From: a virus | Virus record (IMG/VR): IMGVR_UViG_3300034061_004429 | Span: 1-30,176 of that record | DNA length: 30,176 nt | Reading direction: 5' to 3' (one strand) | Program-made: the position numbers and the translations under genes | In this document: piece by piece, positions 1-30,176 of the stretch | Numbering within the stretch: the stretch's first letter is position 1 | Layout of the letters: each line of letters starts with the position of its first letter | Notes under the pieces: generated by a model | What the model saw: only the letters and a program-made list of their open reading frames with translations | Told to the model about the DNA's origin: nothing | Databases searched by the model: none

Positions 1-402
1 ACTATAGAGAGGAAACTCCTGAGCGTATACGACTCCGACCCTCTCAGTGAGGACGGGTCGGAGCTTGGCGAAGAGCTCGAGCTCTTCAGGAAAACTAGAG
101 GCTCTATATTGAGGGTCGTTGTCGAGGAATCGCTCGCACATCGTATGAAGTCGCGTCCCGATTGCAGCTGCCCTTCGCCCGATCCTGTCGGCCTCTTCGA
201 CTCCGACTCGCTGTCTCCATTCATTCAGAGAATCCTTCTTTCCGTCGCCCAGAGCGTGAGTCACCGACGGGAATAGGATCCCGTCGGCGTTCTCGTAGAG
301 TCGGATGTTGTCTAGGGTATAGCAGCGAAAGTCTTCGAACTGCTTCGGCTCGTGCTCGAAGTTATGAGTAGCCGAGGTTTGTCTTAGCGATGATATAGTC
401 AC
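1..402 (-). CDS. PD-(D/E)XK-type exonuclease, C-terminus cut by window edge
   Basis: The minus-strand reading frame is open from about 402 to the window edge (about 134 residues). It contains FPSVTHALGDGKK, WRQRVGVEEADRI and GTRLHTMCERFL, the N-terminal pattern of the PD-(D/E)XK exonucleases (MGME1/RecB-like) that recur in T4-like marine phages. The usual catalytic D...ExK residues would lie beyond position 1, so activity cannot be judged. The start is uncertain: the only obvious initiator upstream of the conserved region is GTG at 402, which overlaps the end of phoH by about 40 bases, and no strong Shine-Dalgarno is visible. Conserved sequence starts near residue 14 (NFEHEP). The likely role is single-strand or end-directed DNA degradation in replication or recombination. 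Family assignment rests on motif recall, not a search. Confidence 0.7.
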   Translation of the reverse strand, partial: MTISSLRQTSATHNFEHEPKQFEDFRCYTLDNIRLYENADGILFPSVTHALGDGKKDSLNEWRQRVGVEEADRIGRRAAAIGTRLHTMCERFLDNDPQYRASSFPEELELFAKLRPVLTERVGVVYAQEFPLYS

Positions 403-1144
403 GTACCAATCCTGATCTGACGATGTCGTCCTGTTCAAATTCAATATAACCGAAGTTGCGTAATTTGTCAACGATGTCCATGAATCTAATCAACCCGCTC
501 TTGTCCTCGCTCTTCTGGAGATCGGACTGTCTGAAGTCCCCGCAGAAGACGATGCGGCAGTTCTTTCCCACGCGGGTTATGACCGAGTCGATCTCGTGGA
601 ACGTCATGTTCTCCACTTCATCGACGATGATGACGGAGTCGTTGATTGTGGTTCCGCGGATGAACGAGGTGGTGATGAAGTTCACCAGCTTCTTCTGCTT
701 CAGTACCTCGTACGCGTCGCCCCTGCCGAAGAGGTCCTGTGCGATCGGGAAGTACGGCATCTCATAGGCCTGGGACTTCTCTCTCTGGTTACCTGGTAGA
801 AAGCCCATATCGCGAGTAGGAACGACAGAGCGAACGATAGTGACATTGTCATAGGCTTCCCTGTTGATTACGTCGTTGAGCGCGAGGTACATGGAGATGT
901 AGGTCTTACCGGTGCCGGCCATACCGTGGAGCATGAGGTTCTTACCGGAACGGTACGCTTCGAACGTGCGTCGTTGGTTCTCCGTGAGGGGCGAGATCGA
1001 CCTGAGCTGCATGTTGCCCAGGCTGTGCCTGCCGTGTTTCTGTTCTGGTGGAGGGAGTATTCCCTTCTTCCTGAGATTCTTTCTCTCTTTCCTGCTGAGC
1101 GTGAGTGGTTGTTCTTCGTTTATTAGCCCCGCTGAACCGAACAT
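362..1144 (-). CDS. phoH: PhoH-like P-loop ATPase
   Basis: A 260-residue protein with Walker A GMAGTGKT (residues about 74-81), Walker B VIIVDEVEN (about 170) and the downstream FCGDFRQSDL, the standard layout of the PhoH family. PhoH proteins are cytoplasmic P-loop ATPases with a helicase-like core, often proposed to act in RNA metabolism or phosphate stress; the role in phages is unresolved. The start is the ATG at 1144, because AGGAG lies seven bases upstream. The open frame extends 12 codons further to a GTG at 1180, but that lacks a ribosome site. The gene follows the FmdB-like gene after a gap of about 45 bases and runs into the partial nuclease gene. phoH is very common in marine T4-like phages. 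Function beyond ATP binding is inference. Confidence 0.93.
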   Translation of the reverse strand: MFGSAGLINEEQPLTLSRKERKNLRKKGILPPPEQKHGRHSLGNMQLRSISPLTENQRRTFEAYRSGKNLMLHGMAGTGKTYISMYLALNDVINREAYDNVTIVRSVVPTRDMGFLPGNQREKSQAYEMPYFPIAQDLFGRGDAYEVLKQKKLVNFITTSFIRGTTINDSVIIVDEVENMTFHEIDSVITRVGKNCRIVFCGDFRQSDLQKSEDKSGLIRFMDIVDKLRNFGYIEFEQDDIVRSGLVRDYIIAKTNLGYS

Positions 1145-1189
1145 GAGACTCCTAAAAATGGTTAGAGTTGAACTGGTCACCTATCCATT

Positions 1190-1444
1190 CTAAAACGTGT
1201 TGATGGCGGACTTTGACAGACCCTGCGAGTGCTTCTTCTTCATGTCCTTCAGCAGGTCACGGAAGCCGTTGTCGGGTTTGTTCTTCACTCCCTTGATGGA
1301 CATACCCGTCGGATCGAGCAGCGGTGTCGGTACCATTACTTGCTCTACCTCGGGGTTGCTCTTCAAGAACTCTGCGTGCTCTGACATGGACATGAACTCG
1401 GTCCACTCTCTACCGGTGCTGTCTCTGAATGTATAGCTAGGCAT
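1190..1444 (-). CDS. FmdB-like small protein lacking zinc cysteines
   Basis: An 84-residue protein that opens with MPSYTFRDSTGREWTEFMSMSEHAEFL, resembling the N-terminus of FmdB-type regulatory zinc-ribbon proteins (MPxYxF...), and then has the 'PDNGFRDLLKDMKKKHSQG' tail found in T4-like marine phage versions. Unlike cellular FmdB proteins it contains no cysteine, so it cannot form the usual zinc ribbon. The ATG overlaps the TGA of the upstream 48-residue gene (TGATG), which implies translational coupling. The function is unknown; a structural or regulatory role cannot be separated from sequence. Confidence 0.75.
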   Translation of the reverse strand: MPSYTFRDSTGREWTEFMSMSEHAEFLKSNPEVEQVMVPTPLLDPTGMSIKGVKNKPDNGFRDLLKDMKKKHSQGLSKSAINTF

Positions 1445-1590
1445 CAGCTGTCCATGTCCCTCTCTTCTCTGAATACCCGCTTCAACTGACGGGTAAATTT
1501 CTCGGCCCTCTTTGCGTTCTTGGTGTCGACGTCGTCTTCATCGAAGTCGTCGTCGAACTTTCTCGCGTTCTTGTGATAGCTCTTGCTCAT
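1444..1590 (-). CDS. small charged hypothetical protein (48 aa)
   Basis: A 48-residue frame (MSKSYHKNARKFDDDFDEDD...) fills the gap between the FmdB-like and DUF6433-like genes. Its ATG overlaps the upstream stop as ATGA, and its TGA overlaps the next ATG as TGATG, so the three genes form a translationally coupled chain. It has an acidic middle (DDDFDEDD) followed by a basic, helix-forming C-terminal half (KRAEKFTRQLKRVFREE). There is no recognisable domain and no membrane segment. The exact tiling makes it convincing as a gene despite its size. Confidence 0.75.
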   Translation of the reverse strand: MSKSYHKNARKFDDDFDEDDVDTKNAKRAEKFTRQLKRVFREERDMDS

Positions 1591-2018
1591 AGGATCGGCG
1601 TCTCTTCACTGGTCAAGCCGGGAAATACTTCCTCGACGAACTTATGGGTCATCCCCTTGTACGGGATCTTCTTGTCCTTTACCGACTCGAGCAGGGCGGC
1701 CTCGGTCGGCGCCAGGCTCTCGAGCAGCTGGATGAAGAGGAACTCTCGCCTCACCGGCTTGAGGTTCGGGTTGCCGCCCTCCACGAAGAGGTACAGGCGA
1801 CGCGCCTCGTTGTAGAGGTTGCCCTCCTGGTCGAGGTACTTCGTCGGGTTGTACGGCACCTTGCCCTCGGGCAGCAGCCACTTGATTCGAGGGTCGTACG
1901 CCCACTGCAGGACCTTCAGTAGTACCGGGTTGGCGTTGTTGCGGAGGAACTGGATCCTCTCGTCTTTCACTGAGATCTTGGACGCCTCTTCTAAGATCTC
2001 TGCCACGCTCTTGCGCAT
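1587..2018 (-). CDS. DUF6433-like conserved phage protein
   Basis: A 143-residue protein with the signature stretches WAYDPRIKWLLPEG, LFVEGGNPNLKPVRREFLFIQLLE and DKKIPYKGMTHKFVEEVFP, recognisable as the DUF6433 family that is nearly universal in T4-like cyanophages and relatives. The biochemical role is unknown. GGAG lies about nine bases upstream of the ATG at 2018. The gene sits just downstream of the RNase H-type exonuclease and is coupled to the next gene by an ATGA overlap. It is soluble in appearance, with no membrane segment. The family name is from recall of the motifs. Confidence 0.8.
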   Translation of the reverse strand: MRKSVAEILEEASKISVKDERIQFLRNNANPVLLKVLQWAYDPRIKWLLPEGKVPYNPTKYLDQEGNLYNEARRLYLFVEGGNPNLKPVRREFLFIQLLESLAPTEAALLESVKDKKIPYKGMTHKFVEEVFPGLTSEETPIL

Positions 2019-2030
2019 ATCAATGCTCCA

Positions 2031-2885
2031 CTAGAAGTCGTTGAGGACTTCCATTAAGTTTCTCAGTTTGTTTTGGATGAAGTAGTTGAAGAGCTTGTCG
2101 CGCTTCTTGCCGGACTGTGCGCTGAGCTCAGCCAGGATGCGCTCCTTGATCTCACCAGGAATGTAAGAGAAGTCTACCAACTGCTGGTTTCTCTTGTAAT
2201 TACGCAGCATCGCATCGTCGCAGAACTCTTCCGGCTGCCTACCGAGATAGGCGTCGATCTTCTTCTGCGTGAGGGGCTTCTGTCTCTTGCTCGTCACAAA
2301 GGTGTCGTCGTCAGAGAGGAAGTTCGGGATACCGTCGCCGGAGTCCCCCCTCATGATGTGCTCCTGGACGTATTTATACGGGTCGTCCGCTCTGATCCAC
2401 TTCTTTCTGACCGGATCGAACTGGTCCACGTTCTTGTACTTCTGGAGCTGGTTGAAGTCCTTGTCCCCAGAGAGGATTAGGATCTTCTCGTTGGAGTTCA
2501 TGGAGTACTTCTCACAGAGAGTCGCGATGATGTCGTCGGCCTCGGCTGTGTCCACCTGGATCGTGGGGTACGGGAAGACCTCCTTCAGCTCGGTCCTGAT
2601 CTTGTTCAGGGCCTCGAAGATGGCGTTCCAGTCCAGCTCCGACTTGTCACGGGCCTTCTTGCGGTTGGCCTTGTAGTACGGGTAGACCTGACGGCGCCAG
2701 TAGTTCTTGTCGTCGCAGGCGATTACCATCTCGCCGTACTCCGACTTGAACTTGGTCCGGTACGACCTGATGGAGTTCAGGATCATGTGACGGAGGATGT
2801 TCTCCTCGACCTCGGTGTTGGTGTGGTTGCCCAGCTGCACCATGAGGTTGGAGATCATGACCTGGTTGAGGTCGAGTATGATCAT
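2031..2885 (-). CDS. rnh: T4 RNase H-like 5'-3' exonuclease (FEN-1 family)
   Basis: A 284-residue protein close in length to T4 RNase H (305 aa), which removes RNA primers and trims lagging-strand 5' ends. Acidic metal-binding motifs appear in family order: ILDLNQ at the N-terminus, VIACDDKNYWRRQVYPYYKANR (about 60-80), DTAEADDIIATLCEKY (about 117), ILSGDKDFNQLQKY (about 140) and the helix-hairpin region RGDSGDGIPNFLSDDD (about 180). The start is the ATG at 2885, which overlaps the upstream glycosyltransferase stop as ATGA. A much longer open frame continues upstream, but that part only shadows the glycosyltransferase gene. It is expected to act with the helicase, primase and UvsX encoded elsewhere in the window. 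Confidence 0.9.
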   Translation of the reverse strand: MIILDLNQVMISNLMVQLGNHTNTEVEENILRHMILNSIRSYRTKFKSEYGEMVIACDDKNYWRRQVYPYYKANRKKARDKSELDWNAIFEALNKIRTELKEVFPYPTIQVDTAEADDIIATLCEKYSMNSNEKILILSGDKDFNQLQKYKNVDQFDPVRKKWIRADDPYKYVQEHIMRGDSGDGIPNFLSDDDTFVTSKRQKPLTQKKIDAYLGRQPEEFCDDAMLRNYKRNQQLVDFSYIPGEIKERILAELSAQSGKKRDKLFNYFIQNKLRNLMEVLNDF

Positions 2886-3844
2886 GATACGATCTTCTTC
2901 TTCATGAGGATTGACTTGAGCAGGGCTTCCCACGCGTGCTTCTTGACGTCGACGTTGTAGAACCGGTCGGCAAAGATCTTCTGTCCGATCAGAGTGTCCT
3001 CCAGGACCTCGCTCATGTCGCGGACGGAGTTCACGGCGCCGTCGAGCATCTGGTAGAAGTTGTTGAGGTGGTCCTGCTTGTTGTCCTGCCACTGGTACAT
3101 CCAGGTGTACTGGGATGCGGTCTCGTAGAGGGCGCCGTAGTTGGGGTGGACGCACAGGCACTCGGCGCTCATCGCCTCCATCAGCGCCATGCAGGACGTC
3201 TCCATCCAGATGTTCGGGTACGCGAAGATGTGGGACTTGGACAGGGCCTCGCGGACGACCTCGTTCGGCTGGGCCCCGTGGTACGTCATCTTCGGGTGAT
3301 CCTTGATCATCTGGAAGAGAGGCTCGTACGGCCTGTCGCGCTCTGACCACCCGTAGATGGAGAACGAGGAGAAGACGTCGAGGTGTACGTCATCGTGGTG
3401 CTTGGCCAGCTCGGTGAAGGCCGGGACGAGGAGCTCGAGGCCGCGGTGCGGGGTCGTGTGGTAGATGACGTTGATCCGGTCCTTCGGCTTCTTGTCGAGG
3501 GCCGACGGCACCGGCTCGATTGCGTTGGTCAGGACGCAGCACTTGTACCACGGGATGCCGTAGTACTGGATGTAGTTCTGCATCTGCCAGTTGGAGACGA
3601 AGATGAGCCGCTCGAACTTGTTGTAGCCGCCGTTCTTCAGGTGATCGGACGCCGGGTCGCCTGGAAGGTCCTGGAGCTGGAGCAGCTGGATCTTCGAGGA
3701 GTCGACCTCGCCGACGCGGGACACGTGGATCTGGAAGTGCTCGAGCATCGAGGGGTCGATGCGCTTCTCCAGCCTCTCGGCCATCAGCTCGCTCCCGCCC
3801 CTGGACTTCTTGGTCATGTCGATGTTGTTGTAGGCGAAACCCAT
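2882..3844 (-). CDS. GT-B fold glycosyltransferase (GT4-like)
   Basis: A 320-residue protein with FVSNWQMQNYIQYYGIP (the typical mid-protein segment of GT4 enzymes), INVIYHTTPHRGLELLVPAF at the start of the nucleotide-sugar domain, and YPNIWMETSCMALMEAMSAECL, which matches the C-terminal E-x7-E donor-binding pattern of GT-B retaining glycosyltransferases. It probably transfers a sugar from a nucleotide donor. The target could be modified phage DNA bases, a virion protein or the host surface; nothing here decides between them. It overlaps the exonuclease gene by four bases. An AGGGA-type ribosome site lies upstream of the ATG at 3844. Confidence 0.85.
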   Translation of the reverse strand: MGFAYNNIDMTKKSRGGSELMAERLEKRIDPSMLEHFQIHVSRVGEVDSSKIQLLQLQDLPGDPASDHLKNGGYNKFERLIFVSNWQMQNYIQYYGIPWYKCCVLTNAIEPVPSALDKKPKDRINVIYHTTPHRGLELLVPAFTELAKHHDDVHLDVFSSFSIYGWSERDRPYEPLFQMIKDHPKMTYHGAQPNEVVREALSKSHIFAYPNIWMETSCMALMEAMSAECLCVHPNYGALYETASQYTWMYQWQDNKQDHLNNFYQMLDGAVNSVRDMSEVLEDTLIGQKIFADRFYNVDVKKHAWEALLKSILMKKKIVS

Positions 3845-3845
3845 A

Positions 3846-4130
3846 TCAATTTTCCCTGATGGTGATGGACTCGATGGAGTCGATGCGGAAGGAGCGCCAG
3901 CCCTTGGACTCGACGTCGTAGGCGGCGATGACTTCCGGGTTGTCCTTGCGCTCCGGCTTGGTGAGGTCGATGACCGGCTTCTCCGGCGGGGGGAGTCGGT
4001 CGGCGCGGAGGGTGCACTTCATGGTGCGCTTCGTGCCGTCGCGCTTCGTGAAGTCTACTTCGAGGATCTTGGAGTGGAGCTGCTCGACGATGTAGGCGCG
4101 GTCAGCCAGAGAGAACGTTCCTGAGGTCAT
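3846..4130 (-). CDS. WYL_2/Sm-like SH3 beta-barrel protein
   Basis: A 94-residue protein with ILEVDFTKRDGTKRTMKCTL near residue 22 and NPEVIAAYDVESKGWRSFRIDSI near the C-terminus. This is the pattern of the small WYL_2 (formerly DUF2693) Sm-like/SH3 barrel family common in T4-like phages. WYL-type barrels are thought to bind nucleic acid or small ligands; the phage role is unknown. Its start lies 29 bases inside the upstream glutaredoxin gene, so the two are probably co-translated. The family call is from motif recall. Confidence 0.75.
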   Translation of the reverse strand: MTSGTFSLADRAYIVEQLHSKILEVDFTKRDGTKRTMKCTLRADRLPPPEKPVIDLTKPERKDNPEVIAAYDVESKGWRSFRIDSIESITIREN

Positions 4131-4350
4131 TTGTCTTCATCCATTCTGTAAGGTCTGTGTATCCACCGACGTGGTGGCCGTTGATTACGATCTGCGGCAC
4201 GGTACGGGCACCGGGAAACTTCTGGAAGAACTCTTCCCTTGATATGTCCGATCCTACCACGTGTTCATTAAACTGTACACCGTGCGTTTTCATGGTACTC
4301 TTGGCCATGTCGCAGTACGGGCAGTTGTCTCTACTGTAGATGTCGATCAT
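4102..4350 (-). CDS. grx: Glutaredoxin
   Basis: An 82-residue thioredoxin-fold protein with active site CPYC (NCPYCDMAK), the cis-proline segment TVPQIVING and the glutathione-binding GGYTDL, all in glutaredoxin order and at the usual length. It would reduce disulfides with glutathione. Phage glutaredoxins usually supply electrons to ribonucleotide reductase, and this genome encodes one at 9.7-12 kb, so it is a plausible partner. A GTG at 4356 would add two residues, but the ATG at 4350 sits better behind AAGAG. The gene follows a small hypothetical gene after about 30 bases. Confidence 0.93.
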   Translation of the reverse strand: MIDIYSRDNCPYCDMAKSTMKTHGVQFNEHVVGSDISREEFFQKFPGARTVPQIVINGHHVGGYTDLTEWMKTNDLRNVLSG

Positions 4351-4380
4351 GTTCACTCTTCACTTGACGTTGTTCCTATT

Positions 4381-4611
4381 CTATATAGCGTGCACGACCA
4401 CGTCGACGACCCTGCCGGCGTCGATCAGGCGAACCGGATACGCGGAGTCACCTGTCATGCGGAAGGTGTCATCGGGATCTCTCTTGTGGGACTCGACCAG
4501 TCTGCCCGTGTACTCATTGAACTCCGGAACATGAGCGTAAGACGCGTAGACGTGCTTGAACCTGTATACCGGGTTCACGACCCTGACTGTCACCGTGTCT
4601 CCGACTCTCAT
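4381..4611 (-). CDS. small beta-rich hypothetical protein (76 aa)
   Basis: A 76-residue protein (MRVGDTVTVRVVNPVYRFKHVYASYAH...) that alternates short hydrophobic strands with turns, suggesting a small beta-barrel. The start is the ATG at 4611, which overlaps the TGA of the SprT-like gene (ATGA). A longer open frame upstream is only a shadow of that gene. No catalytic motif, cysteine pair or membrane segment is visible. It lies between the SprT-like peptidase and glutaredoxin genes. The function is unknown. Confidence 0.7.
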   Translation of the reverse strand: MRVGDTVTVRVVNPVYRFKHVYASYAHVPEFNEYTGRLVESHKRDPDDTFRMTGDSAYPVRLIDAGRVVDVVVHAI

Positions 4612-5072
4612 ATCTTCATCTCCTCCGCGACGAGCTCGATGAGCTCCTGTGCGATGCCGTTCTGTCTCTTGAACGCCTCGGCCTCCCAGGGCTGGGCGAT
4701 GTACTTGAGGTAGTTCCGGCTCTCGAGCTTGACGTCCTTCCCGCACCACTGGTAGCTCCTCGGCGTGATGGCGAACCGACCGTCGTGGAACTGCTCGGCG
4801 TGCACCAGCTCATGGGCCAGCGTCCTCATCAGCGTCAGCAGTTCACCCTTCCGGGGATCGATGACGACCTTCTTGAGTCGGTGGGTGTAGTACCCGTTGA
4901 GGGTCTTCCTGGGAAGTGGACGGAGGGCTATCTTCAAGTCGGGCGGGAGCTTCATGATACTGTAGGCGCACTTCAGGGCCGTGTAGAAGAGCTCGGCGGT
5001 CGCCTCGGACTTGATGACGTATTTCCTGTCGTAGCCGTACCTGAGCGACGGCGATACAAACACCTGAGACAT
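4608..5072 (-). CDS. SprT-like zinc metallopeptidase
   Basis: A 154-residue protein with the zinc-binding motif HELVHAEQFHDGRF in the middle and PWEAEAFKRQN downstream, the arrangement of SprT/Spartan-like metallopeptidases; the second motif supplies the third ligand region. Cellular relatives degrade proteins crosslinked to DNA; the phage role is unproven. The start is ATG 5072 (MSQVF): a sigma70-like promoter with its -10 box at 5103-5108 predicts transcription from about 5096, so the in-frame ATG at 5111 would not be on the message. It is the first gene of a minus-strand chain running towards phoH. A second HExxH protein is encoded at 26.6 kb. Confidence 0.85.
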   Translation of the reverse strand: MSQVFVSPSLRYGYDRKYVIKSEATAELFYTALKCAYSIMKLPPDLKIALRPLPRKTLNGYYTHRLKKVVIDPRKGELLTLMRTLAHELVHAEQFHDGRFAITPRSYQWCGKDVKLESRNYLKYIAQPWEAEAFKRQNGIAQELIELVAEEMKI

Positions 5073-5102
5073 GATATACCTGTTGTTTTGTCTGATAGAC
5101 CT

Positions 5103-5131
5103 ATTATACATAGGTCCCGTCTAGTTGTACA
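5103..5131 (-). promoter_or_regulatory. sigma70-like promoter for SprT-like gene
   Basis: On the minus strand, TGTACA (5126-5131) and TATAAT (5103-5108) are separated by exactly 17 bp. Predicted transcription starts near 5096, about 24 bases ahead of the SprT-like ATG. The TATAAT box is a perfect consensus match. Confidence 0.7.
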
Positions 5132-5148
5132 GGGAATAGTTCGCGGCA

Positions 5149-5349
5149 TCAACCGCGAACGTACTCGGCGTGGTCGGCCATGTACTCCATGTCCATGTCG
5201 TGGTCCAGGCGGGCCACGTAGGCCTCGAGGTCGGAGGCGATCATTCCGATCTCCTCGATCACCTGCTCGCGGTTCTTACCGAACGTGTAGGTCCGACGCT
5301 GGAGGCTACGGAGGCGCTGAGCGAGGGCTTCGATTTCATTGATGTGCAT
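5149..5349 (-). CDS. small acidic alpha-helical early protein (66 aa)
   Basis: A 66-residue helical protein (MHINEIEALAQRLRSLQRRTYTFGKNREQVIEEIG...) with regular heptad-like leucine/isoleucine spacing, an acidic C-terminal half and no cysteine. AAGGAG lies seven bases upstream of the ATG, inside the preceding 42-residue membrane-protein gene, which it overlaps by 14 bases. It is the last gene of a three-gene unit driven by the promoter at 5706-5734. Phage early proteins of this size often bind and divert host enzymes, but there is no direct evidence for that here. Confidence 0.75.
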   Translation of the reverse strand: MHINEIEALAQRLRSLQRRTYTFGKNREQVIEEIGMIASDLEAYVARLDHDMDMEYMADHAEYVRG

Positions 5350-5464
5350 AGTAGATCTCCTTGAGCAGTGCGTGTGTGAAGAAGAAAGTGACGAGGAAGA
5401 CGAGGGCCAAGAACCCCGGAGGGGTGGGAGCCGTCATCAGAAGAGAGAGGACGAAGAGCTTCAT
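5336..5464 (-). CDS. tiny membrane protein (42 aa)
   Basis: A 42-residue frame (MKLFVLSLLMTAPTPPGFLALVFLVTFFFTHALLKEIYYAHQ) whose ATG overlaps the upstream TAA as TAATG and whose end overlaps the next gene by 14 bases. It is almost entirely hydrophobic: a short N-terminal segment, a PTPPG turn and a membrane-spanning stretch at about residues 17-34, then a polar tail. It would insert in the host inner membrane. The tight tiling between two convincing genes and the coherent hydrophobic profile support it. The function is unknown. Confidence 0.65.
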   Translation of the reverse strand: MKLFVLSLLMTAPTPPGFLALVFLVTFFFTHALLKEIYYAHQ

Positions 5465-5682
5465 TAGACCTCCCAGTAGAAGCCTTCACGGTAGCCGTCG
5501 GCCAGCTTACGCTCGACCTCGGAGTTCCAGATCCGGACCGCGTCCTCGCGGGAGAACTGCTTGGAGGCCTCCATGATCTTCATGTAGGACTCGTGACCGA
5601 GGCGACGGGCGCCCGCGTCGTCGGAGTAGTTGTAGGTGAGGTCGTGACGGGCGACCATCTTCTTGAATTCATCGAGAGTCAT
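5464..5682 (-). CDS. small early protein (72 aa)
   Basis: A 72-residue protein (MTLDEFKKMVARHDLTYNYSDDAGAR...) of a type seen beside other small early phage proteins: a helical N-terminus, then a charged region ending EGFYWEV. The start at 5682 follows AAGGAG by six bases. An in-frame ATG at 5700 (MIKENS...) lies almost exactly at the predicted transcription start and would make an N-terminally extended product if the message were translated leaderless. First gene of a three-gene unit. No recognised domain. Confidence 0.75.
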   Translation of the reverse strand: MTLDEFKKMVARHDLTYNYSDDAGARRLGHESYMKIMEASKQFSREDAVRIWNSEVERKLADGYREGFYWEV

Positions 5683-5705
5683 GCTGTTCTCCTTGATCAT
5701 GATTA

Positions 5706-5734
5706 AATCTACCACAAAGCCGTTAAATTGTCAA
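5706..5734 (-). promoter_or_regulatory. sigma70-like promoter with conserved ATGATCAAGGA start region
   Basis: A perfect TTGACA (5729-5734), a 17-bp spacer and TAGATT (5706-5711) on the minus strand. Transcription is predicted from about 5699, placing ATGATCAAGGAG at the very 5' end of the message, with AAGGAG serving as ribosome site for the gene starting at 5682. Confidence 0.8.
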
Positions 5735-5928
5735 CCCACCACGTTGAAGTGGAATTGGATACCCTCTTGCATGGCTTCCTGACCGACGAACACCGGGAAG
5801 AACCGACCCTCGTCGTTCTGCATGATGAAGTGGCGGAGGCGCTGAGCCCCGATCTTGGCCACTGCCTTGCGGGCGTTTTCCTTGGTGGCGTAGGTCTTGA
5901 CGGCCTCGATGGCGAATTCCCGGTTCAT
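5731..5928 (-). CDS. small early hypothetical protein (65 aa)
   Basis: A 65-residue protein (MNREFAIEAVKTYATKENARKAVAKIGAQRLRHFIMQNDEGRFFPVFVGQEAMQ...) with an alpha-helical first half followed by a beta-type GRFFPVFVG segment. Similar small proteins occur in T4-like marine phages, without known function. The start at 5928 is preceded by AAGGAAAGGAACGAC. An in-frame ATG at 5949 (MIKERND) again coincides with the predicted transcription start. It is monocistronic: its own promoter lies upstream, and another promoter lies immediately downstream, overlapping its stop codon. Confidence 0.75.
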   Translation of the reverse strand: MNREFAIEAVKTYATKENARKAVAKIGAQRLRHFIMQNDEGRFFPVFVGQEAMQEGIQFHFNVVG

Positions 5929-5954
5929 GTCGTTCCTTTCCTTGATCATGATTA

Positions 5955-5983
5955 AATCTACCATCGTTTTCATAAAATGTACA
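5955..5983 (-). promoter_or_regulatory. sigma70-like promoter for the 65-aa early gene
   Basis: TGTACA (5978-5983), 17-bp spacer, TAGATT (5955-5960) on the minus strand. The message would start near 5948-5949, at ATGATCAAGGA. It shares spacer length, -10 box and start region with the promoter at 5706-5734. Confidence 0.75.
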
Positions 5984-6014
5984 ACAAATTATGAGCAAGA
6001 GTGCATTTTTATTA

Positions 6015-6109
6015 TCCAATAAGATCAATGCCTTAGACAGGATATAAAAGTCCAACAATATCAATGGCTTAGTCTATCTGGCGTAGTCCAATCAAATCAA
6101 TGGCTTAGA
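6015..6109 (+). repeat. three 23-bp direct repeats at exact 36-bp period
   Basis: Copies lie at 6015-6037, 6051-6073 and 6087-6109. All share the form TCCAA(y)(m)A(d)ATCAATGsCTTAG; the best-conserved core is ATCAATGGCTTAG, changed to ATCAATGCCTTAG in the first copy. Each start is 36 bp after the previous one, leaving 13-bp unrelated spacers. A degenerate fourth unit keeping AGATCA follows at about 6125. Two further copies lie at 23.7 kb. The array is in a gene-free region between divergently transcribed genes. Iterons of a replication origin or binding sites for a phage regulator are the most natural readings; neither is proven. Confidence 0.85.
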
Positions 6110-6250
6110 CGTACCGGTCTGGAGGCCCTCCAGATCACTCCAGAGGGCCGGTCTCCAAGGGCGGTATATAACCATTCTGGACCCTCTGGAGGGCTCCAGC
6201 GACCACCGGAAGAGACCCGGCTTTCCGGTATCCCCGGTTGACCCCCTGAG
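6110..6250. other. GC-rich structured intergenic segment
   Basis: No plausible gene. The segment is dense in inverted repeats: GGCCCTC (6124-6130) with GAGGGCC (6143-6149); CTGGAG (6119-6124), which can pair with CTCCAG at 6128-6133 or at 6138-6143; CTGGAG-GG-CTCCAG (6186-6199); and ACCGGAA (6205-6211) with TTCCGGT (6223-6229). The mutually exclusive pairings resemble a regulatory or structural RNA, or a recombination/origin element. The words CCATTCTGGA and AGATCACTC recur beside the second repeat cluster near 23.77-23.80 kb. No T-run follows the hairpins, so they are not ordinary terminators. Confidence 0.55.
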
Positions 6251-6271
6251 ACCATTCTATGAATTTGGATG

Positions 6272-6300
6272 TGTACTCTAATAGCCCATCGTGTTAAGAT
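6272..6300 (+). promoter_or_regulatory. sigma70-like promoter for the plus-strand operon
   Basis: TGTACT (6272-6277), 17-bp spacer, TAAGAT (6295-6300). Transcription from about 6307 leaves a 13-base leader holding GGAG before the ATG at 6320. This rules out the more upstream in-frame ATGs as starts. Confidence 0.65.
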
Positions 6301-6319
6301 GGCATCAAATGGAGACAAC

Positions 6320-7477
6320 ATGGCAAAGCGACCTGCACGTTCACTCATCAAACTGAAGCCGAAGAAAGAGAAGAAGACCCGCTCCGAGGTCTACATGGTC
6401 AACCTGAAGTACCTCGGGGACGAGCCGACCTATAGGCCAGGTCAGGTGCTGACATTCTCAGAGAAGGCCCGAGCCTACACCTGGTACGGGTCAATGACCG
6501 ACATGTCCGACGCACGCGAGTGGCTGTCCGACTACCTCGGTACCAAGGGTCGCAAAGACGAAGTCAAGCGTCTGAAGTCGGTACCCGACAACCTGTTCCC
6601 TCATACCTGTGCCTGGATCGCCAGGATGGCCATGAAGGGAGTGGTGATCGACGAGGAGTCCAGCAAGTTCTTTGAGAAGCGCCTGAAGCTGGCGTTCGCG
6701 GCTCGCTCTACGGACGACGACAAGAAAGAAGAGAAGCCGACCGCGGAGAAGCCGAACATCCAGGACCGCATCAAGGACCGAGTCAACGACCTGATCGGCG
6801 ACCTCGAGGAGGTTCTCGACCGGCACTCGCGCGGCGAGATCAAGGAGTTTGACGCCTACGAGTTCTGTCAGAAAGCCGGCATCCCAGCCCAGCACGCCAC
6901 GAAGATGGCCGCGTACTACGTTGGCATGTACGACGAGCTCGAGCTGGCGATCGAGGGGTCCGACCCGCAGGTGAAAGAGGGGTACTCCTCCTACAGCAAG
7001 AAGTGGATCAAGGCCCGTCTCGAGTTCGTCGAGAAGATGATGGCCGACCTCCTGAGGTACTCCGGCAACGCCAAGAAGCTCAGGGCGCCGCGAAAGAAGA
7101 AGCCGATGTCGGTCGAGAAGAAGCTGAAGAACTTCAAGTTCAAGGCCGAGGACCAGGAGACGAAGCTGGCGTCGGTACCGCCCGAGCAGATCGTCGGGGC
7201 CCAGGAGCTCTGGACCTACAACGTAAAGTACAAGACCCTGTCGGTGTTCCGGGCCATCGACCGCGGCGGCCTCGACATCAAGAGGTCAAGCATCGTCAAC
7301 TTCGATGAGAAGACCACCATGACCCGCCGGACCGGCAGACAGGCCGAGAAGATCGTCCAGTCGGTACTGAGCGGCGGCAAGGTAGCCCTTCGTAAGGTCA
7401 TGGACGATCTGAAAGAGGCCGGCCTACAGGACCGCATAAATGAGAATACAATCTTGTTGAGGGTGATCAAGCAATGA
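6320..7477 (+). CDS. conserved T4-like phage protein, function unknown (385 aa)
   Basis: A 385-residue, highly charged, soluble protein. It has a basic N-terminus, a Lys/Glu-rich linker (about 140-165) followed by a long helical region, and a C-terminal domain with ELWTYNVKYKTLSVFRAIDRGGLDIKRSSIVNFDE that ends NENTILLRVIKQ. That C-terminal pattern recurs in an uncharacterised protein conserved across T4-like cyanophages. The start at 6320 is fixed by GGAG and by the promoter just upstream. It is the first gene of a plus-strand operon; its stop overlaps the next ATG (ATGA). The basic patches would suit nucleic-acid binding, but no catalytic motif is visible. Confidence 0.85.
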   Translation: MAKRPARSLIKLKPKKEKKTRSEVYMVNLKYLGDEPTYRPGQVLTFSEKARAYTWYGSMTDMSDAREWLSDYLGTKGRKDEVKRLKSVPDNLFPHTCAWIARMAMKGVVIDEESSKFFEKRLKLAFAARSTDDDKKEEKPTAEKPNIQDRIKDRVNDLIGDLEEVLDRHSRGEIKEFDAYEFCQKAGIPAQHATKMAAYYVGMYDELELAIEGSDPQVKEGYSSYSKKWIKARLEFVEKMMADLLRYSGNAKKLRAPRKKKPMSVEKKLKNFKFKAEDQETKLASVPPEQIVGAQELWTYNVKYKTLSVFRAIDRGGLDIKRSSIVNFDEKTTMTRRTGRQAEKIVQSVLSGGKVALRKVMDDLKEAGLQDRINENTILLRVIKQ

Positions 7478-7623
7478 AAGAGTACACAGTTCGCTATAGA
7501 ATTGGCGCATACGATTACGAGTCGGTAGTACGTACTTCGAGTTCGGGTGCTGCCATCCTCTGGGCTGAAGCCATGGGCGGTTATCACGCGTACGTAGTTT
7601 CATGGAAAGAAGATGAAGAATGA
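7474..7623 (+). CDS. small hypothetical protein (49 aa)
   Basis: A 49-residue frame (MKEYTVRYRIGAYDYESVVRTSSSGAAILWAEAMGG...) joined to both neighbours by ATGA overlaps. The pattern beta-strand (YTVRYRI), strand (YESVVRTSS), helix (GAAILWAEAMGG) and strand (HAYVVSW) looks like a small independently folding domain and is reminiscent of short phage proteins of T4-like genomes. The exact tiling in the operon supports it as real. The function is unknown. Confidence 0.75.
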   Translation: MKEYTVRYRIGAYDYESVVRTSSSGAAILWAEAMGGYHAYVVSWKEDEE

Positions 7624-7991
7624 CCTGGGCGCTATTCTTAGACGACATCAGGTTTCCGGAAGATACCCGGAATGTTGGGTGGCGTGACGACTGGATGATC
7701 GCTCGTTCTTATGACGATGCCGTCATCCTTATTACTGAGCACGGCGTTCCGGACTTCATCTCGTTCGATCACGACCTCGCTGACGAGCACTACGAGAGCT
7801 TCGAGGCGGGCGCGGCCGGCGAGAAGACCGGGTACACTTTCGCTAAGTGGTTCTGTAACCACGTGATGGAGAATGATCTGGCGTTGCCGGATGAGTTCGC
7901 CTATTACGTGCACTCCATGAATCCAGTGGGAGCTCAGAACATCCGCAACTACATGGATAGCTTTCTGCGACACTATGGGAAACACAAATGA
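7620..7991 (+). CDS. cyclic-phosphate-processing receiver-like (cREC) protein
   Basis: A 123-residue protein with LFLDDIRFPED at the N-terminus, FISFDHDLADEH in the middle, a TGYTFAKWF helix and YYVHSMNPVGAQNIRNYM near the end. These are the marks of the cREC family: a receiver-like fold with a conserved DD, DHD and HSxNPxGAxNI set, proposed by comparative genomics to process cyclic phosphates. It is coupled by four-base overlaps to the genes on both sides, and the next gene is a calcineurin-like phosphoesterase. The pairing suggests a two-step phosphate-ester hydrolysis, perhaps on RNA ends or on cyclic nucleotide signals. The fold assignment comes from motif recall; the substrate is inference. 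Confidence 0.8.
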   Translation: MTWALFLDDIRFPEDTRNVGWRDDWMIARSYDDAVILITEHGVPDFISFDHDLADEHYESFEAGAAGEKTGYTFAKWFCNHVMENDLALPDEFAYYVHSMNPVGAQNIRNYMDSFLRHYGKHK

Positions 7992-8653
7992 AATTTGGAA
8001 TCATCTCTGACCTGCACATGGAGTTCCAGCCCTGGTACCCACCGAAGCTGGAACCGGACGTGTTCTACCTCAATGCGGGTGATACGCACCCCGATAAGCT
8101 GATGCGCGACTGGCTCGAGAAGGAGATGGGCGAGAACTACTTCGCGGTCTTGGGCAACCACGACTACTACGGGAACTCGTTCGCCAACGCTGATATAGAC
8201 TTCCCTGACATAGTGGAGTGGAACGGACTGAAGATCGCCGGCGCCACTCTATGGACTGACATCTCACCTGTTAGGTGGTGGGACTTCAAGGAGTATATGG
8301 TCGACGCCCGACAGATCAAGGGCATGAACTACGACCGATACACGAATGTACATGACACTCATCGCAACTTCCTGCTTCAGTCGGATGCCGACATCTGGGT
8401 CGTCCATCATCTGCCTTCGTTCCAGTCCATCAGCGAGAAGTGGAAGAACTCCAACGGCAACGACTTCTTTGCCACTGAGCTGTCTAGGCACATCTTAGAT
8501 ATGAAGAAGCCCCCGAAGCTGATCGTGCATGGGCACACTCACGACGCCTGCGATTATATGATTGGTAACACTCGAGTGGTCTGCCACCCTCGTGGATACC
8601 CGAACGAGACGGCGCACTACAACGACTATAAACCGCTTATCGTAGAGGTGTAA
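7988..8653 (+). CDS. calcineurin-like metallophosphoesterase
   Basis: A 221-residue enzyme with all metal-site motifs in order: SDLHME (D-x-H, residues about 7-12), NAGDTH (GD), LGNHDYYG (GNHD), VVHHLPS (H) and VHGHTHDA (GHxH). The dimetal centre therefore looks complete. The family hydrolyses phosphomono- or diesters, including cyclic nucleotides and nucleic acids; the substrate cannot be read from sequence. It overlaps the cREC gene by four bases and belongs to the operon that starts at 6320. It is cytoplasmic, with no signal peptide. Confidence 0.9.
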   Translation: MKFGIISDLHMEFQPWYPPKLEPDVFYLNAGDTHPDKLMRDWLEKEMGENYFAVLGNHDYYGNSFANADIDFPDIVEWNGLKIAGATLWTDISPVRWWDFKEYMVDARQIKGMNYDRYTNVHDTHRNFLLQSDADIWVVHHLPSFQSISEKWKNSNGNDFFATELSRHILDMKKPPKLIVHGHTHDACDYMIGNTRVVCHPRGYPNETAHYNDYKPLIVEV

Positions 8654-8689
8654 ATATCCATGGAACTATCAATGTTTTCAGGAGTGCCC

Positions 8690-9079
8690 ATGGACAACGT
8701 CATCGCCTTTCCAAAAGAGAACAAGAGACTCGACGTCAGTAATACACCGACGTCGCTCGATGAAGTCGCTATGGCCATCGAGAAGATGAAGCTGGACTTC
8801 TACCACGACGTTGCCGACAACCTAATGGACCACGTTGTCCAGAGCATCGGGTCTCTGAACTTGGACAGCTCTCACAACGAGGAGATCCACATCAGGGAGG
8901 TCGACATCATCCTGATGAGGGAAGTTCTCACGGCGTTCATGTGCAGGCTCGGCGGCGTAAACCATCCCCTGAAGGGACTGGCCGACGCCGTCGTGAAGGA
9001 CCTGAACGTGGAGGAGGGAAGTATAGACTACAGGGTCACGGTCCCAGGGTCTATTCCTGAGAAGTCTTCAGAGACTTGA
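8690..9079 (+). CDS. conserved hypothetical protein (129 aa), last gene of plus operon
   Basis: A 129-residue protein beginning MDNVIAFPKENKRLDV, an N-terminal style (VxxFPKxNK) common in small conserved T4-like phage proteins. The rest is mostly helical, with no cysteine motif. The ATG at 8690 has AGGAG five bases upstream, while the in-frame ATG at 8660 has none. TGTAAATA at 8649-8656 resembles a T4 late box but overlaps the previous stop codon. The 3' end overlaps the convergent GIY-YIG-like gene by 29 bases. Function unknown. Confidence 0.75.
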   Translation: MDNVIAFPKENKRLDVSNTPTSLDEVAMAIEKMKLDFYHDVADNLMDHVVQSIGSLNLDSSHNEEIHIREVDIILMREVLTAFMCRLGGVNHPLKGLADAVVKDLNVEEGSIDYRVTVPGSIPEKSSET

Positions 9080-9488
9080 CGTGGCTCCGGTGGACGCGGA
9101 CCCAGATGTGTCCGTTGTAGTAGTCGTCGCTGAGTAGGACACCCCTGGTGAACTGCTCGTAGGCTTCCCAGTAGTTACACTCGCCCTTTGAGGCGCACAT
9201 ACGAAGGACCTCGCGCTTGAACGAGGTCCTTTCTTTTTTGTCCACTTCCGCTATGAGGTCCAGGTTAGAGCCGTAGTACTCTTTCCAGTCAGACTCGACG
9301 AGAGACCGCTTCTTTTTCTTCTTGACTACCTTGGTCTTCTTGTTCCAGAAGAGCTTCTTCCCGACGTACTTCTTTCCCGTACTGGTGTCGGTTATCAGGT
9401 AGATGAACCCGTAACTGTCCCCGATCAAGTCCGACGTAAGCGGCTTGCCATCGAGCGTCCACGGGTTCTCGTAATCAGAAAGTTCCAC
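9051..9488 (-). CDS. GIY-YIG-like Seg-type putative endonuclease
   Basis: A 145-residue protein with YGFIYLITDTSTGKKYVGKKLFW at residues about 26-48, matching the GIY-YIG opening (here GFIYLI...KYVGKK), then a lysine-rich stretch, YYGSN, FKREVLRMC and GECNYWEAYEQF. This is the layout of the Seg-like putative endonucleases conserved in T4-like phages. Translation probably starts at GTG 9488, within the end of the upstream gene (14-base overlap). Its 3' part overlaps the convergent operon and contains that operon's intrinsic terminator on the opposite strand. It may be a homing-type nuclease or a domesticated replication or packaging nuclease. Confidence 0.75.
   Translation of the reverse strand: MELSDYENPWTLDGKPLTSDLIGDSYGFIYLITDTSTGKKYVGKKLFWNKKTKVVKKKKKRSLVESDWKEYYGSNLDLIAEVDKKERTSFKREVLRMCASKGECNYWEAYEQFTRGVLLSDDYYNGHIWVRVHRSHVKSLKTSQE
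9204..9239 (+). terminator. intrinsic terminator of plus-strand operon, inside opposing gene
   Basis: AAGGACCTCG (9204-9213) and CGAGGTCCTT (9222-9231) form a perfect 10-bp stem with an 8-base loop, followed on the plus strand by TCTTTTTT. It lies 125 bases after the plus-strand stop at 9079, within the coding sequence of the minus-strand GIY-YIG-like gene. Confidence 0.9.
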
Positions 9489-9732
9489 CAGTCTGGTCGT
9501 CCCAGTCCCGCAGGTCTTCTATGATGTCGTCCTCTTCTGGGTGCTTGTCCCTGTACACCTCGTCGAATATCTCGTCGATCTCCAGGCACTCGTCGAGAGT
9601 GTCACAGTCGTGATCCTCGAAGATGTCGATCAGAGCGGAGTATGTCTCCGCCCTGTCGTCTTCGTCCACGATCGTCTCCATGAGAGTCTCGATGATCTCG
9701 GTCATTATCTTAGAACCGCTCGACCAACCCAT
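9475..9732 (-). CDS. conserved acidic phage protein (85 aa)
   Basis: An 85-residue, strongly acidic protein opening MGWSSGSKIMTEIIETLMETI, with FEDHDCDTLDECLEIDEIFDEVY in the middle. Small acidic proteins of the same form (MGxxxG..I...I followed by a DCDTLxEC segment) recur in T4-like marine phages without known function. It is preceded by a strong AAGGAGGAA site and follows the ribonucleotide reductase gene after 12 bases. It is all-helical in appearance. Highly acidic phage proteins sometimes mimic DNA, but nothing specific supports that here. Confidence 0.8.
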   Translation of the reverse strand: MGWSSGSKIMTEIIETLMETIVDEDDRAETYSALIDIFEDHDCDTLDECLEIDEIFDEVYRDKHPEEDDIIEDLRDWDDQTGGTF

Positions 9733-9744
9733 GTGCGTTCCTCC

Positions 9745-11958
9745 TTAGACTAGGCAACCATCGGCAGTGCCGACGCACGCCGCGGCACCCATGGTATCCA
9801 CATCTATATACTTCTTCTCCACGAGGCTGTTCTCCCAGTCGACGTCGTCCACGAGGTTCTGCTGGATCTTCTCCCACTTGTGGAGGAGGAACACGTCCTT
9901 GAGGCAGTACTCTGCCTGCTTGGCGTCGCCCTTGAAGTAGTTCTCGGCGAACTTCTTGAAGCGGCGGATCCAGTCCTTCTTCAGGAGGAAGTTGGAGTCG
10001 TCGCTGCTGATGTCGATGTCCCTGTTCTGGGCGGTCATGCAGGCGACCCAGAGGTTGTCGAACGCCTTGAGCCCGTCGACCACGAGGCCGGAGGCGAACA
10101 CCGAGCCGGTGCCGTAGGTCTTCACGATCTCCTTGGCGTCGATCACCTTCGTGTTCGGGGCCTGGGCGTAGTCCTTGTCGCCGGTCATGGCGAGGAACGA
10201 GATGCCCGCGAAGTTGGCGCGGTTCTCGTAGACGTACTCGGCCACCTCGTCCCAGTCGTCCACGATGACCGTGTTGGACACGTTGTGACGGATGCCCTTG
10301 TCGGCGCAGAGCTTCTCGTCAGTACCCGCGTTGACCCAGTGCTTCTGGGCCTTGGCGATGAGCTCGAGGTGCTTGATGCCGATGGTGTCGTCCTTGTACA
10401 GCGACCCCTTCTTCGGGACCACCGGGAACGAGATGACGTAGTCGGTCCTGCCCGCGGACCACACCGACTCCTCGACCATGTGCGGGTTCAGCTTCTTGAT
10501 GAGGCGCGCGACCTCGGTGTCCTTGTTCAGCTGGATGTTGCGGATGTACATCGGCGAGTGGTCCGCGTGGATGCCCGACGCGGTCATAAGAAGGACAGAA
10601 GCGTTACCACTAGGTTTAACGCAAGTGGTACGAGCAGCGGGGTTAATACCAATAAGAGCAGCCACAGCCCTATTTGTGGATCGTACTGTGGTGGCTCCGG
10701 CCTCGAGGATCTTCTCATCGAACAGCGTCCTTGGGTTGTTCATCCAACCCGTAATGGAGACGCCAAGCAGCGCCTCCCTATCGAAGATGCGCTTGCTCGT
10801 CTCGTCCAGGAACTTGAAGTTGGTGTAGCCGGCCTGTAGAGTTCCCAGGATGGACGCCGCCTTGCAGGCCCTCTGGAAAGTCACTTCGTCGGAACACATA
10901 CCTCCGTTGATCTCAGTCAGGTTGCATCCCTGCCACCCCGACTTGCCGTCGATCTGCGGGTACATCCCGATCTCGACGCATGGATTTGTAGTGTGCTCGG
11001 TGGACTCGACGAATACGAAGCCGGGTTCACCGAACTGCTTGATGCTCTGCATCAGCTGCATGAACTGCTCTTTGCTTGTGGTCTTTCGAACGATGACTGC
11101 GGAGTTGTTCGAGCGTCCACGCTGCGGATTATCGATGAACCAGTTGCCCGTCTTGGCCTTGGCCATCTCGTCGTCATCGGGCGAGAATAGGCAGATGGTC
11201 GCCGATCGACGCACGCCACCCGACAGGACTGCGTCGGCCGCGTGCATCACGGTGTCGTACACGTGGATCGGCTTCATCTTGGCCTCCTTCTCGGACATGA
11301 GGACCATGCTGGTCAGGAGGTGCTCGATGCGGTCGAGGGCTCGGCGGAGCGGATCCGGGCCGGGTGCCATGAAGCCACCGGAGATCTTTGCTCCCTTCGG
11401 CCTGATCTGGTTCAGGTCGAAGTACACCTTGCGTCCCGCGTACTCCGGGTATTTACCGCCGTCCTTGAAGAAGCTGGACATGAGGACGTCGAGGGCCGTC
11501 GCCCATCCCTCGATGGAGTCCTCCACGATGTGGGTCTTGGGCTGCTTGGTGCGCGGCGCGATCACCGGCATCTTCTCGACGTGGTGCTTCTGTACGGAGA
11601 AGCCGGCGCCGGCGCCGCAGAGGAGGATGTAGAAGATCTCACCGAAGAACGACGGGCGGTCGGCGTACGACGACGTGCAGTTGTACATCTTCATCTGGTG
11701 CTTCAGCAGCTGCTCACCGCCGAACTGGAGGGCGCGCTGGGCACCGAGGACGAGCTTGTCCTTGTACGCGGCCTCGGCGAAGTCGATGGCCTCCTCGAGC
11801 TCGGGAGACATCTTGTCTCTATAGAACTCGCGGTGCATGTTCATCACCCGCTCCACCGACTCGTCCCAGGTCTCGTAGCGTCCCTTGTCCTCGTCGAACC
11901 TGGAATACGATTCATAGAACTTGGTGTCAGAGAGTAGTTTGCGCGTGTCTGCGTACAT
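9745..11958 (-). CDS. nrdJ: adenosylcobalamin-dependent class II ribonucleoside-triphosphate reductase
   Basis: A 737-residue protein, nearly the same length as the monomeric Lactobacillus leichmannii enzyme (739 aa). Visible active-site features are Cys94 in KMYNCTSSY, the thiyl-radical motif NPCVEI (Asn, Cys, Glu) with a second cysteine 19 residues on in GWQGCNLTE, a GGVRRSATICLFS segment and GNASVLL. The C-terminus ends ACVGTADGCLV with a cysteine pair that would shuttle electrons, probably from glutaredoxin or thioredoxin. It makes dNTPs from NTPs using vitamin B12 coenzyme and needs no oxygen. AAGGAG precedes the ATG, 12 bases after the primase stop, so both probably share the promoter at 13037-13065. 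No B12 riboswitch fits in that gap. Confidence 0.93.
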   Translation of the reverse strand: MYADTRKLLSDTKFYESYSRFDEDKGRYETWDESVERVMNMHREFYRDKMSPELEEAIDFAEAAYKDKLVLGAQRALQFGGEQLLKHQMKMYNCTSSYADRPSFFGEIFYILLCGAGAGFSVQKHHVEKMPVIAPRTKQPKTHIVEDSIEGWATALDVLMSSFFKDGGKYPEYAGRKVYFDLNQIRPKGAKISGGFMAPGPDPLRRALDRIEHLLTSMVLMSEKEAKMKPIHVYDTVMHAADAVLSGGVRRSATICLFSPDDDEMAKAKTGNWFIDNPQRGRSNNSAVIVRKTTSKEQFMQLMQSIKQFGEPGFVFVESTEHTTNPCVEIGMYPQIDGKSGWQGCNLTEINGGMCSDEVTFQRACKAASILGTLQAGYTNFKFLDETSKRIFDREALLGVSITGWMNNPRTLFDEKILEAGATTVRSTNRAVAALIGINPAARTTCVKPSGNASVLLMTASGIHADHSPMYIRNIQLNKDTEVARLIKKLNPHMVEESVWSAGRTDYVISFPVVPKKGSLYKDDTIGIKHLELIAKAQKHWVNAGTDEKLCADKGIRHNVSNTVIVDDWDEVAEYVYENRANFAGISFLAMTGDKDYAQAPNTKVIDAKEIVKTYGTGSVFASGLVVDGLKAFDNLWVACMTAQNRDIDISSDDSNFLLKKDWIRRFKKFAENYFKGDAKQAEYCLKDVFLLHKWEKIQQNLVDDVDWENSLVEKKYIDVDTMGAAACVGTADGCLV

Positions 11959-11970
11959 ATGTAGTTCTCC

Positions 11971-13005
11971 TTAGATCTTTTTCCAGCGGTTGAATGCGAG
12001 TTTGGCCGAGAGGCCGTGGTGAGTAGAATTATGTATAAGATCCAGTATGTTCCTTCGCGTCATACCGGCCATTACCATTTCGTTTATGTCCTTGTAGTTG
12101 ACTCCCTCGAAGATACATACCCGACGCCCCGCGTCGACGTAGCCTTCTATCTGACGACATATGTCCCGGTTCCTGGGCTCGTTGTCGAACACGTATATGG
12201 TGTCCCTCTTCAGCGGAATGGAGCTGAGGTCCGCGCTGCTTCCGGCCAGGGCGATGCAGTTCGGCAGGAACAGCGAATCGATCGGACCCTCGACGACGAT
12301 GACCTCCCTGTCGAAGTCCACGCGTTCTAGGCCGAACACCTTCGGCGCATCTTCTTGAAACTTGACGGTGACGTATCTCAGGCCGTCCTTTGTCAGGCTC
12401 CTGCCGGTGACACCGGTGACGTAGCCGTTCTGGTCAATGAACGGGAGGACGATCCGCCCCTCGTCCCTCTTGAGCGACTCCTCCGAGAACTTGCCCGGCA
12501 GGTAGTGATTTACCCACGCGAAGAACTTGGGGCACCAGTAGATGAAGTAGTGCGTCTCCGCGGGAATCTTTCTGTCTACTATGTACCTTTTCGCTCGGTG
12601 GTCTTCCGGTAGCTGGGATACTTTTTTCAGGGTCTTGAGCGGCTCGAACTTGTCCTTGCGACGCCTGTCGAACTTCTCGATCTGGTGCTCGAACTTGAGA
12701 GTCGGCTTCGCCTCGCCCATCTCCTTGAGGCACTCCATGGTGTACTCTTCGGACAGCACGGGGTCCACCTCCCTGAGGAAGGACTTGAAGCGCATGGACC
12801 TGTTGCAGTTGTGGCACTTGAACCACAAATGACCCTTGTGCTCGAAGACGTATCCGCGGGCCTTGGTCTTTGATTTCTTGGAGTCCCCACAGAGGGGACA
12901 CCTGAAGTTGTACTGGGATTTGTTCAGTCTCTTGAAACGATCGAGCCTGAACGATAGGAGGTTGACGTACTTTTCGTCAAGCCATGTCGAGTTGACTAAC
13001 TGCAT
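11971..13005 (-). CDS. 61: T4 gp61-like DNA primase
   Basis: A 344-residue protein, matching T4 gp61 (342 aa). The N-terminus holds a zinc ribbon, CPLCGDSKKS...FKCHNC (about 38-68). The middle has EGRIVLPFIDQNGYVTGVTGRSL, and the Toprim core follows as VIVVEGPIDSLFLPNCIALAGSS and YVFDNEPRN, supplying the acidic metal ligands. It synthesises RNA primers for lagging-strand replication together with the gp41-like helicase encoded at 27-28.4 kb. A promoter lies immediately upstream, with a leader of about 25 bases. The ribosome site (GAGGAAG) is rather far from the ATG. Co-transcription with nrdJ links priming to dNTP supply. Confidence 0.92.
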   Translation of the reverse strand: MQLVNSTWLDEKYVNLLSFRLDRFKRLNKSQYNFRCPLCGDSKKSKTKARGYVFEHKGHLWFKCHNCNRSMRFKSFLREVDPVLSEEYTMECLKEMGEAKPTLKFEHQIEKFDRRRKDKFEPLKTLKKVSQLPEDHRAKRYIVDRKIPAETHYFIYWCPKFFAWVNHYLPGKFSEESLKRDEGRIVLPFIDQNGYVTGVTGRSLTKDGLRYVTVKFQEDAPKVFGLERVDFDREVIVVEGPIDSLFLPNCIALAGSSADLSSIPLKRDTIYVFDNEPRNRDICRQIEGYVDAGRRVCIFEGVNYKDINEMVMAGMTRRNILDLIHNSTHHGLSAKLAFNRWKKI

Positions 13006-13036
13006 AACCGGTCTTCCTCATTTAAGGGATAGACCC

Positions 13037-13065
13037 ATTATACACTAGCCGTGGAATATTGTAAA
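13037..13065 (-). promoter_or_regulatory. sigma70-like promoter for primase-nrdJ
   Basis: TTTACA (13060-13065), 17-bp spacer, perfect TATAAT (13037-13042) on the minus strand, overlapping the end of the upstream gene. Predicted start is near 13030. Confidence 0.75.
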
Positions 13066-13491
13066 CAACTTTGAAAGGTCTAATTTAGATGTAAGCAGCA
13101 CTAAAACTACAGAACCACCGACGATCATCCACTTCCACCTCTCCATCGCGTGCATCCTGGTGGACAGGTCGCTGTAGTGAGCGTCCTCTTTCTTCGCGAG
13201 GTCTTCCATCATCGTGATGAGCTTTTTGATTTCTTCGTTCATCTTTTCGACGATCTCTTCGGTCTTCTTTTCCTGTTGAGCCAGTCGCGTCTCATGAACA
13301 ACAGCTAACTTCTCCAGTGAAGTAGACACGTCAGACAATCTATCGATGGTGGTATCGAACTTGGCGATGAGCTCACTGTACTGGCTCACCTCTTTCTCCA
13401 ACACCGCCACTTTTCTGGACAGCTGCGGGTCGAAGTTCTGGACCTCTTTTTCGAGAAGAGCGATCTTGGTGTTCAGGTCATTAGTTACCAC
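13045..13491 (-). CDS. coiled-coil protein with C-terminal membrane anchor
   Basis: A 148-residue protein. Residues about 5-110 show continuous heptads rich in Leu, Ile, Glu and Lys, predicting a long coiled coil. Residues about 117-135 (WKWMIVGGSVVLVLLTSKLDL) form one membrane segment near the C-terminus. This is a tail-anchored topology with the coiled coil in the cytoplasm. It starts at GTG 13491, with GGAGAAATAATC in front. It may tether phage factors to the host membrane or act in lysis control; neither is supported directly. The primase promoter overlaps its last codons. Confidence 0.75.
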   Translation of the reverse strand: MVTNDLNTKIALLEKEVQNFDPQLSRKVAVLEKEVSQYSELIAKFDTTIDRLSDVSTSLEKLAVVHETRLAQQEKKTEEIVEKMNEEIKKLITMMEDLAKKEDAHYSDLSTRMHAMERWKWMIVGGSVVLVLLTSKLDLSKLFTIFHG

Positions 13492-13493
13492 GA

Positions 13494-13715
13494 TTATTTC
13501 TCCAGCTCAGTCCACTCTCTGAATCCCATCAGGGACTTCAGCGCGCTTCTCTTCAGGGGAGCGCTGGGGTCTGTGATGACGACTCGTCTCTTCTTCTGAG
13601 GTGGAACGCCCGGTTCTCCCGAACCCGGTTTGCCTGGCTTGTCGACGCCGGCTCCCTCTATGTTGCCGCCCCCGATGGCGTTGGCCGGAGTACCGTCTTC
13701 TGTTAAGTCATTCAT
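13494..13715 (-). CDS. Gly/Pro-rich small protein, probably virion-associated (73 aa)
   Basis: A 73-residue protein with a glycine- and proline-rich, apparently disordered first half (NAIGGGNIEGAGVDKPGKPGS...), a basic stretch PPQKKRRVVITDP, and a short C-terminal helix. Short proteins of the same style, with an AGxGxxxxGEPGVxPKKKK motif, are conserved in T4-like cyanophages next to structural genes. The role is unknown. It overlaps the next upstream gene by four bases and is followed directly by the coiled-coil gene. Confidence 0.7.
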   Translation of the reverse strand: MNDLTEDGTPANAIGGGNIEGAGVDKPGKPGSGEPGVPPQKKRRVVITDPSAPLKRSALKSLMGFREWTELEK

Positions 13716-14095
13716 AGTCCCCTGAGCCTCTTCTCTATCTCGGGATCGACCGGAATACCGGCTGTATAGGTCTGCCTACCGCGAACGTCGACGACGTCCG
13801 GGAGTATACTCAAGAATGTCAGGAACGGCTTGATCTGGTGCTCCATTCCCTCGAGTTTCATGAAGAGCATCTTGACCGTCGCGTGGGGACCGAACACGTT
13901 GTTCAGTGCGATGATGTGATTCAATATCAGGCGCTCTTTCAAGTCGCCGTGTCTCGCGTACCTGTTCACCAGCCTCTTGATGTACTTGAACCTCTTCAGG
14001 TCCTCGTAGAACTCCGAGGTATCATAGCACTGTGGATTGTCATAGTACTTCGCGGCATACAGTAGAAAATTCGAATCGTCAAGGCGCTCATTCAT
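13712..14095 (-). CDS. conserved T4-like phage protein (127 aa)
   Basis: A 127-residue helical protein with the signature YDTSEFYEDLKRFKYIKRLVNRYARHGDLKERLILNHIIALNNVFGPHATVKMLFMKLE. This is the pattern of an uncharacterised family present in nearly all T4-like cyanophages and related phages (DUF7207-like, from recall). No catalytic motif or membrane segment. It starts at ATG 14095 with a weak GGTAAG site and overlaps the downstream Gly/Pro-rich gene by ATGA. Confidence 0.8.
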   Translation of the reverse strand: MNERLDDSNFLLYAAKYYDNPQCYDTSEFYEDLKRFKYIKRLVNRYARHGDLKERLILNHIIALNNVFGPHATVKMLFMKLEGMEHQIKPFLTFLSILPDVVDVRGRQTYTAGIPVDPEIEKRLRGL

Positions 14096-14104
14096 AAAGT
14101 ATAC

Positions 14105-14377
14105 TTACCAAGAATTAGACGTGGACGTCCTCACCCAGGTGTTCGCCGCCGTGCATATGTAGAGATAGGCGCCGTTGGCAATGATCTGCCCCTGTGTGCC
14201 GGCGGCGACGTTGCTGGCCGGAGCAGGACCGACCGTCACGATCCCCTTGAAGAGATTCGTGACGGTGATCTTGTTGGAGGCGGGAATACCCGACGGATCG
14301 TGAACGATGTACAGCAGGTCGGAGTTTGCCGCCGACGTGATTGCCGTTAGTTCGGTGATCTTCTTAGTAGTAGCCAT
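14105..14377 (-). CDS. small virion/appendage-type protein (90 aa)
   Basis: A 90-residue protein opening MATTKKITELTAITSAANSDLLYIVHDPSG..SNKITVTNLF, the standard N-terminal pattern of phage tail-spike, baseplate and appendage proteins, followed by a short beta segment typical of C-terminal display modules (QGQIIANGAYLYICTAANTWVRTS). It lacks the large receptor-binding region of a tail fibre, so it may be a small decoration or adaptor protein. It lies immediately downstream of the Ig-domain virion protein. The structural assignment is inferred from composition and motif. Confidence 0.65.
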   Translation of the reverse strand: MATTKKITELTAITSAANSDLLYIVHDPSGIPASNKITVTNLFKGIVTVGPAPASNVAAGTQGQIIANGAYLYICTAANTWVRTSTSNSW

Positions 14378-14398
14378 GTCTTCCCGCTCTCAGTTTGT

Positions 14399-15043
14399 TT
14401 ACGAGGTGATCGTAAGTACGGCGTTGCCAGAGTTGACGTTCGCCGCGCCGGTTGCGCCGACCTGTACGCGATAGATCTTGCCGTTGAGGGACGGCGAGGT
14501 GTTCGCGAGGATCGACAGGGTAGCAGTCGTGGAGTTGCTGTAAGATCCGCCGCTGACGTTCGCGAACGAAGATCCACCCCAGATCTGCCACTGGTAGGTG
14601 ATGGTTGCGCCCGACGGCACCGAGGCAGCGCCAACGCTGATGTTGGTGATGTCGTTGTTGGTCGAGTTACCAGAAACGTTAGCCGGCTGGGTGGTGATCG
14701 ACAGCATGTAGTCCGGAATGACCGGATCGTCAGAGCCGTCGGAGCCGATGGTCTTCATGGCGACCAGCGTCTCGTTCTGTACGCGACCTGCGCGGCCACC
14801 CGAGCCCACCGTGCGGAGGACCCATCCGGCGTGCGTTACCTTGGTATTGGCTCCGGCGCGGAGGGCCTGAGCTTCACCGGCGTCGACGCCGAACTGTCCG
14901 ACTGTGATGCCGGTGATGAAGGCGTCGGACGAGGTGTTCTGGTAGAGGTTTGCCTGGTTGTCAGTATTCGGAGTCAACTTGACTTGAGTAGTTGCCCAGA
15001 GTACTGAATTTGCAGCATCATCGGTATTACCCCAATTAGCCAT
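14399..15043 (-). CDS. virion protein with C-terminal Ig-like domain
   Basis: A 214-residue protein in two parts. Residues 1-105 begin MANWGNTDDAANSVLWATTQVKL and include ITVGQFGVDAGEAQALRAG and HAGWVLRTVGSGGRAGRVQNETLVAMKTI; this domain recurs in marine T4-like phages as a structural protein. Residues about 115-214 read as an Ig-like beta-sandwich (ITTQPANVS... TITYQWQIWGG... TATLSILANTSPSLNGKIYRVQVGA). Surface Ig domains in T4-like virions (such as Hoc) decorate capsids or tails and bind surfaces weakly. AGGAG precedes the ATG. Probably a capsid or tail decoration protein; the location is inferred. Confidence 0.75.
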   Translation of the reverse strand: MANWGNTDDAANSVLWATTQVKLTPNTDNQANLYQNTSSDAFITGITVGQFGVDAGEAQALRAGANTKVTHAGWVLRTVGSGGRAGRVQNETLVAMKTIGSDGSDDPVIPDYMLSITTQPANVSGNSTNNDITNISVGAASVPSGATITYQWQIWGGSSFANVSGGSYSNSTTATLSILANTSPSLNGKIYRVQVGATGAANVNSGNAVLTITS

Positions 15044-15070
15044 AGTAGTTACTCCTGTTTGTTGTTATTC

Positions 15071-15265
15071 TCATTCTTTCATATCACGATGAAATTTTGA
15101 ACTGCTCTGCAGTATGAAGCTCGCCGTGGTATATGAGACGTCTTCTTCGACGGTCGGTTCTTTCACCGTCTCCTCGATCCCCTTCACGGAGGCCTGAGGC
15201 GACTTTCTGGGCGGCTCGGTGAACGTCTTACCGCCGACCACGATCTTGTTTACGTTAACGGCCAT
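15071..15265 (-). CDS. small hypothetical protein (64 aa)
   Basis: A 64-residue protein (MAVNVNKIVVGGKTFTEPPRKSPQASVKGIEETVKEP...) with one beta-hairpin-like start and a polar, probably disordered remainder. It overlaps the upstream basic protein gene by 11 bases. Its position directly before the Ig-domain virion protein suggests a structural or accessory virion role. No recognised domain. Confidence 0.65.
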   Translation of the reverse strand: MAVNVNKIVVGGKTFTEPPRKSPQASVKGIEETVKEPTVEEDVSYTTASFILQSSSKFHRDMKE

Positions 15266-15455
15266 CGCGGTAGTACTCCACTAGCTTTCTGGCGAGAAGC
15301 CTGAGAGACGACGCGGACTCGTCCACGTCGATGCGGCGCGGCTTGACCTTGTTGATCTTGGCCCTGCGCTCGATCTTCTCCCTGTCGCCCGGCTTGAGCT
15401 TCATCTTCTCGTAGGGAGTGCCGGCGACCTGGTCCTTTACTGGAAAGTCGGTCAC
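15255..15455 (-). CDS. small basic hypothetical protein (66 aa)
   Basis: A 66-residue, lysine- and arginine-rich protein (MTDFPVKDQVAGTPYEKMKLKPGDREKIERRAKINKVKPRR...). It probably starts at GTG 15455, which overlaps the upstream TGA as GTGA. The basic charge would allow binding to nucleic acid or to acidic scaffold, but no motif confirms this. It is part of a coupled run of four small genes after the Dps-like gene. Confidence 0.65.
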   Translation of the reverse strand: MTDFPVKDQVAGTPYEKMKLKPGDREKIERRAKINKVKPRRIDVDESASSLRLLARKLVEYYRDGR

Positions 15456-15661
15456 TTCAGCTTTTCCCTGGCGATGCGGACCGCGTCTTTCATGTACTCC
15501 GGCTTGGCGCGCTGGGCGTAGTCGGCGACGGCCTGCGGTGTGTTCTTTCCCTTGGCGATGGCCTCGTCCACGAAGCTGTTCACGCGCTTCTCGTGGGACT
15601 GCTGCATCACCTTCGTGATGTCGTTGAGTACGGACTTCGGTCCGTCAAATAGACTGGGCAT
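15452..15661 (-). CDS. small helical hypothetical protein (69 aa)
   Basis: A 69-residue helical, basic protein (MPSLFDGPKSVLNDITKVMQQSHEKRVNSFVDEAIAKGKNTPQAVADYAQR...). Its ATG overlaps the upstream TAA (TAATG). No known domain, cysteine or membrane segment. It belongs to the coupled small-gene run between Dps and the Ig-domain virion protein. Confidence 0.68.
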   Translation of the reverse strand: MPSLFDGPKSVLNDITKVMQQSHEKRVNSFVDEAIAKGKNTPQAVADYAQRAKPEYMKDAVRIAREKLK

Positions 15662-16014
15662 TACTTGACTCTTCCCTTGTTCTTGTCGTGCATCATTACG
15701 TCGTGAACGGTGCTCACGTAGTCGCTCGCCAGAGAGATCTTCGTCTGGATCCAGGCCTCGAGCTGCTCCTCTTCTCCGAGAGAGTCGGCCATCTCTTTGG
15801 CCTTCTGCGCGATTGAGAGCAGCTGGGTCTTCGCCATGCCGCCCTCGTAGTCGCGCTCTTCCTTGACGGGCTTCTCTTCCTTCGGGGGCTCCTGCAGCTT
15901 GTCAACTGCGGCGTTGACCCTCTTCTGCCAAGCGTCGAGCATCTTCTTGCCCGCCGACTTGCGTGCCTCTATCACCGTATCTTTGATCTGAGACTCTAGT
16001 GACTTGTAGGACAT
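15661..16014 (-). CDS. conserved helical phage protein (117 aa)
   Basis: A 117-residue protein with a charged N-terminal helix, a PPKEEKPVKEE linker and a C-terminal GGMAKTQLLSIAQKAKEMADSLGEEEQLEAWIQTKISLASDYVSTVHDVM. That C-terminal pattern (GGMA..QL..I...A..L.......L..W.Q.KI..A.DY...V) is frequent in marine phage genomes near head genes, without assigned function. It follows the Dps-like gene by one base and is coupled to the next gene. Confidence 0.75.
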   Translation of the reverse strand: MSYKSLESQIKDTVIEARKSAGKKMLDAWQKRVNAAVDKLQEPPKEEKPVKEERDYEGGMAKTQLLSIAQKAKEMADSLGEEEQLEAWIQTKISLASDYVSTVHDVMMHDKNKGRVK

Positions 16015-16015
16015 G

Positions 16016-16453
16016 TTACACCTTCAGAGTTGACTTGAGCATCCAGCCGTGCTTGGCGTGGACGTCGATCCTGTCCTGCAGGAAGTTGGCGAGTCCGTAG
16101 ACTTTCTCCTTCTCTGCCTCGAGGAACGCGGACTTGAGAGACTCCATCACCTTGTCGTTGTCTTCCTTGAGCCTGGCGACCATCGACATGGCCGGCGGGA
16201 TCGAGGTCTCGTCCTTGACGGTTGCGAGTTGACCGAAGCGCGTGAAAGAGCCCGGCGCGTACGCGTCGAGCGTCCTGATCTGCTCGGCGATGACGTCGAC
16301 GGCTGCCCAGAGCTCACCGTAGATGTCGCCGAAGAAGGCGTGCAGCTCGTTGAAGTTCGGGCCGGTCACGTTCCAGTGGAACATGTGTGCTTTGAGGTAC
16401 ATGGCGAACGTGTCGGCCAGTACTACCTTCATCTTCTCTTCTAGGACTTCCAT
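16016..16453 (-). CDS. dps: Dps-like ferritin-superfamily protein
   Basis: A 145-residue four-helix protein, near the usual Dps length. It carries AHMFHWNVTGPNFNELHAFFGDIYGELWAAVDVIAEQIRTLDAYAPGS (about 22-70), which contains the Dps signature and the inter-subunit ferroxidase residues His (HWNV), His, Asp (VDVIAEQI) and Glu. Cellular Dps forms 12-mers that oxidise iron with peroxide, store it and protect DNA. Here it may protect phage or host DNA or sequester iron; packaging into the virion is also possible, since it sits among virion-type genes. AGAGGAAT precedes the ATG. Phage copies are known but uncommon. Confidence 0.85.
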   Translation of the reverse strand: MEVLEEKMKVVLADTFAMYLKAHMFHWNVTGPNFNELHAFFGDIYGELWAAVDVIAEQIRTLDAYAPGSFTRFGQLATVKDETSIPPAMSMVARLKEDNDKVMESLKSAFLEAEKEKVYGLANFLQDRIDVHAKHGWMLKSTLKV

Positions 16454-16476
16454 TTTATTCCTCTCTCAAAAATTAT

Positions 16477-17586
16477 TTACCAGGCCCTGCAGGACCAGTA
16501 CTTCGCCTTGGTCTTGGGTCCCGGATCTACGTCGCAGCCGTGACGGGCACGGAACGACTTCCTACGGGCCGGGTTGCTCTTCTTGATCGTCATGTTCGGG
16601 TCGCCGAAGTTCACCTTCACGACGTTGCCCTTCTCGTTCTTGACGTAGACGGAGCGCTTCTTCGGCCCGTTCGGCGTGAGGAACGGCTTGTTGAGCTTGA
16701 CTTTGCGGCCGCCGTGCTCGGCCTCTTCCTTGACGCAGTCGTTGACCATCTTTCCGCTCTTGCCGCGCTTCATGCCGACCTTCTTGTATCCGGCCCAGCA
16801 CGACTTGCCCGCCTCGAAGATGTAGCCCTCTTCTTCCGGCTCACCCCAGTCCTCGTACTCTTCGTTCTCGACTACGTAGAAAACTTCCTCGGTGAACCCC
16901 AGCTCCAGAGACTCGATGAACTCAGAGAAACTCTGGACGTGCTGGATCTCGGTCTCTTCGCCGAACTCGTGGCCCGCTACCCTCTTCATCTGCTTGTTGA
17001 ACTCCGGCTGTGACGGCTTTTCTTTGTAGAGCTTGATGGAGATCTCGGACCTGTCCTTGCCCTTGATCCTCCACTTGTATCCCTTTTCTTTGTGCTCGGG
17101 CTTCGACGTCTTCACGACGCGCCTCGAGTACCCGGCCTCCCAGGACTCGGCCTCGCGGAGGTCCTTATCGGCGCCGTGGTAGGTTCCCTTGCCCTTCGTG
17201 ACGTACGAGTTGACGCGGGCCATACCCCACTGCTGAGGAGTCGTGCCGGGACGGTGACCCGTCCTCCAGGCCGCGACGCCCCTCCTGTAGACGGCCCTCA
17301 GCGTGCTCAGCGGCATGCCAGAAGCCTTGGCCTTCTTAGCCAGTGCGGTGCTGGCCTCTTCGTCGATCTGGATATTCTCTACGTCCATTTCCATCTCTTC
17401 TCCAAACTTCTTGTGGTAGGCCCTGGTGTGCTTGGACACCTTGGTCACGGCAGTCGCGTCTCCCGGCGCCGGCTCGTAGGCCGCGGGATCCTTGGTGTCC
17501 ATCTTGGACGTCCTGGCCCAGTGGGCCTCGCGGGCTCTCTTGGTTGCAGCGGACAGTCCAGAGTGGTATGCCTTTTTCTCTTTCAT
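16477..17586 (-). CDS. multi-module phage protein with internal SFSEFI motif (369 aa)
   Basis: A 369-residue basic protein that looks assembled from modules. Residues about 82-130 (ALAKKAKASGMPLSTLRAVYRRGVAAWRTGHRPGTTPQQWGMARVNSYVT) match a small phage domain resembling DUF5824. About 258-286 (CWAGYKKVGMKRGKSGKMVNDCVKE) is a cysteine-flanked motif common in marine T4-like phages. About 335-369 (ARRKSFRARHGCDVDPGPKTKAKYWSCRAW) is another such module. SFSEFI at 219-224 and an acidic stretch separate them. In relatives these pieces are often separate proteins, so this may be a fusion or a polyprotein cut by the prohead protease. Function unknown. Confidence 0.75.
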   Translation of the reverse strand: MKEKKAYHSGLSAATKRAREAHWARTSKMDTKDPAAYEPAPGDATAVTKVSKHTRAYHKKFGEEMEMDVENIQIDEEASTALAKKAKASGMPLSTLRAVYRRGVAAWRTGHRPGTTPQQWGMARVNSYVTKGKGTYHGADKDLREAESWEAGYSRRVVKTSKPEHKEKGYKWRIKGKDRSEISIKLYKEKPSQPEFNKQMKRVAGHEFGEETEIQHVQSFSEFIESLELGFTEEVFYVVENEEYEDWGEPEEEGYIFEAGKSCWAGYKKVGMKRGKSGKMVNDCVKEEAEHGGRKVKLNKPFLTPNGPKKRSVYVKNEKGNVVKVNFGDPNMTIKKSNPARRKSFRARHGCDVDPGPKTKAKYWSCRAW

Positions 17587-17588
17587 GA

Positions 17589-17891
17589 CTATTCTCTATA
17601 TTTATTCTGGAGAGAAACGAACTCGTTAAAAGTCATCAGCCCGCTGGTATCGGGTTCGTAGTGAGCGACGATGCCGCCCTTGCCGCCCTGGGGAACGTAG
17701 CCCGACGGACCGGACATCGGGTCGTAGCCGGTCTTACCGGTGTTCGGGTTGATTAGGATGTCGACGCCGTTCTTCATGCGAATGACGTCCTTCGGCATCG
17801 TGATCGCAGCCTTCTCCTTGTCGACGTCACCCATCTTGCTGGTCGTCTTCGGGTCGTACGGGGAGAGGCTCGCCTTAGAACTCTTTTCCAT
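17589..17891 (-). CDS. small protein with C-terminal TFNEFV motif (100 aa)
   Basis: A 100-residue polar protein (MEKSSKASLSPYDPKTTSKMGDVDKEKAAITMPKDVIRM...) with a glycine-rich middle (YDPMSGPSGYVPQGGKGG) and the C-terminal tail SGLMTFNEFVSLQNKYRE. The tail resembles the aromatic-x-x-Phe leader found at the N-termini of the next three upstream proteins, but is here at the opposite end. AGAGG precedes the ATG. Genes on both sides are within five bases, so it belongs to the same late operon. No enzyme domain. Confidence 0.72.
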   Translation of the reverse strand: MEKSSKASLSPYDPKTTSKMGDVDKEKAAITMPKDVIRMKNGVDILINPNTGKTGYDPMSGPSGYVPQGGKGGIVAHYEPDTSGLMTFNEFVSLQNKYRE

Positions 17892-17894
17892 GTC

Positions 17895-19376
17895 TTACCT
17901 CTTTACCTTGATGGCACCGGACTCAAGTGCGCCCTTGATCTTTTTCATGTGTCTAGCCGCTTCCTGCTTGCTGAACATCGGTCCCAGGTGTCTATGGAAG
18001 GTCTCGACGTCGCCCTTCGCCGCCGCATTTCTCATGTTGGTACCGGACATGCCGTGCGACCTGTCGGTGTCCTCTGGATGATGGATCTGGATGTCGTCGA
18101 ATTTGCGGCCCTCCATCTCCTTGATCTTACCGGCCTCGAGCGACTTCTTCAGCCCGTGGGCGAAGTCCGCGCGGTCGTGACCGACCAGGATGTGGAGGAC
18201 CTTGCGTCCACCCTCTGGCAGAGAGTCGTGGGCGGCGCGGACTGTCTCACCGGCAGACTTTACTACGTGAACTGACGGCTTGCTCTTACCGCCCCACTGA
18301 CGGGACAGGATGTCGCCGCGCTCCTTGGGGGTGTACACGTCCGACTTTGAAGAGATACCCACGTGCTTCGTTCCCGGCAGCTTCGACAGCGATCCGCCGA
18401 GGTCCTTGGCGTGTCCCATGTGTGAGATCGGCGAGAAGCCGGTGAGCGGGACTACCGACGCGTGGTGCTCTGGCTCGGCCTCTTCGTTCACGGACCGCTG
18501 GACACCCAGCGTCTTTCCCAGATGAGCGATGGCTTTGCTGTGATCTGCGCCCTTCATCTTCTCGACTGAGCTGACGAACTTGTCGTAGATCTGCTGGTGT
18601 CTCTCGGCCGGTACGTGCTTCTTTATGAGCTGGGCGATGCCGTGGAACGAGTGAACCTTACTGTGATCGGCCTTTGGGCCGAACAGTGCCGACGATACCT
18701 CGTGCGGCTCCGTGATACCCGGATCGTCCTTACCGGAGTCGCGCGGACGGAGACCGTGAGTGATGGAGAACTTGTGAGTGTCGCCGCCGACCGCGTTGAG
18801 CAGCACCTTGTGGTGCATTCCCTTGATGCCGAGCTTGCGGTCTTCCCAGTCGGCGCCGTGGAGGAATCGCTCTCCCTCGGTCGGTTCGCCGGTGTTCTTG
18901 TCGGTGTGAACGCCCTCGAAGTCGAACTGGTGGTTCTCACCGTTCTCGTGCTTCATGACGGCCGATACCTCGTTGCCGTGCTTCTTGGTGCCAATGACTA
19001 TGTACTTGCCGATCTTCCTTCCAGGGAAGAGGAACTTACCGAGGTTGTTCTTGTGCTCATGCGAGACCTGGGCGTCGACGTCACCCACGGTGCTGATGTG
19101 ATTGGCGAACTCGTTGTGGGGGATTCCCTTGGTGTCCATCAGGGACGTCGTAGATCCGGCGTAGGTCCTGCGGTTCATGAGACCGGACTTTTCGTGCCCG
19201 AACAGGTGCTCACCCGTCTCCTTGTGATACTGGTCGTGCATGTCGGACAGGGCGCCGTGGATGTCGTCCACTCGTCCCTGTCTGTTCCTGACGGTGATCG
19301 GGAACGGGTTAGCGGAACCTCCCTCGACCTTGATGTTGCCACCCTCGGCCAAGAACTCTGAGAACGTCTTAATCAT
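17895..19376 (-). CDS. bifunctional nucleotidyltransferase / cytidylyltransferase-like protein with capsid-targeting-like leader
   Basis: A 493-residue protein in three parts. Residues 1-11 (MIKTFSEFLAE, then GG) closely resemble the T4 internal-protein capsid targeting sequence MKTYQEFIAEA and its cleavage point. Residues about 70-105 have AGSTTSLM and STVGDVDAQV (Asp99, Asp101), the GS...DxD pattern of the polymerase-beta nucleotidyltransferase fold. Residues about 308-465 have GFSPISHMGHAKDLG and GMSGTNMRNAAAKGD, the HxGH and ISxTxxR-like motifs of cytidylyl/adenylyltransferases. It could transfer nucleotides to RNA, protein or a small molecule. It overlaps the ligase-like gene by eight bases. 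Packaging into the head is inference from the leader. Confidence 0.8.
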   Translation of the reverse strand: MIKTFSEFLAEGGNIKVEGGSANPFPITVRNRQGRVDDIHGALSDMHDQYHKETGEHLFGHEKSGLMNRRTYAGSTTSLMDTKGIPHNEFANHISTVGDVDAQVSHEHKNNLGKFLFPGRKIGKYIVIGTKKHGNEVSAVMKHENGENHQFDFEGVHTDKNTGEPTEGERFLHGADWEDRKLGIKGMHHKVLLNAVGGDTHKFSITHGLRPRDSGKDDPGITEPHEVSSALFGPKADHSKVHSFHGIAQLIKKHVPAERHQQIYDKFVSSVEKMKGADHSKAIAHLGKTLGVQRSVNEEAEPEHHASVVPLTGFSPISHMGHAKDLGGSLSKLPGTKHVGISSKSDVYTPKERGDILSRQWGGKSKPSVHVVKSAGETVRAAHDSLPEGGRKVLHILVGHDRADFAHGLKKSLEAGKIKEMEGRKFDDIQIHHPEDTDRSHGMSGTNMRNAAAKGDVETFHRHLGPMFSKQEAARHMKKIKGALESGAIKVKR

Positions 19377-20337
19377 TCGGTAGTGTCCTCTTCTTGAACT
19401 GGGCCTGCGCTTCCTTGTCAGCCTTGAACTTGCGGAAGTTGTCGGAGGTCACCTTGAACCTCGGGGCCTCGGAACCCTCTGGCGGGTGGATGACCAGACC
19501 CTCGGATCCGCTTCCCCACTTCGGCGAGATGTTCAGAGACCTGACGTGTCTGTCGACCTTGTCGGATACACGCTTCTTGATCTCGTCAAGCTTCGCCTGC
19601 TCGGCCATCTTGGCCTCTCTGTTCTTCGGGACGGTGCGGGTGTTGAGAAGGTTGCGATCGATCTTCTTCATCATCTCGCGCTCGTCTGATACGTCCACTG
19701 CGCTCGGCGCGGTCTCGATCTTGTCGTCGTCGAAGTTGATCTCCTTGCCGGCGCCGATCTTCTTCAGGTGTTCGACGTCGTGAAACTTGTTCTCTGGCAG
19801 CTTGGTGTGGACGACGATCTTACCGACCGATCCAATGTGCGACGGGTCGTACGACGTACCCACGAACTTGACCTCGCCCTTCTTCTCCTCGGACGGACGG
19901 CCGTACGGGGTATAGAACAGCTCACCGCGAATCTTGGCGTCGCCGCCGGTCTTCTCTGCGTGAGCCTTGAGGTACTGCATCAGAGTCTTGTTCTTCATCA
20001 GCGTCGCATGAGCGTGGTCGAACATGTTAGAGCCTGTGAGGTCCAGCGGCTTCCCGGTCTCCTGCGACCTGCGAGTGGCACGGGCGGCGTAGTCTCCGGG
20101 TTGCCTCATCTTCTCGTTACCCGATCCCGACGACTGGGTGTAGAACCCGTCCTTGTCATAGCCCATGATGTGAGTGCTGCCGTCTGTCTTCTCTGTCTTG
20201 TGCGTCATGTCGATACGACCGCCCTTGACGAGGTTGTGAAAGTCGTCGTGGTGCATGGTCAGGATGTGAGGGAGACCCTGACGGATTCCCTCCGTGAGCA
20301 GCGCGGACTCATTAAGAAACTGAGAAAAGCTCAACAT
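19369..20337 (-). CDS. DUF6267-like, ligase-fold nucleotidyltransferase with capsid-targeting-like leader
   Basis: A 322-residue protein. Residues 1-16 (MLSFSQFLNESALLTE, then G) have the aromatic leader and an L-T-E/G site. The body carries the covalent-nucleotidyltransferase motifs of ATP-dependent ligases: motif I EKTDGST (candidate nucleotidylated Lys50), motif III IRGELFY (about 136-142), motif IV SEGLVIHPP (about 278-286) and motif V RFKV (Lys295). It therefore probably activates itself with a nucleotide, as RNA or DNA ligases and capping enzymes do. It resembles the DUF6267 family of marine T4-like phages. No OB-fold C-terminal domain is evident. The gene starts at ATG 20337, overlapping the upstream TAA (TAATG). 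Confidence 0.75.
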   Translation of the reverse strand: MLSFSQFLNESALLTEGIRQGLPHILTMHHDDFHNLVKGGRIDMTHKTEKTDGSTHIMGYDKDGFYTQSSGSGNEKMRQPGDYAARATRRSQETGKPLDLTGSNMFDHAHATLMKNKTLMQYLKAHAEKTGGDAKIRGELFYTPYGRPSEEKKGEVKFVGTSYDPSHIGSVGKIVVHTKLPENKFHDVEHLKKIGAGKEINFDDDKIETAPSAVDVSDEREMMKKIDRNLLNTRTVPKNREAKMAEQAKLDEIKKRVSDKVDRHVRSLNISPKWGSGSEGLVIHPPEGSEAPRFKVTSDNFRKFKADKEAQAQFKKRTLPND

Positions 20338-21296
20338 TATTCTTCGACTCCCTTTTTCATAGAGCCGTACTTTGCATTCACCTGCAGACTGGAGAACGAT
20401 CCGTGAGTGGGTCTGTGCTCGATGGCGGCGACGTGCTTTCCTTCGTGGTCGTACACGTGCATCACGTTATTCTTGACCTTCGTCGAGAAGCTCTTGGCGT
20501 TTTTCACGGCGTGCAGGTGCTCGATCTTATCGTGCGGAATCGCCTTGGCGCCCTTGTTAGAAGCCGATACGTAGTCGTACGCCATGTCAGGCTTACCCTT
20601 GAGGAGCCTGTGCAGGTGCTCTTTCTGAGTCTTGAGATCTGCGCTTTGGAAAGCAGAAGAGTGATGGTTGGCGACGTCGTTCTGCGCAGCCTGGTTCTTC
20701 TTTACGATCTCGGGCTTGTCCCTGACGGCCTTGATCTCTTTTCCGGACATGTTACCTAGACCGGCTCTGTCTTTATGTGCCTTCCACTTTCCCATCAGAT
20801 TTGTACCGAGGTGCGAGTCGATGGTTCCGGCACCGTTGTTCGAAGCGGTACCTGATCTGGCCTTGAGAGAGGCCCCGTGGAGGAAATTTGACTTTCCCTT
20901 CTTGCCCTTGACCACTAGGTCGTGCGGATTGTCGGACCTCGATACCTCGTGGCCGATGTGCTCGTCTATTCCTGAGTGGGTGTGATGGACTTCGTGAATC
21001 TTGGAGGCGTCCATTCCATGATTATTTGCCAGACTCTCGATGTAGGCGTGGCCGGAGTCCTGTGCCGCTTTATGTGCCTTGGCGGCTTTATCGGCTGGAA
21101 GAGAAGACATCAGTTCCCTGTGTCTGGCCCTCATGACCTTTATCTTCTTTTGATACGACGCGTCTTTATTTGACTTGGCGGCCGTATTGTCGTGAACGTG
21201 AAGGACCGTACCGAGCTCATATGCCTCGCCGTACGCCTTGTTGTGCTCGTTGGCTTCATTTAGTATCGACTGTACAAACTGAGAAAAAGAGAACAT
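20337..21296 (-). CDS. His-rich protein with capsid-targeting-like leader, possible nuclease
   Basis: A 319-residue, basic, histidine-rich protein. Residues 1-14 (MFSFSQFVQSILNE, then A) form the aromatic leader and an L-N-E/A site. Near 123-160 the segment NPHDLVVKGKKGKSNFLHGASLKARSGTASNNG has an Asp (126) and a S-L-K (143-145), loosely like the D...(E)xK core of restriction-type nucleases; the central acidic residue is absent, so this is a weak call. It is the first gene of the putative late cargo operon, behind a late-type box GATAAATA at 21325-21332 and GGCGGAG. No membrane segment. Confidence 0.7.
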   Translation of the reverse strand: MFSFSQFVQSILNEANEHNKAYGEAYELGTVLHVHDNTAAKSNKDASYQKKIKVMRARHRELMSSLPADKAAKAHKAAQDSGHAYIESLANNHGMDASKIHEVHHTHSGIDEHIGHEVSRSDNPHDLVVKGKKGKSNFLHGASLKARSGTASNNGAGTIDSHLGTNLMGKWKAHKDRAGLGNMSGKEIKAVRDKPEIVKKNQAAQNDVANHHSSAFQSADLKTQKEHLHRLLKGKPDMAYDYVSASNKGAKAIPHDKIEHLHAVKNAKSFSTKVKNNVMHVYDHEGKHVAAIEHRPTHGSFSSLQVNAKYGSMKKGVEE

Positions 21297-21324
21297 GGCT
21301 CCGCCCTGATTTGATAACGTGTTC

Positions 21325-21332
21325 TATTTATC
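21325..21332 (-). promoter_or_regulatory. T4-late-type promoter box (GATAAATA)
   Basis: On the minus strand GATAAATA matches the T4 late consensus TATAAATA at 7 of 8 positions and lies about 30 bases before the ATG at 21296. Late promoters need no -35 box. It would start the five-gene operon running to 16.5 kb. Confidence 0.55.
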
Positions 21333-21380
21333 GAATCTTAGGGTGGCCACTTGCCGAGGGCCGCGGTGATCCATCTACCA

Positions 21381-21410
21381 ATACAGAAAGGGGAGGACCA
21401 GATCCTCCCC
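21381..21410 (-). terminator. intrinsic terminator after the 104-aa gene
   Basis: On the minus strand GGGGAGGA (21403-21410) and TCCTCCCC (21390-21397) make an 8-bp stem with a 5-base loop, followed by TTTCTGTAT. It ends transcription after the gene that stops at 21431 and insulates the late operon. A perfect TATAAATA (21411-21418) abuts the upstream side of the stem. Confidence 0.75.
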
Positions 21411-21418
21411 TATTTATA
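21411..21418 (-). promoter_or_regulatory. perfect TATAAATA box abutting a terminator
   Basis: The minus strand shows an exact T4 late consensus in the intergenic gap, but initiation from it would begin inside the terminator stem at 21390-21410. It is either a second late promoter whose message starts with the hairpin, or chance. Confidence 0.35.
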
Positions 21419-21430
21419 GATCTCGCGGCC

Positions 21431-21745
21431 TCAGGTGTCTCCAAACTTCTTCTTGAGCATCTCGTACTGAGCTCGTTCGTGGTTTAGTTTAACCTTCTTC
21501 GTGAGCTCCTCGAGCTCTACTTTTATCGCTATCTCTTCTGCTGTGAGGTATCGCTCACCCCTTAGGATGAGCTCGCCGTTATCCCAGCGCTGTTCTGCGT
21601 TAATCCAGACGTCGATATATCCTCTCTGCTTGATAGCCGAGTCTCGTAAGCTGGTGAGACGGTCAATGACGTCATCTATCTGACCATCGAAGTCTTCGAT
21701 AGACATCATCCTGATAGTCTCCCGAGTCGTCGGTCGCTTGTCCAT
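21431..21745 (-). CDS. hypothetical helical protein (104 aa)
   Basis: A 104-residue charged protein (MDKRPTTRETIRMMSIEDFDGQIDDVIDRLTSLRDSAIKQRG...). Helical segments at about 17-42 and 66-100 suggest a coiled-coil hairpin around a short beta region (GYIDVWINAEQRW). AGGAGAACAAT precedes the ATG at 21745. It is the last gene of the 21.4-23.2 kb group and is followed by an intrinsic terminator. No known domain. Confidence 0.75.
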   Translation of the reverse strand: MDKRPTTRETIRMMSIEDFDGQIDDVIDRLTSLRDSAIKQRGYIDVWINAEQRWDNGELILRGERYLTAEEIAIKVELEELTKKVKLNHERAQYEMLKKKFGDT

Positions 21746-21754
21746 ATTGTTCTC

Positions 21755-22003
21755 CTAAGTGTCAGAGTGGAGCTTCTGCCAGGCCGAGCCGGGCATGGCG
21801 AACCCCTCGCCCGCCAGCATGACGTTCCACATGATGCGCTCCACCTCTCGAGAGGTCTTGGCTCGGTCGAGGTCTCGGAGCAGGTTGTTGTACTTGGTGG
21901 ACGTCTTCTTCATCTGGAGCTGGCTCTTGGCCAGGGCTCGGGCCTCCTCGAGTGGCATGTTCTCGAGGTTCCGCATCACGTCCATGTCCATCTGCTTCTT
22001 CAT
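21755..22003 (-). CDS. conserved hypothetical protein (82 aa)
   Basis: An 82-residue helical protein with LLRDLDRAKTSREVERIMWNVMLAGEGFAMPGSAWQKLH at the C-terminus. This pattern (RDLDRA...EVE.IMWN...AG.G....GSAWQ) recurs in small proteins of diverse large phages with unknown function. The start is ATG 22003, in a TGATG overlap with the upstream stop and behind GAGGA. An in-frame upstream extension has no ribosome site. Confidence 0.78.
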   Translation of the reverse strand: MKKQMDMDVMRNLENMPLEEARALAKSQLQMKKTSTKYNNLLRDLDRAKTSREVERIMWNVMLAGEGFAMPGSAWQKLHSDT

Positions 22004-22407
22004 CAGAGGTCCTCCTCTTCCCATACGTCGTAGTAGCTGGAGTCGGTGTCTATGCAGACGTCGCCGATGTAGATCACGCCGTTCTCGGAGCGGGTCTCGA
22101 AGGGCTCTTTGAACTCGATGACCTGACCGCCGCTGGTGAAGTTGCCGACCGCGTCGAGCTCGATGTCCTCCATCCGGACGCAGCCGATCAGGCCGGCGTC
22201 CACCGAGTACTTCCGACCGGATTCGTCGGAGTAGGAGCCGTCACCCCACTTGGTGCCGTAGGTGGCGAAGCGGGTGCCGTCCTTCATGACGAACTCACCG
22301 TCACGGCAGGTCCGCTCGTCGATGGTGATGTCGCAGAACTCGTCCCAGCGCTCGTGCATGACGTAGCAGAGGTCTCCGACGTAGTAGGTGCCAGCGGGCA
22401 TGGTCAT
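22003..22407 (-). CDS. conserved beta-rich phage protein (134 aa)
   Basis: A 134-residue protein opening MTMPAGTYYVGDLCYVMHERWDEFC and continuing GTRFATYGTKWGDGSYSDESGRKYSVDAGLIGCV. Proteins of this GxYxxGDxCY...FGTxxGDGxYxDxxGxxYxVDAGxIG type are widespread in phages and uncharacterised. It is predominantly beta-sheet, with no membrane segment. The ATG at 22407 follows GGAGAACACCT; the longer open frame upstream overlaps the neighbouring gene and is not needed. Confidence 0.78.
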   Translation of the reverse strand: MTMPAGTYYVGDLCYVMHERWDEFCDITIDERTCRDGEFVMKDGTRFATYGTKWGDGSYSDESGRKYSVDAGLIGCVRMEDIELDAVGNFTSGGQVIEFKEPFETRSENGVIYIGDVCIDTDSSYYDVWEEEDL

Positions 22408-22426
22408 AGGTGTTCTCCGTTGTGGA

Positions 22427-22753
22427 TCAGGCGAGACGATCGAGAAGAGACTGGCGAAGGCGGGCGCCCTCTCCGTCTTCGAGGGAGTAGAACTGGAGTC
22501 CGCGCTCCAGAGCCCCGCGGAGCAGGTCACGGGAGTACTCCTCGGGCTCCCACTGGCACTCGAGCCCGTAGCAGGAGCAGTGAGAAGCCGTCACCCAGAA
22601 GTACCGGTCACCCACGCGGTATATCACGTCGGCGTACCCCTCGTAGGCGGGCTGGTCGTAGAGGGCCAAGAGCACCTCGTCGGGCTCGGGCACTTCTACC
22701 TGAAACTCGCGGCACACGTCCTGCCAGGATTGAAAGTCACCGTAGTACATCAT
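22427..22753 (-). CDS. conserved hypothetical protein (108 aa)
   Basis: A 108-residue acidic protein (MMYYGDFQSWQDVCREFQVEVPEPDEVLLALYDQPAYEGYADVIYRVGDRYFWVTASHCSCYGLECQWEPEEYS...). The CSCYGLExQWEPE stretch holds clustered cysteines and one histidine that could bind a metal or nucleic acid. Similar small proteins occur in phages of several lineages, with no known function. GGAGAACG lies immediately before two tandem ATGs. It belongs to the group of probable early genes at 21.4-23.4 kb. Confidence 0.78.
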   Translation of the reverse strand: MMYYGDFQSWQDVCREFQVEVPEPDEVLLALYDQPAYEGYADVIYRVGDRYFWVTASHCSCYGLECQWEPEEYSRDLLRGALERGLQFYSLEDGEGARLRQSLLDRLA

Positions 22754-22766
22754 CGTTCTCCAGTTG

Positions 22767-23189
22767 TTAGAGCCAGCCGTCTTGATAGTGGCAGGCGACG
22801 TAGTCGATGGGAAGAGGGCGCTCGTCGCGCTTGGCGTTCTCCTCCTCGGCGGCCTCTTGAGCGTAGGCCATCTCCTCGGCCTCCCACTCTTCCTGACGCT
22901 TGATCTCGTCTTCCATCATCCGACCGAGGAGGTTCAGCTCTGTCTCGAGCTCCTCGTCGGTCATGTCCTTGAGGTTGACGTGACGGGGACGGACTCCGAA
23001 GACCTCCTTGTGCATCTCCCAGAACATCGTCTCGTTGTCGTAGCGCTTGAACTGCGCCACTGTGAAGACGCCGATCTCGGCCCAGTGGTCCAGGTCCTCG
23101 ACCCAGAGCCCGGTCCAGCGATCCGGACCCGCGGCCATCCAAGCGAGCTTCTCGGCGTTCAGTGCGGCGAGGTGTTCTGCAAGTGTCAT
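22767..23189 (-). CDS. conserved hypothetical protein (140 aa)
   Basis: A 140-residue acidic protein. Its first part has TGLWVEDLDHWAEIGVFTVAQFKRYDNETMFWEMHKEVFGVRPRHVNLKDMTDEELETEL, a pattern seen in small uncharacterised proteins of large phages; the second part is a long Glu/Ala-rich helix. The start is ATG 23189, with GGGAG eight bases upstream. The stop of the gene upstream is almost contiguous. Function unknown. Confidence 0.75.
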   Translation of the reverse strand: MTLAEHLAALNAEKLAWMAAGPDRWTGLWVEDLDHWAEIGVFTVAQFKRYDNETMFWEMHKEVFGVRPRHVNLKDMTDEELETELNLLGRMMEDEIKRQEEWEAEEMAYAQEAAEEENAKRDERPLPIDYVACHYQDGWL

Positions 23190-23190
23190 A

Positions 23191-23379
23191 TTAAAACTCC
23201 CATCCACGACGAGTTAATTCGTTCTTGATGATAGATACGTTGTACTGGACTTCAGTCCACAGGCGTTCGTCGTTCAGACGATCACGATCCACACGATCGA
23301 AGAAGGCGAGGGTGTCGAAGAGAGCCGCGTCCGAGAAGACGAACCGGATCTTGAACCACTTGACGAACCTACGAACCAT
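23191..23379 (-). CDS. small early protein (62 aa)
   Basis: A 62-residue protein (MVRRFVKWFKIRFVFSDAALFDTLAFFDRVDRDRLNDERLWTEVQYNVSIIKNELTRRGWEF) with a basic, aromatic N-terminus that could be amphipathic and membrane-binding, and a helical C-terminus. It has its own promoter at 23407-23435. An in-frame ATG at 23400 (MIKEREN...) lies exactly at the predicted transcription start, so a leaderless, extended form is possible. It leads the gene chain that runs to 21.4 kb. Confidence 0.72.
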   Translation of the reverse strand: MVRRFVKWFKIRFVFSDAALFDTLAFFDRVDRDRLNDERLWTEVQYNVSIIKNELTRRGWEF

Positions 23380-23406
23380 ATTTTCACGTTCCTTGATCAT
23401 GATAGA

Positions 23407-23435
23407 ATACTATCACAGTTCCACTAAATTGTCAA
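23407..23435 (-). promoter_or_regulatory. sigma70-like promoter for the 62-aa early gene
   Basis: Perfect TTGACA (23430-23435), 17-bp spacer, TAGTAT (23407-23412) on the minus strand. Transcription near 23400 begins with ATGATCAAGGAAC, the same start element as at 5.7 and 5.95 kb. Confidence 0.75.
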
Positions 23436-23441
23436 CCGCTA

Positions 23442-23618
23442 TTAGCGGACGTAGGTGTGGCCCTTGGAGCCGTGGAGCATCCGGAGCCTGAGGGCCCAGA
23501 TGTCGGCCTTCTTGGTGGTCTTGGGTTCTACCCGGTTGATGGTCCCACCGGACTGGATGTAGTTCTGGACGGCGAGGATGGCGTCGGCGGGGATCTTCTT
23601 GGCGGCGTGGTTGATCAT
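23442..23618 (-). CDS. small basic early protein (58 aa)
   Basis: A 58-residue frame (MINHAAKKIPADAILAVQNYIQSGGTINRVEPKTTKKADIWALRLRMLHGSKGHTYVR). It has a helix, then a basic second half resembling a small nucleic-acid-binding or inhibitor-type protein; no family is recognised. The start at 23618 follows AAGGAACGGAGC. A clear promoter lies upstream at 23646-23674 and another immediately downstream, so it is monocistronic. Codon use, with third-position C and G, matches the neighbouring genes, which supports it as coding. Confidence 0.75.
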   Translation of the reverse strand: MINHAAKKIPADAILAVQNYIQSGGTINRVEPKTTKKADIWALRLRMLHGSKGHTYVR

Positions 23619-23645
23619 TTTAGCTCCGTTCCTTGATTATGATTA

Positions 23646-23674
23646 AATCTACCACAGTTCTACTAAAATGTACA
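23646..23674 (-). promoter_or_regulatory. sigma70-like promoter for the 58-aa early gene
   Basis: TGTACA (23669-23674), 17-bp spacer, TAGATT (23646-23651) on the minus strand. The message would begin near 23639 with ATAATCAAGGA, a one-base variant of the ATGATCAAGGA element that removes the AUG. Confidence 0.75.
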
Positions 23675-23706
23675 TAAAAAAGTGAGCCAAGACCAAAAAA
23701 ATATAG

Positions 23707-23767
23707 TCCAATCAAATCAATGGCTTAGAAAGACCGGCAGAAAGCCTAACAAGATCAATGGCTTAGA
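23707..23767 (+). repeat. second cluster of the 23-bp repeat (two copies)
   Basis: Copies at 23707-23729 and 23745-23767 are 38 bp apart. The first is identical over the 23 bp to the copy at 6087-6109, and the shared core is ATCAATGGCTTAGA. A degenerate unit keeping AGATCACTC follows 36 bp further on, at about 23781. The rest of the gap from 23675 to 23884 holds only the AT-rich promoter flank, CCATTCTGGA and CCGGT-type inverted repeats also seen at 6.1 kb, and the terminator at 23836-23863. Confidence 0.85.
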
Positions 23768-23835
23768 GAGCCATTCTGGAGGCCCGTAGATCACTCTGGA
23801 GCCGGTACCGGCCTGGATGGTAGGTCTACCCCAGA

Positions 23836-23863
23836 AACTGAAAAGGGGCGCCGTAGCGCCCCT
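23836..23863 (-). terminator. intrinsic terminator with UACG tetraloop
   Basis: On the minus strand AGGGGCGC and GCGCCCCT form a perfect 8-bp stem closed by C(TACG)G, a stable UNCG-type tetraloop, followed by TTTCAGTTT. It lies about 20 bases after the stop of the winged-helix gene at 23885. Confidence 0.88.
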
Positions 23864-23884
23864 CCAGATCACCGTGCCAGAAGC

Positions 23885-24094
23885 TTACGATCCCATACGG
23901 TAGTAGAGGACCTCGCGGCCGTTCACGATCCGACGATTCGAGTAGATCCGGAAACCCTCGTTGCGAAGGTCGTGGATGCGCTTCATGACCGAGTCACGCG
24001 GGACCTTGGTGTCCGAGGCGATCCGCGAGGCGGTCACGCCGGGGGACTTCGGGCGCTTGGACAGGTAGTTGAAGACGCGATTGATCTGTGCCAT
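23885..24094 (-). CDS. winged helix-turn-helix protein, candidate regulator
   Basis: A 69-residue protein (MAQINRVFNYLSKRPKSPGVTASRIASDTKVPRDSVMKRIHDLRNEGFRIYSNRRIVNGREVLYYRMGS) that reads as a compact winged helix. Helices at about 3-12 and 20-28 are followed by the recognition helix VPRDSVMKRIHDLRNEG, then a beta wing (FRIYSNRRIVNGREVLYYRM). It probably binds DNA and could regulate phage promoters or the nearby repeats. The ATG at 24094 has GGAG in front; an ATG five codons upstream does not. It has its own promoter and terminator, so it is a monocistronic unit. Confidence 0.8.
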   Translation of the reverse strand: MAQINRVFNYLSKRPKSPGVTASRIASDTKVPRDSVMKRIHDLRNEGFRIYSNRRIVNGREVLYYRMGS

Positions 24095-24154
24095 ACTGTA
24101 GTTCTCCATGGTTTGCTTTGACTTGAGAGCTCATTCGCTGCTCTCTACTTTTCC

Positions 24155-24183
24155 AATATACAACAGGGGGTATTAAATGTACA
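24155..24183 (-). promoter_or_regulatory. sigma70-like promoter for the winged-helix gene
   Basis: TGTACA (24178-24183), 17-bp spacer, TATATT (24155-24160) on the minus strand. The leader is about 50 bases and lacks the ATGATCAAGGA element found at the other small early genes. Confidence 0.7.
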
Positions 24184-24201
24184 CACCTATTTTCATGGAA
24201 T

Positions 24202-24277
24202 TGGCGATCCCTGCAGGACTCGAACCTGCGACACCCTGTTTAGAAGACAGGGACTCTATCCACTGAGCTAAGGGACC
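24202..24277 (-). tRNA. tRNA-Arg (UCU)
   Basis: A 76-base cloverleaf with encoded CCA. The acceptor GGTCCCT pairs with AGGGATC (one G-U); the anticodon stem CCTGT/ACAGG closes the loop CTTCTAA (anticodon UCU); the T arm GCAGG/CCTGC carries TTCGAGT. It reads AGA and AGG. Its first ten bases overlap the end of the upstream fusion gene. Confidence 0.95.
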
Positions 24278-25569
24278 TTGTGATACGCGCGCTGGTAGCC
24301 GTCGTGCACGCGCTTCATGTACTTCGGGTAGCTGACGTCCAAGAAGTCGACTGCCTTCTTGACGGGCTGGTTTCCGTGGATCGGGTCTGTCCACTGGTAG
24401 TCGTCGAATATGATCACCCCGTTCTTCTTCAAGAGGTGAAGGGAGTAGATCCCGTCGTTGACCACGTCGAGCGTGGCGTGGGACCCGTCCACGTATATGA
24501 TGTCGAACTGCTGGGCGTCCCTGCAGAGCGCCGGGAGGAGGAACCGAGAGTCGGCCTTGATCACTCGCAGCTTTTCTGGCCACTTCGACACGCTGGCGTT
24601 GAACTTGAACTTCTCTTCCAGGCTGTACTTCTGCGAGCTGTTGTGCTCGGGGCTTCCCATGAAGGTATCGACACTCATGATCATGCTTTCGGGGTGGTCC
24701 ATCATGTTGTCGAGCAGCCAGGTCGTGGCCCTCCCCTCGAAGCAGCCGATCTCCAGGATCTTCAGGGGTTCATCGTTCTTCTTATCGGTGTCGATGAAGA
24801 TGCTCTTCCAGCTCTCGATGTTCCCGCTGAACCAGTCCTCGCTGAACTTGTAGTCCATCAGGCGAAACTTCTCGAGGGCGTTCGGTCGAGTGAGGCCCGC
24901 CAAGAGACCGGGATGGTGTCTGAAGTTCTGCTTGTCGGTCACCGCGTCGTGATGGGTGAAGGACTCGCGCTCGCCGATCGCGCAGACCACGTAGGGAGGA
25001 TCGGTCTCTAAGAAATCTAGATCGTACCTGTTACGGACGCTGATGAGGGCCTCGGTCGGCAGGAGCCTCCGCTCTTTCTCTACCTGATCTAGCAAGAAGC
25101 GCGCCGTGTTCGGGGTCATCGCGTACGCGTGAGCTCCCTCGTGACGGCGGATCTTGATGTAGTTATCCGGCATGTCAGGATACTCATAGTCCGCTGCGTA
25201 GTCGATGCGCGGACCCAAGTGGAGGATCTGACCGTCGTGCACTTCGAGGTGATTGAAGTTCTCCTTGACGACGCAGTCGTGCTCGAGGACTACGCCGGCC
25301 TCGCCGCTCTCCACGATCTTGCGCCAGATCTCGATGTGACCGAGAGCCGCGTTGTACTCCTTGACGTACTGACGGTCGTTATCCTCGATTCCCTCACGAC
25401 CGATCTTCCATCCGGTCCGTTCGGCGATGTCCTCGATGGTGAGTCCCATGAAGCCCTTGAACATCTCATAGTTCACGCCGTGCTTTTCACAGGACTCTGC
25501 GCACTCGAGAGCGTAGGTCTTCGACTTCTCGCTCTCGATGTATAGGATGTATGCCTTACCCAGTTTCAT
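24268..25569 (-). CDS. GT25-like glycosyltransferase fused to SAM-dependent methyltransferase
   Basis: A 433-residue two-domain protein. Residues 1-205 resemble the GT25/LPS glycosyltransferase family: AYILYIESEKSKTYALECAESCEKHGVNYEMFKGF at the start, then ALGHIEIW and VVLEHDCVV, with EHD in the place of the family's acidic metal motif. Residues about 265-420 form a class I methyltransferase: ILEIGCFEGRATTWLLD (SAM-binding glycine loop), IKADSRFLLP, FDIIYVDGSHATLDVVNDG and VIIFDDYQW (Methyltransf_24 type). It may build and cap a methylated sugar on DNA, virion or surface glycan. The stop lies within tRNA-Arg, and the start overlaps the upstream gene by ATGA. Confidence 0.82.
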   Translation of the reverse strand: MKLGKAYILYIESEKSKTYALECAESCEKHGVNYEMFKGFMGLTIEDIAERTGWKIGREGIEDNDRQYVKEYNAALGHIEIWRKIVESGEAGVVLEHDCVVKENFNHLEVHDGQILHLGPRIDYAADYEYPDMPDNYIKIRRHEGAHAYAMTPNTARFLLDQVEKERRLLPTEALISVRNRYDLDFLETDPPYVVCAIGERESFTHHDAVTDKQNFRHHPGLLAGLTRPNALEKFRLMDYKFSEDWFSGNIESWKSIFIDTDKKNDEPLKILEIGCFEGRATTWLLDNMMDHPESMIMSVDTFMGSPEHNSSQKYSLEEKFKFNASVSKWPEKLRVIKADSRFLLPALCRDAQQFDIIYVDGSHATLDVVNDGIYSLHLLKKNGVIIFDDYQWTDPIHGNQPVKKAVDFLDVSYPKYMKRVHDGYQRAYHKVP

Positions 25570-25769
25570 ATCTTCTTGATCCCCATTACGTAGTTCTCGG
25601 CGGCGTCCTCGTGGTACTGGAGGCTCTTGTCGGCGTAGGACTCGGTCGAGACTATCAGACCGTCCTTGGCGAAGTCGACCTCGTAGACCTTCTTGTCGGT
25701 GTCCAAGTAGACGATGGCCTTGAGGTCCATGTCGTCAGACAAGAAAGTAGAAAGCTGTATCCTGCTCAT
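25566..25769 (-). CDS. small hypothetical protein (67 aa)
   Basis: A 67-residue protein (MSRIQLSTFLSDDMDLKAIVYLDTDKKVYEVDFAKDGLIVSTESYADKSLQYHEDAAENYVMGIKKI) with alternating beta-strands and one C-terminal helix (SLQYHEDAAENYVMG). The form resembles small phage proteins of unknown function that are often duplicated in T4-like genomes. Its ATG overlaps the upstream TGA (TGATG), and it is coupled to the downstream fusion gene. A longer open frame upstream shadows the membrane-protein gene. Confidence 0.75.
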   Translation of the reverse strand: MSRIQLSTFLSDDMDLKAIVYLDTDKKVYEVDFAKDGLIVSTESYADKSLQYHEDAAENYVMGIKKI

Positions 25770-25990
25770 CACTTCATCCTCTTGATTACGAACTTGGCGC
25801 CGGCGATCCAGGCGATACCCACGATCACGAACACGAAAGCGACGAGTGCAAACGGGATCCAGATCGGAGCCAGCACCCACCACCAGGACCAGTCGATGTA
25901 GTCGGTCAACTTGAGGGTGATGAAGATGAGACCGAGGATGCCGAGGAACCCTGGACCGACGTTCACCGAAACTGAATTCTGATTCTTCAT
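25769..25990 (-). CDS. small membrane protein with two transmembrane segments (73 aa)
   Basis: A 73-residue protein with a short polar N-terminus (MKNQNSVSVNVGPG), a first hydrophobic helix (FLGILGLIFITLKL, about 15-28), a tryptophan-rich loop (DYIDWSWWWVLAPIW) and a second helix (PFALVAFVFVIVGIAWIAGAKFVI, about 46-69), ending in basic KRMK. It would lie in the host inner membrane as a hairpin. GGAG lies six bases before the ATG at 25990, which favours it over the ATG at 26002. It is just downstream of the tRNA cluster. Function unknown. Confidence 0.75.
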   Translation of the reverse strand: MKNQNSVSVNVGPGFLGILGLIFITLKLTDYIDWSWWWVLAPIWIPFALVAFVFVIVGIAWIAGAKFVIKRMK

Positions 25991-26009
25991 TCTCGTCTCC
26001 ATATTGAAT

Positions 26010-26084
26010 TGGTGCGCCCGGTAGGACTCGAACCTACACTCAGACAGTTATGAGCTGTCAGCTTCACCTTTAAGCTACAGGCGC
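26010..26084 (-). tRNA. tRNA with CAU anticodon (Met, or Ile2 if lysidine-modified)
   Basis: A 75-base cloverleaf with encoded CCA. The acceptor GCGCCTG pairs with CGGGCGC; the anticodon stem GACAG/CTGTC closes CTCATAA (anticodon CAU); the T stem GTAGG/CCTAC carries TTCGAGT. CAU may be elongator Met or Ile2; sequence alone does not settle this. It abuts the next tRNA with no spacer. Confidence 0.93.
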
Positions 26085-26160
26085 TGGTACCCCCTGTCAG
26101 ATTCGAACTGACCCTGAAACGATTTTAAGTCGTCTTCCTCTACCGCTGGGATAAGGGGGC
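26085..26160 (-). tRNA. tRNA with UAA anticodon on a short-variable-loop body
   Basis: A 76-base cloverleaf with encoded CCA. The acceptor GCCCCCT pairs with AGGGGGT; the anticodon stem GACGA/TCGTT closes CTTAAAA (anticodon UAA, formally Leu); the variable loop is only TCAGG; the T arm is GTCAG/CTGAC. Bacterial leucine tRNAs normally have a long variable arm, so the identity is uncertain. Its 3' end directly touches the CAU tRNA. Confidence 0.85.
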
Positions 26161-26163
26161 GAT

Positions 26164-26255
26164 TGGTGGGCGTGTAGGGATTCGAACCCTAGCGAGAACA
26201 CCGATCTAGTGCTAAAGGGTTTATAAGTCCCTCCGGGCCACCTGGCCACACGCCC
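26164..26255 (-). tRNA. type II tRNA with atypical anticodon loop (CTTATAA)
   Basis: A 92-base tRNA-like gene with encoded CCA. The acceptor GGGCGTG/CACGCCC is perfect; the T stem TAGGG/CCCTA carries TTCGAAT; the long variable arm AGCAC/GTGTT is clear. The anticodon arm AGGG/CCCT ends in an A-A mismatch around CTTATAA, giving UAU if standard. Type II bodies are normally Leu, Ser or Tyr, and the D arm is also irregular, so it may be degenerate. Confidence 0.75.
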
Positions 26256-26260
26256 GTATC

Positions 26261-26446
26261 TTATTTGAGGAGAGCTATGCGCTCCTGCATGTAGCGCTTG
26301 ACGGTCAGGAGCTTGTCCAGCTCACGGAAGGTGAAGTCCTCCGTGGCGTTTTGATTGGCTCGCTCTATGGCGGGGTCCAGGAAGTTGAGGATCTCATAGT
26401 TCAACATGGTCACCAGTAGCTGTTTATGAGAGTCAGAGATCTGCAT
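26261..26446 (-). CDS. small early helical protein (61 aa)
   Basis: A 61-residue all-helical protein (MQISDSHKQLLVTMLNYEILNFLDPAIERANQNATEDFTFRELDKLLTVKRYMQERIALLK) with heptad-like hydrophobic spacing. The start at 26446 follows GGAGG by five bases; an ATG four codons upstream has no such site. It has its own sigma70-like promoter and lies directly upstream of the tRNA cluster, so the tRNAs may be transcribed with it. No known domain. Confidence 0.75.
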   Translation of the reverse strand: MQISDSHKQLLVTMLNYEILNFLDPAIERANQNATEDFTFRELDKLLTVKRYMQERIALLK

Positions 26447-26471
26447 GCCGTCCTCCATAGCCTATACGCCA

Positions 26472-26500
26472 GTTATACTATATCTACCCTAAACAGTACA
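26472..26500 (-). promoter_or_regulatory. sigma70-like promoter for the 61-aa gene and probably the tRNAs
   Basis: TGTACT (26495-26500), 17-bp spacer, TATAAC (26472-26477) on the minus strand. Predicted start is near 26465. No terminator is seen between the 61-residue gene and the tRNA cluster. Confidence 0.68.
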
Positions 26501-26533
26501 ACTCTAAATTCATGGAATCACAAAAATGTAGAG

Positions 26534-26541
26534 CATAAATA
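26534..26541 (+). promoter_or_regulatory. T4-late-type box (CATAAATA)
   Basis: Plus-strand CATAAATA matches the T4 late consensus at 7 of 8 positions, 28 bases before the ATG of the plus-strand peptidase gene. It is back-to-back with the early-type promoter at 26472-26500. Confidence 0.5.
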
Positions 26542-26568
26542 CCATTGCCTCCAATAGGGAAGAGAACC

Positions 26569-27075
26569 ATGCTCATAAAGGTGTACGGTTCAAGCACTAA
26601 GCGCTTGAAAGCGATGGTTCGAGATGCTATAGAGTATGCCGCGGCGAGTTTCTTTGATAAGAGAATCCTACAGAACTTAGAGATCACGATAAAGTTCGAC
26701 GACAAGCTGATGGCCGAGTCCGGCGACGTGGCCCAGATGGAGTGGATAGACACCCACGTACGGGCCAGGGTCTTCAGCGTGGTGGTCGACAAGAACATCA
26801 ACGAGTTCCTGACCGTCCTCTGCGTCCTGCACGAGATGGTACACGTCAAGCAGTACGCCAAGGGCGAGCTCTTCCAGTCCATGAAAGACTCCAACCTCCA
26901 CAAGTGGAACAAGAAGGAGTGGGTCGACGACGGTAAGGTCCCCTACTGGGAGCTCCCGTGGGAGATCGAGGCCCACGGCCGCGAGAAGGGTCTCATGCTG
27001 GGGTGGATGAACTCCACCAGCCTGATCTCCGAGGAGGAGAAGCAGAGCTGGCGTGCCAAGTTCATGTTCCCCTAG
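26569..27075 (+). CDS. SprT-like HExxH metallopeptidase
   Basis: A 168-residue protein with the zinc motif LHEMVHVKQYAKGE (about 95-108) and the downstream PWEIEAHGREKG (about 137-148), the same two-part layout as the SprT-like protein at 4.6-5.1 kb but with little other similarity by eye. The start at ATG 26569 follows GGGAAGAG, and a late-type box lies 28 bases upstream, so expression may be late. The stop overlaps the convergent helicase gene by four bases. A role in removing proteins from DNA during replication or packaging is possible but unproven. Confidence 0.85.
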   Translation: MLIKVYGSSTKRLKAMVRDAIEYAAASFFDKRILQNLEITIKFDDKLMAESGDVAQMEWIDTHVRARVFSVVVDKNINEFLTVLCVLHEMVHVKQYAKGELFQSMKDSNLHKWNKKEWVDDGKVPYWELPWEIEAHGREKGLMLGWMNSTSLISEEEKQSWRAKFMFP

Positions 27076-28448
27076 ACCAGCATCTTCAGCTTGTCCTTCA
27101 GGGACTCCCTTGTATCCCTGCCCATGTCGGTCCTGTCGAACACCGGTCCCTCGAGGAGGTTCTCCTGGGCACCCTGCTCCACGTCGTAGAACTTCATCTT
27201 AGCGCGGTCGACGCCCACGATGAACCTCTTGTTCTTGTTGGGATCGCCGTACCTGTTCTTCAGCTGCTTGACCATGACCTGGTTCATGTCGGCGAGCTCC
27301 TCGGTGGAGATCAGGGCGATCATGAAGTCGGCAGTGGCCGGGAGGCCGAAGGACTCGGACGTGTCTGTCAGGTCGACGTCGCTCGACGAGTAGCCGGTAC
27401 GCGTCGTCTGGGTAGCGGAGATGATCGGCACCCCGAACTCCACTGCCATACCTCTGATCTCCTCGGCGATCGACTTGATCAGGGTGTACGAGTTGACCTG
27501 TGACCCGGCCTTGATGCGCGAGCTCGAGCAGATGTTCAGGTAGTCGATGTAGATCACGTCGGGCACGAAGTTCTTCTTCAGGGCCAGCTCGTTCAGCAGG
27601 GACCTGAAGTGGTGCGTGGATGCCGAGGCGGTCGGGTACTCCTTGATGATGAGCTTGCCGACTGTCATCTCCTTCAGCTTGTTCACCTTCTTCCTGTAGG
27701 TCTCGCGCGGCAGAGTCGTGAGCTCGTCCAGGTTGGTGTTGAGCAGGTTCGCGTCGATCCTCTTGGCGATCTCCTGCTCGGCCATTTCCATGGTGATGTA
27801 GAGGACGTTCTTACCCAGTACCAGGTTACCCGCGGCGCAGTGGCACATGAACATGGTCTTACCGACGCCGGTACCCGCCAGGATGATGTTCAGGGTCTTC
27901 CTGGGGATGCCGCCGTTCGTGATCTCGTTCATGTACGCCAGGTCGAACGGCAGGCGAGCTTCCTTCTTGTGATAGAAGTCGTACCGCGAGTCCGTGTCCT
28001 CGAGGTAGTCGTGGCCGACGCTCGTGTCGAACGTGACGGCTAGGGCCTCCTGCAGGATGTGGGGGATGGCTCCCTTGTCGACGCCCTTAGTGCTGCCGTC
28101 CATGATCTGGATCGACTTCGACACCGCGTTGTAGAGCGCCTTGTCTTGACAGAACTTCTCCGTGTTCTGTACCAGCCACTCCATACCGGACTCGTCCCGC
28201 TTGAGGTTCTCGATGACGCCCCGAGTTCCCTTGAAGGCGATCTCGTTCAGACCGCTCGAGTTCTCGAGCTCGATCAACAGTGCCTCCTTGGAGGGGAGCC
28301 CGTTAAACTTGTTGACGTACTCCGACACGAGCTTGTACGTCAGGCGATGAGAGCCGTCGCCGAAGTACTCCTCGCGTAGGAACGGGAGAACTTTCCTGGC
28401 GTACTCTTCGTTGTGCGCCAGGTTAGAGAGGATTACCTCTTCGATCAT
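27072..28448 (-). CDS. 41: T4 gp41-like replicative DNA helicase (DnaB family)
   Basis: A 458-residue protein (T4 gp41 is 475). An N-terminal helical domain (1-165) is followed by a RecA-type core with Walker A LAGTGVGKT (190-198), the Glu after strand beta-2 (LYITMEMAEQE), Walker B DVIYIDYLNIC, the sensor SATQTTRTGY and the arginine-finger region KQLKNRYGDPNKNKRFIVGVDRAKMKFYD. It unwinds DNA 5'-3' as a hexamer and recruits the gp61-like primase. The ATG follows GAGGAG, which is formed by the last codons of uvsX, so the two are co-expressed. Confidence 0.95.
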   Translation of the reverse strand: MIEEVILSNLAHNEEYARKVLPFLREEYFGDGSHRLTYKLVSEYVNKFNGLPSKEALLIELENSSGLNEIAFKGTRGVIENLKRDESGMEWLVQNTEKFCQDKALYNAVSKSIQIMDGSTKGVDKGAIPHILQEALAVTFDTSVGHDYLEDTDSRYDFYHKKEARLPFDLAYMNEITNGGIPRKTLNIILAGTGVGKTMFMCHCAAGNLVLGKNVLYITMEMAEQEIAKRIDANLLNTNLDELTTLPRETYRKKVNKLKEMTVGKLIIKEYPTASASTHHFRSLLNELALKKNFVPDVIYIDYLNICSSSRIKAGSQVNSYTLIKSIAEEIRGMAVEFGVPIISATQTTRTGYSSSDVDLTDTSESFGLPATADFMIALISTEELADMNQVMVKQLKNRYGDPNKNKRFIVGVDRAKMKFYDVEQGAQENLLEGPVFDRTDMGRDTRESLKDKLKMLV

Positions 28449-28451
28449 TTA

Positions 28452-29495
28452 TTACTCCTCGTCGGAATCGAGAATTGCGCCCTTGCCGGTCAAGCTGTAC
28501 TTATCCCGGATGTAGTCGGTAAGAGTGGTCTCCTTCAAGATTTTTATCCAGAAGTCCTTGTTGTCCTCGATGTCCTTCAGGCGCATCTTGTCGCCGATGA
28601 GCTCGCCGGTCTCGGGGTCCGACTGCTGGTACCAGCCGTTGCTGGGCTTGGAGACGATCTTGGCCTCGAGCGCCAGGTCGAGCAGACCGGACCACTTCTT
28701 GATGCCGCCGTTGAAAGAGACGGTGATGGGGATCTTGCTCTTCTCGCGGACGAAGCGCGACTTCTCGACGTTGATCACGAAGTTGTAGCCCGTGATGCCA
28801 TCGCTGTCCTTCTCCTGCTGACGACCCAGGATCCAGATCGTGTTGGCCGAGTAGTAGATGCCGGTGCCGCCCGAGACGATGTCGCGCGGGTACATGGCGA
28901 GTTCCTTGTAGGTGTGGTTGATCACGACCAGCGGGATGTCCTTCATGGTCAGGTGGGGAGTGACCATACGGAACAGCGACTTGAGCGCCTTGGCGCGGGA
29001 CATGTCGGCGACCGACTTACCCTCGAGCGCGTCGTCGACTTCCTTCTTCGAGGCGAGGTTGCCCACGGAGTCGATGACGATCAGGACTTCGTCCTTGCGG
29101 TCGAGCTCGTTGAGCTGCTTCATGATGTCGAACTTTAGCTCTTCCACGTCGGTGATCGGCGTGTGGACGACTCGTTCCAGGGGAATACCGAAGGTCTCGA
29201 AGTACGACTGGGGAGTACCGAACTCTGAGTCGTAGAACAGGATGACGCCGTCCTTGTACTTCTTTAGGAACGACGCGGCCATCAACAGAGAGAAACCGGT
29301 CTTGAAGTGCTTGGACGGACCGGCGAGGACCGTGAGGCCGGGAGTCAACCCGCCGTCCATTGAGCCGGAAAGGGCGACGTTGATCATGGGAACCGACGTC
29401 GGGATCATGTCCGACTTGCCGTAGACCTTGCTGTCGTCCAGCGTCGCGGTCTCCTTGATGCTCGAGTTCTTTATGAGTTTATCTATCAGCGACAT
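28452..29495 (-). CDS. uvsX: UvsX RecA-like recombinase
   Basis: A 347-residue protein with the UvsX-type Walker A GPSKHFKT (59-66; T4 has GPSKSFKS), Walker B VLIVIDSVGNLASKKEVDDALEGKS and VVINHTYKELAMYPRDIVSGGTGIYYSANTIWILGRQQ. This is the diagnostic order of phage UvsX. It forms filaments on single-stranded DNA and performs strand exchange for recombination-dependent replication. It lies directly upstream of the gp41-like helicase gene and seven bases after a membrane coiled-coil gene. GAGGACAC precedes the ATG. Confidence 0.96.
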   Translation of the reverse strand: MSLIDKLIKNSSIKETATLDDSKVYGKSDMIPTSVPMINVALSGSMDGGLTPGLTVLAGPSKHFKTGFSLLMAASFLKKYKDGVILFYDSEFGTPQSYFETFGIPLERVVHTPITDVEELKFDIMKQLNELDRKDEVLIVIDSVGNLASKKEVDDALEGKSVADMSRAKALKSLFRMVTPHLTMKDIPLVVINHTYKELAMYPRDIVSGGTGIYYSANTIWILGRQQEKDSDGITGYNFVINVEKSRFVREKSKIPITVSFNGGIKKWSGLLDLALEAKIVSKPSNGWYQQSDPETGELIGDKMRLKDIEDNKDFWIKILKETTLTDYIRDKYSLTGKGAILDSDEE

Positions 29496-29501
29496 GTGTC
29501 C

Positions 29502-30176
29502 TCACATCCTTAGATTTGCTATCTGCGATTTGTCTATCTCTATAGTACTATGTTTCTTCTTACGTGTAAACTTCTTTTTTGATTGCTTCGACTTTGTTTT
29601 AGTGGAAAGGCCGATGTTGGCCGCGATCAGTAGAACCACCGCGAGAGGGTCGAACACCAGGACCAAGAGCACTATCACCAGCCTCACGGCCCTCTCGAGA
29701 GTGTCGGTATCGGCGTCGTCGTATATCATGGCGGCCACATACTTCAGGGGTCCGACCTCGGCCTCTAGCTTCTTGACTCTCGTCTCCGCGGTTATCTTCT
29801 CTGTCTTGAGGGCGGCCATCTCGTCTATGAGAGAGTCCTTCTTGGCGATGAGCTCGTCTCTGGCGACCTTCTGCTGCTTTATCGCCTGCAGGGAGGACTT
29901 GGTCTGTCCCTTCTCGGTCATCTTAGCGACGTTGTCGTCGATCTGAGAGACCTGCTTGTCGACGTCGTCTATCTGCTGCTGCTGGTACTCTATCTTGGAG
30001 TCCAGTATCTGGACTGTCTCCGCGTCGCCCGTGCTGGCGATGAGCTGCTGCTCTATGTGAGCCCTGGATAGAAAGCCGAATATACCGAGACTGGTTATGA
30101 GCATGAGCAGGGCGACCGCCGCCGTCAGGTACGCCTTGATCAGACCGGAGGTCGAGTGCCAGTTCCTGTACAGCCA
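29502..30176 (-). CDS. membrane coiled-coil phage protein, N-terminus beyond window
   Basis: The frame is open to the window edge (at least 224 residues). It begins inside a hydrophobic helix (AYLTAAVALLMLITSLGIFGFLSRAHIEQQ), then a long coiled coil of about 110 residues (EYQQQQIDDVDKQVSQIDD...LKTEKITAETRVKKLEAEVG), a second membrane segment (AVRLVIVLLVLVFDPLAVVLLIAANIG) and a basic tail (KTKSKQSKKKFTRKKKH). The DPLAVxLLIAAN signature is seen in a conserved membrane protein of T4-like marine phages. The apparent ATG at 30104 is within the first helix and is not the true start. Function unknown. Confidence 0.8.
   Translation of the reverse strand, partial: WLYRNWHSTSGLIKAYLTAAVALLMLITSLGIFGFLSRAHIEQQLIASTGDAETVQILDSKIEYQQQQIDDVDKQVSQIDDNVAKMTEKGQTKSSLQAIKQQKVARDELIAKKDSLIDEMAALKTEKITAETRVKKLEAEVGPLKYVAAMIYDDADTDTLERAVRLVIVLLVLVFDPLAVVLLIAANIGLSTKTKSKQSKKKFTRKKKHSTIEIDKSQIANLRM

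Follow-up and report, generated by a model that had tools for sequence, protein, structure and literature searches.

Two arrays of direct repeats lie upstream of predicted minus-strand promoters

The window, the whole stretch of 30,176 nucleotides of viral DNA that was analysed, contains two arrays of short direct repeats, one of three copies and one of two (Table 1). Array 1 occupies the intergenic region between a small minus-strand gene and a divergent plus-strand gene, the latter being common to T4-type phages of alphaproteobacteria, Stenotrophomonas phages and large Pseudomonas phages. For the small gene, MNREF was taken as the start, since the predicted transcription start is downstream of the ORF start in the list (5973). 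The original prediction had described three 23-bp repeats at an exact 36-bp period with unrelated 13-bp spacers, beside GC-rich hairpins and between outward-facing promoters, an observation that was borne out. The starts at 6015, 6051 and 6087 were verified, with a pairwise identity of 19–20/23 between the repeats and only 4/13 between the spacers; the flanks of array 1 are GC-rich and foldable (z about −2.3 to −2.5). Promoter-like sequences point outward from the array: TGTACA-17-TAGATT for the minus strand and, picked out by eye, the weaker TGTACT-17-TAAGAT for the plus strand. The same prediction called for a search for the core, which across the window returned two further copies in the same orientation, with cores at 23716 and 23754 (a spacing of 38 bp), and no copy on the opposite strand. 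All five sites are outside called genes.

Table 1. Positions of the repeats, promoters, genes and structures in the window
Feature	Position	Strand	Remarks
Repeat copy 1, IHF-type core ATCAATGCCTTAG	6015–6037 (core 6024–6036)	+	centre −81 from predicted minus-strand start; 22.0 bits
Repeat copy 2, core ATCAATGGCTTAG	6051–6073 (core 6060–6072)	+	AAAA at −14 to −11; centre −117; 29.2 bits
Repeat copy 3, core ATCAATGGCTTAG	6087–6109 (core 6096–6108)	+	centre −153; 24.3 bits
Array 2, site 1	23707–23729 (core 23716–23728)	+	centre −82 from its own minus-strand promoter; 28.9 bits
Array 2, site 2	23745–23767 (core 23754–23766)	+	centre −120; 24.0 bits
Predicted promoter of array 1, TGTACA-17-TAGATT	5955–5983	−	predicted to drive the small gene ending at 5731
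Predicted promoter of array 2, TGTACA-17-TAGATT	23646–23674	−	predicted to drive gene 23442–23618
Small protein gene downstream of array 1	5731–5928	−	matches PHROG 3633 weakly
Gene for a 58-aa protein, downstream of array 2	23442–23618	−	
Divergent gene, PHROG 11903	6320–7477	+	unknown function
Candidate divergent promoter TGTACT-17-TAAGAT	6272–6300	+	read by eye; not called by promoter scan
GC-rich inverted repeats	6118–6196		between array 1 and plus-strand gene
Strong hairpin followed by T-run	23846–23864	−	probable terminator of winged-helix gene; borders array 2

We scanned the 30 kb with a motif matrix built from 221 non-redundant viral sites, from which the window family was left out. 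The results showed that exactly these five sites were recovered, at 22.0–29.2 bits, with the next best site at 7.0 bits; in 200 Markov-simulated windows the top motif score had a mean of 8.1 and a highest value of 16.7.

Four related minus-strand promoters in the window share a common leader, which on the plus strand reads TCCTTGATCATGATTAAATCTACCA or nearly so, at 5690–5714, 5939–5963, 23390–23413 and 23625–23650. The −35 box is TGTACA at the two that bear arrays, and the better TTGACA at the two without arrays. The TGTACA box of the array-1 promoter is also present in the relatives L006 and L009, and at the candidate divergent promoter the relatives L006–L009 carry TGTACA-17-TAAGAT. The intergenic region of these relatives (about 75% protein identity) has just one site, at −93, and in two others, L028 and L057, sites are found at −70 and −103. 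Within the window family the nearest-site centres are at −70, −82 and −93.

A DNA similarity search of the array region against named phages gave no match, and none of the window genes examined could be recognised as an integrase. The window also encodes a ribonucleotide reductase (9745–11958) with 62% identity to that of Rhizobium phage RHph_I1_18, a phage without the core motif, and four tRNA genes (Arg, Met, Leu, Ile) at 24202–24277 and 26010–26255.

The repeat core matches the IHF consensus

The IHF protein recognises the consensus WATCARNNNNTTR within a 35-bp site that it bends by about 160 degrees, and most strong sites carry an upstream A-tract (PMC8421141). Judged by its bases, the array core ATCAANNRSTTAG with its 5′ A-tract matches this published consensus. 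Three matches to WATCARNNNNTTR occur in the 30-kb window, all within the two arrays, so that three of the five sites agree strictly, and those at 6024 and 23754 differ only by a G at W. The A-tract is clear at 6060 (TAAAA) and 23754 (AGAAA), the sites at 6024 and 23716 are AT-rich at this position, and the tract is absent at 6096.

The consensus of the 221 viral sites reads A-tract(−15..−11)-YCCWWTRAA-ATCAA-NNRS-TTAG-C. Since a fixed core served as the seed of this motif, the core columns are exact by construction, and independent evidence comes only from the flanks, the centre and the partner sites. In the flanks, the A fraction of the viral sites is 0.57 at −15..−11 versus 0.30 on both sides (p about 1e-17). 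A search with a free centre showed, among the matches listed, that the four central bases vary, with a preference for NN-purine-C/G. In 32 partner sites off the search pattern, the C, A and TT were invariant and the variation fell at W, R and N, positions at which IHF tolerates change. The conserved TTAG, the NNRS bias and the CC at −8/−7 go beyond the classical IHF consensus. T4 MotA boxes were set aside as a candidate, as the variable NNRS positions do not match.

The best matrix match in the attP-int region of phage lambda is AATCAACTACTTAG at 27618–27605, beside the annotated int 1/int 2 sites, and we take it to be IHF site H1 of the attP P arm. It fits the array consensus exactly. At the H′ position of lambda, an A6 tract occupies −15..−10, the same register as the A-tract of the array sites. 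The lambda H1 and H′ sites serve a recombination complex with integrase, whereas the window sites are in tandem and at promoters. The known IHF site of lambda pL scores only 6.2 bits, third in its region, and the matrix is therefore no general IHF detector.

Spacing within the arrays is stepped and sites are phased to promoters

Spacing between neighbouring sites falls into steps of 24–29, 34–38, 42–48 and 51–53 bp, with almost none at 30–33 bp. In the window the spacings are 36, 36 and 38 bp, compared with 35 bp for the length of an IHF site, and other phages also have sites at 24–29 bp. The original prediction equated 36 bp with about 3.4 helical turns, which would place successive sites on different faces of the helix; the arithmetic is right, and the offset is not arbitrary, since 34–38 bp is the commonest spacing class.

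A strong opposite-strand promoter upstream, as in the window, was found for 27 of 74 non-redundant arrays with at least two sites, versus 11% of control stretches. For arrays in this orientation, the promoter distances cluster near 48–51, 58–59, 69–71 and 80–81 bp (p about 2e-4 after de-duplication, by statistics that ignore the relatedness of loci). Among same-orientation arrays outside phage DLP6, phasing was not significant (13 loci, p about 0.1). The window family, DLP6 and the other window-orientation arrays each show a preferred helical phase of the sites upstream of promoters. For a bend to act on polymerase, its rotational position at the promoter has to be fixed in this way.

Predicted action of host IHF at the arrays

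It is probable, as far as sequence can tell, that each repeat is a site for host IHF and that the array bends the DNA upstream of the promoter and raises minus-strand transcription. Array 1 would then bind as many as three IHF dimers, arranged head to tail at 36-bp intervals and each with a bend of about 160 degrees, and array 2 would bind two. The phage promoter has a poor −35 box (TGTACA), and the nearest IHF would have its centre some 82 bp upstream of it; the bent array could offer upstream DNA to RNA polymerase, leading to more transcription of the minus-strand genes. The computation shows the identity in sequence to IHF sites, the register of the A-tract, the stepped spacing, the helical phase relative to promoters, the wide distribution and the lack of a phage DNABII gene in the records searched; that the binder is IHF, that all sites are occupied at once and that the effect is activating is what we infer from this. 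Activation appears most likely in view of the poor −35 boxes of the promoters that bear arrays. Simultaneous full occupancy is doubtful where other phages have spacings of 24–29 bp, shorter than the 35-bp IHF site. The G at W in two sites, the bases beyond the classical consensus, the lack of an exact core in the closest named T4-type relatives and the single site of L006–L009 weigh against the IHF reading.

In phage lambda, IHF activates pL from a site near −86 through the alpha subunit of polymerase, and transcription is raised through bent upstream DNA. The window resembles this system in a predicted sharp bend about 80–90 bp upstream of an early promoter, its nearest sites being at −81/−82. 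It is unlike pL in that two or three strictly spaced sites follow one another, that the motif is extended and much stronger, and that the arrays occur in virulent T4-superfamily phages.

The extended motif, which is longer and stricter than the classical consensus, would also suit the operators of another sequence-specific protein, either of the host or a diffusely spread phage regulator, whose site is merely IHF-like, and so would the common 24–29 bp spacing, too tight for two full 35-bp IHF sites. We regard this as unlikely, because the A-tract in the H′ register, the identical site in lambda attP, the locations at tRNA ends and integrases (see below) and the pattern of substitutions fit IHF.

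Equivalent sites in phage DLP6

For the cultured T4-like Stenotrophomonas phage DLP6, 25 'phage promoters' have been described, 22 of them in pairs (PMC5349666). These seem to be the same motif as the arrays, an equation resting on the matching number, pairing and location given there, and the arrays would thereby reinterpret the paired 'phage promoters'. The DLP6 sites have the core ATCAACGACTTA[GC] and, as in the window, are grouped and stand upstream of gene clusters; the pair spacing, however, is 25–26 bp, and relative to the promoter most sites point the other way from those in the window. Pairs are present at about 15 separate transcription units. In 14 of 14 pairs, the distance to the −10 element was 39/40, 49/50 or 60 bp, which corresponds to whole helical turns (R=0.97; the Rayleigh p-values assume independent loci, and the DLP6 copies are paralogous). 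These distance classes are kept although the intervening sequence differs. At DLP6 34664–34726, three reverse-orientation sites stand ahead of a plus-strand TTTACT/TATAAT promoter, so array orientation is not fixed.

A further reading takes the repeats themselves for phage-specific promoters, in line with the label that the equivalent motif received from the DLP6 authors (PMC5349666). It agrees with their position ahead of DLP6 gene clusters, where they are mostly read in the gene direction. However, every DLP6 pair examined has a sigma-70-type −10 box (TATAAT, TATACT or TATGAT) 39–60 bp downstream and in helical phase with it, in most cases together with a TTTACT-like −35 box; the sites can point either way at the neighbouring promoter, and the same core is found in lambda attP and at tRNA ends, all of which makes this reading very improbable.

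The original prediction offered iterons, operators or sites of a nucleoid-like protein, and of these the last is supported, in the form of host IHF. Short direct repeats of constant period in an AT-rich strip beside hairpins do resemble the iterons of a phage replication origin, but two arrays occur in 30 kb and about 15 in DLP6, each at and phased to a promoter and not in a single origin-linked cluster; in addition, the same core lies outside phages at tRNA ends, and a 500-bp profile gave no clear GC-skew switch at the array. We give iterons very little credence.

Distribution among phages and the likely binder

Two cores 10–40 bp apart were found in 49 stretches of viral contigs, where chance would give an estimated number far below one, and a relaxed pattern with the four central bases free found at least 120 viral stretches. 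A T4-type capsid gene (gp23) was present in 6 of 15 large array-bearing contigs and was not seen in the other nine, and Rhodobacter phage RcHartney also has a tandem pair, so the module extends beyond a single family. Named phages bearing arrays or sites, such as DLP6, RcHartney and Mica, have proteobacterial hosts.

The exact core was absent from the closest named T4-type relatives RHph_I1_18, Cr30, phiM12, OC and pf16, and likewise from T4, KVP40, S-PM2 and phiPMW, and HTVC008M has one. A universal T4-superfamily element is rejected on these counts. The statement that no such element is standard for T4 thus holds for T4 itself, with no matches, and fails for the T4 superfamily, of which DLP6 and several gp23-bearing contigs have the arrays.

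The 74-aa winged-helix protein encoded at 23885–24109 had been put forward as the binder. Its gene adjoins array 2 and homologues exist in two other array-bearing contigs, but only 4 of 22 phage records have the protein; it is missing from DLP6 and from 13 of the 15 other large array-bearing contigs (several incomplete), and the arrays occur in many unrelated phages. The repeats are thus most improbable as its operators. No DNABII (IHF/HU) gene was detected in the 22 phage records, several of them incomplete, while control genomes gave the expected signal. Together with the scarcity of the winged-helix protein, this makes a host protein the simplest binder, and the binder is most likely the host's.

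For the reading as host-IHF sites, the occurrence of the same paired or tripled sites in many unrelated phages suggests that lytic phages may widely use IHF to drive genes. IHF is known chiefly as a helper of temperate phages and integrases. We tentatively propose, at somewhat less than even chances, that many phages, virulent T4-superfamily members included, have converged on a module of at least two strong IHF sites with stepped spacing, phased to a promoter, that ties transcription to the host IHF level. If true, it would be a common and overlooked host dependency of lytic phages. In a Salmonella screen, IHF mutants resisted the lytic phages FelixO1 and Aji_GE, and the explanation is not settled (PMC8744999). 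Promoter-phased IHF-type arrays are a concrete possible route to such dependence, although FelixO1 showed no clear arrays: a scan of its genome gave one high scorer in a gene and one in a non-coding gap, and FelixO1 was consequently left out as support.

IHF sites, IHF-aided phage promoters and the DLP6 repeats (as 'phage promoters') are already known. In the open-access literature searched, we found no papers with TCAATGACTTAG or CTAAGTCATTGAT, and none that identified such repeats with IHF sites or reported tandem arrays in lytic phages with this phasing. Where a viral contig has no host in culture, the motif can serve to flag its regulated promoters.

Occurrences in bacterial chromosomes

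Tandem pairs are rare in bacterial and archaeal genomes, where a pair pattern of equal stringency matched only 13 stretches in 257 billion bases. The idea that the core is unique to phages was dropped, since proteobacterial genomes also showed a several-fold enrichment over the reversed control. In 10 of 40 sampled proteobacterial occurrences, the core started a few bases past a tRNA 3′ end, versus 0 of 20 permuted-core controls, and 14 of the 40 were in long open frames, versus 15 of 20 controls. In Burkholderia phage Mica, the core adjoins the integrase gene directly after an apparent tRNA 3′ end, where ARAGORN found no whole tRNA. Locations at tRNA ends and beside integrases are expected, being places where IHF works with integrases. 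Matches in Vibrio and Aeromonas are single sites.

A conserved pair of cores is present in Burkholderiales chromosomes (L180, L183, L189 and L190); the pair of L180, at 5379–5445, is upstream of mraZ, where the cell-division gene cluster begins. The two cores are 54 bp apart and, as in the window, opposite to the gene orientation, but they belong to a chromosomal cell-division operon and not to a phage. Three cores come immediately after a tRNA-Met gene in Dyadobacter (L188, 4854–4917), with the look of an attachment site. On one contig of an Alteromonadaceae genome bin, cores are clustered in groups of four to six with spacings of 18 and 28 bp (L178 2925–3035, L179 2807–2871, L186 4000–4110), and in a Cytophagales genome seven cores recur with a period of exactly 42 bp (L184, 5787–6039).
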